Shown here: in pieces, positions 1 to 64,000 of the stretch
Position numbering within the stretch: position 1 is the stretch's first letter
Layout of the letters: each line of letters begins with the position of its first letter
Source: Prevotella sp.
GTDB lineage: Bacteria > Bacteroidota > Bacteroidia > Bacteroidales > Bacteroidaceae
Length of the DNA stretch: 64,000 nucleotides
Assembly (NCBI GenBank): GCA_016285245.1
Contig: JAEEQH010000005.1
Span: 62,001-126,000 of the forward strand
Reading direction: 5' to 3'
The notes under the pieces: generated by a model
The model's database searches: none
The model's input: the letters and a program-made list of their open reading frames with translations, nothing else
What the model was told of the DNA's origin: nothing
Program-made: the position numbers and the translations under genes

Positions 1-227
1 TCATCGGTGCCAGGAGCCTGCTGTCCGAACTGGTTACAGGGGAAGTCGAGGATCTCGAAGCCCTGCGCGTGGTATTTCTTGTAGAGCGCCTCCAGCTCAT
101 CGTACTGCGGTGTGAATCCGCACTTGGTGGCAGTGTTTACAATGAGCAGCACTTCGTTGGCATACTCCTTCAGTGATACATCCTTTCCTTTTCTGTCCTT
201 GACAGAGAATTCATAAACAGTTTTCAT
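1..227 (-). CDS. glutathione peroxidase (partial, truncated by window start)
   Basis: Reverse translation MKTVYEFSVKDRKGKDVSLKEYANEVLLIVNTATKCGFTPQYDELEALYKKY..FEILDFPCNQFGQQAPGTD; NTATKCGFTPQY and FPCNQFGQQ are GPx signatures. Confidence 0.88.
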   Translation of the reverse strand, partial: MKTVYEFSVKDRKGKDVSLKEYANEVLLIVNTATKCGFTPQYDELEALYKKYHAQGFEILDFPCNQFGQQAPGTD

Positions 228-566
228 TGTGTTTGTTGTTATTGTTGTTGTTGGTAGATGCTTCTATGACGTCTTTTGACAGCCATTTTCGTTTTCCAGC
301 TACAAATGTAATCATTTCTTGGCGAATACACAAAAAATTACGGAAAATTAATGTTTTTATCACAATTATAGCCGAAAAAGTCAACAAAATAGAAAAAACA
401 CGTAAAAAGTTTTGCAGTTTCGAAAAAAAAACCTAATTTTGCGCGGAATATCCCGTATTGTCAAGCACCGAATCTTTGCGTGCGGGGTGGAGATATGCGC
501 GTACATTATATATAATAGGGAAAGACCTGAACAGAAATCACTAATATATCAATAAAAACAAAAACA

Positions 567-3500
567 ATGAAGAGACATGTTTCGAAAACCCTTCTGGTGA
601 TGGCATTGACACTGTCGTCAGTTGGTAGCTTCGTCGGTTGTAAAGACTACGACGAGGATGTGTATGTGGATCTGAAGTCGAGGATCACCAAGGAGACGTC
701 CCTGCGTGAGGCCCTGCAGATTCAGGTCAACGAGCTGGAGGCTTACGTCAAGACGCTGAAGAGTTGCGAGTGCGACCTCTCTGAGTACCTGACCAAGCTG
801 CAGGCCGACAAGACCTACATGAAGAAGGCTGACTTTGAGGACCAGATCAACCAGATCTCCCTCAACCAGACAGCCATCACACTGATCAACAAGGCCATTG
901 ATGACATCAATTGGAAGCTGGATCAGATTAAGCCCTTTGATGACAGCGACATCCTTAAAAAAATCAACGATCTGAACAATCTGATTCTGAGCGTAAAAGA
1001 GACCGCCAATCAGGCTCTCGAGGCTGCCACGTTGGGCAAGTGCGAGTGTAATCTCAAGCCGCTGGAAGACCGCGTAAAGACCCTTGAGGGTCTGGTAGCT
1101 GGTTGGGGCGAGCGTATCGAGGCTGTCACCAGCACCGCTGAGAAGGCTTTGGCAAAGGCTGAGAAGGACTCCATCCTGCTTGTCAAGCAGCAGAAGACCA
1201 TCGACTCGCTGATCAATGTCATCAACAACATGGACAACACCATCAAGGAGACCGTCCTCAAGCGCATCGAGACTCTGGAGAAGAACACCTATACGAAGGC
1301 TGAGATTGACAAGATTATCCGCGACCTGAACATTCCCGACGTGCAGCCGTTGCTCGACCGCATTAAGAACATCGAGGACAACTACCTGACTAAGAAGCAG
1401 ATCGAGGACATGATCAATGCTATCCCTGTCACCGACCTCTCGCCCATCGAGCGCCGTCTGGCCGCCCTCGAGGGTCATCCCGTGGTTGATGCCTACACGA
1501 AGTCTGAGATTGACCAGATGCTTCAGAACCTTGACATTCCGCAGACAGACCTGACGGAGATCCTTAATCGTCTGAACACTCTGGAAGGTAAGCACTTCTG
1601 GACTGAGCAGGAGATTCTTGACTTGATTGACGATGCTCTCCCCGAGCCATACGACCATCAGGCTATTCTCGACAGGCTGGCAGCTCTAGAGGCCAAGCCT
1701 CATGTAGATGCCTACAACAAGGATGAGATTGATGAAATGATTGGGGACTTGAATGACGCTATTGAAGACGCTCAGGACCTAGCTCAGGACGCTTTTGACT
1801 TAGCTACTGATAACCAAGGACTGATTAGCGGCCTTGACACGAGAGTCGGCGACCTCGAGGATGCAATGACGACCCTTTTGGAGACCACAATTCCTGGTAT
1901 TACGGATAGACTGACAGCCCTTGAGGGGCGTGTTGGTACCCTTGAGACTAAGGTCAATGAACTCGACACGAAGGTGAACAAGCTCGTTCAGGATCTCGAG
2001 AAGCTGCAGAACGACCTCCAGAAGATGATTACCGGTATCATCGTTCAGGGCACCCAGAACCCCGTCATCGGTTACCTCAACACCCCGCTCGACGTCCGCT
2101 CGACCCTCCTCGGCGTGTACTACGGCGAAGCTGCTAGTGACTGGCAATTCCCCTCGGCAAATTCTGCCCACTATGCAAGAAACGTGGAATTCCAGATGCT
2201 GGAGTCTAATTTTGAACGAATTAGTCAAATCCTTGGCGAAAACACCTTCGGCCAGGAGAGTGGCGGTGCAGGTGAGACGCTCGTTACACTCGGCGAAGAT
2301 GGCACTGAGGAAGGCAATGCCGGTACGCTCTACCTGACCGTGAACCCCGCCAATGTTGATTTCGTTGGTGCTGCGCTGAAGCTCCACGACAGCCAGGACA
2401 ATGAGCTGGACATCCTGTCGCCCCTGCAGAAGTCTGACCGTCTGCTGACCATGAGCTACACCCGTTCTGCTGACAACGGTTTCTACGAGGCCGCTGCCAC
2501 CATCACGGCCGATCAGGTTGAAAACATGAAGTTCGAGGTCGACATGGAGAACCTCCAGGAAGACGTGAAGGGTATGTTCAAGGACTTCAGCGATGTCTAT
2601 AGCATCTGTGACTTCGGTGCGAACATCATCAACAGCCTGAAGACCCAGTTGCCCGCTTACGCAGTAATGGCATCCTGGCAGGATGAGTCGAGCGCCAAAG
2701 AGGCTACTGATACTCAGGATGCAGAAGAAGGTACCATTCACAAGCTCTACTCTCAGTACAACATCGGTGCAATGGCCGTCAAGCCGCTGTCATTCTCCTT
2801 CCTGCAGGATGTGAAGCTCATTGACAAGGCTCCGTTCATTGAGGATTTGGAGGATCTGGTTGACGATATCGTCAATGAAATCAACATCAGTATCTCTTCC
2901 GACCTGCCCGACTTCTCGGAATATGGTGGTAAAATTGAGTTCACCGACTTCACGTTGCCTAACATCGACGACGATAAGTTCAAGGTGAAGGTGAAGATCA
3001 CCCTCGACGACATTGAGGAGCAGATTCTCAAGGACTACTTCGGCAGAGACCTCCATCTGGATGCTGGCCGCAACGGTAAGTTCTATATCGTATTCAACAA
3101 GGAGGAGAATGAGTACGTCCTCGAGGTTGAGCAGACCTACAATGACGGTAGCAAGCGCTACAGCACCTTCTGCTATAACAAGGAGACCGGCCAGTTCACT
3201 CAGGACGGCAATGAGATTGCCAATGCCATCCTGCCGCTCGATTTCGAGTTTGAGATTGACAAGGCAGACGATGCCCACGCTGTTCTTGAGCAGATCCTTG
3301 AGTCTGTGAACGCCAAGGTGGGTGCCAATGGCACGCTGTCGCAGCAAGTCACCGACCTGCTGAACGAGGTGGCCGAGATTGGTGACCTGAACGAAAGGAT
3401 CTCCGTCTCTATCAGCAACTCTAAGGACAACATCAAGAGCGTGCTCGACCGCTATGTTACTCGTCTGAACAGCAAGCTGACCAACTGCATCAACACCTCT

Positions 3501-3884
3501 ACGTCCATCATGCACATCGCCCTGATGGCTAACAACGGTAATCGTGTAGGTATCTTGAGCCAGAAGAAGGCCATTCCGACCGTCGCTCCTGGCGAACTGG
3601 ATCTTTACCCGACGACCTACAACCTTGAGCTCCTGGCTCCTGCCTATAAGAAGTTCGTGGCTGTCTCCGATGTGTACAACCTCGACGGCACTCCTCTGGA
3701 CCTCTCAGAAGCCAAGACTAAGGCTCAGGCTGCCAACGGTGGCGAGAACATGAACAAGGTCATCAATGGCAGTGTCGCCTGCAAGTTCAATGGCGAGCCG
3801 GGTTACATCTACGAGGTGTTGTACACCGCCGTTGACTACTTCGGCAAGGTTGCCCTGAAGAAGTACTACGTCAGATTCGAATAA
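567..3884 (+). CDS. large surface lipoprotein with coiled-coil stalk (YTKxEID-type repeats) and C-terminal globular region
   Basis: Signal peptide with lipobox (SVGSFVGC), long heptad-like region with repeated YTKAEID/YTKSEID/YNKDEID and RLxALEG motifs, paired CEC motifs. Confidence 0.75.
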   Translation: MKRHVSKTLLVMALTLSSVGSFVGCKDYDEDVYVDLKSRITKETSLREALQIQVNELEAYVKTLKSCECDLSEYLTKLQADKTYMKKADFEDQINQISLNQTAITLINKAIDDINWKLDQIKPFDDSDILKKINDLNNLILSVKETANQALEAATLGKCECNLKPLEDRVKTLEGLVAGWGERIEAVTSTAEKALAKAEKDSILLVKQQKTIDSLINVINNMDNTIKETVLKRIETLEKNTYTKAEIDKIIRDLNIPDVQPLLDRIKNIEDNYLTKKQIEDMINAIPVTDLSPIERRLAALEGHPVVDAYTKSEIDQMLQNLDIPQTDLTEILNRLNTLEGKHFWTEQEILDLIDDALPEPYDHQAILDRLAALEAKPHVDAYNKDEIDEMIGDLNDAIEDAQDLAQDAFDLATDNQGLISGLDTRVGDLEDAMTTLLETTIPGITDRLTALEGRVGTLETKVNELDTKVNKLVQDLEKLQNDLQKMITGIIVQGTQNPVIGYLNTPLDVRSTLLGVYYGEAASDWQFPSANSAHYARNVEFQMLESNFERISQILGENTFGQESGGAGETLVTLGEDGTEEGNAGTLYLTVNPANVDFVGAALKLHDSQDNELDILSPLQKSDRLLTMSYTRSADNGFYEAAATITADQVENMKFEVDMENLQEDVKGMFKDFSDVYSICDFGANIINSLKTQLPAYAVMASWQDESSAKEATDTQDAEEGTIHKLYSQYNIGAMAVKPLSFSFLQDVKLIDKAPFIEDLEDLVDDIVNEINISISSDLPDFSEYGGKIEFTDFTLPNIDDDKFKVKVKITLDDIEEQILKDYFGRDLHLDAGRNGKFYIVFNKEENEYVLEVEQTYNDGSKRYSTFCYNKETGQFTQDGNEIANAILPLDFEFEIDKADDAHAVLEQILESVNAKVGANGTLSQQVTDLLNEVAEIGDLNERISVSISNSKDNIKSVLDRYVTRLNSKLTNCINTSTSIMHIALMANNGNRVGILSQKKAIPTVAPGELDLYPTTYNLELLAPAYKKFVAVSDVYNLDGTPLDLSEAKTKAQAANGGENMNKVINGSVACKFNGEPGYIYEVLYTAVDYFGKVALKKYYVRFE

Positions 3885-3905
3885 AAGACAAAGAAAGGAT
3901 TGCAT

Positions 3906-5063
3906 ATGAACGTGAAGAAACAAATATTGTCTGCACTGCTTCTCCTGGCCGCTCTCAACGTGTCGGCTCAGGAGCCGCAGGGCGAGACGGTTTACGACTT
4001 TAAGCCGCATTGGTTCCTGCAGGTGCAGCCTGTTGGTGGACAGTACACGTTGGGTGAGGTAGACTTTAGCCACCTGGCATCCTACAACGTACAGGCAGCC
4101 CTGGGCTACCAGTTCAACAAGATTGTCGGACTCCGTCTGGCAGTCAACGCCTGGCAGAGCAAGGGCGGCATAGAGATTGATAACAGTGACTTCGGTCTGG
4201 TGAACTTCCGTCAGACGTGGAAGTGGAACTACTTCGCTCCCTCCCTCGACGTGCAGTTCAACCTGTCGAACGTAGTGTGCAAGTACAACCCCAAGCGCTT
4301 CTTCAACCTGTATGCGTTTGTGGGTGCCGGTCTGAACTTCGCTTCCGGCAACGACGAGGCTCAGGATGCCGAGAAGGCCCTACAGACTTATCTGGCCAGC
4401 GCCCCCGGCCGTGCCTGGGACGGCAACCAGAATATGCGCTACCTCTGGGATGGCTCCAAGACCTGTGTCTTCGGACAGGGTGGTCTGGTGGGTGACCTCC
4501 GCTTGTCGGACGCCCTCAGCCTGATTCTCGAGGTGAACGCCAACCTGCTGAGCGACAAGTACAACTCTAAGCGCGCCGGCAATGCTGACTGGTATTTCAA
4601 TGCCCTCGCTGGTCTGAAGATCAACCTCGGCAAGACCTATACCGAGCGTTTCATCCCTGCTCCCGTTGTGGAGCCGGCACCTGTTGTCGTTGAGCCCGCT
4701 CCTATCGTTGTGGAGCAGAAGCCGGAGCCCGTTGTCATCGAGCCCATCCGCCGCGATGTCTTCTTCACCATCAACTCGTTCGAGATTGCCGATATCGAGG
4801 CACAGAAGGTGAAGGATATTGCTGACTACATGAAGATGTATCCGAAGTCGAAGGTGGTGATTACCGGCTATGCCGATGCCGGCACGGGTAACGACCGCAT
4901 CAACGACCGTCTGGCCGCCCAGCGTGCCGACGCCGTGGTGACGGCTCTAAGAAACCAGTATGGCATCTCGCCCGAGCGTATCACCTACGACTCAAAGGGT
5001 GCACGTGTGCAGCCGTTTGCTGAGAACGACCGTAACCGTGTCTCCATCTGCATTGCGGAGTAA
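3906..5063 (+). CDS. outer-membrane beta-barrel protein with proline-rich linker and C-terminal OmpA peptidoglycan-binding domain
   Basis: Signal peptide; PAPVVEPAPVVVEPAPIVVEQKPEPVV linker; C-term KVVITGYADAGTGNDRINDRLAAQRADAVVTAL..NDRNRVSICI is OmpA-like. Confidence 0.88.
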   Translation: MNVKKQILSALLLLAALNVSAQEPQGETVYDFKPHWFLQVQPVGGQYTLGEVDFSHLASYNVQAALGYQFNKIVGLRLAVNAWQSKGGIEIDNSDFGLVNFRQTWKWNYFAPSLDVQFNLSNVVCKYNPKRFFNLYAFVGAGLNFASGNDEAQDAEKALQTYLASAPGRAWDGNQNMRYLWDGSKTCVFGQGGLVGDLRLSDALSLILEVNANLLSDKYNSKRAGNADWYFNALAGLKINLGKTYTERFIPAPVVEPAPVVVEPAPIVVEQKPEPVVIEPIRRDVFFTINSFEIADIEAQKVKDIADYMKMYPKSKVVITGYADAGTGNDRINDRLAAQRADAVVTALRNQYGISPERITYDSKGARVQPFAENDRNRVSICIAE

Positions 5064-5163
5064 TGCTTAGAACGGCGTCATCGCCCATTTGAATTATCAT
5101 ATCAGCTCGGTCTTTTTGGTATTAAACCATCCAGAGAAAGACTGGGCTGTTTTCTTTAAGCCC

Positions 5164-6327
5164 ATGAGAAGAATACTACTTATACTATTAACGTTCGTCT
5201 GCACGCTGGCAACTGTGGCGCAGACGAATGGCGCATATTACCGCGTAAAAAACAAAAAGACAGCTCGATTCATCAAGGTGATTGACAACCGCGGAAGCAT
5301 CAACCTGCATACGACGGATGCCGATCTTGGTGCCCTTCTGACCGTCAAGGGTGACGCCTTTTCACATTCAGACCCTTCTACCGTCATCAAATTCGATCAG
5401 ATGTCTAGTGGCTGGAACTTAAAGTGTCAGGGAACGAATACTTATGACATCATCGGATATCCAGTGATGACAGATCAGACATCTAGAGGAACTTGTGCCT
5501 ACGCCCAAAAAGGAACGATAACAAAATATCTGGCCGACTCCTATGATTTACTGAATCTGAATAGCGACTCTAGTAGAGTGAAAACAGCTGGTGGTGGTGA
5601 TCTTGAGAGTTGGTGGGATATTCTCCTTGTCTCGCCCGACGGTGACAACTACTTCGGTCTGGAGCCCACTATTTCTGTTGGCGGTAGCTACTACCAGACA
5701 TTCTATGCCGACTTCCCCTTCACGTTCTACTCGACGGAGATGGAGGCGTACTCTGTCAAGACCATCGATAACAGCAAGGCGGCCGTAGTCATTGAACCCA
5801 TCACGGGTGGTGTCGCAGCAGCGACGCCCGTCATCGTCAAGTGTTCGACAAACACTGCCTCCAACAACCGCCTGGCCATCGGCTCGGGCAGCGGCGCTGC
5901 CACAGGCAACCTGCTGACTGGTGTGTACTTCTGTAACGATGTGTCCGAAGTGTCAGGCCACCGCAACGTCGTCGACTACGATGCCTCGACCATGCGTGTG
6001 CTGGGAACAGCTGCCGACGGTTCCCTGGCTTTCGTCAAGGCAACCTCCCTGCAGTATATCCCTGCCAACACCGCTTACATCACCGTCACCGCCGGTGCCC
6101 CTGACGTCCTGAAGGTCTACTCCCAGGCCGAGTACGACGCCCTGCCTACGGCGAAGACAGGTGACCTGAACGGAGACGGTGAGGTCAGTGGTCAGGACTT
6201 GGTCATCATGGTCAATATGATCTTGGGTAAGAGAGACAAGACAGCTGCAGCCGACCTTAGCGGTGATGGCGATGTCAGCGGTGTCGACTATGTAAAACTT
6301 GTAAATCTGATTTTAGGAAAGAACTAA
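5164..6327 (+). CDS. secreted protein with C-terminal dockerin type I repeats
   Basis: Signal peptide MRRILLILLTFVCTLATVAQ; C-term GDLNGDGEVSGQDLVIMVNMILG....ADLSGDGDVSGVDYVKLVNLILGKN is a duplicated dockerin Ca-binding repeat. Confidence 0.85.
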   Translation: MRRILLILLTFVCTLATVAQTNGAYYRVKNKKTARFIKVIDNRGSINLHTTDADLGALLTVKGDAFSHSDPSTVIKFDQMSSGWNLKCQGTNTYDIIGYPVMTDQTSRGTCAYAQKGTITKYLADSYDLLNLNSDSSRVKTAGGGDLESWWDILLVSPDGDNYFGLEPTISVGGSYYQTFYADFPFTFYSTEMEAYSVKTIDNSKAAVVIEPITGGVAAATPVIVKCSTNTASNNRLAIGSGSGAATGNLLTGVYFCNDVSEVSGHRNVVDYDASTMRVLGTAADGSLAFVKATSLQYIPANTAYITVTAGAPDVLKVYSQAEYDALPTAKTGDLNGDGEVSGQDLVIMVNMILGKRDKTAAADLSGDGDVSGVDYVKLVNLILGKN

Positions 6328-6983
6328 TGAGGAGTCCTCGGCTGCTATTTGTCGGATTATTGTCCAGTATGCTGCTGATGCCCGTTACGGCGTCGGCAGA
6401 CAACACGCTCCGTCTTGAACCTCTGGAGATTAGTGCCGGAGAGACGAAGGAACTGACGATAAGCCTCGATAACGACATGGACATCACGCTCGTACAGTTC
6501 GACTTGAAGTTACCGCAGGGATTGTCCATACCCGTCAATAGCAAGAACAGGTTCCGTGTAGCCATTACCGATCGTACGACTCTGGAAGACCACTCTATCA
6601 ATGTCAATGCCATCGATGGTATCTATCGCATCCTTCTAGCATCAATGACAAACACTGTGATTGAGGGCAACGACGGCGCATTATTCAAAGTGACTCTCAC
6701 TGCTGATGAAACTTTCAGCGGCGGGACAATTTCTTTAGAAAAGATTGAGTTGGTGTCGCCCGATGAAATTGCCATTCATCCCATATCCGTTTCCATTGAT
6801 GTTCAAACGTCATCAGCCATACACGATATAACCACCCCACCCCATCCGAAAGGCCAGTCTGCCTATGACCTCGGCGGACGTAAGGTCAGCCGTGCATGGC
6901 AGCGTGGTATTATCATCGTTGATGGCCGAAAGGTGTCCTACTCCCGTAAAAACAAATTATTAGATAAAAATGAAAACCATTAA
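6327..6983 (+). CDS. secreted protein with single cohesin-like domain and short GRKV C-terminal tail
   Basis: Start overlaps previous stop (TAATG); signal peptide; beta-sandwich pattern ETKELTISLDNDMDITLVQFDLKLPQGL..YRILLAS..GALFKVTLTADETFSGGTISLEKIELVSPD. Confidence 0.7.
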   Translation: MRSPRLLFVGLLSSMLLMPVTASADNTLRLEPLEISAGETKELTISLDNDMDITLVQFDLKLPQGLSIPVNSKNRFRVAITDRTTLEDHSINVNAIDGIYRILLASMTNTVIEGNDGALFKVTLTADETFSGGTISLEKIELVSPDEIAIHPISVSIDVQTSSAIHDITTPPHPKGQSAYDLGGRKVSRAWQRGIIIVDGRKVSYSRKNKLLDKNENH

Positions 6984-9702
6984 GAACTTATACTTTCTTA
7001 TATTAAGCACGTTACTGTTGATGCCTGTCTCTGGTATGGCAGACAACACGCTCGTCATTGAGCCGTTCGACATTAAGGGCGGAGAAACCAAGAACCTGAT
7101 CATTGATCTGGAGAATGACCAGCCAATTACTCTCGTACAGTTCGAACTACAGTTGCCAGAAGGACTGTCGGTCGAGAAAAAGAATGCCACCAAGTATAAG
7201 ATAGGATTAGAAGGTAATCGTACGGACTTGGAGAATCACTCTATCGGTGTCAACTTTCTAACCGATCCCGAGAAGGGAGATTTCTACCGTATTCTGCTCT
7301 CGTCGACTGATAACATTGAATTAGAAGGTACATCAGGCCCTGTGCTCTATATTACCATCGCGGCAGCTTCCACGTTCAAAAGCGGTACGATCAAACTAAC
7401 TGGTATAGAGTTGGTGTCTCCCGACGAGACACCTTATCACCCCGCAGAAGTAACTCTCTCAATTCTCCCCTCTGTGACCGTCACCATCCAGAATGCGGAA
7501 CGCGCTTATGGCGCTGCCAATCCGGACTTTACGTATACCACGTCGGAGGAGATTGACCTGACGGGAAAGGTGACGTTTGCGACGGAAGCCACGGCCACAT
7601 CGGACGTTGGCGATTATGCCATCACAGGCACATCGACGGCAACGGACGTTAACGTGACGTTCGTCTATGGCACGCTGACGGTGACACCCGCTGCGCTGAC
7701 GGTGACGGCCAACGCCAAGGGCAAGGTGTTTGGCGATGACGACCCAGCCCTGACATACGAGACAACAGGTCTCGTCAACGGTGACCTGCTGACGGGCTCG
7801 CTGACACGTGACGAAGGCGAGAATGTCGGCACCTACGCTATCAAGCAGGGCACGCTGGCTGCCACATTGAACTATACGCTCACCTTTAATGGTGCCAACC
7901 TGACTATCGCCGCGAAGACCGTCACAGAGCCGGTCATCGAGTTCGCTGAGTCGACGTTCACGTACAGCGGCGCAGAGCTGAAGCCTGCCATAACGGTGAA
8001 GGACGGCGAAACAACCATCCCTGCTGAGGAGTACACCGTTGCCTACGACAATAATACGAACGTTGGCAAGGCTACCGTGACGATTACCGACAAGGCCAAC
8101 GGCAACTACACCGTCAGCGGCACGACAACCTTCACCATCACACCGAAGACGGTCACCACGCCGACCATCGTGCTGGCAGAGACTTCTGTCGCATACGACG
8201 GCACGGCGAAGGAGCCTGCCGTAACGGCAGTGAAAGATGGCGAGACGACGATTCCCGCTGAGGAGTACACCGTCAGCTATAGCAATAACACGAACGCTGG
8301 CCCGGCTACCGTGACGATTACCGACAATGACGGCGGCAACTACACCGTCAGCGGCACGACGACCTTCACCATCACGCCGAAGGCTGTCACCGCCCCGACC
8401 ATCGAGCTGGCAGAGTCGTCGTTCACCTACGACGGTACGGCGAAGAAGCCTGTCGTGACGGCTGTGAAGGACGGCGAGACGACGATTCCCGCCGAGGAGT
8501 ACACCGTCAGCTATAGCAATAACACGAACGCCGGCACGGCTACCGTCACGATAGCCGACAAGGACGGCGGCAACTACGCCGTCAGCGGCACGAAAACCTT
8601 CACCATCGCTCCGAAGACCATCACCTCACCTGTGGTGACCCTGGCCAAGACGTCGTTCACATACAGCGGTACGGCTCAGGAGCCCGCCGTGACCGTGAAG
8701 GACGGCGAGACGGCCATCCCCACCTCGGAGTATACCGTCACCTATAGCGGCAACAAGAATGTAGGCACAGCCACCGCCACTGTTACTGACAAGGATGGTG
8801 GTAACTATACGTTCGAGGGCTCGTCGGCATCGTTTACCATCACCAAGGCCATGCTGACGGTGACGGCGCGTAACGCCAGCCGTAAGGTGGACCAAGAGAA
8901 CCCGACATTCGAACTGACATACAGCGGCTTCAAGAACGGCGAGACGGAGAATGTGCTGACCGTGAAGCCTGTAGCCACGACGGAGGCGACGGCCGACAGC
9001 CCTGTCGGCGACTATGTCATTACCGTCAGTGGCGGCGAGGACGAGAACTACGACTTCACCTATGTCAATGGTACGCTGACCATCGCTGAGAAGACAGTCA
9101 TCACCATCACCGCCAAGAACGCGACACGCAAGTATGGCAATGCCAATCCGACGTTCGAATACACCGTCTCGGGTGGCGATATCACGGGTACACCCGAGTT
9201 GACCTGTCAGGCTACGGCCACATCGCCCGTTGGCGAGTACACCATCAAGGTGGGCAAGGGCAGCATCACCACCGATGCCAACTTCGTGTTCAATGACGGT
9301 GCACTGACCGTTGCGAAGGCTCTGCTGAAGGTGACAGCGAAAGACGCCAGCCGCGAAGAGGGCGAGGAGAACCCGACCTTCGAGCTGACATATAGCGGCT
9401 TCAAGAACGGCGAGACGGAGAGTGTGCTGACCGTAAAGCCTGTGGCTACGACGACGGCCACGACCGACACGCCGGAAGGTATGTATCCCATTAACGTCGA
9501 AGGCGGCGAAGCCCAGAACTACGAATTCACCTATGTCTCCGGTACGCTGACCATCACCGAGAAGGAGGTCATCGACGGCATCTCCACCCTCTCCTTGGAG
9601 AAGGTACAGGGCACTGTCTATACCCTGAGCGGACAGCGCGTGGAGAAGCCCCGCAAGGGTCGCCTCTACATTGTCAACGGCCGTAAGGTCGTATTGAAAT
9701 AA
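6970..9702 (+). CDS. secreted multi-repeat protein: N-terminal cohesin-like domain, MBG-type repeats, C-terminal GxxYIVNGRKVVLK tail
   Basis: N-term paralogous to 6327-6983; repeats such as LTVTARNASRKVDQENPTFELTYSGFKNGETENVLTV..DSPVGDYVITVSGGEDENYDFTYVNGTLTI are MBG-like. Confidence 0.8.
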   Translation: MKTIKNLYFLILSTLLLMPVSGMADNTLVIEPFDIKGGETKNLIIDLENDQPITLVQFELQLPEGLSVEKKNATKYKIGLEGNRTDLENHSIGVNFLTDPEKGDFYRILLSSTDNIELEGTSGPVLYITIAAASTFKSGTIKLTGIELVSPDETPYHPAEVTLSILPSVTVTIQNAERAYGAANPDFTYTTSEEIDLTGKVTFATEATATSDVGDYAITGTSTATDVNVTFVYGTLTVTPAALTVTANAKGKVFGDDDPALTYETTGLVNGDLLTGSLTRDEGENVGTYAIKQGTLAATLNYTLTFNGANLTIAAKTVTEPVIEFAESTFTYSGAELKPAITVKDGETTIPAEEYTVAYDNNTNVGKATVTITDKANGNYTVSGTTTFTITPKTVTTPTIVLAETSVAYDGTAKEPAVTAVKDGETTIPAEEYTVSYSNNTNAGPATVTITDNDGGNYTVSGTTTFTITPKAVTAPTIELAESSFTYDGTAKKPVVTAVKDGETTIPAEEYTVSYSNNTNAGTATVTIADKDGGNYAVSGTKTFTIAPKTITSPVVTLAKTSFTYSGTAQEPAVTVKDGETAIPTSEYTVTYSGNKNVGTATATVTDKDGGNYTFEGSSASFTITKAMLTVTARNASRKVDQENPTFELTYSGFKNGETENVLTVKPVATTEATADSPVGDYVITVSGGEDENYDFTYVNGTLTIAEKTVITITAKNATRKYGNANPTFEYTVSGGDITGTPELTCQATATSPVGEYTIKVGKGSITTDANFVFNDGALTVAKALLKVTAKDASREEGEENPTFELTYSGFKNGETESVLTVKPVATTTATTDTPEGMYPINVEGGEAQNYEFTYVSGTLTITEKEVIDGISTLSLEKVQGTVYTLSGQRVEKPRKGRLYIVNGRKVVLK
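7918..8850 (+). repeat. four tandem about 78-aa protein repeats (about 235 bp each) inside 6970-9702
   Basis: Four copies of TPTIELAESSFTYDGTAKKPVVTAVKDGETTIPAEEYTVSYSNNTNAGTATVTITDKDGGNYTVSGTTTFTITPKTV with high DNA similarity. Confidence 0.85.
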
Positions 9703-9728
9703 GTATTACAGCGGACTTACATAGACGA

Positions 9729-9766
9729 TAAATGGGGGTGTGCCGATGTTGGCACACCCCCGTTTA
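9729..9766. terminator. bidirectional Rho-independent-type hairpin
   Basis: ATAAATGGGGGTGTGCC-GATGTT-GGCACACCCCCGTTTAT: perfect 11-bp GC stem plus flanking A/T pairing, between convergent genes. Confidence 0.85.
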
Positions 9767-9780
9767 TGTCCGTAATAAAA

Positions 9781-10875
9781 TCAGAATAGGCGGAACGAGA
9801 GACGGGCGTTGACCATGGGGAACACCTTGGCCTTGCGTACGAGGCTGACATAGTCACCCACCTTGCCGGGGACGTTCTCGACGTCGTGGATGAGGTCCGT
9901 GCCGTCATGGGTCGTCAGGTGGGGTGTGCCGCCCCAAAACATCACACCGGCATCGAAGCCAATCGTCACGCGGTCGTTGCCCTTCAGCAGACGGCCGTCA
10001 TAGCCGATGCCGACATAGGGCTTGAAGCTGTTCACCTTCATGTCGGCCTTCACCATGCTGTTCTCATCGGGCTCCATAATGTAGGCCTCACCCTTCTTGT
10101 GGATGACGTTCCCCTCTTCGTCGACGACATCGTGCTTGTAGGTGCCGATATAGACACCCATGAGGCCGTAGTCGGCAATGTTCTTATAGCCGCGCTTCAC
10201 GAAGTTGTTCTTCGGGTCGAGATACACGTCATCGAGTTCCTCGGGGAAGTCCTTCTCACGGATGATACCCAGGTCACGCAGTATGCCGATGTTCATCAGC
10301 ACCTCCTTCGCCGTGTGGTCGTAGAAGTACCACTCGTCGTTCAGCACGGGACTGTCCAGCACGCGCTGGCGCAGGTTGTTGAAGAGGTTGATGGCCACGA
10401 GCGTCGACATACTCTCGGTCTTGTTGTAGGCCTCGGCGATCTTCGACGGTCCGAGGCAGAAACCGGCAGATACGTGCCAGTGGCGGTTGTTCTTCAGGGG
10501 GAAGACGTCGACCATGACGTTCCAGTTCCAGAACCTGGGCCGTCCCTGGGTGTATACCTCGCTGTTCACAGGCTGACCGGTGAAGTTCGAGAGGGTGTTC
10601 GACAACTTGTCGAACTTCTGCTTGCTCTCGGCGGCATCCTCGCCCACCTGCACACCGAAGGTCATCGGCACCTCGATGCGTGGCACGTAGCTGAAACCTG
10701 TGCGCAGCCTCACACTCTCGCCGACGGGCATGGCCAGATCGATGCCCAGTCCCGTGGTACCCATGGTGACGGCGGCATCCATGTGGCTGAACAAGTTCTT
10801 CTCTTGCTGCTGTTGTGCTCCGGCGGGGATGGTGGTGCACAGTGCCAATAGGCAGATAGGTAGGACGTTCTTCAT
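9781..10875 (-). CDS. outer-membrane beta-barrel-like hypothetical protein
   Basis: MKNVLPICLLALCTTIPAGAQ signal peptide; GTTGLGIDLAMPVGESVRLRTGFSYVP..PYVGIGYDGRL..FPMVNARLSFRLF, terminal F. Confidence 0.65.
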   Translation of the reverse strand: MKNVLPICLLALCTTIPAGAQQQQEKNLFSHMDAAVTMGTTGLGIDLAMPVGESVRLRTGFSYVPRIEVPMTFGVQVGEDAAESKQKFDKLSNTLSNFTGQPVNSEVYTQGRPRFWNWNVMVDVFPLKNNRHWHVSAGFCLGPSKIAEAYNKTESMSTLVAINLFNNLRQRVLDSPVLNDEWYFYDHTAKEVLMNIGILRDLGIIREKDFPEELDDVYLDPKNNFVKRGYKNIADYGLMGVYIGTYKHDVVDEEGNVIHKKGEAYIMEPDENSMVKADMKVNSFKPYVGIGYDGRLLKGNDRVTIGFDAGVMFWGGTPHLTTHDGTDLIHDVENVPGKVGDYVSLVRKAKVFPMVNARLSFRLF

Positions 10876-10966
10876 TGTAGTTTGTATTAAGCAAAAAAGT
10901 GCGGCCAGGCATATGCAACTACCTTGGACGCACTTTTTAGAAGTTTCGAAATGTGGGTGAAATATC

Positions 10967-11221
10967 TTATTTCTTCTGAGCCTTACCGTAGCGGCTAAAG
11001 AACTTGTCGACGCGACCGGCGGTGTCGACGAGCTTGCTCTTACCAGTATAGAACGGGTGAGAGGTGCTTGAGATTTCAACTTTTACCACGGGGTAAGTTT
11101 CGCCTTCGAATTCTACTGTGTCATTGGTCTTTGCTGTAGACTTCGTAAGGAACATATCGCCGTTGGACATGTCCTTGAACACGACGGGGCGATAGTTTTC
11201 GGGATGAATACCTTTTTTCAT
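10967..11221 (-). CDS. rpmE2: 50S ribosomal protein L31 type B
   Basis: [60 protein letters not shown]; lacks the Zn-binding Cys of type A. Confidence 0.95.
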
Positions 11222-11369
11222 TTTGAGTGTTTATTTGTAATGATAATTTGCTTTTGGGCTGCAAAGTTACTACTTTTTTTTCGTTCCCGCAAACTTTTCC
11301 CGCTTTTTTCCATTTTCTCCGTCGAAAATGGTGGCGTTTCAGAAAAATGCTGTATCTTTGTAGCCAATA

Positions 11370-12506
11370 ATGAAGAAGCTTATGAAAGGATACAGAATAC
11401 TGATTGTAGCGCTCCTGGTGGTTGTCGGGTGCGGAGCACCAGCGGCACAGCAGAAGAAGGCGGCTATTACACAGAACCAGAAGGCGGGCATAGTGCAAAC
11501 CCAGAAAGCGGGTGTCGCGCAGGCTGGTAAGGCGGATGTCTACGCCGTGGGGTTCTACAACCTGGAGAATTTGTTTGACACGATTCACGACCAGCGCAAG
11601 AACGACTACGAGTTCCTGCCCGACGGCACTAACAAGTGGACGTCAGAGAAGTATACGCACAAACTGCGCAACATGGCGCGTGCGCTGGCGGACATGGGTA
11701 CCGACAAGGTGGCTGGTGGCTGTGCGGCCATCGGCGTTGCCGAGGTCGAGAACGCGCGCTGCCTGCGTGACCTCTGCGCCCAGAAGCCGCTGAAAGCACG
11801 CGACATCCGCTACATACACATCGAGGGTCCCGACAACCGCGGCATCGACTGTGCGCTACTCTACAACCCGCGGCTGTTCAAGGTGCGCAACGTGAAGCTC
11901 GTGCCCTACGTCTACGTGAAGCGCGAGGATGCCGGCCGTGCCACGCGCGGTTTCCTCGTGGTCAGCGGTACGATGGGTGGCGAGCACGTGACGATCATCG
12001 TCAACCACCTGCCTTCGCGCGGCGCTCCATCGTTCGCACGCGAGGAGGGCGGCCGTCAGCTGCGTGTCGTCAAGGACTCGCTGCTGCGCGACGACCCTGG
12101 TGTGAAACTGCTCATCATGGGCGACATGAACGACGACCCGCAGGACCGCTCGATGGCTGTCGCGCTGGGTGCCAAGCGCCATATGAAGGACGTCGAGAGC
12201 CCCGGCGGACTGTGGAACCCGTGGTGGGACGTGCTGGCAAAGGGTACAGGCACGCTGGTGTACCAGGGGGCGTGGAACCTCTTCGACCAAATTATCGTCT
12301 CGTCGTCGCTGCTCGACCGCGAGGGCACTGCCACGTCGCTGAAGTTGTGGCAGTGGGAGGTGTTCCGTCGCGACTACCTGCTGCAGCAGCGCGGCCGCCA
12401 TCGTGGCGAGCCTTTCCGCACGTTCTCAGGCGGCAACTGGATTGACGGCTATAGCGACCACCTGCCGACGGTGGTGTATCTGAAGAAAGTGAAAAAGTCG
12501 TTATAA
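11370..12506 (+). CDS. endonuclease/exonuclease/phosphatase family lipoprotein
   Basis: FYNLENLFDT, IGVAEVEN, NHLPSR, LIMGDMND, DHLPTVV motifs; lipobox VVGCG. Confidence 0.88.
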   Translation: MKKLMKGYRILIVALLVVVGCGAPAAQQKKAAITQNQKAGIVQTQKAGVAQAGKADVYAVGFYNLENLFDTIHDQRKNDYEFLPDGTNKWTSEKYTHKLRNMARALADMGTDKVAGGCAAIGVAEVENARCLRDLCAQKPLKARDIRYIHIEGPDNRGIDCALLYNPRLFKVRNVKLVPYVYVKREDAGRATRGFLVVSGTMGGEHVTIIVNHLPSRGAPSFAREEGGRQLRVVKDSLLRDDPGVKLLIMGDMNDDPQDRSMAVALGAKRHMKDVESPGGLWNPWWDVLAKGTGTLVYQGAWNLFDQIIVSSSLLDREGTATSLKLWQWEVFRRDYLLQQRGRHRGEPFRTFSGGNWIDGYSDHLPTVVYLKKVKKSL

Positions 12507-12542
12507 TGACATAACGTTATAACGGCATAACGACATATAGTG
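12503..12542 (+). repeat. octamer array ATAACGNN at the endonuclease-family/udk junction
   Basis: ATAATGAC ATAACGTT ATAACGGC ATAACGAC ATATAGTG; holds upstream stop TAA 12504-12506 and udk candidate GTG start 12540-12542. Confidence 0.88.
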
Positions 12543-13166
12543 AGAGAAAAGATGACAATCATTGGAATTGCGGGTGGCACCGGCTCGGGCAAGACCACCG
12601 TTGTGAAGAGAATCGCCAAGGCGCTGCCGCCCCATTGTGCGGCGGTCATCCCCCTTGACTCGTACTACAACGACACGACGGGCATGACGCCCGAGGAGCG
12701 TAAGCTGATCAACTTCGACCATCCTGACGCGTTCGACTGGAAGTTGCTGACAGAGCACATCCGGCTGCTGAAGGAGGGGAAGGCGGTGGAGCAGCCCACC
12801 TATTCTTATATAGAGAGCAACCGCCAGAAGGAGACCATCCACGTAGACCCTAAGCCGGTCATCATCATCGAGGGTATCATGGCGCTGCACTACAAGAAGC
12901 TGCGCGACATGATGGACCTGAAGATATTCGTGGATACCGACGACGACGTCCGCCTCATCAGGAATATCCGCCGCGACGTCGTTGAGCGCGGACGTACCGT
13001 GGACATGGTGCTCGACCGCTACGAGAAGGTGCTGAAGCCGATGCACGAGCAGTTCATCGAGCCGACGAAGAAGTTCGCCGACCTCATTATCCCTTGGGGC
13101 GGCGACAACAGGACGGGCATCCACATCCTGAAGACGTACATCCAGGGTATCGTCACGGGCGTCTGA
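12540..13166 (+). CDS. udk: uridine kinase
   Basis: IGIAGGTGSGKTTVVKRI P-loop; DSYYND; NFDHPDAFDW; RNIRRDVVERGRT. Confidence 0.93.
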   Translation: MREKMTIIGIAGGTGSGKTTVVKRIAKALPPHCAAVIPLDSYYNDTTGMTPEERKLINFDHPDAFDWKLLTEHIRLLKEGKAVEQPTYSYIESNRQKETIHVDPKPVIIIEGIMALHYKKLRDMMDLKIFVDTDDDVRLIRNIRRDVVERGRTVDMVLDRYEKVLKPMHEQFIEPTKKFADLIIPWGGDNRTGIHILKTYIQGIVTGV

Positions 13167-13198
13167 ACAGTCGTCCGGAGGTTAAAAGCAGGGATTGT

Positions 13199-13822
13199 CT
13201 ATTCCTTGATTTCCTCGTACGTGTCGAGCTGCGGCTGCTCCTGCTGCTGCAGCCATTGCTTGCGGTCGCGGTAGAACTTCAGGGCATTGACGAGTTCGAC
13301 AACGCCATAGACGACCATACACCAGCCAAGGATGGTCATCGCCACCTGTAGCGGTGCCATCGGCTTGAGCATGACGTAGAGTCCCGTAAGCAGGATGAGC
13401 GACGGCATCACCCACATCCACAGTCCGATATGTCCGTAGCGGCGTCCCGTGAGGAGGCCCATGAACTGGTTGATGGCTCCGAGTACGAGGAGTATGCCGA
13501 TGATGTACATCAGGGCCGTCACGAACGACTTGGCCATGAGTGCGAGTATCAGTCCGAGGATGATACTACCGATGCCGACGATGGGGAACATCGGCTGCTC
13601 GCCGGCCACGAGCCGTCCCTCGGCGTCATAGATTTTGTACTCGCTCGCGTGGCGCCGCGCCTGTATGTAGCTCAGACACGACAGCACGCCCGAGAGCAGG
13701 AACAGTACGCCGATGGCGATGGTGATACCAGTGACGGTGTTGTCGGGAAACTTAATCAGCAGGACGCCGATGACCAGTGCGCAGATGGCGCGGAAGGCCG
13801 TACTCTGAAATATCTTCTTCAT
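13199..13822 (-). CDS. DUF308 / HdeD-like membrane protein
   Basis: Six hydrophobic segments, FLLSGVLSCLSYIQARR. Confidence 0.75.
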   Translation of the reverse strand: MKKIFQSTAFRAICALVIGVLLIKFPDNTVTGITIAIGVLFLLSGVLSCLSYIQARRHASEYKIYDAEGRLVAGEQPMFPIVGIGSIILGLILALMAKSFVTALMYIIGILLVLGAINQFMGLLTGRRYGHIGLWMWVMPSLILLTGLYVMLKPMAPLQVAMTILGWCMVVYGVVELVNALKFYRDRKQWLQQQEQPQLDTYEEIKE

Positions 13823-13847
13823 CTTCTCACGATTTTTCGTTTTGTGC

Positions 13848-13882
13848 TGCAAAGTTACTAAACTTTTCGTATCTTTGCAAGC
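13848..13882. promoter_or_regulatory. divergent Bacteroidetes-type promoters (TAnnTTTG) about 10 bp apart
   Basis: tgcaaagttacta (minus) and cgtatctttgcaag (plus), between 13199-13822 and 13896-14408. Confidence 0.65.
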
Positions 13883-13895
13883 AAATTGCGTAAAG

Positions 13896-14408
13896 ATGAT
13901 GAAAACGGTTCTATTTTTAGCGCGTCACGGCGAGACGGTGGACAACGCGAACAAGATTATGCAGGGACAGACGCAGGGGCAGCTCAACGACGAGGGCCGG
14001 CGCCAGGCTGAGGAGTTGGCGCACCAAATGGCCTCGGAGCCGCTGGACGCCGTGGTGGCCAGCGACCTACACCGGTCGGTGGAGACGGCGCTCATCGTGG
14101 CTGCGCCGCATGGTCTGGAAGTGGTCGAGACGCCGCTGCTGCGCGAGCGCGACTGGGGCAGCTTCACGGGACGCTATATCCCCGACTTGAAGGACGCTGT
14201 GTGGCCCGACGACATCGAGACACTCGAGGCGCTACAGTCACGTGCGCGCGCGTTCCTTGATTATATCCGTAGTCATTACGAGGGAAAAACAGTGCTTGCC
14301 GTAGGACACGGTATCGTCAACAAGGCGATACAGGCTGTGTTCTACGGCAAGCAGATGCCTCAGGTGGAGCGTATGACCAACTGCGAGGTACGCAGGTTGG
14401 AACTTTAG
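13896..14408 (+). CDS. histidine phosphatase family protein (phosphoglycerate mutase-like)
   Basis: LARHGETVDNANKIMQGQTQGQLNDEGRRQAEELA and VGHGIVNKAI. Confidence 0.92.
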   Translation: MMKTVLFLARHGETVDNANKIMQGQTQGQLNDEGRRQAEELAHQMASEPLDAVVASDLHRSVETALIVAAPHGLEVVETPLLRERDWGSFTGRYIPDLKDAVWPDDIETLEALQSRARAFLDYIRSHYEGKTVLAVGHGIVNKAIQAVFYGKQMPQVERMTNCEVRRLEL

Positions 14409-14428
14409 CTGGTATTCTTTCTGGCGCT

Positions 14429-15430
14429 TTAGCGGCGGCCACCGAAGTGTCCGTGGCTGCTGGACGAGCTGCGGCCCACGTTGCTGCTGGAGGAGCGACT
14501 GCCGCTGACAGAGCTGCGGCTACCGATGCTGCTGCTCGAACGGCCACCGAAGCTGCGGGTTGCGCTGCCGATGCTGCCCGTGGTGGGACGGCTGGGCGTG
14601 GTCGTTGCAGGACGGCTGGGCGTGGTGGTCTGCGGACGGCTGGTGCTGCTGCCACCGAAGTTGCGGCTGGGCGTAGCTGGCGTGGTGGTCTGCGGACGGC
14701 TGGGCGTAGCAGGTGTCTGCGTAGCCGTGCCGCTGCCACTGCCGAAGTGACGGTTCGTGGCGGCGCCGTTGTCCTGCGGACGGCCCTCGCTGCCCATGCT
14801 GCGACCGCGGTTGCCGAAGGAGCCGTTGTCATGGCCTCTACGTCCGGCTGTGACACGTGTCGAGCTGTTGCCACGATAGGAGCCGCGGCTGTTGCGGAAG
14901 TCTCCGCGATCCCACTTCGAGCGCATTCCGAAGTGCTGGCTGTTGTCGCGCAGGGCAGGACGGAAGTGGTCGATGCGGCCGTGGTAGTAGCTGCGTCCGC
15001 CGTTCATGTGCCAGGCGTGTCCGCCGCGGTAGGTGGCGTAGAAGTGCGGGCGTCCGAAGTAGAAGTAGTCACGGACAGTATAGCGGGCGTAGATGCCGAA
15101 GTGCCAGTGTCCTGCGCTCCAGTAGAGCGGACGGTAGAAGTAGGTGGCTGCTACGAAGGCGTCCCACTGCCACTGGTAGAGGATGTAGCTCATGTCCAGA
15201 TTGCGGCGCTCCCAGTAGGGGCCGTAGACGTCGTTGTAGCTCGTCACACCCATCAGGTAGTCGAGGTTGATCTCGTAGGCGGCCTCGTACTGTGCATCCG
15301 TGAGGTTCAGCTCGTAGGCCATCTTGTCGGTGAGGAACAGAGCCTCGTTGCGGGCCTGCTCGTAGCTCATTGCACTTGCCGACAGGGTTGTTGTCAGCAT
15401 CACCATCAGTGCGAATATCATCTTCTTCAT
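14429..15430 (-). CDS. secreted hypothetical protein with Ser/Thr/Gly/Arg-rich low-complexity C-terminal half
   Basis: Signal peptide; YEAAYEINLDYLMGV..YWERRNLDMSYILYQWQWDAF; repeated RPQTTTPATPSR and SSSIGSRSSVSGSRSSSSN. Confidence 0.75.
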   Translation of the reverse strand: MKKMIFALMVMLTTTLSASAMSYEQARNEALFLTDKMAYELNLTDAQYEAAYEINLDYLMGVTSYNDVYGPYWERRNLDMSYILYQWQWDAFVAATYFYRPLYWSAGHWHFGIYARYTVRDYFYFGRPHFYATYRGGHAWHMNGGRSYYHGRIDHFRPALRDNSQHFGMRSKWDRGDFRNSRGSYRGNSSTRVTAGRRGHDNGSFGNRGRSMGSEGRPQDNGAATNRHFGSGSGTATQTPATPSRPQTTTPATPSRNFGGSSTSRPQTTTPSRPATTTPSRPTTGSIGSATRSFGGRSSSSIGSRSSVSGSRSSSSNVGRSSSSSHGHFGGRR

Positions 15431-15556
15431 GTTCTTGAGTTTTTATCGGTTCGACATTCTGTTTTCTGTTCTCTGGTGCAAAGTAACAGCTTTTTCCGAA
15501 CCTGTGCAAAGGATTTTCCCTAAACCCGCGGGGGAAAATCCCTACTTCTTCAAAAA

Positions 15557-16156
15557 CTAGAACTTGTAGCGCAGACCGATGTCGAAGATACCCTGCTCGC
15601 CCGTACCTATTTCAAGGAAACCGCGGAGACGGTTGCCGCCGGCCTCGAGACCCAGGAGCGAAACCTGCCAGTTCACGTGGACCTCCGTGTCGTTGTAGTC
15701 ATCCTTGTCCGAGGCGTCATAGTCGACCTTCTCGTTGCGCAGCGTCGCGCCGATGCCGAGCTTCGAGTACACGCCGAAGTGGCTCTTGCGTACCCAGTCG
15801 AACTTCATGGCGGGCATCAGGGTGAGGTACAGGTTCTTGATCTCACCGTCCTTGCCATTCTTTTTGCCTGTCAGGAAGAGATCCTGGTGCATCTGTCCAT
15901 AGACGCCGATGCCGCCAACGCTGAACCAGGAGTTCAGGTGGTAGAAGTACTCCAGGCCGATGGGGCCCACGAAGTGCTCGTCGCCCGTACTTGCGCCAAC
16001 GATGTTCGTGCCGATGGTCTCGAAGGCATTGATGATGTCAGAGTTCGACCAGACGCCGTAGCTGATGGCCACCTCTTGCTTGATGTTGTCGTCCCACGCG
16101 TTTGCGTTCACCGTAGCCATCATGGCGGCTACTGCCAGAAGTAGAATCTTTTTCAT
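15557..16156 (-). CDS. outer-membrane beta-barrel protein
   Basis: Signal peptide, aromatic beta strands, C-terminal GLRYKF. Confidence 0.7.
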   Translation of the reverse strand: MKKILLLAVAAMMATVNANAWDDNIKQEVAISYGVWSNSDIINAFETIGTNIVGASTGDEHFVGPIGLEYFYHLNSWFSVGGIGVYGQMHQDLFLTGKKNGKDGEIKNLYLTLMPAMKFDWVRKSHFGVYSKLGIGATLRNEKVDYDASDKDDYNDTEVHVNWQVSLLGLEAGGNRLRGFLEIGTGEQGIFDIGLRYKF

Positions 16157-16288
16157 AGTGCTATATTTTTTTGATAGAGTTATCTTATCTTGCCGTTCTT
16201 ATAATCTACTTGCAAAGATACTCCTTTTTGTTGAAATCGCCAAAAAATCGCCAGTTTTTTTCTTATTCACACAAAAACCACACAAAAC

Positions 16289-16317
16289 TACACAAACGGA
16301 ACCGTCCCCTTTGTGTA
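16289..16317. repeat. REP-like short palindromic element
   Basis: TACACAAA-CGGAACCGTCCCC-TTTGTGTA: 8-bp perfect inverted repeat; loop contains the palindrome CGGAACCG. Confidence 0.55.
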
Positions 16318-16327
16318 CGGTTTTATC

Positions 16328-16369
16328 AAACAATGCCGCAGTTTTAATAAACATCGTCGCAGTTTTAAC
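16328..16369 (+). repeat. two tandem 21-bp units
   Basis: AAACAATGCCGCAGTTTTAAT AAACATCGTCGCAGTTTTAAC. Confidence 0.7.
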
Positions 16370-16433
16370 TTCTAGACGGCCTCTCGCACACTTTAGAACG
16401 GCACTTCAGATACTTTTCCATGACCTTTTCCAA

Positions 16434-19400
16434 CTAAATAGCGGTGAGGACGGCGACAGCCTCGGCAACGGTGGGGACGTCGGTGACGACCATCGAGCGT
16501 TTGCCGTTCTGCTCGCGGAGGTTACAGCGGCGGAGGTTCTTCGTGGCGTAGTCGATGACGCGTCCGAAGACGTCGCTCAGGTAGTAAGGGCTGTCAGGCT
16601 GTGAGACGAAGTAGAGGAACATCCGTCCCTGCTTCAGCAAGATTTTCTCGCACCCCAGTTGCTTGCCCAGCCGCCGCAGGGGCACCACGCGGATGAGCTC
16701 CTCGCCACAGGGCGGCACGGGGCCGAAGCGGTCGACAAGCCGCTGGCGGTACGCCTCCAGCTCGCGGTCGTCGCGCACGTTGTCCAGCTCGCGGTACAGC
16801 AGCATCCGCTCCGAGTCGCTGGGCACATACTGGTCGGGGAAGTACATCTCGAGGTCGGACTCCAGGGAGCAGTCGGCGACGAAAAGACCCTCCCCCGTCC
16901 CCTCCCTGTATGGAGGGGAATAGATAGTCTCGTTGTCAGAATTGTTGTCCTGAGAGTAACCACTCCCCTCCCTCACAGGGAGGGGTTGGGGGTGGGTCTT
17001 TTCATTCCTCAGTTCCGCCATCGCCTCGTTCAGGATCTTCTGGTAAGTCTCGTAGCCGAGGTCGCTGATGAAGCCGCTCTGCTCGGCACCCAGGAGGTTG
17101 CCGGCACCGCGGATGTCGAGGTCCTGCATGGCGATGTTGATGCCCGAGCCGAGGTCGCTGAAGTTCTCAAGGGCCTCTAAGCGGCGGCGGCTGTCCTGCG
17201 GCAGGGCGGCCAGCGGTGGCGCCAGCAGATAGCAGAAGGCCTTGCGGTTGCCGCGTCCCACACGTCCGCGCATCTGGTGGAGGTCGGATAGTCCGAAGTT
17301 ATGGGCACCATTGATGATGATGGTGTTCGCGTTGGGTATGTCGATGCCGTTCTCGACGATGGTCGTCGACAGCAGCACGTCGTAGTCGTGGTTCGAGAAG
17401 TCGAGAATGATCTGCTCCAGCTCCTCGGGTTTCATCTGTCCGTGACCGATGGCCACACGGGCATCGGGCACGTACTTATGAATCATGTCGGCAATCTCGC
17501 GCAGCTGGTTGATGCGGTTGTTGACGAAGTACACCTGTCCGTTGCGCGACAGCTCGAAGTTGATGGCGTCGCTGATGATCTCGGCACCGAAGGTGTGTAT
17601 CTCCGTCTGTATGGGGTAGCGGTTGGGCGGCGGCGTCTGTATGACGCTGAGGTCGCGGGCGCCAACGAGCGAGAACTGGAGGGTGCGCGGTATGGGCGTC
17701 GCCGACATCGTCAGCGTATCGACGTTCGTGCGCATCTGGCGCAGCTTCTCCTTCGTGGAGACGCCGAACTTCTGTTCCTCGTCGATGATGAGCAGTCCCA
17801 AGTCCTTGAACTTCACCGTCTTGCCGATGAGCTTGTGCGTACCGATGAGGATATCTATCTTGCCGTCGGCCAGGTCCTTGAGCAGCGCCGTCGTCTGCTT
17901 CGCCGTACGGGCACGCGTCAGGTAGTCCACACGCACGGGCATATCCTTCAGACGACTGCTGAACGTGCGGTAGTGCTGGTAGGCCAGCACCGTCGTGGGC
18001 ACCATCACCGCCACCTGCTTGCCGTCGCAAGCCGCCTTGAACGCTGCGCGGACGGCCACCTCGGTCTTGCCGAAGCCCACGTCGCCACAGACCAGACGGT
18101 CCATCGGCTTCGCCTGCTCCATGTCAGCCTTCACGTCCTGTGTCGCCTTCAGCTGGTCGGGGGTATCCTCGTAGAGGAACGATGCCTCCAGCTCCTGCTG
18201 CAGGTAGGTGTCGTGGCTGAAGGCGAAGCCCTTCTCGCGACGGCGGGCAGCATAGAGCTTGATGAGGTCGCGGGCGATGTCCTTGATGTGCTTCTTCGTG
18301 CGCTCCTTCAGCCGTTCCCACTGGCCTGTGCCGAGCGTCGACAGCCGCGGCGCCTCGCCACCGTCCTGCGACTTGTACTTCGACACCTTATATAAAGAGT
18401 GGATCGAGACGTAGATGGCGTCGCCGTGCTGGTAGGTAATCTTGATCATCTCCTGATAGCACTCTCCTCCCTCCTCTCTCCTCTCTCCTCTATTAATAGG
18501 CATCCTCACCAGTCCGCCGAAGCGGCCGACACCGTGGTCCACATGAACGACGAAGTCGCCCACCTCGAATTGTTGTATCTCCTTGAGCGTTAGCGCCATC
18601 TTTCCGCTGCGCGCCTTGTCGCTCTTCAGGTTGTACTTATGGAAACGGTCAAAGATCTGGTGGTCGGTGAATAGGCAGAGCTTCGCATCGTCGTCGACGA
18701 AGCCAGCGTGCAGCGTCTTGTCTACGGGAACAAAAGACAACTGAGAACTTAGAACTGAGAACTGAGAGGTATGATTACCTTCCTGCGATTTCTTCCCGCC
18801 CTGAGAGTAATCATACCTCTCAGTTCTCAGTTCTAAGTTCTCAGTTTTCAGAATCTCCTTCAGTCGTTCCTGCTGCTTAGCACTGTCGGCCAGGATATAG
18901 AGCTGGTAACCCTTGAGACTGTAGTCCTCGAGGGCGGATACCAGGAGGTCAAAGTTCTTGTGGAACAGGGGCTGGGGCCGCGTGGTAAAGGATATTTTCG
19001 AGCTATTCTCCTTCCTCGTTCCTCCTTCCTCGTTCCTCGAAAGCAAAATACGCCTGAATCGCTCGGCATCGGCCATGAACTGGGCGCCGGTCATCAGCTG
19101 GCTCTCGCGGCGCAGTTGCTGTTCAATCTCCGCCTGTTCCATCTCCGTCGCCTCCTCCAGACGCTCCTGGATGGCTTGCTTCGAGAAGCCTTCGTCGTAG
19201 GTGTGGTCAATGACGTCGCGGACGAACGACAGGTCCTTCGCCACCAGCACGGCGTCGTCGGGGAGGAACGTCAGCAGCGACACCTTCTGGCCGCTGCTGG
19301 CCGCCAGCTCCGGCACAATCTCCACCTGGTCGCGGCGGTCGCGCGACAGCTGGTCGTCCACCTCGAAGGTGCGCACGGAGTCTATCTCGTCGCCGAAGAA

Positions 19401-20060
19401 GTCGATGCGGAAGGGGTACTCGCTGTTGTAGCTGTAGACGTCGAGGATGGAGCCGCGCAGGGCGTACTGTCCCGGCTCGTAGACGTAGTCAACCTCGCGG
19501 AAGCCGAAGTCGTGGAGCGTCGTCTCGATGTCGGCAACGCTGATGAGCTGTCCGGTCGTCAGCGTCAGCGTCCGTTCGCAGAGCACCCGCTGGTCGACAA
19601 CCATCTCGGCGAGGGCCTCGGGATAGGTGACGATGTAGAACTGAGAACTGAGAACTGAGAACTGAGAGGTATGATTACCTTGCTGTGGCTTTTCATTTAG
19701 CGTAGTCAGTACTTCGGTACGGAGGATCTCGTTGGCGGCATCGCGCTGTGCATACTTCACGGCACGGCGGTAGCTGCTGGGGAAGAAGAGGACCTGCTTG
19801 TCGCCAAGCATCTGTACAAGGTCGTGGTAGAAGTAGCCCGCCTCCTCGGCATCGTTGAGAATAACAAGGAAGAAACTATTCTCTCTCCTCTCTCCTCTCT
19901 CCTCTCTCCTCTGACCAAGAGCCGCAAACGCCATCGGGGCGGCGGAACCGACAAGTCCCTCGAGGAGAATCGTCTTGGACGACTTCTCCCCGAGGGTCTT
20001 CGCCAGCGCCCGCACCTTCGGGTGCATGGCGTAGAGCTGACACAGTTCCTGTATGGTCAT
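16434..20060 (-). CDS. mfd: transcription-repair coupling factor
   Basis: [77 protein letters not shown]. Confidence 0.97.
   Translation of the reverse strand: [1208 protein letters not shown]
16881..17002 (-). repeat. in-frame inverted-repeat insertion in mfd (PLPVREG-type element)
   Basis: Arms GAAAAGACCCTCCCCCGTCCCCTCCCTGTATGGAGGGGA and CTCCCCTCCCTCACAGGGAGGGGTTGGGGGTGGGTCTTTTC; encodes [14 protein letters not shown]...[14 protein letters not shown]. Confidence 0.85.
18461..18491 (-). repeat. in-frame heptamer array TCTCTCC in mfd
   Basis: CTCTCC TCCCTCC TCTCTCC TCTCTCC; encodes [10 protein letters not shown]. Confidence 0.75.
18739..18846 (-). repeat. in-frame perfect inverted repeat (40-bp arms, 28-bp spacer) built from heptamer AACTGAG in mfd
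   Basis: 18739-18778 AACTGAG AACTTAG AACTGAG AACTGAG AGGTATGATTAC; 18807-18846 is its exact reverse complement. Confidence 0.92.
19008..19042 (-). repeat. in-frame heptamer array TTCCTCG in mfd
   Basis: CTCC TTCCTCG TTCCTCC TTCCTCG TTCCTCG AAA, identical to 43349-43383; encodes [11 protein letters not shown]. Confidence 0.9.
19639..19680 (-). repeat. in-frame heptamer array AACTGAG x4 plus AGGTATGATTACCT in mfd
   Basis: One mismatch relative to 18739-18780; encodes [14 protein letters not shown]. Confidence 0.9.
19882..19912 (-). repeat. in-frame heptamer array TCTCTCC x4 in mfd
   Basis: TCTCTCC TCTCTCC TCTCTCC TCTCTCC; encodes [11 protein letters not shown]. Confidence 0.9.
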
Positions 20061-20317
20061 CTCACAATCTTCTGTCCATCACGGATCACGAGGCCACGGG
20101 TAGCCTCGGTAGCCGGAGCCCCGTTGAGGCGGTAGCTACGGCCGTCGCCGCTGTCAGTACGGCGCACGCCCTGCACGGCGGTGGTCTGCTCCAGCTGTTC
20201 CGAGAGGTCCAGGTTACGGCCAATGAGACGGATCATCTCATTGCGCAGCTTCTCCACCTCCTCACGCAGCTGGCTGTTCTCCTCCTGAAGGCGTTGCAGT
20301 TCGTTCTTTGTTGCCAT
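20057..20317 (-). CDS. small coiled-coil protein with Prevotella-style C-terminal tail, no signal peptide
   Basis: ELQRLQEENSQLREEVEKLRNEMIRLIGRNLDLSEQLEQ, then SYRLNGAPATEATRGLVIRDGQKIVR; ATGA overlap with mfd start. Confidence 0.65.
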   Translation of the reverse strand: MATKNELQRLQEENSQLREEVEKLRNEMIRLIGRNLDLSEQLEQTTAVQGVRRTDSGDGRSYRLNGAPATEATRGLVIRDGQKIVR

Positions 20318-20347
20318 GATTCTCCGTTTAGCTTTGTCGTATGGTTT

Positions 20348-21085
20348 TTACCAGTCGTCATCGTCGTTACCGACGAGTCCGTTCTTCACGGCCTCCTCGA
20401 TCTTGTCGATGACAGCGTTTGAGTAGGCATGGGTCATCACCAGTGCCTTGGCACAGGTACGCTTCTGTGCATCCTTCTCGACGAAAGGATAGTGGTGGGC
20501 AATCTCCCACTGCTCGTCATAGAGGTTGGCGTTGGTCTTGTCGTCGGCCTTGCGCTTCGAGTCGCCGTAGGTCTTCTTCGCGTCGTCAGTAGGACTGAGC
20601 CAGCCGCCGCTGATGTCGGCCAGCACGTCGTAAGTCTGTACGGTATAGGTGACTCGGATGCGGCCCTCCTTGATATCGATGCGGATAACAGGGGTGATAC
20701 TGACCGAATACTTGTTCAGCGTACCCATATGCTGGGCGATGTTCTTAAGGGTCGACGAGATGATGATACAGCCAGCCTCCTTGTCATTCAGCGTGATGGC
20801 CTGGTTGTCCTTGAACGTCGCCGTGGCCCAGTAGTTCATGGCCACATAGAGCTGCTGCTTGGTCTTACCGGGGGCCTCGATGACCTGCTGGTAGGTGAGC
20901 GACTCGTTCTTGTCGAGCGTCAGGTCCTTGGCGAGGTTGGCAGCGGCGTCGAGCCACTTGTCGCCATAGCGCTCTTTGGCATATTTTTCCAGGTCGGCAG
21001 ACTTCATCACCTGCGCCTGAGCAGTCATGACGCCACCCCAAAAGAGGACGACGGTCATGATGCGAATGATTAAATTCTTTTTCAT
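20348..21085 (-). CDS. DUF4468-like secreted protein
   Basis: Signal peptide; LYVAMNYWATATFKDNQAITLNDKEAGCII..IRIDIKEGRIRVTYTVQTYDV. Confidence 0.7.
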   Translation of the reverse strand: MKKNLIIRIMTVVLFWGGVMTAQAQVMKSADLEKYAKERYGDKWLDAAANLAKDLTLDKNESLTYQQVIEAPGKTKQQLYVAMNYWATATFKDNQAITLNDKEAGCIIISSTLKNIAQHMGTLNKYSVSITPVIRIDIKEGRIRVTYTVQTYDVLADISGGWLSPTDDAKKTYGDSKRKADDKTNANLYDEQWEIAHHYPFVEKDAQKRTCAKALVMTHAYSNAVIDKIEEAVKNGLVGNDDDDW

Positions 21086-21244
21086 TGCTACTTTTTAACT
21101 TAATATATAGCGTGCAAAGATAAAGTTTTTTTTTATATAAATGATAAAAAAAGAAAGTATTTTGCCCTTACATGTTAAAGGAAGTTAAAGTACATCCGTG
21201 ATTCGCGTAAAAGCACTACCTTTGCGTGAAAATAATACATATCT

Positions 21245-22051
21245 ATGCATAACAGCGACAGCATCGTCATCATACCGACGTACAACGAGAAGGAGAACAT
21301 CGAGAAAATCATCCGCGCCGTCTTCGGATTGAACGACCCGACGAAGGCACCTGAGGGGAAAGCCCAGTGCTTCCATATCCTCATCATCGACGACGGCTCG
21401 CCCGACGGCACGGCTGCCATCGTCAAAAGCCTGATGGCACAGCCAGAGTTCGGCGACAGACTCTTTCTCCTGGAGCGTAGCGGCAAGCTGGGACTGGGCA
21501 CGGCTTACATCGCCGGTTTCAAGTGGGCCCTGGAGCGACAGTACGAGTACATCTTCGAGATGGACGCCGACTTCAGCCACGACCCCAACGACCTGCCACG
21601 GCTCTACGCTGCCTGTGCCCCGAAGAGCGATGCCAACCCCGAAGGGGGCTACGACGTGGCCATCGGCAGCCGCTACGTCAGCGGTGTGAACGTCGTCAAC
21701 TGGCCCATCGGCCGCGTGCTGATGTCCTACTTCGCATCGAAGTACGTACGTCTGGTCACGGGCTTCAAGGTCCACGACACCACCGCCGGCTTCAAGTGCT
21801 ACAAGCGCCGGGTGCTGCAGACCATCGAACTGGACAAGATACGCTTCAAGGGCTATGGCTTCCAGATTGAGATGAAGTTCACCGCCTACAAGATAGGCTT
21901 TAAGATCAAGGAGGTGCCCGTCATTTTCGTCAACCGCCGCGAGGGAACCTCGAAGATGTCGGGTGGCATCTTCGGCGAGGCTTTCTTCGGCGTCATGCGC
22001 CTCCGCTGGGACGGCTGGACGCGGAAGTACCCACGTCCTGTGGATGCATAA
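21245..22051 (+). CDS. polyprenol monophosphomannose synthase / GT2 glycosyltransferase
   Basis: VIIPTYNEKENIEKII, IIDDGSPDGTA, FEMDADFSHDP, GSRYVSG. Confidence 0.93.
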   Translation: MHNSDSIVIIPTYNEKENIEKIIRAVFGLNDPTKAPEGKAQCFHILIIDDGSPDGTAAIVKSLMAQPEFGDRLFLLERSGKLGLGTAYIAGFKWALERQYEYIFEMDADFSHDPNDLPRLYAACAPKSDANPEGGYDVAIGSRYVSGVNVVNWPIGRVLMSYFASKYVRLVTGFKVHDTTAGFKCYKRRVLQTIELDKIRFKGYGFQIEMKFTAYKIGFKIKEVPVIFVNRREGTSKMSGGIFGEAFFGVMRLRWDGWTRKYPRPVDA

Positions 22052-22055
22052 TATT

Positions 22056-22101
22056 GTCGTTATCACGTTTTTCTATCATAACATGATAACGACATAACGA
22101 A
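22056..22101. repeat. octamer array ATAACGAC family between convergent genes
   Basis: ATAACATG ATAACGAC ATAACGAA, preceded by tcgttatcacgttt. Confidence 0.75.
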
Positions 22102-22104
22102 TCC

Positions 22105-22863
22105 TTATTGGTCGGGATTCTCCACAAACCCCTGATACTCAGTCGCAAGGCTTGACATAACACTATCGTACGCCTGACGCATGGTAGCCTCAACATTCTC
22201 AGGCCCCTGCCCTACCGGATAGATCGGCTCGTGGATGGTGAGACTCAGCGGATGCCATGTGATGAAGTTGAAGCCCTTCATGCGCGGCAACACGTCGAAC
22301 GAGCCGTTGATGGTCAACGGCACCACGGGTAGCTGCAACTCGTCGGCCAAGGCAAAGGCACCCTTGCGGAAGTGGGCCATGTGGCCCGTGAACGAGCGGG
22401 CACCCTCGGGGAAGACGGTGACACTGTAACCCTGTTCCAGGATGCGGCGGGCGTCGTCGTAGGTCTTACGAATCTTACTGGGTCCACGCTTGTCGACGAA
22501 GATTTGGTGGGAACGCTCGCAGGCAAAGCCAAGGAACGGCACCTTACGCAACGCCTGCTTCATCATCCACTTGAAGTTGCGGTTCAGGAAGCCGTAGATA
22601 AGGAAGATGTCGAACGACCCCTGGTGGTTGGCGACGAAGACATACGACTGATCCTTGTCCAGGTGTTCGCGTCCCTCGACCTTCACGGGCAACAACAGCG
22701 AACGGATGATGACCTTACCCCAAACATGACCAGGGAAGTAGCCCCAGAAATGGCCGTTGCCAAGAGCACAGCCGGTGGCGACGGTGAGGGCGGTGATGAT
22801 GGTACCCAGGATGACGACGGGCAGGCCGACGATGAGCTGGTAGATGTAGTAGAGGTATTTCAT
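22105..22863 (-). CDS. plsC: 1-acyl-sn-glycerol-3-phosphate acyltransferase
   Basis: VFVANHQGSFDIF (HX4D), FVDKRG, VFPEGARSFTG, VVPLTINGS. Confidence 0.92.
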   Translation of the reverse strand: MKYLYYIYQLIVGLPVVILGTIITALTVATGCALGNGHFWGYFPGHVWGKVIIRSLLLPVKVEGREHLDKDQSYVFVANHQGSFDIFLIYGFLNRNFKWMMKQALRKVPFLGFACERSHQIFVDKRGPSKIRKTYDDARRILEQGYSVTVFPEGARSFTGHMAHFRKGAFALADELQLPVVPLTINGSFDVLPRMKGFNFITWHPLSLTIHEPIYPVGQGPENVEATMRQAYDSVMSSLATEYQGFVENPDQ

Positions 22864-22893
22864 AGGTTTTTTCGTTATTTCTATTGTTTACGA

Positions 22894-23853
22894 CTATTTA
22901 GCCTTCCTCAGATTGATGGCAACCACCTCCGGCGTGGCACCGATACGGACAGGGATACCGCCGGAGAGGCCCTTGGTGACGTGGATATAGCGGCCGCCGA
23001 TCTCGTAGACACCCATGCACTCACGGTAGTGGAGCGACGCCGGTGTCCAGCCGAAGACGGAGAACTGTCCGCCATGGGTATGTCCGCTGAGCGTCAGCTG
23101 GGCATGACAATGGCGCAGAATCTTACGGCGCCATGCCGTGGGGTCGTGCTCGAGCATGACGACGAAGTCATTACGATTGGCACCGTAGAGCGACATCTGG
23201 ATGTTACCGAGTTGCGGGAAACGGCCCTCGCCGTCGTTCTCCATACCGGCGATGACGATGCGCTGGCCATCACGACGGATGAAACGGCGATCGTTCGTCA
23301 GCACATACCAGTCCATGTCCTGCATCAACGTCATCAGGAAGCCCCTGTTGTCAACTTTCGTCTTCTCGTCGTAGAAGGTGTAGTCGCCGTAGTCGTGGTT
23401 GCCGAGGACGGCACAGACGCCATCCTTCGCCTCTAGACGCCGGAGCTGTGGCAGCACCGTCACGGAGTCGAGCTCGCTGGGCTCGGCGTTCTGCATATCG
23501 CCGGTGAAGACGATGAGGTCAGGGTGCTGGGCGTTGATGCTGTCGACGACACGGCGCAGGAAGTCGCCGTCAATGGAGCCGACATGGAGGTCAGAGAACT
23601 GGACGATACGATAGCCGTCGAAGGCTTCCGGGAGGTCCGGGAAGCTGAGTTCCACCGTGCGCACCTCGAGTTGGCGGGCTCCGACGTACTTGCCGTAGAG
23701 GTAGGCGGCAATGGTGAGGCCGGCCAGACAATACATTATAATCCGGAATTTCTTACGGAGGAGGTAGCCTATACCTACGAACAGCAGGGGAACGACGACC
23801 AGCCAGAGGAGGTCGACGAGAAGCGGGTAGTTGATGAGATAACGTGCAATCAT
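22894..23853 (-). CDS. metallophosphoesterase
   Basis: FSDLHVGS, VFTGDMQN, VLGNHDYG, LSGHTHGGQ. Confidence 0.93.
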   Translation of the reverse strand: MIARYLINYPLLVDLLWLVVVPLLFVGIGYLLRKKFRIIMYCLAGLTIAAYLYGKYVGARQLEVRTVELSFPDLPEAFDGYRIVQFSDLHVGSIDGDFLRRVVDSINAQHPDLIVFTGDMQNAEPSELDSVTVLPQLRRLEAKDGVCAVLGNHDYGDYTFYDEKTKVDNRGFLMTLMQDMDWYVLTNDRRFIRRDGQRIVIAGMENDGEGRFPQLGNIQMSLYGANRNDFVVMLEHDPTAWRRKILRHCHAQLTLSGHTHGGQFSVFGWTPASLHYRECMGVYEIGGRYIHVTKGLSGGIPVRIGATPEVVAINLRKAK

Positions 23854-24665
23854 CAGAGATGGGAATTTAGGAATTTACGCATCAGCTCGACGGGAACGCC
23901 ACGGCGACGGGCATAGTCGTGCAACTGGTCGTCACCAATCTTGCCAATACTGAAATAACGGGCCTTGGGGTGTGCCAGCATCAGGCCCGAGACGCTGGCA
24001 TGGGGACGCATAGCACCACTCTCAGTGAGGCGGATGCCTATCTGTGCAAAGCCTAACAAGCTGTCGAGGACGAAGTTCATACTCGTGTCGGGCAGCGACG
24101 GGTAGCCGACGGCGGGACGGATGCCCTGGAAGCGCTCCTGTTGCATCTCCGCCATGGTGAGCTGTTCGTCACGGGCATAGCCCCAGAACGTCTTGCGCAC
24201 CTGCTCGTGGAGCCGCTCGGCGGTGGCCTCGGCCAGACGGTCGGCAACGAGCTGCATCATCATTTTCTCATAAGGGTCGTCCTCGAAGTCGGTCACGATG
24301 GCACCATCGACGGTGGTGGCGAAGAGGCCTATCTTATCACTGTCGGGACTAATAAAGTCGGCCAGACAGAGATACTCGCTCCCTGCCTGCTGTTGCCGCA
24401 GCAGAGGGATCCTCGCAACGCCGTCCGTCTGGTTCTCCGTCCCCCCGGTAGACAGGACGATGTCCTCATCCTCGCTCCGACAGTCGTAGAGTACGAAGAC
24501 GGCACGGGAATGGTAACGGTCGGCATAGCGCGACAGACGTTCCTCAGCCTCACGGCGCAACTGCTGCCGCTCGGTTTCTGGCTTCCCACTCATGCCCCAG
24601 GCATGGTCGAAGTAAAGCCAGTTGATGTATGGCGCCACGTCGGGAATACTATACGTGAGGGTCAT
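23853..24665 (-). CDS. stand-alone vitamin B12-dependent methionine synthase activation domain protein
   Basis: N-term PYINWLYFDHAWGMSGK; C-term GIRPAVGYPSLPDTSMNFVLDSLL..GAMRPHASVSGLMLAHPKARYFSIGKIGDDQ. Confidence 0.82.
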   Translation of the reverse strand: MTLTYSIPDVAPYINWLYFDHAWGMSGKPETERQQLRREAEERLSRYADRYHSRAVFVLYDCRSEDEDIVLSTGGTENQTDGVARIPLLRQQQAGSEYLCLADFISPDSDKIGLFATTVDGAIVTDFEDDPYEKMMMQLVADRLAEATAERLHEQVRKTFWGYARDEQLTMAEMQQERFQGIRPAVGYPSLPDTSMNFVLDSLLGFAQIGIRLTESGAMRPHASVSGLMLAHPKARYFSIGKIGDDQLHDYARRRGVPVELMRKFLNSHL

Positions 24666-26013
24666 GGTCGTGGTTGAAAAGAAGGGGTTCGCCGACATAC
24701 GCACTGTCGACATGGCCATCGGCATAGACGGTATGGCCGTTGCAGAGGGTACGCTCGACGCGCCACTGGTAGGTATGTCCCTCGACGGGACTCCAGCCGC
24801 ACTTGCTGAGGACAGCATCCGCCGTCACCATCCACGGGCTGTGGGGACGGACGACGACAAGGTCGGCACGATAGCCGGGACGCAGGAAACCGCGCTGGCA
24901 GACGCCGAAGAGACGGGCAGGGTTATGGGCCATCAGCTCGACGAGACGCGCCATGGTGAGCACACCGGCGTCGACGAGCTCGAGCATGGCCACGAGCGCG
25001 AACTGCACCATCGGCATACCGCTGGCAGCACGGGCACAGCCACCTTCCTTCTGTGACAGCAGGTGGGGTGCATGGTCGGTGGCGACGGTAGTGATACGGC
25101 CGTCGCTGAGGGCCTGGCGCAGCATGAACTGGTCGACGGGACTCTTGATGGCGGGGTTCACCTTGATACGCGCACCCAACCGCTCATGGTCGAGCATCGT
25201 GAAGACCAGATGGCCGACACAGGCTTCCGCGGTGATGTTGTTTGTTGCGACTGAGTCGCAACCTACGGTAAAGAGCTCCAGCTCCTCGGCCGTAGACAGA
25301 TGAGCCACGTGCAGGCGTGTGCCATACTCTTTGGCCAGCTCCACGGCCTTCCGCGTAGAGGCCAGACAGGCCTCCTCGCTGCGTATCATCGGGTGAAGCG
25401 TCACGGGCGGGTCGTCGCCCCATGCCCCCTTAGCTTCGGCCATGTTACGGTTGATGATATCAGTATCCTCGCAATGGGCCATCAGCGGTAGTGGCGCCAC
25501 GGCTTTGAAGATGCGACGCAGGGAGGCATCGCGGTCGACAAGCATATTGCCCGTCGAGGAGCCCATGAAGAGTTTTATTCCCGGGATACGGTCGGCAGGC
25601 AGCTGTGGAAAGAGGTCGGCATTGTCGTTGGTGGCACCAAAGAAGAAGGCGTAGTTCACATGGCTCTTTGCGGCCGCCAGCTGCTCCTTCTCGGCAAGGG
25701 CCTCGAGGGTCGTCGTCTGCGGCACGCAGTTGGGCATATCGAAGTAGCTCGTGACGCCACCGGCAGCGGCAGCGCGGCTCTCGGTGTCGATATCGGCCTT
25801 CTCCGTCAGTCCCGGCTCACGGAAATGGACATGGTCGTCGATGATACCAGGCAGTACGAAGCATCCCGAGGCATCGACCGTCTCGTCAAACGATGCATCG
25901 GGATGTTGACCGGCAGGAAGGATGGCGGCGATGGTGCCGTCCTCGATGATGATGGAGGCCCGGCGTGTCGTACCTTCGTTGACAAGGGTGCCTCCGTATA
26001 GGAGTGTTCTCAT
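24649..26013 (-). CDS. pyrC: dihydroorotase (class I)
   Basis: VLPGIIDDHVHFREPGLTEKADIDTESRAAAAGGVTSYFDMPN; VATDHAPH. Confidence 0.93.
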   Translation of the reverse strand: MRTLLYGGTLVNEGTTRRASIIIEDGTIAAILPAGQHPDASFDETVDASGCFVLPGIIDDHVHFREPGLTEKADIDTESRAAAAGGVTSYFDMPNCVPQTTTLEALAEKEQLAAAKSHVNYAFFFGATNDNADLFPQLPADRIPGIKLFMGSSTGNMLVDRDASLRRIFKAVAPLPLMAHCEDTDIINRNMAEAKGAWGDDPPVTLHPMIRSEEACLASTRKAVELAKEYGTRLHVAHLSTAEELELFTVGCDSVATNNITAEACVGHLVFTMLDHERLGARIKVNPAIKSPVDQFMLRQALSDGRITTVATDHAPHLLSQKEGGCARAASGMPMVQFALVAMLELVDAGVLTMARLVELMAHNPARLFGVCQRGFLRPGYRADLVVVRPHSPWMVTADAVLSKCGWSPVEGHTYQWRVERTLCNGHTVYADGHVDSAYVGEPLLFNHDHDPHV

Positions 26014-26825
26014 TCGGCAGGTATGGATTGTATGGAGTCAGGGAGCGACGGGTTCTGGGACAGCGATGGCGGCAGCGGCGACTCCGGACCCTCGGCGGGC
26101 GGCGGTGGCGGCACCGTGCCATCATCGGCCAAGCCGTTCTGCTGGGCCTGTATGTCGTTGGCCGTCTGGTAGTACTCCTTGACATAGGGATCATTCTTGA
26201 ACTTCGACGTGGCCTTGCTCATGATATCCTCTATCTGCGGCGTCAGCACGGGATAGGGATAGCTGCCGGTCATCATCATAAAGACCCCAGGACCAAGGAC
26301 GTTATCGAAGTTGTCGATGATGAAATTCGTCACCAGGCTGTCCTCCTGCTGTGCAATACGGGCGGCCTCGAGACTGAGCTGTTCGTTGATGACGTCCTCG
26401 TCCTCACCTTCCAGCAGCATCTGGCTGTGGCGGTGCGACAGCTCCGAGAGCTCGTTGTCCAGCTGGTCGTGACGTGTCAGGAAGTCGTAGAGTTCCTCAT
26501 TCAGGGGTGTGCCACTGACGCGACGTGACGTATTGTCGATGCGGATGCTGATCTCGCCCTTCTCGAGTACTACGGGCATGATGCTCTCCTCGTCCATGAA
26601 GAGGCTGACGATACGCACGCTATCGAGCAGACCATTGAAATGGAACTGCCCGTGCACGACGTCACAGGAGTCGATGTTCTTCAGGTCGCCCGACTTGATG
26701 GCCTTTAGGTATAGCTTGCTTCCATCGAGGGCGGCAATCGACGAGGTACCCTGCACCGAATAGCTATCGGAACAGGATGTCAGCACGCCAACGACGACGA
26801 GCAGGTAGAGTAGACTTTTGTTCAT
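26010..26825 (-). CDS. DUF4369-type lipoprotein
   Basis: Lipobox LTSC; GSKLYLKAIKSGDLKNIDSCDVVHGQFHFNG. Confidence 0.72.
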   Translation of the reverse strand: MNKSLLYLLVVVGVLTSCSDSYSVQGTSSIAALDGSKLYLKAIKSGDLKNIDSCDVVHGQFHFNGLLDSVRIVSLFMDEESIMPVVLEKGEISIRIDNTSRRVSGTPLNEELYDFLTRHDQLDNELSELSHRHSQMLLEGEDEDVINEQLSLEAARIAQQEDSLVTNFIIDNFDNVLGPGVFMMMTGSYPYPVLTPQIEDIMSKATSKFKNDPYVKEYYQTANDIQAQQNGLADDGTVPPPPPAEGPESPLPPSLSQNPSLPDSIQSIPAE

Positions 26826-26910
26826 ATCAATAGATTATGGGCACAAAAGTACAATGTATTCTTGAGGTACGGAAAAAAATTTGCGCAATTTATAATAAAT
26901 GAGCAATCTT

Positions 26911-27312
26911 TTATATTTTTTTTGACTCTCGGCTCAGTTCGCTGTCTATGCGATGGGTGGTATAGAGCTGGAGAATGGCGGCGATGAGGAGTGTCACCAC
27001 CCATTTGTTGTAGACATACTGCAGGTAGGTGAGCTGGTCCAGTCCGAGAAAGTTCGAGCGGTTGGCGAACATCAGCACGCCAGCCACGAGGAACAGCAGG
27101 TCGCTGAGCAGCATGATGCGGCGCAGACGGCGGATGGTGACACTCGGACCGTCGTAGCGCTGGAGCATCTGCATCGACGCAAAGCCCAGAGCACCAAGAC
27201 AGTAGACATAAGGGGCCAGCACCCAATTCAGCAGGCTGGCACCGGCACCGATGACCATCAAGAGGGCGCCGGCGAGGAAGATGGTGGTCTGGAATCTATT
27301 CAGCTGTCGCAT
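26911..27312 (-). CDS. small integral membrane protein
   Basis: Four hydrophobic segments; overlaps next gene. Confidence 0.6.
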   Translation of the reverse strand: MRQLNRFQTTIFLAGALLMVIGAGASLLNWVLAPYVYCLGALGFASMQMLQRYDGPSVTIRRLRRIMLLSDLLFLVAGVLMFANRSNFLGLDQLTYLQYVYNKWVVTLLIAAILQLYTTHRIDSELSRESKKI

Positions 27313-27655
27313 CGGCGGAGTCAGGTAACAGGGTGTTCGTATGGCGGTCGTCACTGCTGAGGACGAAGATGTCCTCGTCGTCGGCCTTCATGAAATAACG
27401 CTCACGGGCAATCTTCTCCATCGCCTTTGGATTGGTGTCGAGGGTACGTATCTGCTTCTCGTCACGCTGGTGACGGCCGTTATAGTCTTCGATCTCGGCC
27501 TCGAGGCTGCTGATGCGGCGCATATTACGCAGATGGGCCCACACGCTGTTCTCGCCGACGAAGCCCACGAGGAGCACGCCGAGAACAATGGCTACGGCAT
27601 ACTTCATAAACGGAAGATGCCAGAACTTCAAAAACGCTTTCTTAATCTTACTCAT
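27296..27655 (-). CDS. FtsB/DivIC-type septum formation initiator
   Basis: Single TM then coiled coil RISSLEAEIEDYNGRHQRDEKQIRTLDTNPKAMEKIARERYFMKADDEDIFVL. Confidence 0.82.
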   Translation of the reverse strand: MSKIKKAFLKFWHLPFMKYAVAIVLGVLLVGFVGENSVWAHLRNMRRISSLEAEIEDYNGRHQRDEKQIRTLDTNPKAMEKIARERYFMKADDEDIFVLSSDDRHTNTLLPDSADATAE

Positions 27656-27689
27656 TATTTCAATCTCTCAATTTCTCAATCTCTCATTA
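27653..27689 (-). repeat. octamer array bridging dnaX stop and divIC-like start
   Basis: Minus sense TAATG AGAGATTG AGAAATTG AGAGATTG AAATAATG; first TAA is the dnaX stop, last ATG is the next start. Confidence 0.8.
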
Positions 27690-29486
27690 CGCCAGCTCCA
27701 GCTCAAAGACCTCCTGCAGCTTGCCGATGGCTGGGTTTTGGTTCACCATCAGCTCGAACTGCTCACGGCGCGTCAGCATCTTCTCCTGTTCCTCGCGCTC
27801 GGCCACATGGATGGTCAGGGTGATGGCGTTGTTCTTCAGGTGCAGCTTCAGGGTGTTCACGATGCTGCCGAGGATGCGTTCCATCTCGTCTTTCACAAGC
27901 TGGTTGCCCACGGTCACCTCCACGGCGGGCAACTCTGTAATCTGCGGCGTCATGTTCTTCATGCGCTGGGCGATACCCACGAGATGCTCCGGCATACGGT
28001 TGCACATCGACAGCCACTGCAGCTCTAGCTCGTCCTGCGTGAACGGCTGCTGCTGGTCGACGGCACTCTCGCCGCTGCCCATGCCCGCCAGATTGGTGAA
28101 TTTACTGCTGCCCGCCTGCTGACGGAGGGTGTTCCACGAGGTGCCGATGGCCGACACCTTGATGCGGGGCGCGGGGGCGGCAGGGGTTTGCTGTGCACTT
28201 ACTTCGCTGTTGGCAGGCGACGGACTGCCCTGGGCTGTCCGCGGGAGTCCTTGTGCGCCTGCTGCCGTATGACCCTTAGCCACAGCCGCGGCCACCTGCG
28301 GAGCCGACTGCTTGGGCTGTGTCTGCTGAATCAGTTGTCTAAACAGGGATTTCAATCGTCTGGGCCTACGCCCATTGGCGGGCCCCTCGTCGGGCTGGGT
28401 GATCTGGGCCACCTCGATGAGCGTCAGCTCCACGAGCAGGCGCTTGTTCGACGACTGGCGGTAGTTCACGTCGCACTGGTTCATCAGCCGCAGGGCCTCG
28501 TAACAAAAACGGGTATCCACACGCTGGGCCTGCTCCTGGTAGCGCTGACGCTGCTGCTCGCTGACCTCCAGCAGGGGCAGCGTCTGCGGGTCCTTCGCCA
28601 TGAGTACGTTACGCACGTGCTTTGCCAGTCCCTGGACGAGCAGACCGCCATCGAAGCCTTTGTTGATGACATCATTCAACAACACCATGATGTCGGTCAC
28701 CTTGTTCTGGACGCTGTAGTCCACGATGCGGAAATAGTACTCCGAGTCGAGCACGTTCAGGTCCTCGATGACTTTCTGGTAAGTGATGTTGCCCTGACAG
28801 AACGAGGCTGCCTGGTCGAAGATGGAGAGGGCGTCGCGCATACCACCGTCGGCCTTCTCGGCAATGACGGCCAGCGCCTCGTCCTCGTACTGGATGCCCT
28901 CTTTCTCGGCCACGTGCTTCAGGTGGTTCACGGTGTTCTGCACCGTCATGCGCTCGAAGTCGTAGATCTGACAGCGGCTGAGGATGGTCGGCAGGATCTT
29001 GTGCTTCTCCGTCGTGGCGAGGATGAAGATGACATGTGCCGGCGGCTCCTCGAGCGTCTTCAGGAACGCGTTGAAGGCCGACGTCGACAGCATATGCACC
29101 TCGTCGATGATAAAGACCTTGTACTTGCCCACCTGTGGCGGGATGCGCGTCTGTTCCATGAGCGTCTTGATGTGCTCCACGGAGTTGTTCGACGCCGCGT
29201 CGAGTTCGAAGATGTTCAGCGAGCGCTGCTCGTTGAACGACTGGCACGACTCGCACTGGTTACAGGCCTCGCCGTCGCTGGTGGGGTTCTGGCAGTTGAT
29301 GGCCTTGGCAAAGATGCGGGCGCAGGTGGTCTTGCCCACACCGCGCGGGCCGCAGAACAGGTAGGCGTGTGCCAGCTTTCCCGACTTCACCGCGTTCTTC
29401 AGCGTCGTCGTCAGCGCCCCCTGCCCCACCACCGTGTCGAACGACAACGGGCGGTACTTTCGGGCCGAAACGATATATTCTTCCAT
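27687..29486 (-). CDS. dnaX: DNA polymerase III subunit gamma/tau
   Basis: ARKYRPLSFDTVVGQ, AYLFCGPRGVGKTTCARI, EVHMLSTSAFNAFLKTLEEPP. Confidence 0.96.
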   Translation of the reverse strand: MEEYIVSARKYRPLSFDTVVGQGALTTTLKNAVKSGKLAHAYLFCGPRGVGKTTCARIFAKAINCQNPTSDGEACNQCESCQSFNEQRSLNIFELDAASNNSVEHIKTLMEQTRIPPQVGKYKVFIIDEVHMLSTSAFNAFLKTLEEPPAHVIFILATTEKHKILPTILSRCQIYDFERMTVQNTVNHLKHVAEKEGIQYEDEALAVIAEKADGGMRDALSIFDQAASFCQGNITYQKVIEDLNVLDSEYYFRIVDYSVQNKVTDIMVLLNDVINKGFDGGLLVQGLAKHVRNVLMAKDPQTLPLLEVSEQQRQRYQEQAQRVDTRFCYEALRLMNQCDVNYRQSSNKRLLVELTLIEVAQITQPDEGPANGRRPRRLKSLFRQLIQQTQPKQSAPQVAAAVAKGHTAAGAQGLPRTAQGSPSPANSEVSAQQTPAAPAPRIKVSAIGTSWNTLRQQAGSSKFTNLAGMGSGESAVDQQQPFTQDELELQWLSMCNRMPEHLVGIAQRMKNMTPQITELPAVEVTVGNQLVKDEMERILGSIVNTLKLHLKNNAITLTIHVAEREEQEKMLTRREQFELMVNQNPAIGKLQEVFELELA

Positions 29487-29570
29487 AAGCAATGTCTGTT
29501 GAAAGTGCAAAGATATAAAAAAGGAGTGAAAAGCCACGCTTTCCACTCCTTATTTTTCACCTTTTAACGT

Positions 29571-29867
29571 TTACTCACCATAAACGCGGGTGGTGTGCTG
29601 GATCACGATGCCGAGGAGCATGCTCTTGTCGATGTATTCCACCTGCGAAATCTTAGTGATGCCACCGTTCTTGGCTGCCTCCTTGATGTTGTTCTGCTCA
29701 CCCTTCGAGCTCCAAGCGCCAAGGATGATAGTAGAAGTTGCTTCACCAACCTTCTGGCCGATAGCGGTGTTTCCACCAAGTGCTGCACCAGAGTTAATAG
29801 TTGCACAGCTGCTCATGAAGCAGAGAGCGAATGCTGCAGAAGCAGCCATGGTCATAATTTTCTTCAT
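29571..29867 (-). CDS. small TRL-like lipoprotein
   Basis: Lipobox FMSSC; ATSTIILGAWSSKGEQNNIKEAAKNGGITKISQVEY. Confidence 0.65.
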   Translation of the reverse strand: MKKIMTMAASAAFALCFMSSCATINSGAALGGNTAIGQKVGEATSTIILGAWSSKGEQNNIKEAAKNGGITKISQVEYIDKSMLLGIVIQHTTRVYGE

Positions 29868-29928
29868 AGCGTTCCTTTTTAGTTTGAAGTTAAACGAAAA
29901 ATTACTGTATAAGGTTATATCAATAACG

Positions 29929-30966
29929 TCAAATCAGCGGCATACCCATTGCCTTGCACTCACGGCGCATATCGTCGGGCCATATCGAGGCCTGAATCTC
30001 GCCGATGTGTGCCTTGTGGAGCAACACCATGCAGAGACGGCTCTGGCCGATGCCGCCGCCAATGCTCAGCGGCAGCTTGTCGTTAAGCAGCTGCTGGTGG
30101 AAATATAGCTGCTCGCGCTCCTCCTGATGTTCTATCTTCAGCTGGCGCAGCAGCGACTCCTTGTCGACACGGATACCCATCGACGACAGCTCGAACGAAC
30201 GGCCCAGAACGGGATACCAGATGAGAATGTCGCCATTAAGTCCCTGACGGCCGTCCTCGGCCACCGTCGACCAGTCGTCGTAGTCCGGCGCACGGCCATC
30301 ATGCTTCTCGCCATTCGACAATGCACCGCCTATACCTATTATAAATACGGCACCGTAAGCCTCACAAATAGCATCCTCGCGCTCCTTCGGCGTCTTGTCG
30401 GGATACATCTTCAGCAGCTCGTCGGCATGGATGAAGTGAATCTTCTCGGGCAGGAAGGGTTTGATCTGCGGGTAGGTCTCACACGTCAGGTATTCCGTGC
30501 GACGGATGGCAGCATAGATGCGCTCCACCACATTCTTCAGGAACTTCAGCGAGCGGTCCTCCTTGTTGATGACGGCCTCCCAGTCCCACTGGTCCACATA
30601 CAGCGAGTGCAGGTTGTCCAGCTCCTCGTCGGCACGGATGGCGTTCATGTCGGTATAGATGCCGTAGCCCGGCTCCACCTCGTACTCCGCCAGCGTCAGA
30701 CGCTTCCACTTTGCCAGCGAGTGAACCACCTCGGCACGGGCGTCGCCCAGATCCTTGATGGGGAACGTGACGGCACGCTCCACGCCATTCAGGTCATCGT
30801 TGATGCCCAGACCCTTCAGCACGAACAGCGGCGCCGTCACACGGCGCAGACGCAGCTCCGTGGCCAGGTTCTGCTGGAAAAACTCCTTAATCAGTTTAAT
30901 ACCCTGCTCCGTCTGCTTCATGTCCAGCAGACGGGCATATTCCTTCGGTTTAATCAGTTGACTCAT
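29929..30966 (-). CDS. asnA: aspartate--ammonia ligase
   Basis: RVTAPLFVLKGLGINDDLNGVERAVTFPIKD; YGIYTDMNAIRADEELDNLHSLYVDQWDWE; PLSIGGGIGQSRLCM. Confidence 0.96.
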   Translation of the reverse strand: MSQLIKPKEYARLLDMKQTEQGIKLIKEFFQQNLATELRLRRVTAPLFVLKGLGINDDLNGVERAVTFPIKDLGDARAEVVHSLAKWKRLTLAEYEVEPGYGIYTDMNAIRADEELDNLHSLYVDQWDWEAVINKEDRSLKFLKNVVERIYAAIRRTEYLTCETYPQIKPFLPEKIHFIHADELLKMYPDKTPKEREDAICEAYGAVFIIGIGGALSNGEKHDGRAPDYDDWSTVAEDGRQGLNGDILIWYPVLGRSFELSSMGIRVDKESLLRQLKIEHQEEREQLYFHQQLLNDKLPLSIGGGIGQSRLCMVLLHKAHIGEIQASIWPDDMRRECKAMGMPLI

Positions 30967-31110
30967 CTTCGTTTCTTTCGATTTTGCGTGCAAAGGTAAT
31001 ACAAATATATTAAATCGCAAGCAAAAAGCCCAAATATTTTTGCAAAACGTCACAATTTATTGATTTCCGCTAACTTTTTGCACCAATCCAGCCGCCGTTA
31101 ACAAATCATA

Positions 31111-31145
31111 ATTCTTAATTGTCAATTATCAATTATCAATTAAAA
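31111..31145 (+). repeat. heptamer array ATTNTCA immediately upstream of tRNA-Arg promoter
   Basis: ATTCTTA ATTGTCA ATTATCA ATTATCA ATTAAAA, then atcgtacctttg. Confidence 0.75.
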
Positions 31146-31200
31146 ATCGTACCTTTGCAGCCGTTTCACAGATCATCGTCGCTTAGGCACGATTTCTGTT

Positions 31201-31274
31201 GGTCCCGTAGCTTAGCTGAATAGAGCGTCAGATTCCGGTTCTGAAGGTCTTGGGTTTGAATCCCAACGGGATCA
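31201..31274 (+). tRNA. tRNA-Arg (anticodon CCG)
   Basis: GGTCCCG/CGGGATC acceptor, GCTT/GAGC D-stem, TCAGA-TTCCGGT-TCTGA anticodon arm, TTGGG-TTTGAAT-CCCAA T arm; CCA not encoded. Confidence 0.93.
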
Positions 31275-31280
31275 CGAAGG

Positions 31281-31334
31281 AAAAAGGAGAATTAAATATG
31301 AAAGCGGCTTTCAAGTATTTAAGGCTCCTTTTTA
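31281..31334 (+). terminator. long imperfect hairpin after tRNA-Arg
   Basis: aaaaaggag ... taaata..gaaagc/ggctttc..tattta ... ctccttttt. Confidence 0.55.
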
Positions 31335-31344
31335 CTTTGTAGGA

Positions 31345-31358
31345 TGGCTGGCGCCAGC
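31345..31358. repeat. GC palindrome GGCTGGCGCCAGCC
   Basis: Perfect 14-bp palindrome, flanked by gtagga / ctacag. Confidence 0.6.
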
Positions 31359-31366
31359 CTACAGGG

Positions 31367-31446
31367 ATCGACGAAGTCAATCCCAACGGGACTCCAAATC
31401 GACGAAGTCAATCCCAACGGGACTCCAAATCGACGAAGTCAATCCC
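31367..31446 (+). repeat. 2.6 tandem copies of a 31-bp unit related to the tRNA-Arg 3' end
   Basis: ATCGACGAAGTCAATCCCAACGGGACTCCAA at 31367, 31398 and partial 31429; shares AATCCCAACGGGA with tRNA T-arm/acceptor. Confidence 0.9.
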
Positions 31447-31452
31447 TATATT

Positions 31453-32568
31453 TTATATCCACGTCAGTTTTCTCCACAGGCCTTCCAACGGTCCGCGAGG
31501 ATGGCTATTAAACCAATAGCGGGCGAAGAGGTACTGGACGATGACCATGCCGCAACCGACCATGACGGCGTAGGTGATGCCTAAAAGACGGTAGCAGGCC
31601 AAGCCGTAGCCGCAGAAGATGAAACAGCCGATGATGGACTGGAGCAGATAGTTGGTGAGGCTCATGCGACCGAAGATGCACAGATGGTGGAGCACGCGAC
31701 GCACGCCCCCAAAGGCATACCAAGCCGAGACAATGGCCGAGACGATCATCAGCAGGATGGTGAGGTTGTAGATGGGCTTGAGCCAGGAGTCCAGCTGTCC
31801 GAAGTCCACGAAGCTCAGCGCAACGACAGCGATGGCGGAGCTGACGAGGATGCCGTGCCACACCTTCAGATGGCGCCCCTCGTTGTAGAACATCCGCTGG
31901 CGGCCCAACTGCATACCAAGGATGAAGAGGCAGAGCAGCTGCGTCAGTCGGCCGCTGAAGACATTGAACCGCAGATTGAGCTCAAATCCGTAGCGCACGT
32001 TGTTCACCACATTCTCCCAGAACGTGCCATGCTCGTGCAGGGCGATGGTCTGGTTGTAGATCTCGAAGAGCCTGGTGTGGTCGATGGTGGTGCCCGTCAG
32101 CAGGCAGAACAGCTCCACGGGCTGGATGGCTAGCAGGGCGATGATGGCCCACACCCACTTCGACGGCAGATAGCTGACGGGGATGAGCAGCAGGCCGTAG
32201 CAGGCATAGAGCATGAGGATGTCGCCGTCGTAGAAGGCCACGTTGACGATACCGAACATGAACAGCAGGCACATACGCCAGGCGAAGCGACCCGAGAACG
32301 AGTGTCCTTTCTGCTGCTGGTTGTCGTTCATGATGAAAAAGCTCAGTCCGAAGAGCATGGCGAAGATGCCGTACATCTTGCCCGACAGCAGCCATGCCAG
32401 CACGTCGGCCACCGTCTGGTCGCACGCCAGGGTATGGACTATCGGCTCCTTGGTGAAGATGTCGAAGTGCTCAACGGAGTGATACAGGATGATGCCGGCC
32501 ACGGCGATGCCTCTCAGGGCGTCGGCCACATCGATTCGGGTGTTGGGGAGGTTGCGGGTTTTATACAT
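31453..32568 (-). CDS. DUF418 / YeiB-like membrane protein
   Basis: RIDVADALRGIAVAGIILYHSVEHFD; FGRMSLTNYLLQSIIGCFIFCGYG. Confidence 0.9.
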   Translation of the reverse strand: MYKTRNLPNTRIDVADALRGIAVAGIILYHSVEHFDIFTKEPIVHTLACDQTVADVLAWLLSGKMYGIFAMLFGLSFFIMNDNQQQKGHSFSGRFAWRMCLLFMFGIVNVAFYDGDILMLYACYGLLLIPVSYLPSKWVWAIIALLAIQPVELFCLLTGTTIDHTRLFEIYNQTIALHEHGTFWENVVNNVRYGFELNLRFNVFSGRLTQLLCLFILGMQLGRQRMFYNEGRHLKVWHGILVSSAIAVVALSFVDFGQLDSWLKPIYNLTILLMIVSAIVSAWYAFGGVRRVLHHLCIFGRMSLTNYLLQSIIGCFIFCGYGLACYRLLGITYAVMVGCGMVIVQYLFARYWFNSHPRGPLEGLWRKLTWI

Positions 32569-32785
32569 AATCTATATAATTCGTTTGCAAATATACTGCA
32601 TTATTTTGAGATACCCAAGAAAAGCACTTTCTAATTCTATCTTCCGAATTGTTTTACATCTCTTTACATCTCTTGAACTGTGAAAAACGCCTAAATTCTA
32701 ATGGATGTCTTGCAAAAGGTTCATTCAACAATTGTTTTTCTCGGGGAAAAGCTGTATCTTTGTGGCAAAAATCGAAAATACCACT

Positions 32786-33418
32786 ATGCCAAGGAAGAAA
32801 AGCGGAATGCCCTTTGAGGTTTATCCCACCCCGGTGAAGGGAAAAGACGGACGCAACATCCTGTTTGCCAGACCGGCTGGCGGTCGCAACATGCGCATTA
32901 CCGAGGAGCAGATAGACGCCTACGTGGCCAAATACAGCCTGCTGAACCGCGGCCAGCTGGAACTGATGTTTACGGAGTTCAAGCGCTGGGCAGCCGAGAT
33001 GCTGGCCAAGGGCTACAGGATTGACACGCCCATCGGCTCGTTTGCCCCGAAGTTGCGGATGAAGGGCGAGTTTACCGACCCTTCCAAGGTGGGACACGAC
33101 GACGTGGAGCTCGACGGCGTGGACTACAACCCTGGGAAGATTTGGCATAAGGCCATCGATGAGTGGATGCACGACGGCTTCCGTAAGGTGGACCGTCCCG
33201 ACGCGTCAAAGCTCCTGGCCGACAAAGAGCGGTTGGAGCAGCTGATGCACGACACCATCCAGCGGCACGGCGGGGTCATCACGGCCAACACCTTCAGCAT
33301 CGTCAGCGGACTGACATACTATTCTGCCCGCAAGTTGCTCGACGAGTGGACACAGGGCGACAGTCCCAAGCTGCAGAAGACCCGCTTCGGGCAGTCGTAC
33401 ATCTACACGGAAATCTGA
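32786..33418 (+). CDS. HU-like DNA-binding protein with C-terminal extension
   Basis: MPRKKSGMPFEVYPTPVKGKDGRNILFARPAGGRNMRITEEQIDAYVAKYSLLNRGQLELMFTEFKRW..LAKGYRIDTPIGSFAPKLRMKG. Confidence 0.8.
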   Translation: MPRKKSGMPFEVYPTPVKGKDGRNILFARPAGGRNMRITEEQIDAYVAKYSLLNRGQLELMFTEFKRWAAEMLAKGYRIDTPIGSFAPKLRMKGEFTDPSKVGHDDVELDGVDYNPGKIWHKAIDEWMHDGFRKVDRPDASKLLADKERLEQLMHDTIQRHGGVITANTFSIVSGLTYYSARKLLDEWTQGDSPKLQKTRFGQSYIYTEI

Positions 33419-33449
33419 CGGCTATTACAACTGTTTTTTATGCCGTTTG

Positions 33450-33536
33450 ATTTTGAGTCAAGGCGAGGAAATTTTGCGTTCAGGCACAAGACATTTTGCG
33501 TATAGGCGCAAAGCATTTTGCGTATAGGCAAAATCG
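33450..33536 (+). repeat. about four direct repeats of 21-22 bp
   Basis: ATTTTGAGTCAAGGCGAGGAA / ATTTTGCGTTCAGGCACAAGAC / ATTTTGCGTATAGGCGCAAAGC / ATTTTGCGTATAGGCAAAATCG. Confidence 0.85.
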
Positions 33537-33619
33537 AAATAACCCTACCCTTTTACCCGGCAACAATGGTCTTTGAACCGCCAAAGGCCTACCCTGTACC
33601 TCAAAAGCTTAGCTTTTCG

Positions 33620-33763
33620 CTCGACAACATCAACAAAATGGCATTTTGTTTTGTATTGTTCTCGCTTATTCGTACTTTGACGATGTCGAAGGTACTGTCA
33701 CTCGACAATAAAAACAAAATGCGGGCATTTTGTTTTGTATTGTTCTCGCTTATTCGTACCTTT
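33620..33763 (+). promoter_or_regulatory. tandemly duplicated about 60-bp promoter/leader segment
   Basis: CTCGACAA..AACAAAATG..GCATTTTGTTTTGTATTGTTCTCGCTTATTCGTAC twice; second copy has an intact TACCTTTG -7 box, first has TACTTTG. Confidence 0.85.
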
Positions 33764-33772
33764 GTCGGCGAT

Positions 33773-34579
33773 ATGGAAGTAATTGAGCAAAGCTGTATAG
33801 CTAAAGACCCTAAGGGGAAGGGCGAAGACGGGCTGGTGGTGACGCCAGACTTCATCGCCGTTATTGACGGCAGCACGTCGAAGTCGGACTACCGCCACTC
33901 ACGATGGCGTACCAACGGACGACAGGCCATGAAGATTGTGGCACGCCACATCAGCCGGATGCCGAAGGAAACGACGCTGGAGAAGTTTCTGACTGGCGTG
34001 ACAGCCGCCATCCGCAGCCACTACAAACGGCGGATGCTGCCACAGCTACAGGAGCACCCCGAGGACCGTCTAACGTGCTCGGTGGTGGTTTACAGCCGCT
34101 TGTGCCGCGAGATATGGATGGTGGGCGACTGCCAATGCCTGGTGGACGGCGAGCTGTACGACAACCCGAAGCCCTACGAGGCCGAGCTGGCGGCGCTGCG
34201 TGCCGAGGAGGTGCGCCGTCAGCTGGCAGCGGGACGGACACAGGACGAGCTGTTGGACAACGACACGGCCCGTCCCGTCATCATTCCACGAATGCTGGAG
34301 ACGATGCGCGAGCAGAACGTCACGTACAGCGTCGTCGACGGTTTCTACATCCCCCGTCAGCTGGTGCGCACGGTGACGCTCGACTTCCGTCCGTGGGAGA
34401 TTGTGCTGGCATCGGACGGCTATCCGTTCCTCTGCCCCACCCTTGCGGAGAGCGAGCAGCGCCTCAGCCGTCAGCATGAGGAAGACCCGCTGAACATCGG
34501 CACGTTCCAGGCGACGAAGTGCTTCCGCCCGGGCTTCAACGGTTTCGACGACAGGACTTTTATACGCTTTCGCGTATAG
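33773..34579 (+). CDS. PP2C-like phosphatase-domain protein
   Basis: GEDGLVVTPDFIAVIDGSTSKSD; CSVVVYSRLCREIWMVGDCQCLVDGE; IVLASDGYPFL. Confidence 0.7.
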   Translation: MEVIEQSCIAKDPKGKGEDGLVVTPDFIAVIDGSTSKSDYRHSRWRTNGRQAMKIVARHISRMPKETTLEKFLTGVTAAIRSHYKRRMLPQLQEHPEDRLTCSVVVYSRLCREIWMVGDCQCLVDGELYDNPKPYEAELAALRAEEVRRQLAAGRTQDELLDNDTARPVIIPRMLETMREQNVTYSVVDGFYIPRQLVRTVTLDFRPWEIVLASDGYPFLCPTLAESEQRLSRQHEEDPLNIGTFQATKCFRPGFNGFDDRTFIRFRV

Positions 34580-34626
34580 ATAAGAGATAATAGATAAGAG
34601 ATACTAGATAAGAGATAAGAGATTTA
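34578..34626. repeat. heptamer array AGATAAG bridging two convergent stop codons
   Basis: AGATAAG AGATAAT AGATAAG AGATACT AGATAAG AGATAAG AGATTTA; TAG 34577-34579 and TTA 34624-34626 are the stops. Confidence 0.9.
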
Positions 34627-36840
34627 TCTGATTTTCATGCAAGCGACGGTGCGGCCGCCGTTCTCCACTTTCAGTACGATGAGGGACTGGGTGGCGGGCA
34701 GGCGTAGTGTCGTCGTACGGCCAACGAAAGGATGCTGGAACAGGAGGCGTCCGGCGGCATCGTAGCCCTTGACACAGAAGTCGTTACCCATCGTCTCGCC
34801 GTTATTACCCGTCGTCTCGCCGTTGTTACCTGTCGTCTCGCCGTTGACGGTCAGCAGGAGGAGGCCACTCGCCGTGTGACGGAGGCTGAGGGCACTTGAC
34901 ACCGGCTGTTGGGCGACGGCTGAGAGCGCCGTGACGCTGTGGCTGTGCTCATAGGCGCCGAGGTCGGGAGCAGCGCCGTTATAACTGATGCCGCCCACGC
35001 TGATGCCACGATAGTCGGCAGCGCCGACGGCGGTACCGGCATCGATAAGGAACGAGCCGTCGACGAGGTGGGCGAAGGTTGTCTCCGGCAGGGCATCGTC
35101 AGGCTGGCGCGGGCCAATCAGCTCCTCGTGGTTGTCGACGGCGAGGAACTGTGCGGGAGCCGCTTTCTGGAACTCGCTGCTGACAACCGTCAGCCCCTTC
35201 AGCGTCTCGTCGACCTCGAAACGGCCGTACTGCCCGTATTTCCCATGCTCGCCGTCCTTGATGACGCCGTTCTTGTCGCGCTTGTCGGTGGCGTCGTTGT
35301 CGTTGATGGCGATGCAGTTGGTGAGGCGCACCTCATGGCCGTCGGCTATCTCCTCGTAGATGCGGTAGGAGTAGGTCTTGTCGCTAATGCTCTTCAGCGT
35401 CATGCCCGTGCAGTTATTGAGGATGATGTCGCCGGCATTATGGTTCTGGTCGAAGCCCTTAGCCTTGTTACAGACGGCCAGGCAGCGGTTCATGTAGATG
35501 TTCATCGCCCCTTGGTTCGAGCCACACTTGAAGCCGTTGCCGTTGCCGTCGGGCGCCAGTCTGTCGAGGTCGAGGAATCCGTTCTTGTAAGCGATGCAAT
35601 TCTCCAGGATAACGCAGACATTGTCCTTCTGTCCGCTGTCCTTCTTGTAAAAGACGTCCCAGCCGTCGTCAGAGTTCAGCCACGCCCGACAGCCGTAGAA
35701 GTAGTTGCCGTCGCCGACGGAGAGCTTGGGTGCGAAGCCGTCGGCATCGCCCTCGCCCTCGTCACAGTTCAGGTAGGCGTCGCAGTTCACGACGCTGTTG
35801 AAGGCGGCGAGGTTCTTCATCTGGAGTCCCGTGTCACCGTTCTTGTAGAAGTTGCACGCCTCGATGAGGTTGTCGTGTGCCTGGTATTCCGGGAAGCCGT
35901 CCTTCGACTCGCGCTCTATGAGCAGTCCGTTGTCCGAGGCGTTACAGATATCAATATGGTAGAAGTGCCAGTAGGAGCCCGTCAGACGGATGCCCTGCTG
36001 GGGGTTGTCGGCGTGCTTGTGGTAGGGCATGGCCGAGAAGTCGAGCACCGCCCGTCCGTCGTCACACCTCAGGGTGATGAGCTTCTCGCGGCTGCCGCAG
36101 TTGCTGATGTTCACTCGGGCATCGTAGACATACGTGCCAGAGAGCATGACGATGGTGTCGCCAGCCCCCGCCAGGTTGACTGCCCGCTGCAGCGAGAAGA
36201 ACGGTTTTTCCAGCGTGCCGTCGGCCGTTTGGTCGTCGCCCGTTGGTGAGCACCAGAAGGTCTCGACGATGCCGTTGTCGGCGACAGGTGCCTCCCCTCC
36301 CCCTCCGGCCTCCGGGTCGTAGGGATAGACGGCGAGGTTGTCGATGTCGCAGTCGTTGGAACCGTTGTAGTTCTCCAGCTTCACACGGTTGGCCAGCGGG
36401 TCGTTCACGCTGACGCTGTTGTGCTCGGCCGTCGACTTGCTGAACTCCTGCACCTGCGTCCACGTCAGGCCACCGTCATGCGAGGTGTATACGCGGATGT
36501 ACTTCTTTGTACGGCCCTCGTCGAAGGTCACCTTGCCGATGCCCTCGCCGACGATGGGCGTCACCACATAGGAGCCGCCCTTCACCATACGGAGGTCGGC
36601 CAGCGAGCCGTCCTTCACGTAGTTGGTCTTCATCGAAGCGCCGAGCACGACATAGGCGTTCTTGAAGCGCCACTCGCCTTGTCCCTCAACGTTGGCTGCA
36701 AACTCCGTCTGTGCCTGTTCGCTGCTGACGAGGCCGGTGTCGTCGAATGTCTGTAGGAAATAAGGCTCCTGAGCCCATACTGATACGGATGCCCACAGCA
36801 TGGCCAGGGCAAGGAATGGTTTGCAGATCTTGGTTGTCAT
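34624..36840 (-). CDS. secreted right-handed beta-helix polysaccharide lyase (PL9-like pectate lyase)
   Basis: Signal peptide; GTLEKPFFSLQRAVNLAGAGDTIVMLSGTY..HDNLIEACNFYKNGDTGLQ..DGFAPKLSVGDGNYFYGCRAWLNSDDGWDVF. Confidence 0.85.
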   Translation of the reverse strand: MTTKICKPFLALAMLWASVSVWAQEPYFLQTFDDTGLVSSEQAQTEFAANVEGQGEWRFKNAYVVLGASMKTNYVKDGSLADLRMVKGGSYVVTPIVGEGIGKVTFDEGRTKKYIRVYTSHDGGLTWTQVQEFSKSTAEHNSVSVNDPLANRVKLENYNGSNDCDIDNLAVYPYDPEAGGGGEAPVADNGIVETFWCSPTGDDQTADGTLEKPFFSLQRAVNLAGAGDTIVMLSGTYVYDARVNISNCGSREKLITLRCDDGRAVLDFSAMPYHKHADNPQQGIRLTGSYWHFYHIDICNASDNGLLIERESKDGFPEYQAHDNLIEACNFYKNGDTGLQMKNLAAFNSVVNCDAYLNCDEGEGDADGFAPKLSVGDGNYFYGCRAWLNSDDGWDVFYKKDSGQKDNVCVILENCIAYKNGFLDLDRLAPDGNGNGFKCGSNQGAMNIYMNRCLAVCNKAKGFDQNHNAGDIILNNCTGMTLKSISDKTYSYRIYEEIADGHEVRLTNCIAINDNDATDKRDKNGVIKDGEHGKYGQYGRFEVDETLKGLTVVSSEFQKAAPAQFLAVDNHEELIGPRQPDDALPETTFAHLVDGSFLIDAGTAVGAADYRGISVGGISYNGAAPDLGAYEHSHSVTALSAVAQQPVSSALSLRHTASGLLLLTVNGETTGNNGETTGNNGETMGNDFCVKGYDAAGRLLFQHPFVGRTTTLRLPATQSLIVLKVENGGRTVACMKIR
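34788..34851 (-). repeat. three in-frame 21-bp repeats in the PL9-like gene
   Basis: Encodes NGETTGNNGETTGNNGETMGN. Confidence 0.9.
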
Positions 36841-36889
36841 TTTTGACTAATCGTAGTTTGTTTTGTTTCAATTCGGCCGCAAAAGTACA

Positions 36890-36945
36890 GAAAAGTCTGC
36901 AAATGACAAAGAAAAAACAAAAATAATTCGTACCTTTGTCGGCGC
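36890..36945. promoter_or_regulatory. divergent promoters for the PL9-like gene and pepT
   Basis: gcaaaagtacag (minus) and aattcgtacctttgtcggcg (plus). Confidence 0.65.
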
Positions 36946-36958
36946 AAAACGCTAAGAT

Positions 36959-38197
36959 ATGGATATTACAGAGAGATTCCTGAACTACACGAAATACGAC
37001 ACGCAGTCGGCAGAGGACAGCCAGACGGTGCCGAGTACCGCGAAACAGCTGGTCTTTGCAGAGTACCTGAAGAAGGAGCTGGAGGCCGAAGGGCTGAGCG
37101 ACGTCGTAATGGACGACAAGGGCTACATCTACGCCACGCTGAAGGCTAATACGAAGGAGGATATCCCCACCATCGGCTTCATCTCGCACTACGACACCTC
37201 GCCCGACTGCTCGGGAGCCGACGTCAAGGCCCGCATCGTGAACAACTACAATGGCGGAGACATTGTGCTGGGGGGATTCGAGGAACGAGATTACCTTATA
37301 ATGTCTCCCAAGAAGTTTCCGGAGCTGCTGAGCCACGTGGGGGAGGACCTCATCGTCACCGACGGCACGACGCTGCTGGGTGCCGACGACAAGGCCGGCA
37401 TCGCTGAGATTGTGCAGGCGATGGTGTACCTGCAGGAGCACAAGGAGGTGAAGCACGGCGACATCCGCTTGGCCTTCAACCCCGACGAGGAGATCGGCAT
37501 GGGTGCCCACCACTTCGACGTGGAGCGCTTCGGTTGCCAGTGGGCGTACACCATGGACGGCGGCGACGTTGGCGAGCTGGAGTTCGAGAACTTCAACGCC
37601 GCGTCGGCGAAGATATATATAAAAGGTGTAAGCGTGCACCCCGGCTATGCCAAGGGCAAGATGGTGAACGCCAACCGGCTGGCGGCGGAGTTTGCCGCCC
37701 TGCTGCCCGCCGACGAGACACCCGAGACGACTGAGGGCTACCAGGGGTTCTACCACCTGACGGCCATCCAGGGTACGGTGGAGCAGGCCACGCTGTCGTA
37801 CATCATCCGCGACCACGACCGCGACCGCTTCGAGGACCGCAAGCGTGCCATCCAGAACGCCGTCATCGCAATGAACGAGCGTTACGGCGAGGGTACGGTG
37901 ACGGCCGAGGTGAAGGACCAGTACTACAACATGAAGGAGAAGATTGAGCCACAGATGCACGTCATCGACGTTGTGCTGCACGCCATGCAGGCCGTCGGTG
38001 TGGCTCCGAAGGTGAAGCCCATCCGTGGCGGCACCGACGGTGCGCAGCTGTCGTTCCGCGGTCTGCCCTGCCCCAACATCTTTGCCGGCGGCGTGAACTT
38101 CCACGGCCCCTACGAGTTCGTGAGCATCCAGTCGATGGAGAAGGCGATGCAGGTCATCGTTAAGATCTGCGAGCTGACAGCCGACTATAATAGATAA
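36959..38197 (+). CDS. pepT: peptidase T
   Basis: [72 protein letters not shown]. Confidence 0.96.
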
Positions 38198-38210
38198 GAG
38201 ATAAGAGATG
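38192..38210 (+). repeat. short AGATAAG heptamer array bridging pepT stop and next start
   Basis: AGATAAG AGATAAG AGATG; TAA 38195-38197 is the pepT stop, ATG 38208-38210 is the next start. Confidence 0.75.
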
Positions 38211-40475
38211 GCGGAGTTACCTGCAATGATACAAGACCTGGCGCTGATACTCGTTGTAGCGGGCATCGTGACGCTGGTGTTCAAGCGGCTGAAGCAGCCG
38301 CTGGTGCTGGGCTACATCGTGGCTGGTTTCCTTGTGTCTCCCCATATGCCGCTGACGGCGTCAGTGGCCGACATGGCGAACATCCACCTGTGGGCAGACA
38401 TCGGCGTGATGTTCCTGCTGTTCTCGCTGGGTCTGGACTTCTCGTTCAAGAAAATCCTGAAGATGGGTGCCTCGCCGATCATCTCGACCGTCACCATCAT
38501 CTTCTCGATGTCGATGCTCGGCATCATCGTCGGCCACCTGTTCGGCTGGACGAAGATGGACTGCATCTTCCTCGGCGGTATGCTGGCCATGTCGTCGACC
38601 ACCATTATCTATAAGGCTTTCGACGACCTTGGTCTGCGCCAGCAGCAGTTTGCCGGACTGGTGATGTCGGTGCTCATCCTGGAGGACATCCTTGCCATTG
38701 TCATGATGGTGATGCTGAGTGCCATTGCCGGCGGCGGCAATCCCGACGGCGGACAGATGGTGGGCTCGGTGCTGAAGATCGGCTTCTTCCTCGTGCTGTG
38801 GCTTGTCGTTGGCATCTTCGCCGTACCGCTGTTCCTGCGCAAGGTACGCCGGCTGATCAATGCCGAGGTGCTGCTCATCGTGTCGCTGGGCCTGTGCTGT
38901 GCCATGGCGGTGTTCTCGACGAAGGTGGGCTTCTCGTCGGCCTTCGGTGCCTTCATCATGGGTAGCATCCTGGCCGAGACGGTCGAGGCGGAACGCATCG
39001 AGAAGCTGGTGGAGCCGGTGAAGAACCTCTTCGGCGCCATTTTCTTCGTGTCGGTAGGTATGCTCGTCGACCCGCAGATCCTCGTCGACTATGCCTTCCC
39101 CATCCTCACCCTCGTGCTGACCATCCTCGTCGGGCAGTCGGTCTTCGGCTCGATGGCCTTCATCCTCGGCGGCGAGAGCCTGAAGTCGGCCATGCGCTGC
39201 GGCTTCTCTATGGCGCAGATCGGTGAGTTCTCGTTTATCATCGCCTCGCTGGGTCTGTCGCTGGGCGTCATCGGTGATTTCCTCTATCCGGTCGTGGTGG
39301 CCGTATCGGTCATAACCACGTTCCTCACACCTTACATGATACGGCTCGCCACACCGGTTTACAACACCCTGGAACCCCGTCTGCCGTCACGGCTCATCAG
39401 CTCGCTGAACCACCTGTCGACGAGCCGGTCGGAGACGACGGCACGGTCGGGTCACAACAGCCTGTGGAAACGTCTGCTGAAGCAGATGACCATCAACACG
39501 GTGGTCTACTCCATCCTCTCGACGGCGGTCATCGCGCTGATGTTCATGTTCGTGCTGCCGCTGACGCGCCGTATGCTGCCCGGCTGGGAGCTCCACTGGT
39601 ATGCCAACGCCATCACCGGCTCGCTCACCGTGCTGCTGATAGCCCCCTTCCTGCGTGCCATGGTGATGAAGAAGAACCGCTCGGAGGAGTGGAAGGCGCT
39701 GTGGGCGGAGAGCAACCGCAACCGTCTGCCCCTGCTGTTCACCATCCTTGTGCGCTTCGTCATCGCGGTGAACTTCATCTTCTACATCTGCAACTACCTG
39801 AGCCGCTTCACCCCCGCCATCATGATCACCATCGGCGTGGTGCTGATACTGCTCATCGTCGCCTCCCGTCGCATCAAGCACAACAGCATCCGGCTGGAGC
39901 GGCTGTTCATCAACAACCTGCGTTCGCGCGACATCGAGGCACAGGTACACGGCCGCAAGCGTCCGCTGTACGAGAACCGCCTGCTGGACCGTGACATCCA
40001 CATCGCCGACTTCGAGGTGCCCATCGACTCGCGTTGGGCAGGCAGCACGCTGAAGGAGCTGGCGCTGGGTCGCAAGTACGGTGTCCACGTGAGCAGCATC
40101 CTGCGTGGCAGCCGCCGTCTGAACATCCCCGACGGCGACTCCATCATCTTCCCCGCCGACCACCTGCAGGTCATCGGCAGCGACGAGCAGCTGAGCCAGC
40201 TGCACCACGCCCTTCAGACGGACATCCTGGGCGACGACCCTGAGCTGGAGAAGCGTGAGATGCGCCTGCGCCAGCTCATCATCGGCACCGACAGCCCGTT
40301 CATCGGCCAGACGCTGGAAGAGAGCGGCATCCGCAGCCATTACAGCTGCATGGTCGTGGGATTGGAGGAAGGCAAGGAGAACCTCTCGACCTTCTCGCCG
40401 AAGCGTCGTTTCAAGGAGGGTGACATCATCTGGATCGTCGGTGAGCAGGAGTCGCTCGACTCCTTACTGAAATAA
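38208..40475 (+). CDS. Kef-type cation:proton antiporter with C-terminal TrkA-C domains
   Basis: LVLGYIVAGFLVSPH; ADIGVMFLLFSLGLDFSFKK; C-term GDSIIFPADHLQVIGSDEQL. Confidence 0.92.
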   Translation: MAELPAMIQDLALILVVAGIVTLVFKRLKQPLVLGYIVAGFLVSPHMPLTASVADMANIHLWADIGVMFLLFSLGLDFSFKKILKMGASPIISTVTIIFSMSMLGIIVGHLFGWTKMDCIFLGGMLAMSSTTIIYKAFDDLGLRQQQFAGLVMSVLILEDILAIVMMVMLSAIAGGGNPDGGQMVGSVLKIGFFLVLWLVVGIFAVPLFLRKVRRLINAEVLLIVSLGLCCAMAVFSTKVGFSSAFGAFIMGSILAETVEAERIEKLVEPVKNLFGAIFFVSVGMLVDPQILVDYAFPILTLVLTILVGQSVFGSMAFILGGESLKSAMRCGFSMAQIGEFSFIIASLGLSLGVIGDFLYPVVVAVSVITTFLTPYMIRLATPVYNTLEPRLPSRLISSLNHLSTSRSETTARSGHNSLWKRLLKQMTINTVVYSILSTAVIALMFMFVLPLTRRMLPGWELHWYANAITGSLTVLLIAPFLRAMVMKKNRSEEWKALWAESNRNRLPLLFTILVRFVIAVNFIFYICNYLSRFTPAIMITIGVVLILLIVASRRIKHNSIRLERLFINNLRSRDIEAQVHGRKRPLYENRLLDRDIHIADFEVPIDSRWAGSTLKELALGRKYGVHVSSILRGSRRLNIPDGDSIIFPADHLQVIGSDEQLSQLHHALQTDILGDDPELEKREMRLRQLIIGTDSPFIGQTLEESGIRSHYSCMVVGLEEGKENLSTFSPKRRFKEGDIIWIVGEQESLDSLLK

Positions 40476-40480
40476 GCCCA

Positions 40481-43400
40481 TTAGTACCACTGCACGGCGT
40501 TGGAGTAGCTTGAGCGCTTGTCGTACTTCAGCGCGTCGGTCAGTGTGGAGGCGTTACAACGGAAGGTGAAGTTGTAACTGGCGTAGGGGGATAGCACCAC
40601 GGAGCACGACATATTGAAACAGTGTAGGTCGCGTCCCAGCGAGGCGGTGGTCATGGATATCTTCTTGTTCTCGAAGTCGTAACCGCTGGAGAACGAGATG
40701 TTCCAGCCGTCGGAGAGGCGCAGGTTTCCGCTGACGTTCAGGTTCTGCGTGAACTTGTAGGGATAGCGCATCGTCTTGTAGTTGAACTTCTTGACATCGG
40801 TATTCTCGCGCATGGTGATGCCATAGCCGAAGCTGAGCGACCACGGCAGCGAGAACTTCATGTAGCCGTCGCCGTCGACCTCGCCCTTTCCGGCGTTCTC
40901 CTTGCGTGCGCCATGCTTGGCCTTCTCCTGATCATGGTCTACGTTCGACTCGATGTCGTCCAGCTCGTCGTCCTCCTCGTCGTCCATGCGTCGGTCGCGG
41001 CGGTCGTCTTTCTTCTCGACCTTCTCGCCCTTGAGCCACTTGATGAGGTTGCTCACCTTACCGTTGTCGAGGGTGTAGCTGAAGTTCTGCGACATACCCT
41101 GGAAGCGGCCTATCTTACCCATGCCCCAGTAGGTCTTGTGTTCGCTGAGTCTCGGCGTGGCGCCCACGCTGTCGGCCTCGTAGACGTAGCTGGCAAAGAC
41201 GGCGTTCAGGTTCAGCGTGTAGCTCTTCGTCAGCTTCAGGCGTATGCGTGTGCTGAGGTCGCTCCACGGTCGCACCTTCGCCGACATGTTGTAGGACATC
41301 GAGCCTCCTAGCTCGTCGATGATGCTCACCTTCTTGAAGTCCACGGTGTCGCCGTCTGTGCGCAGCTTCATCTCGACGTTGTTCGACACGTCGAACGATA
41401 TGCTTCCCGTCTTTCCCTTGCCGGGCCGTCCGTAGAGTCCGTTCTCGTAGGGCGAGTACTCCACGAGTGTGACGTTGCCGTCGGCGTCGGTCTTCTGGTA
41501 GGTCTTGTAGTAGCCGTAGCGCTTGGCCCCGAAGTCGGGGGCGTAGCTGAAAGAGATGGTGGGTGTCAGTACGTGGCGTATGGCCTCGATCTTGTTGCCG
41601 AAGAGCTTGCGGTTGGGTATGAAGAATCCGTAGAGCTTCGTCGATATGCCCATGTTCATGCTCCAGTTATAGACGTTGTACAGTCCGTTCAGCGTGTCGA
41701 TGACCTCCTTCTGGGCGGCTTCGTCCCACGACTTCTGGATCTTTGTCAGGTAGGTGCGGTCGGTGAAGTTGAACGAGGGGTTCACGCTGATGACGTCGAA
41801 GAAGGTGAAGTTGCCGCTCAGGGGTATGGTGTGCTGCATACCGTTCTTCCAGTCCTTCGTGAAGCTGGAGTGCAGCAGCTGGTCCTCCTTGGTGCTGATG
41901 GAGTTCGAGAAGTGTCCGGTGTACTGCATCGACAGCTTCTCGTACCACCGCTCCTTACCCAACAGCTTCTTGCGCTTGAAGGGGTAGAAGCGCGAGAACG
42001 AGATGTTCAGGTCGGGCAGGGTCATGGCGATGGTGGTGTCACGCATGTTCTGGTTCAGGTTGACGGTAGACGACAGCGACAGTCCTATGCTCGAGAAGTT
42101 CGTGCCCCATGATACCGACGACGTTCTCGTGGACTGCGTCATGGCCTGGGGGTTGTACATCGACGTGAGGTTGTTCTTCTCGTAGCTGCTCGTGGCGAAA
42201 TTGACCGATGCCGAGAGGTTCGAGTAGGGATTGGCCTTCGCGTCCTGTCGGTGGCTCCACTGCACCTTGAAGCTGGTCTGCTTCGTGTAGTCGGGCATGT
42301 TCTTCTCGCCGGTGACGGTGTTCTGGTAGCTGGCGTGGAACGAGCCGCTGTATCGGTAGCGCTTGCGGTAGTTGCTGGCTGCCGACAGTCCCCACGAGCC
42401 CTTGGTGTATATCTCGCCGATGAGCTTCAGGTCTACCTTGTCGCTGATGGCGAAGTAGTAGCCGCCGTCGCGCAGGTAGAAGCCACGGCTCATCTCGTCG
42501 CCGTAGGTGGGCATGATGAAGCCGCTGGAGTAGCTCTTCGAGAAGGGGAAGAAGCCGTAGGGCACGGCCAGCGGCAGGGGCACGTCGCAGACGACGAGGT
42601 ATGCCGGTCCGAAGACGACATCCTTGCCCGGCCGCACCTTGGCGCGTGACATGGCTATGTAGAAGTCGGGGTGCGGCTCGTCGCAGGTGGTGTAGCGTCC
42701 GTGCTGCAGGAACAGCTCGCCTCCGGCGCCGCGCTTCGACAGCTCCGAGGTCAGGAATCCGTCCTCCTGCTGTGTGTACACCTGTGTGATGAGTCCCTTC
42801 TTCGTCTTGAAGTTGAAGGCCATCGTGTCGCTCTGGTACTCGTCGCTGCCCATCTTGAACACCGGTGTGCCGAACTTCACGCCCAGCGTGTCCAGGCTGC
42901 CCGTGGCGTGTACCAGGCTGCTGTCCAGCACCATCGCTATCTTGTCGCTCTGCAGGTCCATGTTCTGGTACTCCACGTGCGACTTGCCATAGAGGTGTGC
43001 GCGCCCCGTGGCGGCCTCGTAGGTCAGCGAGTCGTTGGCCGAGTACTTCACCGGTGCGTCGATGCCGTTCTTGCGTTGGCGATTCAGCGAGTCGAGTGCC
43101 AGCGAGTCGTCTACGAGCTTGTTGTACCTATAGATAGCCAGCTCCAGTGAGTCCATCGTCGTCGTGTCGCGCTTCATCTTCGCCGCTGCCGGTGCCTCGG
43201 CCTCCGCCAGCAGCCCCTCAGCCTCACTCGCTGTAGGAACAGCCGCCGACGCCGTCGCCGCCAACGTATCAGCAGCAGCCACGGCCGTCGCCAGTGTATC
43301 AGCCGTCGTCGCCACAGCCGTCGCCAACGTATCAATGCTTAAACTATCCTCCTTCCTCGTTCCTCCTTCCTCGTTCCTCGAAAAAAATCCTCCTTCCTCG

Positions 43401-43594
43401 TTCCTCTCAATATCCTGCGGCACCTCCTCTGCCTCAAGCACCCTCTGTGCCATGGCCTTCACGCCTGTGGCGTTGGCATACGACTCAGCCTCCTTCACCG
43501 CTTTCCGTCCCTTATGGAGGAGCGACAAAGGGGTACAGGCCCCAAACATGATGAGGACAGAAAGCACGATGAATGCTACCGACTTTCTTTTCAC
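40481..43594 (-). CDS. lptD: LptD/OstA-like outer-membrane LPS assembly protein (GTG start)
   Basis: VKYSANDSLTYEAATGRAHLYGKSHVEYQNMDLQSDKIAMVLDSS, VCDVPLPLAVPYGFFPFSKSYSSGFIMPTYGDE..GFYLRDGGYYFAISD, long beta-barrel. Confidence 0.85.
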   Translation of the reverse strand: MKRKSVAFIVLSVLIMFGACTPLSLLHKGRKAVKEAESYANATGVKAMAQRVLEAEEVPQDIERNEEGGFFSRNEEGGTRKEDSLSIDTLATAVATTADTLATAVAAADTLAATASAAVPTASEAEGLLAEAEAPAAAKMKRDTTTMDSLELAIYRYNKLVDDSLALDSLNRQRKNGIDAPVKYSANDSLTYEAATGRAHLYGKSHVEYQNMDLQSDKIAMVLDSSLVHATGSLDTLGVKFGTPVFKMGSDEYQSDTMAFNFKTKKGLITQVYTQQEDGFLTSELSKRGAGGELFLQHGRYTTCDEPHPDFYIAMSRAKVRPGKDVVFGPAYLVVCDVPLPLAVPYGFFPFSKSYSSGFIMPTYGDEMSRGFYLRDGGYYFAISDKVDLKLIGEIYTKGSWGLSAASNYRKRYRYSGSFHASYQNTVTGEKNMPDYTKQTSFKVQWSHRQDAKANPYSNLSASVNFATSSYEKNNLTSMYNPQAMTQSTRTSSVSWGTNFSSIGLSLSSTVNLNQNMRDTTIAMTLPDLNISFSRFYPFKRKKLLGKERWYEKLSMQYTGHFSNSISTKEDQLLHSSFTKDWKNGMQHTIPLSGNFTFFDVISVNPSFNFTDRTYLTKIQKSWDEAAQKEVIDTLNGLYNVYNWSMNMGISTKLYGFFIPNRKLFGNKIEAIRHVLTPTISFSYAPDFGAKRYGYYKTYQKTDADGNVTLVEYSPYENGLYGRPGKGKTGSISFDVSNNVEMKLRTDGDTVDFKKVSIIDELGGSMSYNMSAKVRPWSDLSTRIRLKLTKSYTLNLNAVFASYVYEADSVGATPRLSEHKTYWGMGKIGRFQGMSQNFSYTLDNGKVSNLIKWLKGEKVEKKDDRRDRRMDDEEDDELDDIESNVDHDQEKAKHGARKENAGKGEVDGDGYMKFSLPWSLSFGYGITMRENTDVKKFNYKTMRYPYKFTQNLNVSGNLRLSDGWNISFSSGYDFENKKISMTTASLGRDLHCFNMSCSVVLSPYASYNFTFRCNASTLTDALKYDKRSSYSNAVQWY
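43347..43407 (-). repeat. in-frame TTCCTCG/TTCCTCC heptamer arrays in the lptD-like gene
   Basis: 43349-43383 identical (35 bp) to 19008-19042 in mfd; encodes SRNEEGGTRKE; second shorter copy to 43407. Confidence 0.9.
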
Positions 43595-43789
43595 GGGTGC
43601 AAAGGTACGAATAAGTGAGTGAAAATGCAAATTTATTTGCGATTTTCCGAACGTGAGTACCTTCGAGCGGAGCTCAAAGTAGTAAAAAGAAATCAAAAAA
43701 GCCATGCATGCCCATGATTCTTTTAATTTTGAAACAATTTTTTTTATAATTTTGAGCGAAGCGACCACATTAAGAGCGTGTGCCGGTAG

Positions 43790-44281
43790 TCACTCAAACA
43801 TTTTTACCCATTGCAGGAACTTCTCCACCCCCTCGTGGCCGAACCTCTCGAGCTCCTCGGCCGTCTCGGCCACCGTCCGCACGTGGTCGGGCGCCGACTT
43901 CGAGTAGAACTTGTCGGCATAGCACACCAGCTGCTCCTCCAGCGTCTCGGGCTCGTAGCCCGGCAGCCCCGTGCCGGTATGGCGCTCTGCCACGCGGGCA
44001 TGGCGCGGGAATCCCTCGCGTCGCAACAGGTCGCCGCCTATGCGTCCGTGGCGGATGTAGGGTTCCCGTCCGTGACAATGAATACTGGGGGCGTCGCATT
44101 GGTAGATACCAATATCGTGCAGCATGGCCGCCTCCTCCAGAAACTGCACGTCGACGGGCAGTTCACGGTGTTTCCTGACTATTTGCAGACAACGGTCGGC
44201 CACCTGGCGGCTGTGCTGCAACAAAACCCTGCGGAGCTCACTGTCCGCAGGGTAGTATTTGTTGATCACTGATAAGTAGTC
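43790..44281 (-). CDS. HD-domain phosphohydrolase
   Basis: LLQHSRQVADRCL..FLEEAAMLHDIGIYQC..HGRIGGDLLRREGFPRHARVAERHTGTGL. Confidence 0.85.
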   Translation of the reverse strand, partial: DYLSVINKYYPADSELRRVLLQHSRQVADRCLQIVRKHRELPVDVQFLEEAAMLHDIGIYQCDAPSIHCHGREPYIRHGRIGGDLLRREGFPRHARVAERHTGTGLPGYEPETLEEQLVCYADKFYSKSAPDHVRTVAETAEELERFGHEGVEKFLQWVKMFE

Positions 44282-44374
44282 CATCACAGTAGTGCACTCT
44301 TGAATTCTCGTTTTGCCTGCAAAAGTACTATTTTTTTTCCAGTACTCCAAGCGTTCACGGCCGTTTTTTTTTGA

Positions 44375-44491
44375 CTAAATCTCGATACCTTTCTTCGCCA
44401 GCTGATGGATGTCGGCGATGATGGCGTTGAAGTCCCTGGCCATGTTCTCGAAGTTCTCGCGTGCCGTCAGGCTCTTGCCTGAGCCCGAGCC
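44375..44491 (-). pseudogene. short gene remnant, no start codon upstream of the in-frame stop
   Basis: Minus-strand translation GSGSGKSLTARENFENMARDFNAIIADIHQLAKKGIEI*, preceded by in-frame TAG at 44492-44494. Confidence 0.5.
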
Positions 44492-44513
44492 CTAATGAGG
44501 AAGAAGGTGGATT

Positions 44514-44633
44514 ATGAAGCTGAACAGCAAGACCATCGAGGTCGTCATCCGCATCTTCATCGCCGCCCTCACCGCAGCTCTCACCGCTGTCACGACCACA
44601 AGTTGTATGGGGCATGGACCGCTGACTTTCTAG
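44514..44633 (+). CDS. 39-aa smalltalk-like small membrane/lipoprotein
   Basis: MKLNSKTIEVVIRIFIAALTAALTAVTTTSCMGHGPLTF; RBS-like gaaggtgg upstream; Rho-independent hairpin downstream; missed by the ORF track. Confidence 0.7.
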   Translation: MKLNSKTIEVVIRIFIAALTAALTAVTTTSCMGHGPLTF

Positions 44634-44655
44634 GCATCGCGTTCAAGTTAAATCG

Positions 44656-44692
44656 CGCCCTTCCGCAGTATATATTGCGGAGGGGCGTCTTT
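44656..44692 (+). terminator. Rho-independent-type terminator of the small ORF
   Basis: CGCCCTTCCGCA-gtatatat-TGCGGAGGGGCG then tctttt. Confidence 0.85.
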
Positions 44693-44712
44693 TGTGACTT
44701 GTGACTTGTGAC
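44692..44712. repeat. heptamer array TTGTGAC x3
   Basis: TTGTGAC TTGTGAC TTGTGAC TTTTAAT. Confidence 0.75.
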
Positions 44713-44737
44713 TTTTAATTGTTTCCCCCCATCACTA

Positions 44738-46519
44738 TCACCCTTCTCTTTCTATCCATGCTATGGTGTCGCCCTGTCTTATCATCTGTCCGGGCTTCAC
44801 GCTGACGTCGACGAGCTTGCCGCCCAGGGCAGCGGGAATCTCAACGATCTCGCCCCACTTGGTCTGCAGGTAGCAGAAGGTGTCGCCCTCACGGTAACGC
44901 TGACCGACGAAGGGCTCAAGACACGGAGCGGGGACTCCCTCGCCACCGAAGCTCCACAGCAGCTGGCCGGAGAGCGGCGAACGGACGGCGTCGGCCTTGG
45001 CGTGCTTCAGGGCGTCGATCTCCTCCTGCGAGATCTTCTGCCCGCCACCCAGCTTGGCGTCCTTCGCCTTCTGGATGTCGGCGAGCAGCTGCTTCTTGGC
45101 CTGACCACTCTTGAAGGGACGGTACTGCTCGGGGTGCATGGCCAGCTCGAAGAGCTCCTCGTCGTCGCGGCCGTAGTCCCAGCCATTCTCGTCCATCTCC
45201 TGGCGGAAGCCATCGAGGGCATTGGGGATGAGCGTGTGGGGGTCGACGTCGGTGAACTCGCGCCCCTGCTTCGCCGCCAGCTCCACCAGCTCGGGAGCGA
45301 TGGTGCCGGGAATCTTGCCGCTCTTGCCGAGGATCATGCCCCAGATGGCGTCGTCCATCATCACGTAGCGCCCCTTGCCCTGCTCCATGGTCAGGAGGTT
45401 CATCAGGGCGATGTTCTTCGTGTACTGCGAGAAGGGCGTCACCAGTGGGGGATAGCCCACACGCGGCCACACGTACTCCACCTCGCGGAACAGCCGCACG
45501 AGCATATCGTCCATGGTCAGAGCGGGCTCACCACGCTGCTGGCGCAGCTTGTCGATCATCTTCTTGATACCGCCAAGGTCGGCCATCATGGAGCCCATCA
45601 TGCCGCCGGGCAGTCCGCAGCCCAGCAGGAGGCTGGACATATGCTTGTTGGCAGGATTGATGAAGTAGCCCAGCCAGTCGTCAATGAATTCCTGTGTCAG
45701 CGTGCGCGCCTGCATATAGGCGTTCATATTCAGTTCGGCCACCTCGAAGCCCTCGTTCTTCAGCATCGACTGGACGCTGATGATGTCGGGGTGCACCTTA
45801 CCCCAGGAGAGGGGCTCGATGGCGGTGTCGATGATGTCGGCACCGTTGTTGCAGACTTCGAGTATCGAGGCCATGGACAGGCCGGGGCCAGAGTGGCCGT
45901 GATACTGTATGATGATGTCCGGATGCTTCGTCTTGATAGCCTTCGTCAGCTGGCCGAGCATGGCGGGCTGGCCGATGCCCGCCATGTCCTTCAGGCAGAT
46001 CTCCTCGGCACCGGCTGCTATCACCTCGTCGGCAATCTGGCTGTAGTACTCCACCGTGTGGACAGGACTCGTGGTGATACAGAGCGTGGCCTGCGGCGTC
46101 ATGCCCGCTGCCTTCGCCCAGCGGATGCTGGGGATGATGTTACGCGTGTCGTTCAGACCACAGAAGATGCGGGGGATGTCGACACCCTGGGCGTGCTTCA
46201 CGCGGTACATCAGCTGGCGCACGTCGTCAGGAACGGGATACATACGCAGGGCGTTCAGACCGCGGTCGAGCATATGGGTCTTGATGCCCACCTCGTTGAA
46301 CGGCCGGCAGAAGGCGCGCACCGCCTCGTTGGGGTTCTCGCCCGCCATGAGGTTCACCTGCTCGAAGGCACCGCCGTTGGTCTCCACACGGCTGAAGCAG
46401 CCCATGTCGATAATCACCGGCGCAATGCGCTCCAACTGGTCCTTGCGCGGCTGGAACTTGCCGCTCGACTGCCACATGTCACGATAGACAAGGCTAAACT
46501 GGATTTTCTTCTTTGCCAT
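44738..46519 (-). CDS. oxaloacetate decarboxylase / pyruvate carboxylase subunit B-type protein with biotinyl-like C-terminus
   Basis: IQFSLVYRDMWQSS; RVETNGGAFEQVNL; EICLKDMAGIGQP; IIQYHGHSGPG; LSGQLLWSFGGEGVPAPCLEPFVGQRYREGD. Confidence 0.88.
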   Translation of the reverse strand: MAKKKIQFSLVYRDMWQSSGKFQPRKDQLERIAPVIIDMGCFSRVETNGGAFEQVNLMAGENPNEAVRAFCRPFNEVGIKTHMLDRGLNALRMYPVPDDVRQLMYRVKHAQGVDIPRIFCGLNDTRNIIPSIRWAKAAGMTPQATLCITTSPVHTVEYYSQIADEVIAAGAEEICLKDMAGIGQPAMLGQLTKAIKTKHPDIIIQYHGHSGPGLSMASILEVCNNGADIIDTAIEPLSWGKVHPDIISVQSMLKNEGFEVAELNMNAYMQARTLTQEFIDDWLGYFINPANKHMSSLLLGCGLPGGMMGSMMADLGGIKKMIDKLRQQRGEPALTMDDMLVRLFREVEYVWPRVGYPPLVTPFSQYTKNIALMNLLTMEQGKGRYVMMDDAIWGMILGKSGKIPGTIAPELVELAAKQGREFTDVDPHTLIPNALDGFRQEMDENGWDYGRDDEELFELAMHPEQYRPFKSGQAKKQLLADIQKAKDAKLGGGQKISQEEIDALKHAKADAVRSPLSGQLLWSFGGEGVPAPCLEPFVGQRYREGDTFCYLQTKWGEIVEIPAALGGKLVDVSVKPGQMIRQGDTIAWIEREG

Positions 46520-46570
46520 AGTACTGTAATTGTTGTTATTTCCGGATTTCTTCGGCAAAGGTATAAAAAA

Positions 46571-46598
46571 ATTGTGAATTGTGCATTGTGAATTGTGC
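46571..46598. repeat. heptamer array ATTGTGA/ATTGTGC
   Basis: ATTGTGA ATTGTGC ATTGTGA ATTGTGC ATTATTT between divergent genes. Confidence 0.85.
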
Positions 46599-46635
46599 AT
46601 TATTTCATAACTTTGCACCAAAATTTAGTATTCTT

Positions 46636-47391
46636 ATGAGAAAGAACCTGATTTTCATGGCCACCACCCTGCTCGCGGCAATCGTCATGGGCTGTGGCGG
46701 AGGGGCCGCCGACCGGGGCGACAGCAAGAACGACAGCGTGGGCACCACAATGCCCGGCGACTCGACCGTCTACGGACTGGCGTGCGACGGATGTACCGAC
46801 ACCATACTCGTACTGCTGCGCGACGTCACGCGGGATCCCGACACCTTCGACATACTCGACGCATCGCGCAACCTGCGCGTCTACGGACACCCGCGGATAG
46901 GCGACCAGATGGCCGTGGTGCTGGCGAAGGACAGCACGAACGTCGCCGCGATGGTCGTCGACATCGACAAGATACTCGGCGCGTGGTGCTACACGGTGAC
47001 ACCCACGCTGCGCCGACGGGCCGACATTGACAAGGGGACGGAGCAGGAGCTGCTGAGGAAGCTGCCCGACAGCATCGTGCGCCGACTGCTACAGCCACGC
47101 GAGTACGGCTTCGAGCTGAAGAACGACTTCCAGGCACAGCCCATAGGCATCGTGCGCCAAGGCAACACCACCGACGACCGTAGCCCCGTGGAGTATCCCG
47201 AGCTGAAGCGCTACCGTGAGTGGCACCTACATAACGGGCGCCTCGTGCTCAACGAGACGCGACGCGACTCGCTGAACCGCCAGCAGCTGGTGAGCAGCGA
47301 CACCGCCGACTTCGTACTGCTGCGACGCGACTCGCTGGTGCTACGCTTCCCCGACGGTGAGCACGGCTACTACAGGAAGAGCGAAGAATAA
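46636..47391 (+). CDS. hypothetical lipoprotein
   Basis: Lipobox IVMGC; no family recognised. Confidence 0.65.
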   Translation: MRKNLIFMATTLLAAIVMGCGGGAADRGDSKNDSVGTTMPGDSTVYGLACDGCTDTILVLLRDVTRDPDTFDILDASRNLRVYGHPRIGDQMAVVLAKDSTNVAAMVVDIDKILGAWCYTVTPTLRRRADIDKGTEQELLRKLPDSIVRRLLQPREYGFELKNDFQAQPIGIVRQGNTTDDRSPVEYPELKRYREWHLHNGRLVLNETRRDSLNRQQLVSSDTADFVLLRRDSLVLRFPDGEHGYYRKSEE

Positions 47392-47507
47392 CTCCTCGTT
47401 CTACAAACAAAAATCTTCAAAAATCTTACACGAAATAAGCCTGTCTAAAGCCATTTTTGTTAGATTTTTGTAGATTTTTGTTCAACTTTGCGTATTATGA
47501 TATACTC

Positions 47508-47972
47508 TCAAATAATCTGGTGGCTGAGCAGGCGCTGCTCGGCCATCGCCTCGTACTTCGTGCCCGGACGGCCGTAGTTGGCGAAGGGGTAGATGCTGAT
47601 GCCGCCACGGGGCGTGAAGAGGCCAGTGACCTCGATGTACTTGGGATCCATCAGTCGCACAAGGTCCTTCATGATGATGTTCACGCAGTCCTCGTGGAAG
47701 TCGCCGTGGTTGCGGAAGGAGAAGAGGTAGAGCTTCAGGCTCTTCGACTCCACCATGCGCTCGGCAGGGAGGTACATGATCTTGATCTCGGCGAAGTCGG
47801 GCTGGCCCGTGATAGGACAGAGCGAGGTGAACTCCGGACAGTTGAACTGCACCCAGTAGTCGTTGTCGGGGTGCTGGTTCTCAAAGGTCTCCAGCACCTC
47901 CGGTGCGTAGTCGTCCAGGTAGTCGGTATCGCGGCCAAGGGCCCTCAGGTTTTCTTCCTTTCTTGTCTTCAT
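47508..47972 (-). CDS. queF: NADPH-dependent 7-cyano-7-deazaguanine reductase
   Basis: [53 protein letters not shown]. Confidence 0.97.
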
Positions 47973-47995
47973 ATTTTAAGTGAAAGCTGAGTAAT

Positions 47996-48958
47996 TTATA
48001 TATTGTATAACAGCCAGGCGAGATAGCCCAGATAGACGGCGGTGAGCACGGCGCCCTCCCAGCGGGCGACGGTGAGCTTCGTGAACGAGAAGAACCACAG
48101 CAGCACCATCGACACCACCATCATACCCATGTCGACCATCGTGATGTCGCCAATCTGCATGGGACAGACGGTGGCCGTGAGACCGAGGATCAGCAGAATG
48201 TTGAACACGTTAGAGCCGATGACGTTGCCAATGGCCAGTGCCGACTGACCCTTGCGGGCGGCGACGATGCTCGTGGCAAGCTCAGGCAGGCTGGTGCCAC
48301 CGGCGACGATGGTCAGGCCGATGACGCCCTCGCTGACACCCAGCGTGGCGGCAAGGGCCGAGGCATTGCGCACGAAGAGCTCGGAGCCGCCGACCAGCAA
48401 GGCCAGGCCCGCCACTATCAGCAGGAGGCACAGCCCGACGTTGGTGGTCTGCTGCTGCCCAGCGACCTCGTCACGCTTCTCGCCCTGACGGGCGACGGTG
48501 AACGTGTAGTACATGAAGGCGGCGAAGCCCAGCAACAGGAGGAGGCCGTCGAGGCGGCTGACGACGTTGCCCCAGAGGCTGACGCTCTGGAAGCGGTCGA
48601 GGGCCAGCACCATAAGCAGCACCGAGGCGACGACGGTGAACGGCATATCCTTGGCAACGGTCTGACGGGCGATGGCGATGGGCGACACCATGGCGGTGAC
48701 GCCGACAATGACCAGCGTGTTCATGATGTTTGAGCCGACGACGTTGCCCACGGCGAGGTCGGGGGTGCCCTTCAGAGCCGACACCAGGCTGACGAACAGC
48801 TCGGGCGCCGAGGTGCCGGCGGCAACGATGGTCAGGCCCACCACCAGTTCAGACACGTTCATGCGGCGGGCAAGGTCGGCCCCACCCTTGGTCAGCACGT
48901 CGGCACCCTTGAGCACCATCACAATGCCAACGACAATCAGTAACAGGTTTATCAGCAT
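47996..48958 (-). CDS. calcium/sodium antiporter (YrbG family)
   Basis: Duplicated VGLTIVAAGTSAPEL and IGLTIVAGGTSLPEL; GNVVGSNIMN and GNVIGSNVFN. Confidence 0.95.
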   Translation of the reverse strand: MLINLLLIVVGIVMVLKGADVLTKGGADLARRMNVSELVVGLTIVAAGTSAPELFVSLVSALKGTPDLAVGNVVGSNIMNTLVIVGVTAMVSPIAIARQTVAKDMPFTVVASVLLMVLALDRFQSVSLWGNVVSRLDGLLLLLGFAAFMYYTFTVARQGEKRDEVAGQQQTTNVGLCLLLIVAGLALLVGGSELFVRNASALAATLGVSEGVIGLTIVAGGTSLPELATSIVAARKGQSALAIGNVIGSNVFNILLILGLTATVCPMQIGDITMVDMGMMVVSMVLLWFFSFTKLTVARWEGAVLTAVYLGYLAWLLYNI

Positions 48959-48973
48959 CGTTATTTCTATTGT

Positions 48974-49393
48974 TTACTCATCGTCCTCGTCGTCGAAGAA
49001 GCTCCAGTCGGTCTCCAGCGAAGGGCCCACGAAGGCATCCATGGCGCGACGGTCTTTCTTCGTCGGACGGCCCGTGCCGCGCTGGCGGTTGACGAAGCCG
49101 CTGATGCGGTTCATCTCCAGCAGCTCGTACTGGTCGGGGGTGGTGATGTTCTCGTAGATCTCGGGCACGAGCTTAGCACACACGCGCTGCTCGATGGTCT
49201 TCAGGATACGGAACGAGTAGGTGACGGGCGGCTTGCGAACACTGATCGTGTCGCCCACCTTCACCATGCGCGACGGCTTGACATTAACGTCGTTCACCGC
49301 CACGCGACCGTTCTTGCAGGCGTCGGCGGCGATGGTGCGCGTCTTGAAGATGCGCGCAGCCCACAGCCATTTGTCTATTCGTGCTTCGTTCAT
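48974..49393 (-). CDS. RNA-binding S4 domain protein (HslR-like)
   Basis: [48 protein letters not shown]. Confidence 0.92.
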
Positions 49394-50061
49394 TTTTGCA
49401 CAATAGGGGGTTCTTGCGTCCCGTTGGTAGCAAGCGAGCAAGCTCGAGCGCCGCTGTGCACTTTTCCCTTCCCCAACTTGTTAAACTGGTTCATCGTGAC
49501 GTCGATACCTGCCAGAACAAAGCTGCGGAGGATGTCGACAGCAACATCGACGGCGGGCTGCAGCTCCCGGAGCTCCTCGTCGCTATAGCGGCCCAGCACC
49601 CAGTCTATCTGGCCACCCTGAGGGTAGTCGTTGCCGATGCCCATGCGCAGGCGAGCATAGTTCTGACCGATGAGCTGCTGGATATGCCCCAGTCCGTTGT
49701 GGCCGCCGTTGGAGCCACCGGCCTTCAGGCGGAACTGGCCCAGGGGCAGCGCCACGTCGTCGCTGACGACGAGCAGGCGGCTCTGGTCGATATTCTCCTT
49801 GTTCAGCCAGTAGCGAACGGCATTGCCGCTGAGGTTCATGAACGTCGACGGCTTCAGAAGCACCACCTTACGACCCTTCAGCGACGTCTCGCCGACAAAG
49901 CCGTAACGGCGGTCTTCAAAAACAGTATTGGACGCCTTAGCAAAAGCGTCCAACACCATGAATCCTGTATTGTGGCGGGTCAGCTCATAGTCCGGGCCGA
50001 TGTTTCCCAAGCCAACAAGTAAGTATTTGTCCAAATTGTCAATACAATTATGAATTGTCAA
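49390..50061 (-). CDS. pth: aminoacyl-tRNA hydrolase (start uncertain, TTG codons available)
   Basis: [55 protein letters not shown]. Confidence 0.94.
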
Positions 50062-50093
50062 TTGTGAATTGTCAATTGTGAATTGTCAATTAC
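50047..50093 (-). repeat. heptamer array at the rplY/pth junction
   Basis: ATTATGA ATTGTCA ATTGTGA ATTGTCA ATTGTGA ATTGTCA ATTAC; rplY stop TTA 50090-50092 lies inside. Confidence 0.9.
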
Positions 50094-50692
50094 CCCTCAG
50101 CCTCAGCAGCAGCGGCAGCCGAACGGGAAGCACGCGTAGCCTTGACAGAGCAGACGACAACCTCGGGAGAGGTAGCAATCTTCAGACCATCGAACTGCAG
50201 GCTGCCAACCTTGATGGCCTTGCCCAGCTGGAGCTCGGTGACGTCGATGTCAAGCTTCTCGGGGATGCTCTTGTAGGGAGCGGTAACGTCGATCTTACGG
50301 ATAGAGAGGTTCAGACGACCACCGTCGCGAACACCCTGAGCGTGACCGGTGAGGTTCACGGGCAGACCAACGGTAATCTCCTTCGTCTCGTTAACCTCGA
50401 AGAAGTCGACATGCAGCAGGGCGTCAGTCGTGGGGTGGAACTGCAGCTCCTTCATGATAGCCTTGTGCTCGGTGCCGTCGATGTTCAGGTTCACAACATA
50501 GACGTGGGGCGTGTAGACAGCCTTACGCAGCTCAGCAAACGGAGCGGCGAAAGCCAGGGCCTCGGGAAGGCCGTTCTCACCCTTCTTCTCACCATACAGA
50601 TTACAGGGAACGAGTCCCTCCTTACGCATCTCACGGCTGGCCTTCTTGCCAGTTGCGGTACGTGCTTTACCGCTTACATTGATTTCTCTCAT
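50090..50692 (-). CDS. rplY: 50S ribosomal protein L25/general stress protein Ctc
   Basis: REINVSGKARTATGKKASREMRKEGLVPCNLYG; LLHVDFFEVNETKEITVGLPVNLTG. Confidence 0.94.
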   Translation of the reverse strand: MREINVSGKARTATGKKASREMRKEGLVPCNLYGEKKGENGLPEALAFAAPFAELRKAVYTPHVYVVNLNIDGTEHKAIMKELQFHPTTDALLHVDFFEVNETKEITVGLPVNLTGHAQGVRDGGRLNLSIRKIDVTAPYKSIPEKLDIDVTELQLGKAIKVGSLQFDGLKIATSPEVVVCSVKATRASRSAAAAAEAEG

Positions 50693-50778
50693 AACTCTTT
50701 GTGTTACTCTAAATTAATACTGTTAATTCACCATCACACGGTGTGCTTTTCGCAGAAAGCGGGTGCAAAGGTACGAAG

Positions 50779-50818
50779 AAAAATTGAAAAATTGAAAAAT
50801 TGAAGGATTAAAAATTAA
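50779..50818. repeat. octamer array AAAAATTG x3 in the rplY/nusB divergent region
   Basis: AAAAATTG AAAAATTG AAAAATTG AAGGATTA AAAATTAA next to a gcaaaggtacg promoter box. Confidence 0.7.
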
Positions 50819-50909
50819 AAAATCGCATTTTTCTTGCATAATCGACCGAAAATTACTATTTTTGCAAGCGAAAACATAAGCATAGACCAAAAATATATAT
50901 AATAAGTAG

Positions 50910-51848
50910 ATGATAAACCGAGAAATCATACGCATTAAAATCGTTCAGTTAACCTACGCATACTATCAAAACGGTAACAACAACATCGATGCCGCAGAAA
51001 AGGAACTGCTGTTCAGCCTCTCGAAGGCCTACGACCTGTATAACTACCTACTGGCGCTGATGGTGGCAGTATCGAGAGAGGCACGACGACGGCTCGAGGT
51101 GCTACAGACACGTGCTGAGCGCGAAGGCAGCGAGATGCCGTCAGGCAAGTTCGCCTATAACCGCTTTGCCGTACAACTGGAGGAGAACAAACAGCTGCTG
51201 GACTTCACCGAGTCGCAGAAGAAGACATGGAACGACAAGCCAGAGTTCGTCGGACGACTGCTGCAGCAGATAGAGGACAGCCAGATATACAAGGACTACA
51301 TGGCATCCGACGAGGACAGCTATGCCAGTGACCGGGAGCTGTGGCGAAAGCTGTACCGAACGCTGATACAGGAGAACGAAGACCTCGACCAGCTGCTCGA
51401 GGAGGAGAGCCTCTACTGGAACGACGACAAGGAGGTCGTCGACACCTTCGTGCTGAAGACCATCAAGCGATTCGAGGAGCAGAACGGCAAGAACCAGGAG
51501 CTGCTGCCGGAGTACGACAGCGAGGAGGACCGGGAGTTTGCACGCAAGCTGTTCCGCGCCACCATCCTCAATGCCAACGAGTACCAGCGCTATATGTCGG
51601 AAGCCTCCCAGAACTGGGACTTCTCCCGGCTGGCATACATGGACGTCGTCATCATGCAGATAGCCATTGCCGAGATGCTCACCTTCCCCAGCATTCCCGT
51701 CAGCGTCTCAATCAATGAGTATGTGGAGATTGCAAAGTTCTACTCCACCATGAAGAGCGGCGGCTACATCAACGGTATGCTCGATGCCATCGCACGCCAC
51801 CTCATCAAGACTGGCAGGATGATGAAGCATATCGAGAAGAAGAATTAA
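50910..51848 (+). CDS. nusB: transcription antitermination protein NusB
   Basis: RIKIVQLTYAYYQNG; YMDVVIMQIAIAEMLTFPSIPVSVSINEYVEIAKFYSTMKSGGYINGMLDAI. Confidence 0.9.
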   Translation: MINREIIRIKIVQLTYAYYQNGNNNIDAAEKELLFSLSKAYDLYNYLLALMVAVSREARRRLEVLQTRAEREGSEMPSGKFAYNRFAVQLEENKQLLDFTESQKKTWNDKPEFVGRLLQQIEDSQIYKDYMASDEDSYASDRELWRKLYRTLIQENEDLDQLLEEESLYWNDDKEVVDTFVLKTIKRFEEQNGKNQELLPEYDSEEDREFARKLFRATILNANEYQRYMSEASQNWDFSRLAYMDVVIMQIAIAEMLTFPSIPVSVSINEYVEIAKFYSTMKSGGYINGMLDAIARHLIKTGRMMKHIEKKN

Positions 51849-51924
51849 AAAGTCGCAATTAAGCGCTTTTACAAAACGTTACGACTAAAAGCAATAATCA
51901 AATAGTAAATAACAGTAAATTCCA

Positions 51925-52242
51925 ATGACAAACATTATCTTACAGGCACAAAGTGCACAGGGCGGCGGTATGTCAATGATTATCATGATGGTAGCCATCT
52001 TCGCCATCATGTATTTCTTCATGATCCGACCCCAGCAGAAGAAACAGAAAGAAATCCAGAAATTCCAGAACTCACTGGCGGAAGGCACACAGGTCATCAC
52101 AGGAGGCGGCATCTACGGCACCGTAAAGAAAATTGACCTGGCCAACGGCATCATCGAAGTGAAGATTGCCGACGGCGTCGTCATCAAGGTCGACAAGGGC
52201 TACGTCTTCAAGGACAATGCCAGCACACCGATGCAGAAGTAA
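51925..52242 (+). CDS. yajC: preprotein translocase subunit YajC
   Basis: IFAIMYFFMIRPQQKKQKEIQKFQNSLAEGTQVITGGGIYGTVKKI. Confidence 0.95.
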   Translation: MTNIILQAQSAQGGGMSMIIMMVAIFAIMYFFMIRPQQKKQKEIQKFQNSLAEGTQVITGGGIYGTVKKIDLANGIIEVKIADGVVIKVDKGYVFKDNASTPMQK

Positions 52243-52251
52243 ACAGTAGTC

Positions 52252-53235
52252 ATGAGTCATCTGCGCGCGGGACTACGCCTATTCAGGAGCTTCCTGTTCA
52301 GTAAAACGAACAGGGAGTTTCTGATTTTCTTGTTCTTCCTTGCCATCTCCGGCGTCTTCTGGCTGATCATGGCACTCAACGAGACCTACGAGGAGGAAGT
52401 CAGCTTCCCAGTGCACATCACCGGTGTACCGAAGGATGTCATGCTCACCAGCGACGATGTCGACACCGTTCGCGTCACCATCAGAGATAAGGGCACACAG
52501 CTGATCTCCTATCTCTACGACGAGAACATCCGCCATCTGAAAGTCAGCTTCAAGAACTACGATCGTGGCAACGGCACAGGCATCGTACCAGCCTCCGACC
52601 TTCAGAAGCTGGTTCAGCAACGGCTGGGACAGTCAGCGAAGATTACGGCCATCAAGACCGAACGGTTAAACATATTCTATAACACGGGCGCCAGCAAGCG
52701 CGTGCCCGTGCGATGGAGCGGACGCGTCATCCCCGAGCACTTGTATTTCATCTCACATGTAGGCTACTCCGTCGACAGCGTCACCGTCTACGCCGCAGAG
52801 CGTCAGCTCGACAGCATCAAGACCGTCTATACGGAGCCACTCAACTACGCCGGTTTCCGCGACACCCTCAGCATCAGCTGCCGTCTGCAGCGGAGCGAAG
52901 GTGTCAAGGTGGTCCCCGACCGCATCAACGTCACATTCTACACCGACGTCCTTGCAGAGGTGAGCATCGACGACGTACCCGTCACCGGCATCAATATGCC
53001 CGAGGGCAAGGTGCTACGCACATTCCCATCCCGTGTCAAGGTGACATTTGTCACTGGTGTCAACAACTACAAGAGCCTCAAGGCCAGCGACTTCACGGTC
53101 GTGGCCGACTACAATGAGATCATGCAACGGCCTGCCGAGAAGTGTAACCTCTATCTGAAGCGTACACCATCGGGCATCTCCAGGGCAACTCTGCAGCAGA
53201 CACAGGTAGACTACCTCATCGAGGAGGAAAATTAA
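52252..53235 (+). CDS. YbbR-like (CdaR) domain protein
   Basis: FFLAISGVFWLIMALNETYEEEVSFPVHITGVPKDV; RVPVRWSGRVIPEHLYFISHVGYSVDSVTVYAAERQLDSIKTVYTEPLN. Confidence 0.8.
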   Translation: MSHLRAGLRLFRSFLFSKTNREFLIFLFFLAISGVFWLIMALNETYEEEVSFPVHITGVPKDVMLTSDDVDTVRVTIRDKGTQLISYLYDENIRHLKVSFKNYDRGNGTGIVPASDLQKLVQQRLGQSAKITAIKTERLNIFYNTGASKRVPVRWSGRVIPEHLYFISHVGYSVDSVTVYAAERQLDSIKTVYTEPLNYAGFRDTLSISCRLQRSEGVKVVPDRINVTFYTDVLAEVSIDDVPVTGINMPEGKVLRTFPSRVKVTFVTGVNNYKSLKASDFTVVADYNEIMQRPAEKCNLYLKRTPSGISRATLQQTQVDYLIEEEN

Positions 53236-53283
53236 GCATTAAGCATTGAGCATTAAGCATTAAGCATTAAGCATTAAGCATTG
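53231..53283 (+). repeat. heptamer array ATTAAGC x7 at the cdaR-like/coaE junction
   Basis: ATTAAGC ATTAAGC ATTGAGC ATTAAGC x4 ATTG; contains the upstream stop TAA 53233-53235 and the coaE TTG start 53281-53283. Confidence 0.97.
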
Positions 53284-53898
53284 AAAAAAACTGCTATCAC
53301 AGGAGGCATAGGCAGTGGCAAGAGCTATGTGGCACGGCTGCTGAAACGACGCGGTATCGACGTCTACGACTGCGATGCGGCGGCAAAGCGGCTCATGCGC
53401 CACGATTCGGAACTACGCCGACAACTCACCGCCCTCATAGGCCCAGACTGCTACCTCGTCCCGGAGTCCGGCCCAAACTGTTACCTCGCCTCGGAGTCCG
53501 GCCAACAGCCCACTCTCAACAAGGCGGCCGTAGCACAGTTCCTGCTGGCCAGTGAGGAAAATGCCCACGCCATCGACGCCATCGTCCACCCCGCCGTCTT
53601 CCGTGACTTCGAGGAGAGTGGGCTGCTGTGGCTCGAGTCGGCCATCCTCTACGAATCCGGCGCCAACCGTCTCGTTGACCGCGTCATCGTCGTTACAGCC
53701 CCCGAGGAGGTACGCGTACAGCGCATCATGGCCCGCGACGGACTGAGCCGTGAGAGGGCATTCGAGTGGTTAGGGCGCCAGTGGCCACAGGACGAAGTGC
53801 GCCGCCGTGCCGACTTCGAAATTGTGAACGACGGCATCGCTGACCTCGACAGCCAGATAGATGCCTTCCTCAGTCGATATAACGACATCACGTTATAA
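53281..53898 (+). CDS. coaE: dephospho-CoA kinase (TTG start)
   Basis: LKKTAITGGIGSGKSYVARLLKRRGIDVYDCDAAAKRLM; SAILYESG. Confidence 0.94.
   Translation: MKKTAITGGIGSGKSYVARLLKRRGIDVYDCDAAAKRLMRHDSELRRQLTALIGPDCYLVPESGPNCYLASESGQQPTLNKAAVAQFLLASEENAHAIDAIVHPAVFRDFEESGLLWLESAILYESGANRLVDRVIVVTAPEEVRVQRIMARDGLSRERAFEWLGRQWPQDEVRRRADFEIVNDGIADLDSQIDAFLSRYNDITL
53440..53499 (+). repeat. in-frame 30-bp tandem duplication in coaE
   Basis: GGCCCAGACTGCTACCTCGTCCCGGAGTCC / GGCCCAAACTGTTACCTCGCCTCGGAGTCC; encodes GPDCYLVPES GPNCYLASES. Confidence 0.92.
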
Positions 53899-53926
53899 CG
53901 ACATCACGTTATAACGAAAGAACGAA
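53879..53926 (+). repeat. octamer array ATAACGAC/ATCACGTT at the coaE 3' end
   Basis: ATAACGAC ATCACGTT ATAACGAC ATCACGTT ATAACGAA AGAACGAA; coaE stop TAA 53896-53898 lies inside. Confidence 0.9.
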
Positions 53927-53969
53927 AGAAAAAAGACACATAAAAATAACAACATAACGAAAAACAACA

Positions 53970-54410
53970 ATGAAAGAAACAATTCTGTCTATTGCCGGCA
54001 AGCCCGGCCTCTACAAGTTAGTATCACGCGGCAAGAACAACCTCATCGTCGAGGCACTTGACGCCACACACCGTCGCCAGCCCGCCTTCGCCACGGACCG
54101 CATAACGTCGCTCAACGACATCGCCATGTACACAGAGAGCGACGATGTACCCCTGACAAAGATCCTTGAGAGCATGAAGACCCTCGAGAACGGCAAGAAA
54201 GCCTCCGTCGACTTCAAGAAAGCCTCGGGCGACGAGCTGCGCGAGTACTTCACCAAGGTGCTGCCCGACTGGGACCGCGACCGTGTACAGAATAGCCATA
54301 TCAAGAAGCTCATCCAGTGGTACAACATCCTCATCGAGGCTGGTGTCACCGACTTCGTTGACGCTGAGGAGGCCGAAGCTGAGGAAAGCGAGAAGGCCGC
54401 AGAGGAATAA
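53970..54410 (+). CDS. DUF5606-like protein
   Basis: ETILSIAGKPGLYKLVSRGKNNLIVEALDATHRRQPAFATDRITSLNDIAMYTESDDVPL. Confidence 0.85.
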   Translation: MKETILSIAGKPGLYKLVSRGKNNLIVEALDATHRRQPAFATDRITSLNDIAMYTESDDVPLTKILESMKTLENGKKASVDFKKASGDELREYFTKVLPDWDRDRVQNSHIKKLIQWYNILIEAGVTDFVDAEEAEAEESEKAAEE

Positions 54411-54489
54411 TAAACTACGGAAGCCACAGAGGAACAGATACAACAAAGCGATAGAGGAATAGATACAACAAAAGCCACACAAAACTCTC

Positions 54490-55677
54490 ATGAAAAGGAT
54501 CTCATTGATGTTTGCCTGCCTGCTCACGGCAGGCATAGCAATGGCTGGTGGCCATTGGGTAGGCACATGGGGTACGGCTCCACAACTTGTCGAACGTCAT
54601 AACAACCCGCCAGCACCGGGACTCGCCAACAACTCGCTGCGCGAGATTGTACAGGTATCCATCGGCGGCAAGAAGGTACGTCTGAAGCTGACTAACGAGT
54701 TCAGTCAGGAACCCACGGAGATCAAGGCCGTAGAACTGGCCATCGCCGAGACCTCCGGCATCAGCAGCGACATCGATGAGGCGACGACCATCAGCCTGAC
54801 CTTCGACGGCAAGCCGTCCGTAACTATCCCCGCTGGCGGACAGGTCGTCTCCGACGCTGTCAAGTTCCCCATCGCTGCCCGTGAGAACGTGGCTATCACC
54901 ATCCACTACGGTGCAGCCTCAGCCACTGTCAGCGGGCATCCCGGCTCACGCACCACGTCGTTTCTGAAGGCTGGGAACACCACCGACTTTACCGGTGCCG
55001 TAAGGACTGACCATTGGTACAACATCCAGACACTCGAAGTATTGGCCCCCAGCAAGGCGGGAGCCGTAGCTATCCTCGGAAACTCCATCACCGACGGCCG
55101 TGGCTCGACCACTAACCAGCAAAACCGCTGGCCCGACGTCCTCTCACGCCGTCTGCTGAAGAACAAGGCCACAAGCCAGATCGGTGTCCTCAATATGGGC
55201 ATCGGCGGCAACTGCGTACTACGCGGCGGTCTGGGACCCACGGGAGAGAAGCGCTATCCGCGTGACCTCTTCGGACAAGAGGGCGTGAAGTGGATTATTC
55301 TCTTCGAGGCTGTCAACGACCTCGGCGGCTCATGGAACGGTGTCGAGACAGCAGATCGTGTCATCGACGTCTACAAGCGTATTATCGATGAAGCACACCA
55401 AAAGGGCATCCGCGTCTTCGGTGCCACCATCACCCCGTTCAAGGGCAACAACTACTACTCTGAAGACCATGAGAAAGGGCGTAGCACACTGAACGAGTGG
55501 ATACGTACCACGAATATGCTCGACGGCGTCATAGACTTTGACCGTGCCGTGCGTAATCCCGAGGACCCCGCCGCCCTCCAGCAGCAGTTCCTCTTCGAGA
55601 ACGACTGGCTCCACCTTAACGCCGTTGGCTATGAGACGATGGGCAACAGCATCGACTTGAATCTCTTTGCAAAGTAA
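54490..55677 (+). CDS. SGNH/GDSL hydrolase family protein
   Basis: AVAILGNSITDGRGS; NMGIGGNCVLRGGLGPTG; ILFEAVNDLGG; NDWLHLNAVGYETMG. Confidence 0.92.
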   Translation: MKRISLMFACLLTAGIAMAGGHWVGTWGTAPQLVERHNNPPAPGLANNSLREIVQVSIGGKKVRLKLTNEFSQEPTEIKAVELAIAETSGISSDIDEATTISLTFDGKPSVTIPAGGQVVSDAVKFPIAARENVAITIHYGAASATVSGHPGSRTTSFLKAGNTTDFTGAVRTDHWYNIQTLEVLAPSKAGAVAILGNSITDGRGSTTNQQNRWPDVLSRRLLKNKATSQIGVLNMGIGGNCVLRGGLGPTGEKRYPRDLFGQEGVKWIILFEAVNDLGGSWNGVETADRVIDVYKRIIDEAHQKGIRVFGATITPFKGNNYYSEDHEKGRSTLNEWIRTTNMLDGVIDFDRAVRNPEDPAALQQQFLFENDWLHLNAVGYETMGNSIDLNLFAK

Positions 55678-55733
55678 AGACGTTCTTTTTGCTGCCCTTG
55701 CTATAAAGACGTTCTTTTCGCTGCCCTTGCTAA
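55676..55733 (+). repeat. two tandem 29-bp repeats after the SGNH hydrolase
   Basis: AAAGACGTTCTTTTTGCTGCCCTTGCTAT / AAAGACGTTCTTTTCGCTGCCCTTGCTAA. Confidence 0.92.
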
Positions 55734-55740
55734 AAACAAA

Positions 55741-55775
55741 TCTCCGAGACTACTGAAGTCCCGGAGATTTTTGTT
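55741..55775 (+). terminator. Rho-independent-type terminator
   Basis: TCTCCGAGAC-tactgaa-GTCCCGGAGA then ttttttgttttt. Confidence 0.85.
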
Positions 55776-55819
55776 TTTATAATAATCGTGTTTGTGTTGA
55801 TTCTTTCAAGCTGGCTTTT

Positions 55820-58800
55820 TTACATGGGGCCTCCGAAGCCACCGCCGAAGCCACCGCCGAAGCCTCCGCCGAAGCCACCGCCACGGTTGCCGCCGCGGTT
55901 ACCGCCGCGGTTACCGCCGCGGTTGTTACCACCGCCCATCGGCATACCGCCACCGAAGCCGCCCATGCCCATACCCATGCCGTTGCGCATACCGCGACGG
56001 GCTTCACGGGTACCGAAGAGGTTGATGCGGTAGATGACGTGCAGCATAGCATACGAGGTAACGGCATTGTACTCGTTATCGGTACGTGCCATGGCGCTAA
56101 TGGTACGAGAGAAGTTCGACTGCTGTTGCAGGATGTCATAGAACTGCAGCGAGACGGTCAGCGGCTTGCCCTGCAGGAAGCCTTGCGAGATCTGTGCGTT
56201 CCAGATAAGCTCGTTGGTGTTCATCGAAGCATCGCTGTAGCCACGACGGCTGTTCATGCCCATATCGGTAGCAATCTGGGTGCCCCAAGGCATCGTCAGC
56301 GTGGTATTGAAGCCGTAAGCATAAGTCCAGGTGTCGAGGTTCGACTGCGGCTGCAGCTCATTCTTCGTGTGGTTGTAGTTCAACGAACCATTGAGCTCCA
56401 CCTCAACCCAGTCGTTACGGAAGCTGAGTCCGAGACGGCTACCAATCATGTTCTGCTTCGTGACGTTCTTCACCGACTCACCGTTCTGAGTGATATAGCT
56501 CACGCGGTTGTTGAAGTTGTCGTTCAGAGAGACGTTGTAGCTGAAGTAGCCCAGCGAGTCAATAGCCGAACTCCACATCACATTACCACCAGCATTCCAG
56601 TTTCCGTTGATATTCTCAGGACGTGAAGTCTGTCCACCGGTCTTCTCGTCGTAGGTCACCTTGTTAGAGATGCTGTTAGCCGTGGTCGAGAAGTTAGCGT
56701 TGGCGTTGATAAAGCGCTGGTGATTCATGATGTAGTTGTTGAAGCGCAGGTTGAAGCTCTGTGTGAACGACGGCTTCAGGTCGGGGTTACCAGTGGTCTT
56801 GTTCAAGGGGTTCGTATCGTCGTTGATGACAAGCAGCTGGTCGATGGACGGCTGACTGGTGCTACCACGATACTCGAAGCGCAGCTGACCCTGCTGGTTA
56901 AAGCGCCAGCGGAAGTTGGCTGTCGGGCTCCAGTTGATGACCGAGCGGTTCACCACGGTGTCGACACCTAAGTAGCGCTGTGTGTACTCAGAACTCTGGG
57001 GTACCAACTGTACACCGATATTGAAGTCGTAGGTGTTGCGGATGAAGCGCAACTGGATTTCACCCGTATGGATATAGTTCTTATAGGCTGAGTAGCGGCT
57101 CTGATCCTTACTATAGAAGTCATCGCCCGATGACGGGTTGTAACCATTCTGAACCAGATTGAAGTAGTCGCCCCACTGACGGTAAACAGGTGTTATACCG
57201 TTAAAATCATATCCCAGATTAGGATCCTTGTTAGGATTGTTCAAAAGCGGCTTCGAGTAGTCATACGTCTGACGGTCGTTCTCGTTGTAGCGATACTGGA
57301 AGGAGTAGCTGAACTGCAGGAACGTGGCGTAGGCAATAGGCTCGCTGTAGGTTGCACGGGCGCTGTAGTCCCACGACTTGGTGGGCGAGAAGTTGTAACG
57401 GTTGGTCTGGTATTCTGACAGACCGCTGATGCCATTGAAAATGGTTGTTGACTGGAAGAGTTTAGTCTGGTTGCTTGAGAGCTGCTGGTTCTCGTTGTTG
57501 CTGTAGTTGGCGTTCAACTGCAGGGTAATATTACGTCCGCGACCATTGAGCAGGCGGTTAACCATCAACGTACCACCCAGTCGCTTATTCTCTCCATATG
57601 AGAGCGAATTATTTCTGCTACCATTGACAAGAATGCTGTCCAGACTAACGCCGTCATAGCCTTTGTTCATGAGGATTTCCTGCAGAACGGCCGAAGTCAG
57701 CTGGACGTTCAGGTAGTCGTAGGGGTCCTGATTGAACGTGGCCGATGTGCTCCAGCTACGGCTGTCGCTAGTACCGTAGCTCCAGTTTGGACGGAAGTTG
57801 ATGTTCCAAAGTGTATCGGGTGTCCACTCAATGCGTCCGCTGGCGCTCCAGTTGTTCGAGCGCGAATAGTTCTGGTTCACCGAGTTCTGGAACGACGAGG
57901 TGCTACCCACGAAGTTCTCGCTGGAACGGCGTGACCATGAGTCGCCGTCGCGGTGGTTCCAGTTTACACTGGCCTGTGCAATGATTTTGTCGGTCTTCTC
58001 GAAGTTGTAGTTCAGCATGCCTGACTTGGCAGCATTCAGGCCGCCGCCACCCATGCCACGGCCACCGCCGAAACCACGACCGCCACCGCCGCCGAAGCCC
58101 ATGTCGTTGGTATTGTTGGCATTAAGCATGGCCATCAAACGATGGTCGCCGCGCATCATCATGCCAAAGAGACGTCCGGAGTAGCGTTCCTTCGTACCTA
58201 CTGCCACATCGGCATTAGCCATCGTACCACGATTCATGCCGGCACGCAGTCCGAAGTCGATGACTGTCTGCTCGTTGCCGTCGTCAATACCGGTGATACG
58301 TGCCAGGTCACTCTTCTCGTCGTAGGCACGGATACGCTCCACAATGTTCGTCGGCAGGTTCTTCAGGGCGGTCTTCGTGTCGCCGAACTCCTTGCCGTCC
58401 ACCTTAATCTTCGTCACGGACTTGCCGTTAATCTTGATGTTGCCGTCGTCATCGAGCTCAGCACCCGGCAGACGCTTCACCAGCTCCTCAACAACGGAGC
58501 CCTCGGGCGTGCGGAACGCGTCCGCGTTATATATTAAGGTGTCACCCTTCGACTGGACCTTGGCCAGATGAGCCGTCACCGTGGCACCCTTCAGCATGAT
58601 GGCGTCAGGGGCAATAGCGATGGTTCCCATGGACACAGCCTTGCCCTGAATGGTGACACGCTTCGTGTAGGGCTTGAAGCCCACATACGTGATGCGGAGG
58701 ATATAAGTGGCGTTGGAAGGGGCCTTCACCGTGAACTGTCCCTCCATATTGGTGACAGCATTGGTCACTACCGTCGAGTCGCTCCTCAGCAGGCTCACCG

Positions 58801-58918
58801 TGGCCTGGATGACGGCATCCTGAGTATCTTTCTCTACTACTTTACCCGTAATGTTTCCTTGGGCAAAAACTGAAACGGTTGTCGCCAGGACAACCACTGC
58901 AAGAATGAGTCTTTTCAT
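55820..58918 (-). CDS. TonB-dependent receptor-like outer-membrane protein with carboxypeptidase-like N-domain and Gly-rich C-terminus
   Basis: ITGKVVEKDTQDAVIQATVSLLRSDSTVVTNAVTNMEGQFTVKAPSNATYILRITYVGFKPY; C-term RGGNRGGNRGGGFGGGFGGGFGGGFGGPM. Confidence 0.9.
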   Translation of the reverse strand: MKRLILAVVVLATTVSVFAQGNITGKVVEKDTQDAVIQATVSLLRSDSTVVTNAVTNMEGQFTVKAPSNATYILRITYVGFKPYTKRVTIQGKAVSMGTIAIAPDAIMLKGATVTAHLAKVQSKGDTLIYNADAFRTPEGSVVEELVKRLPGAELDDDGNIKINGKSVTKIKVDGKEFGDTKTALKNLPTNIVERIRAYDEKSDLARITGIDDGNEQTVIDFGLRAGMNRGTMANADVAVGTKERYSGRLFGMMMRGDHRLMAMLNANNTNDMGFGGGGGRGFGGGRGMGGGGLNAAKSGMLNYNFEKTDKIIAQASVNWNHRDGDSWSRRSSENFVGSTSSFQNSVNQNYSRSNNWSASGRIEWTPDTLWNINFRPNWSYGTSDSRSWSTSATFNQDPYDYLNVQLTSAVLQEILMNKGYDGVSLDSILVNGSRNNSLSYGENKRLGGTLMVNRLLNGRGRNITLQLNANYSNNENQQLSSNQTKLFQSTTIFNGISGLSEYQTNRYNFSPTKSWDYSARATYSEPIAYATFLQFSYSFQYRYNENDRQTYDYSKPLLNNPNKDPNLGYDFNGITPVYRQWGDYFNLVQNGYNPSSGDDFYSKDQSRYSAYKNYIHTGEIQLRFIRNTYDFNIGVQLVPQSSEYTQRYLGVDTVVNRSVINWSPTANFRWRFNQQGQLRFEYRGSTSQPSIDQLLVINDDTNPLNKTTGNPDLKPSFTQSFNLRFNNYIMNHQRFINANANFSTTANSISNKVTYDEKTGGQTSRPENINGNWNAGGNVMWSSAIDSLGYFSYNVSLNDNFNNRVSYITQNGESVKNVTKQNMIGSRLGLSFRNDWVEVELNGSLNYNHTKNELQPQSNLDTWTYAYGFNTTLTMPWGTQIATDMGMNSRRGYSDASMNTNELIWNAQISQGFLQGKPLTVSLQFYDILQQQSNFSRTISAMARTDNEYNAVTSYAMLHVIYRINLFGTREARRGMRNGMGMGMGGFGGGMPMGGGNNRGGNRGGNRGGNRGGGFGGGFGGGFGGGFGGPM

Positions 58919-59072
58919 AAAATATTTTGGCTTTTTCTGAACTTTTGACGCCGAAATGTCTAAAACGTTTAATCTTATTTGAGAAAAAAATGTGTAATTA
59001 ATACATTTTATCATTTATTTTGTTGCATTTTCAGAAAAATTCAATTATCTTTGCACCGCAAACCGTAAACCA

Positions 59073-60140
59073 ATGAATACCCAAAAGGTCATTATCTCCC
59101 GAAATCTGGAGGAAGAACTGTCTGCCGCCATGGTGGATTGTGAGCGTGACCGTCTATTCGTACTCGTTGACGAAAATACAGAGCGACTCTGTCTGCCACT
59201 ACTGAGCGACATGGACTGCATGAAGGGCGCACAGGTCATCACCATTGGTGCTACGGATGCCAACAAGACGGTCAACACACTGCAGCAGGTGTGGACAGCA
59301 CTCCAACAGGGCGGTGCCACACGCCACTCGCTGCTGGTGAACCTCGGCGGAGGAATGGTGACCGATCTCGGCGGCTTTGCTGCCGCAACGTTCAAGCGTG
59401 GACTGAACTACATCAACATCCCGACAACGCTACTCGCCATGGTCGACGCCTCGGTAGGCGGAAAGACGGGGGTGAACTTCGGAGGACTGAAGAACGAGGT
59501 TGGTGTATTCTCGAACGCCAGTGCCGTGATTCTCGACACTACGTTCCTCAAGACGATGGACCACGAGAACCTGCTTTCCGGCTACGCCGAGATGCTGAAG
59601 CACGGACTCATCAGCGACGACCGTCACTGGGCAGAGATCCTGAAGCATCAGGAGACGCTGGAGAACCTGGAGAGTACGGATAATCTGGTCAAACTCTCCG
59701 CTTTGCTGGCCGACAGCGTTGCTGTGAAGCAGCGCATCGTCACGGAGGACCCAACGGAGCAGGGACTGCGTAAGGCTCTGAATCTGGGACACACCGTGGG
59801 TCACGCCTTCGAGTCGCTGGCTCTGCAACGCAAGCCCATTCTTCATGGCTATGCCGTAGCCTACGGACTGGTCTGCGAGCTCTACCTGAGCTGTGTCAAG
59901 ACGGGATTTCCCACGGACAAGATGCGGCAGACGGTCAGTTTCATCCGCGAGCACTACGGGCAGATGAGCATCACCTGTGACGACTACCCCACCCTGCTCC
60001 AGCTGATGACGCACGACAAGAAGAACGTTGCCGGCAAGATTAACTTCACGCTACTGGGTGGTGTCGGCGACATCCGCATCAACCAGACGGCGACAGAGGA
60101 AGACATCAAGGAGGCTCTCGACTTCTACCGTGAGGGCTGA
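59073..60140 (+). CDS. aroB: 3-dehydroquinate synthase
   Basis: NLGGGMVTDLGGFAAATFKRGLNYINIPTTLLAMVDASVGGKTGVNFGGLKNEVGVF; LNLGHTVGHAFE. Confidence 0.96.
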   Translation: MNTQKVIISRNLEEELSAAMVDCERDRLFVLVDENTERLCLPLLSDMDCMKGAQVITIGATDANKTVNTLQQVWTALQQGGATRHSLLVNLGGGMVTDLGGFAAATFKRGLNYINIPTTLLAMVDASVGGKTGVNFGGLKNEVGVFSNASAVILDTTFLKTMDHENLLSGYAEMLKHGLISDDRHWAEILKHQETLENLESTDNLVKLSALLADSVAVKQRIVTEDPTEQGLRKALNLGHTVGHAFESLALQRKPILHGYAVAYGLVCELYLSCVKTGFPTDKMRQTVSFIREHYGQMSITCDDYPTLLQLMTHDKKNVAGKINFTLLGGVGDIRINQTATEEDIKEALDFYREG

Positions 60141-60243
60141 CAACGATAGAGATAGAAAAAGCCTATATTACCAATAATACTTTTTAACTAGATTGCTCTT
60201 TTATCAATCAAGAAAAATCTAAAACCATTATTACACTAACCAC

Positions 60244-60279
60244 AATCGAGGCGTTCTTCGTGAGAAGCGCGCCTCGATT
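60244..60279 (+). terminator. strong hairpin downstream of aroB
   Basis: AATCGAGGCG ... CGCCTCGATT with inner TTCT/AGAA pairing. Confidence 0.75.
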
Positions 60280-60370
60280 CGTTTATTGTCGGGAAAGACC
60301 TTCTGTTGCTTTAAGGACTTTCCGCTGTCTTTGTTGTAAGAGTCTTCAGGGGGACTGTCTGCCGTTCCGT

Positions 60371-61873
60371 CTACGAGTGGAGCTCGAGCACGAAGCGGGT
60401 ACCCTTGGTGTACTGTCCGTCAATGTCGAGATCACCGTTCATCTTCTGGGCCATTTGCTTGCAGATAGGCAGTCCAAGACCGTCGCCGGTAGTCAGGTCG
60501 CGGATTTCGAGGAACGGCTTGAACACGTCCTCGCGCTTCTCCTCGGCTATGCCTTCGCCGCTGTCCGTCACCAGGAACTGGTGAGTGTGAGGACCACGCT
60601 TCTTGAACTCCAGGGTAATCGTGCCGTTCTCGGGGGTGTACTCCGCAGCGTTCTTCAACAGATGGCGCAGGATGTGCGACACGTACTCCTTGTTGATCTC
60701 GGCACTCATCTTCGGCGCCGTCACCGTCAGCTTCACACCACTCTTCACCTTCGGACGGATCTCTTCTATCAATGCTTCGCAGAAGGGTGTCACCTGTGTA
60801 TTCTCCAGTTCCACAGGGGCATCGGAGTTCTCCAACTCCGAGAGTGTCTGGATGTGGCTCGAGAAGTCCAGCAACGCCTTTACCTCGGGCTGACGGGCAT
60901 CGAGTTTCTGCAGCGTGGGATCAAGCTGCGCCGAGATGTTGCTGATGAACTTCGCCTTCAGGGCGTTGTTCTCGTTGGCCAACTTGATGGTCTTCTTCTG
61001 CTTACGCGTCAGCAGGATGAAGCGCATCAGCACGATGGCACCGAGTACCAGGGCGGCAGCAAGGATAGCAGCGAGCACAGCTAGTCCGATGATGATGGCC
61101 TGACGCGTGGTCAGCGAACTGTCCTTCTCGGCTATCGTCGCCTCGTTATCAGCAATCTGCTTCTTCAGCGCTGCTCGCTCGTCAGCCACCTTGATGGCGT
61201 CCACAGAGTCCTTCCAGGCTATGTAGCTGCTATACGACTGTGCCACGAGGCTGGCGCTGTTGCTGCGGCGACCGTTGGCAATGAGCGTCTTGTAGGCCTC
61301 CTCCACCTTGTCGTACTCCTTATCGGCCGTGAGTTTCGCTGCCATCTCCTTGAATACGGCATTTCCCTGAGCCGTCAGTCCGAAGGTGTAGTAGTAGACG
61401 GCTTTGCTGTAGAGCAGGTCGTTACTGACAGCATCGTCGTGGGCCGTGGCGGCAAGGTTCTCCATCGTATTGAGGAATTCCTTGGCGTTGGCGGCGCGCT
61501 TCATCTTCATGTACATCTGCATTCGCTCCTTGGCGGTGTAGTAGCGCAGAGCGGCGTTCTCAGAGGCCGACGGACGCGAGTTGCTAATAGCCTGATCCAC
61601 ACGGTGGAGGAACTCAAAGGCCTCGTGGTAGAGATTCTCGCGGTAGTAGAGAGCCGTAGCTTTCGCACCACACTCCACGCTCTGTCGCATCTGTCCCTTG
61701 CTGGCATAGTCCTCAAAGGCACGGATATACAAGGAACGGGCGTTAGCCACCTTTCCGCTCGATGCCTCCTCCTCGGCACGCTGCTGCAGCGAACTCTTTG
61801 CCGACTCCTGTGCACTAACCAGCACACAACTGAGGAGCAGACTCATGATAATTGCAAAAAACTTTCTGTTCAT
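60371..61873 (-). CDS. membrane sensor histidine kinase with periplasmic TPR-like domain
   Basis: Signal/TM; HILRHLLKNAAEYTPENGTITLEF; DSGEGIAEEKREDVFKPFLEI; GDGLGLPICKQMAQKMNGDLDID. Confidence 0.85.
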   Translation of the reverse strand: MNRKFFAIIMSLLLSCVLVSAQESAKSSLQQRAEEEASSGKVANARSLYIRAFEDYASKGQMRQSVECGAKATALYYRENLYHEAFEFLHRVDQAISNSRPSASENAALRYYTAKERMQMYMKMKRAANAKEFLNTMENLAATAHDDAVSNDLLYSKAVYYYTFGLTAQGNAVFKEMAAKLTADKEYDKVEEAYKTLIANGRRSNSASLVAQSYSSYIAWKDSVDAIKVADERAALKKQIADNEATIAEKDSSLTTRQAIIIGLAVLAAILAAALVLGAIVLMRFILLTRKQKKTIKLANENNALKAKFISNISAQLDPTLQKLDARQPEVKALLDFSSHIQTLSELENSDAPVELENTQVTPFCEALIEEIRPKVKSGVKLTVTAPKMSAEINKEYVSHILRHLLKNAAEYTPENGTITLEFKKRGPHTHQFLVTDSGEGIAEEKREDVFKPFLEIRDLTTGDGLGLPICKQMAQKMNGDLDIDGQYTKGTRFVLELHS

Positions 61874-61992
61874 ATACGATCTGTTTTTCTAGTTTCTTTA
61901 CTTGTTAACCTCTTGATGACAGGCATTACTTGCACAATGTTGGTGCAAAGATAGCAAAGATAATTTATTCCACCAAACTTTTTCCGCTCTTT

Positions 61993-62973
61993 TCACTTTT
62001 CATAGGACTTTCTCAGCGGTTTTCCCGTGGCTGTCCGTGGAAGACTCGCCACATGGATCACCTGGCGCGGACGCCAATAGCGGGGCAACACCGCGTCGCA
62101 CACCGCCCGTGCCTCAGTCTCGTCACCTTCGGTCAGCAGTACTACGGCCTCGCCAAGTCGTGAGTCACGACACTTAGTAATAAGGAACGGTGCGGTGAGT
62201 TTCCCCTCCAGTCGCCGTTCCACCTCTTCTGCCTGTATCTTAATGCCACCGGAGCAGATGACATTGTCCTTCCGTCCCAGCACGCGGAACCTCTTTCCAC
62301 CCGATTCAAACTCCACGATATCATTGGTGACCAACCGGCCCTCATGCACCGCTGGCGCGTCAATCACCAGACAGCCCTCATCCGTCTGCGACAGCGTGAC
62401 GCTCTCGAAGGGAGTGTACCACTCTGTCGCTTCGGGGCCGTTAAGTCGTCGTAGGGCAATGTGGCTGAGTGTCTCCGTCATGCCATAGGTGCTCCAGACG
62501 GCGTTGGGAAAGTCCTTCAGCTCCTCAGCCAGCGATGCATCGATGCCACCTCCTCCTATAATAAGGTGGCGGATGGCCATCAGCCGTTCGCGTTCCTCGG
62601 CCACCTGCAGCGAGTTCCATACCTGTAGTGGCACCATCGCCGCGAAGTCGATACAGGGGTCATTGAGCATTATGCATTGAGTATTATGCATTGAAAGAGG
62701 ATGTCCACTGGGTTCAACGGCTATGAGCCGCAGTCCGCAAGTCAGCGCCCTCACCACCATCATCTTGCCGGCTATATAGTCCAGCGGCATACAGAGCAGG
62801 GCGGTGTCGCCCTCACGGAGTCCCAAGAAACGGCAGGTGATACGTGCCGAGGCCTCCATGCGCCGTTTCTCCACGAGCATGGGCTTCGGCAGTCCCGTCG
62901 AACCGCTGGTATGCACCAGCACCGTCGGGCTCTCGCTGTGCCACTCCTTCAGGAACTCCTCTATCGTCATCAA
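61993..62973 (-). CDS. menE: o-succinylbenzoate--CoA ligase (AMP-binding)
   Basis: PTVLVHTSGSTGLPKPMLVEKRRMEASA; STYGMTETLSHIALR; GRKDNVICSGGIKIQAEEVE; RTATGKPLR. Confidence 0.9.
   Translation of the reverse strand: MMTIEEFLKEWHSESPTVLVHTSGSTGLPKPMLVEKRRMEASARITCRFLGLREGDTALLCMPLDYIAGKMMVVRALTCGLRLIAVEPSGHPLSMHNTQCIMLNDPCIDFAAMVPLQVWNSLQVAEERERLMAIRHLIIGGGGIDASLAEELKDFPNAVWSTYGMTETLSHIALRRLNGPEATEWYTPFESVTLSQTDEGCLVIDAPAVHEGRLVTNDIVEFESGGKRFRVLGRKDNVICSGGIKIQAEEVERRLEGKLTAPFLITKCRDSRLGEAVVLLTEGDETEARAVCDAVLPRYWRPRQVIHVASLPRTATGKPLRKSYEK
62662..62693 (+). repeat. in-frame heptamer array in menE
   Basis: ATTGAGC ATTATGC ATTGAGT ATTATGC ATTG; menE protein LSMHNTQCIMLND. Confidence 0.85.
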
Positions 62974-63023
62974 TGCTTAATGCTTAATGCTTAATGCTTA
63001 ATGCTCAATGCTTAATGCTTAAT
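62971..63023 (-). repeat. heptamer array ATTAAGC x7 at the menC/menE junction
   Basis: Exact reverse complement of 53231-53283, including the ATTGAGC variant at unit 3; holds the menC stop (63005-63007) and ends at the menE start. Confidence 0.97.
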
Positions 63024-64000
63024 GCACAATTCTTCACCCTCCACAGTTTGTCGCCACGAATTTCCAGTCCCATATCGATATTGTCCGTAAACAGCTGGCC
63101 CGTGCCGAGTCCCTGGGGCATCGTGATCTGTTCGCCATAGACGTCGCTGCAGAACTGTGCGATAGCGTTCAACCCGACATTGCTCTCCAGCGCCGAGGTA
63201 ATCCACGAGCCGATGGCCCTGTCGTGTGCCTCAGCTATCCACTCACGACAGCCCGCCATACCACCGTGTAGCGACGGCTTCAGGATGATGTACGCAGGAC
63301 AGATGGTGTCCAACAGCTCGCGTTTACGGTCGGGAGCATTGATGCCAATCAGCTCCTCGTCGAGGGCGATGGGCAGCGGCGACTGTCGGCAGAGCTCCGC
63401 CATCTGTTCCCACTGTCCGGCACGGATAGGCTGTTCGATGGAATGCAGGGCATAGTGTGACAACTGCTCCAGCTTTCCCAGAGCCTCATCGGGGGCAAAG
63501 GCGCCATTGGCATCGACGCGCAGCTCCACGTCTGATGGGCCGAAGCGCTGGCGTATCTGTTTCAGCAGCGCCAGCTCATCGTCAAAGTTGATGGCCCCGA
63601 TCTTCAGCTTCACACAATGGAAACCCTGCGCCAGTTTCTGCTCAATGCGCCTGCTCATCTCCTCGTACGTACCCATCCACACCAGTCCGTTGATGGGGAT
63701 GCCCACCTCGCCACGAGTAAACGGTGTATCGAAGAGTGTAGAGTGTAGAGTATAGAGCGCCGTCTCCAGTCCGAAGAGCATCGACGGATAGTCGCGCAGA
63801 GCATCAAAAGGAAGCTGTCCCGTCCGCTCCACCTCGTCGCAGTAGCCCCGCAGTACCTTCACGTACTGCTCCGGTAGCAACGCGTCGCAGCTCAAGTCGG
63901 GCAGCGGTGCACACTCTCCTGTTCCGACGGCAGAACAGTCGGACGCTCTAAGCAGCCATATTCGCCGTTCGGTATATACGCCACGCGATGTTCCCGCCGG
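63005..64000 (-). CDS. menC: o-succinylbenzoate synthase (partial, runs off window end)
   Basis: Frame open to the edge: GTSRGVYTERRIWLLRASDCSAVGTGECAPLPDLSCDALLPEQY; CVKLKIGAINFDDE; ELRVDANGAF; ALDEELIG. Confidence 0.9.
   Translation of the reverse strand, partial: PAGTSRGVYTERRIWLLRASDCSAVGTGECAPLPDLSCDALLPEQYVKVLRGYCDEVERTGQLPFDALRDYPSMLFGLETALYTLHSTLFDTPFTRGEVGIPINGLVWMGTYEEMSRRIEQKLAQGFHCVKLKIGAINFDDELALLKQIRQRFGPSDVELRVDANGAFAPDEALGKLEQLSHYALHSIEQPIRAGQWEQMAELCRQSPLPIALDEELIGINAPDRKRELLDTICPAYIILKPSLHGGMAGCREWIAEAHDRAIGSWITSALESNVGLNAIAQFCSDVYGEQITMPQGLGTGQLFTDNIDMGLEIRGDKLWRVKNCALSIKH
63736..63756 (-). repeat. in-frame heptamer array in menC
   Basis: GTGTAGA GTGTAGA GTATAGA; MenC peptide LYTLHSTL. 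Confidence 0.7.

Follow-up and report, generated by a model that had tools for sequence, protein, structure and literature searches.

A conserved Prevotella gene cassette that probably encodes a stalk-like cell-surface coat

In a rumen Prevotella-type bacterium we describe a conserved gene set whose products probably form a stalk-like surface coat. The genes occupy positions 567-9702 of the 64,000-nt stretch of Prevotella sp. DNA that was analyzed (contig JAEEQH010000005.1; hereafter the window). We observed a conserved gene order, trimer-type motifs in a long coil, and a domain swap in the third gene that is associated with a neighboring cohesin. The reading that we favor, with some reserve, is that of a non-invertible surface stalk (coat) cassette that is supported by an OmpA-family protein and whose third gene encodes a coat protein split and rejoined via a dockerin-cohesin pair.

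Results

The first gene (567-3884, plus strand; ATG at 567) is a single open reading frame of 1105 aa that encodes a putative stalk/coat lipoprotein with a leader, a coiled-coil stalk (residues 26-495), and a conserved head (residues 496-1105; 2052-3881, plus strand). In the leader, the lipobox and Cys25 are followed by an LES-like acidic export signal, KDYDED, and C25 and D27 were invariant across the alignment of homologues. The minimal LES has been defined as K-(D/E)2 or Q-A-(D/E)2 with a net negative charge (PMC5080379). A surface location of the lipoprotein is suggested by these sequence features.

Residues 26-495 contained nine RhxxhE trimer motifs, compared with 0.10 expected by shuffling (maximum of 3 in 2000 shuffles), and none was found in the head. 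YTKxEID-type repeats occurred five times, compared with 0.01 expected. These counts bear out a preliminary description of the region, which had reported a long, trimer-like coil with YTKAEID-type repeats, and are consistent with trimerization; the lipoprotein probably forms a trimeric coiled-coil stalk. Heptad-like periodicity was significant in parts of the coil only, with a peak at residues 421-504. Over the whole coil a period of 3.6 residues was significant and one of 3.5 was not, indicating a stalk made of segments and not a single uninterrupted coil. The best PDB matches of the coil were the trimeric gp26 and sigma-1, yet these were weak (E 0.007-0.05). Homologues ranged from 567 to 1190 aa, and the coil of some species had fewer than 100 residues and that of others up to about 500; several RhxxhE motifs were present in only some of the relatives' coils and zero in several.

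The head was examined with an alignment of 50 sequences, an AlphaFold2 model, and Foldseek. The model of residues 496-1105 was mostly beta with a helical hairpin (mean pLDDT 74, falling below 50 in the middle part), in agreement with the beta-rich C-terminal half noted previously. The last ~125 aa are predicted to adopt an Ig-like fold. No PDB fold matching the whole head was found by Foldseek below E 1e-3, and a sequence search of the PDB gave coils and helical bundles only.

The second gene (3906-5063, plus strand; 385 aa) starts 21 nt past the lipoprotein stop, at an ATG preceded by AAGGA; a TTG-initiated form from 3900 is less likely. Its product carries a peptidoglycan-binding OmpA domain at residues 286-376 (PF00691, 5e-14) with a Pro/Val linker, PAPVVEPAPVVVEPAPIVVEQKPEP, N-terminal to it, and a barrel (PF13505) that scored just under the Pfam cut-off (27.8 vs 28.7 bits). 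The earlier assignment to an OmpA-family barrel protein with a Pro/Val linker is thus supported, with a barrel marginally below threshold.

To assess gene order, we considered 91 distinct loci with a homologous lipoprotein head and enough downstream sequence. The collection was scanned with a closer subset of head relatives, because the full 50-sequence alignment was too diverse. The OmpA gene was present in 89 of the 91 loci and directly adjacent in 83, and the third gene, which matches the body part of the dockerin protein encoded in the window, was likewise present in 89. Since head, OmpA, and third gene are kept in 89/91 loci, the lipoprotein-OmpA pair goes with gene 3. The cassette ranged over MAGs of Prevotellaceae/Bacteroidaceae, the isolate Xylanibacter ruminicola D31d, and other Bacteroidales families, and was frequent in rumen Prevotella.

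A Bacteroidota-type promoter, TTG-N-TAnnTTTG (TTGCAGTTTCGAAAAAAAAACCTAATTTTG), lies at 412-441 (plus strand), ending about 125 nt upstream of the ATG. The motif was found upstream of 67/99 homologous lipoprotein genes, compared with 1.9 expected by shuffling, and no inverted repeat flanks the promoter at 412-441. The 100-nt gap between the OmpA gene and gene 3 contains a weak hairpin with a T-run, and strong ones occur in some relatives. Some hairpin with a T-run was present in this gap in 45 of 92 loci, mostly weak, and no terminator or RNA element was consistently conserved there among the 92. Because of these hairpins, genes 3-5 may have another expression level. Downstream of gene 5, a strong hairpin with an 11-bp stem was found in the sequence at 9734-9761 (strand unassigned); it is a probable terminator common to gene 5 and the convergent gene. 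The preliminary description had proposed that 567-9702, if co-expressed, would be one five-gene surface-fiber system. This is plausible on gene linkage, since the lipoprotein is genetically tied to the OmpA gene and the next gene; for co-transcription, a single transcript over the cassette is presumed. The grouping of genes 3-5 as a trio was slightly misleading, in that gene 3 belongs to the fixed part of the cassette and genes 4 and 5 are variable and cohesin-linked.

Gene 3 (5164-6327, plus strand) encodes a body (residues 1-324) with an N-terminal beta-trefoil, followed by a type I dockerin (residues 333-383) that stands where the usual tail would be. The model of the body had a pLDDT of 89 and gave beta-trefoil structural matches, and the dockerin has two calcium-binding repeats (PF00404, 1.1e-8; PDB dockerins, 1.3e-6). 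Gene 4 (6327-6983, plus strand) encodes a signal peptide, a cohesin domain, and a tail resembling IYIVNGRK, and gene 5 (6970-9702, plus strand) encodes a cohesin domain, MBG repeats (PF18676, 1.7e-87 in 5 stretches), and the tail LYIVNGRKVVLK. The cohesin domain of gene 4 and the N-terminus of gene 5 are 48% identical over the domain. Neither gene 4 nor gene 5 showed a cohesin in a single-sequence Pfam scan; these domains were recognized by the family profile only, which matched the PDB scaffoldin cohesin 5n5p at 6e-6; PF00963 was found in 16 of the 34 family members. As for export by the type IX secretion system (T9SS), the component SprA is encoded in the genome. The T9SS tail model TIGR04183 had no match in the window and reached at best 13.8 bits among relatives against a cut-off of 23; the T9SS C-terminal sorting domain PF18962 was found in 1/29 third genes.

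A dockerin ended 10 of 94 third genes. In nine of these ten cases the next gene encoded a cohesin together with the C-terminal piece that normally lies within the third gene, and a cohesin gene followed none of the other 84. The exception was L284, in which the dockerin of gene 3 is clear and the next gene was not recognizable as a cohesin. Comparison of two loci illustrates the swap: the third-gene product of L094 corresponds to gene 3 of L093 over residues 1-330 (73%) and to gene 4 of L093 over residues 335-534 (60%), and L240 and L238 showed the same fused and split pattern. Well-supported branches forced at least three changes between the covalent and split states, and a sign test on independent pairs, which has low power, gave a median p of 0.5. 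The contrast of 9/10 with 0/84 suggests that dockerin and cohesin stand in for a covalent link. In this species, the coat protein appears to be cut in two and rejoined via a calcium-dependent dockerin-cohesin plug, with putative binding between the two modules at the locus. We regard it as possible, at slightly under an even chance, that a surface coat protein switches repeatedly between a covalent and a two-part dockerin-cohesin form, giving an exchangeable, calcium-dependent outer coat.

Discussion

In the proposed mechanism, the lipoprotein would be acylated at Cys25, transported to the outer membrane, and turned to the cell exterior via the KDYDED export signal, and its coil would trimerize to form a stalk lifting the head above the membrane. 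The OmpA barrel would insert beside the lipoprotein, with putative contact between the two proteins, and aid its assembly, while the C-terminal OmpA domain would anchor the structure to peptidoglycan. The third protein, with its beta-trefoil body, would be exported and decorate the coat. In most species this protein itself carries the terminal repeats and the C-terminal tail; in the species studied here they appear to have shifted to genes 4 and 5 and would be re-attached by the calcium-dependent dockerin-cohesin joint. These genes define a putative stalk/coat cassette that is widespread in Prevotella, is not phase variable, and bears a new head. Its presence, in the covalent form, in the cultured rumen isolate X. 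ruminicola D31d makes the surface coats of dominant rumen bacteria testable.

Dockerin-cohesin joints have so far been known mainly from cellulose-degrading enzyme complexes; if our interpretation is correct, such a joint would here serve bacterial coat building, unrelated to enzyme docking. The locus shares with cellulosomal type I pairs a PF00404 dockerin with two calcium-loop repeats and a cohesin family recognized by profile. Whereas enzymes are joined to scaffoldin in cellulosomes, halves of a coat protein would be joined here: the dockerin sits on a beta-trefoil protein, there is one cohesin per partner, and the pair appears to supplant a covalent fusion present in relatives. A 2020 study found dockerin modules of undefined role in PULs of rumen Bacteroidetes, and the dockerins found in Prevotella lay outside PULs (PMC7480376). 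Dockerins are plentiful in rumen Prevotella, and at this locus gene order and natural fusions point to the partner. The gene 3 dockerin might instead join a cellulosome-like network, docking on a distant multi-cohesin protein while the neighboring cohesins bind other dockerins. Four dockerin matches do occur in the genome of the window, which also encodes a 1793-aa protein carrying three cohesins and a dockerin. Among 200 congeneric genomes, 118 had dockerins that scored above the Pfam cut-off, numbering 30 or more in some. However, the coincidence of the gene 3 dockerin with a next-gene cohesin, and the re-creation of a known single protein by the split, make such a network improbable. Still less probable is a lipoprotein that faces the periplasm and tethers the outer membrane to peptidoglycan, in the manner of the trimeric coiled-coil connectors in the envelope of Deinococcus or Veillonella. 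A tether would fit the long coil, the lipid anchor, and the peptidoglycan-binding domain of the partner, but the leader is of the export type, the large beta head is neither an SLH nor an OmpA domain, and the interspecific variation in coil length would be incompatible with a fixed periplasmic gap.

The remaining alternatives concern S-layers. The phase-variable BT1927-BT1926 pair of Bacteroides thetaiotaomicron likewise combines a surface-type lipoprotein, similar in size, with a barrel protein of the outer membrane (PMC12578637), and the preliminary description had suggested kinship with it. Its orthologs were located by means of the published qPCR primers in two Bacteroides genomes, L313 (e.g., L313:6562-10277) and L314. 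L174 and L178 had been considered as stand-ins and were rejected as belonging to the other S-layer/OmpA type, so that our conclusions on BT1927 rest on L313 and L314. These orthologous loci carry the primers, inverted repeats (23 nt on either side of 256 bp), and an adjacent recombinase. A large surface lipoprotein with a small barrel partner is common to both systems, but neither gene is similar: the lipoprotein aligned with the BT1927 ortholog in the leader only (E = 0.18), the OmpA partner gave E = 1.8 against the BT1926 ortholog, and the BT1926-type barrel is PF16961 without an OmpA domain, whereas the window partner is PF00691. The inverted repeat CCGTTACCTABVRAGTAAC, found in the positive controls L174, L178, and L313, had no match in the window at up to three mismatches, and no recombinase adjoined the stalk cassettes; the promoter is invertible there and fixed and conserved here. 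Homology of the pair to BT1927-BT1926 is refuted, and a true crystalline S-layer homologous to that phase-variable system is scarcely credible, even though other phase-variable S-layer-type proteins of the Bacteroidales have this leader in common with the lipoprotein. A looser likeness to the Bacteroides phase-variable pairs of a lipoprotein and a PF00691 OmpA protein with a tyrosine recombinase (L313:915-4755) held in part. These have a CKDYDDD-type leader with the OmpA gene directly next, and the window OmpA was 43% identical over its full length to that at L313:3583-4752 (E = 6e-93). The head, however, is unrelated (hhalign probability 0.3% against five such lipoproteins, with which 56 leader columns of the lipoprotein aligned at 96.7% and nothing else); in addition, the window cassette has no recombinase or inverted repeat and has the beta-trefoil-body third gene as a fixed member. 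The heads could still form a non-homologous S-layer equivalent, a continuous two-dimensional lattice on stalks that blocks phage or complement. The shared architecture, the related OmpA partner, and the frequency of the cassette in rumen Prevotella favor this, but protein and coil lengths differ widely between species and the nearest known S-layer-type lipoproteins carry unrelated heads, and we consider it rather unlikely, albeit the strongest competitor to the stalk-coat reading.

Two further systems resemble the stalk cassette. The S-layer of Tannerella forsythia is also a Bacteroidota surface coat, and SprA is present in the genome of the window; its TfsA and TfsB are T9SS-exported glycoproteins, not lipoproteins, and are set apart here by description rather than by sequence. 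Type II cassettes, which occur in the same genus and consist of a giant lipoprotein (about 900-1800 aa), a small lipoprotein, and an OmpA gene, resemble it in the type of leader and in having an OmpA protein homologous to that of the window. Unlike the window cassette, they lack gene 3, their head is unrelated past the N-terminus, and a recombinase adjoins several of them. A related locus sits on contig C46 of the same genome.

Features of the lipoprotein and its OmpA partner

The window comes from a 2.77-Mb MAG that is 81% complete, and its named relatives are rumen and gut Prevotellaceae/Bacteroidaceae MAGs together with the cultured Xylanibacter ruminicola D31d, from which we infer a Prevotella-type rumen or gut host. 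The lipoprotein gene (567-3884, 1105 aa) and the OmpA gene (preferred start ATG 3906, end 5063) lie where the preliminary description placed them. In the lipoprotein, Cys25 is the last residue of the leader and KDYDED comes next; both Cys25 and Asp27 were invariant in 22 homologs. By sequence, this acidic stretch fits the Bacteroidetes lipoprotein export signal, K-(D/E)2 or Q-A-(D/E)2 (PMC5080379).

The stalk (residues 26-495) contained nine RhxxhE motifs (expected 0.10; no more than 3 in any of 2000 shuffles) as well as five YTKxEID-like repeats (expected 0.01), which bears out the earlier claim of a coil with YTKAEID-type repeats. RhxxhE is a coiled-coil trimer signal and was absent from the head (residues 496-1105); repeats of the YTKxEID kind are found in phage tail fibres. 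Hydrophobic periodicity was significant only in parts of the stalk, with its peak at residues 421-504, which makes a segmented stalk likely. The conserved portion of the protein is the head. Its structure model (mean pLDDT 74) was good towards both termini and poor in between, and the final ~125 residues were Ig-like; no PDB entry matched the whole head below E 1e-3.

Gene order and expression of the cassette

A genus-wide profile search revealed the lipoprotein family in many species; weak matches to residues 1-330 in this listing were mostly other coil lipoproteins. In 89 of the 91 distinct loci whose downstream sequence was long enough, OmpA was found downstream of the lipoprotein (directly adjacent in 83), and the third gene (window 5164-6327) likewise in 89. 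The two loci without OmpA, L289 and L292, had a tandem duplicated third gene directly 3' of the lipoprotein. The order lipoprotein-OmpA-third gene was kept in other families of the order (L168-L172). Because OmpA and the third gene each accompany the lipoprotein so regularly, the proposed grouping of a pair upstream of a trio gives way to a cassette of three genes, to which two variable genes are added (gene 4, 6327-6983; gene 5, 6970-9702).

A Bacteroidota promoter motif was located at 412-441 and also upstream of 67 of 99 homologs (expected 1.9). A probable strong terminator was located at 9734-9761, and none was found upstream of it in the cassette, although the 100-nt gap between OmpA and gene 3 (5064-5163) contains a weak hairpin. 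Co-transcription up to this terminator is a plausible prediction. Strong hairpins with 12-bp stems and a T-rich 3' side occupied the same gap in some species only (L098, L088, L247, L250) and may possibly reduce gene 3 expression. On the reverse strand, 9781-11079 encodes a protein whose C-terminus resembles a beta-barrel (PMVNARLSFRLF). Since a gene like it stood after or beside the cassette in L168-L172, this window gene may be a further cassette-associated component.

Apparent dockerin-cohesin split of the third gene

In most species the body encoded by the third gene is followed by MBG repeats, by a short IYIVNGKKVVVK-type tail, or by both. The body in the window (5164-6135) was well modelled (pLDDT 89) and begins with a beta-trefoil, and a type I dockerin at the C-terminal end replaces the usual repeats or tail. 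Genes 4 and 5 carry an N-terminal cohesin domain by family profile (PDB 5n5p, E 6e-6; PF00963 in 16 of 34 members) and end in a tail of this same type. Dockerin ends were present in 10 of 94 distinct third genes; a cohesin gene came next in nine of these ten versus none of the 84 others. The swap is directly visible between close pairs of loci: in L094, gene 3 encodes a single protein whose residues 1-330 match gene 3 of L093 at 73% and whose residues 335-534 match gene 4 of L093 at 60%; L240 and L238 showed a similar swap pattern. The third-gene tree needed five changes of state, at least three on well-supported branches, with the direction not fixed and the sampling too small for a sign test. 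The natural reading of these sequences is that dockerin-cohesin takes the place of a peptide bond in a split third protein, and this joint is the surprising element of the cassette.

Comparison with Bacteroides S-layer/OmpA pairs

The suggested kinship with BT1927-BT1926, the phase-variable S-layer pair of Bacteroides thetaiotaomicron, did not hold. BT1927 orthologs were located in two Bacteroides genomes via published qPCR primers (PMC12548429), which fit with 2 and 0 mismatches. Upstream of the gene, a 256-bp segment was flanked by 23-nt repeats matching the published type (CCGTTACCTABVRAGTAAC) and by a recombinase; a PF16961 barrel of 288 aa came after the gene. Neither window protein aligned with these BT1927/BT1926 orthologs, the repeat was not found in the window, and no recombinase stood beside window-type cassettes, which rules out the pair as a BT1927-BT1926 homologue.

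A second lipoprotein/OmpA pair at the same Bacteroides locus had an OmpA 43% identical to that of the window (E 6e-93), whereas its lipoprotein shared only the leader; a profile of five lipoproteins of this type also aligned with the window lipoprotein at the leader only. The window cassette would therefore be a system that works like S-layer/OmpA systems, with the partner in common and a coat protein of another kind.

In another Bacteroidales family (L174:9273-10556, L178:6634-7819), genes for DUF4988/collagen-like lipoproteins had a recombinase 5' of them that was flanked by 26-nt inverted repeats of the B. thetaiotaomicron S-layer type. Type II loci, giant lipoprotein/OmpA loci of the same genus, adjoin a tyrosine recombinase related to those beside L174 and L178 (L070, L104, L107, L181), which makes them candidates for phase variation in a way that the window cassette is not. 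The window's genome has a second coat-type locus (L180:6745-16875, contig C46). It encodes a lipoprotein of 1368 aa that shares the leader, an MBG protein, a protein of 758 aa, and an OmpA with 61% identity to that of the window.

Proposed mechanism

The lipoprotein would be flipped outward across the outer membrane, its trimeric stalk holding the head above the membrane. Stalk length is unconstrained among species and varies strongly, from under 100 up to about 500 residues, which makes a role as a periplasmic tether unlikely. Beside the outward-facing lipoprotein, OmpA may serve as a partner in assembly and as an anchor to peptidoglycan, much as has been proposed for BT1926 (PMC12578637). 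The third protein would be exported and then attached to the coat, its outer part being plugged on via dockerin-cohesin. The window's genome encodes the type IX system component SprA; the third-protein tail is below the sorting-domain cut-off.

Other dockerins and cohesins

The gene 3 dockerin could cross-talk with other cohesins, given that further dockerins and a three-cohesin protein of 1793 aa are encoded in the genome and that dockerins occur commonly across the genus. Of 200 congeneric genomes, 118 had dockerins above the Pfam cut-off, and several of them had 30 or more; cohesin-like domains were present in 74 of 150 genomes across the genus. These counts point to a putative network of dockerins and cohesins in rumen Prevotella that is large and has been little described. 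The 1793-aa protein (L320:1829-10055, contig C24 of the window's genome) has three cohesin-like domains and a dockerin; its 5' neighbour, of 941 aa, combines a dockerin with a weak match to cohesin, and the two are possibly a scaffoldin-like pair.
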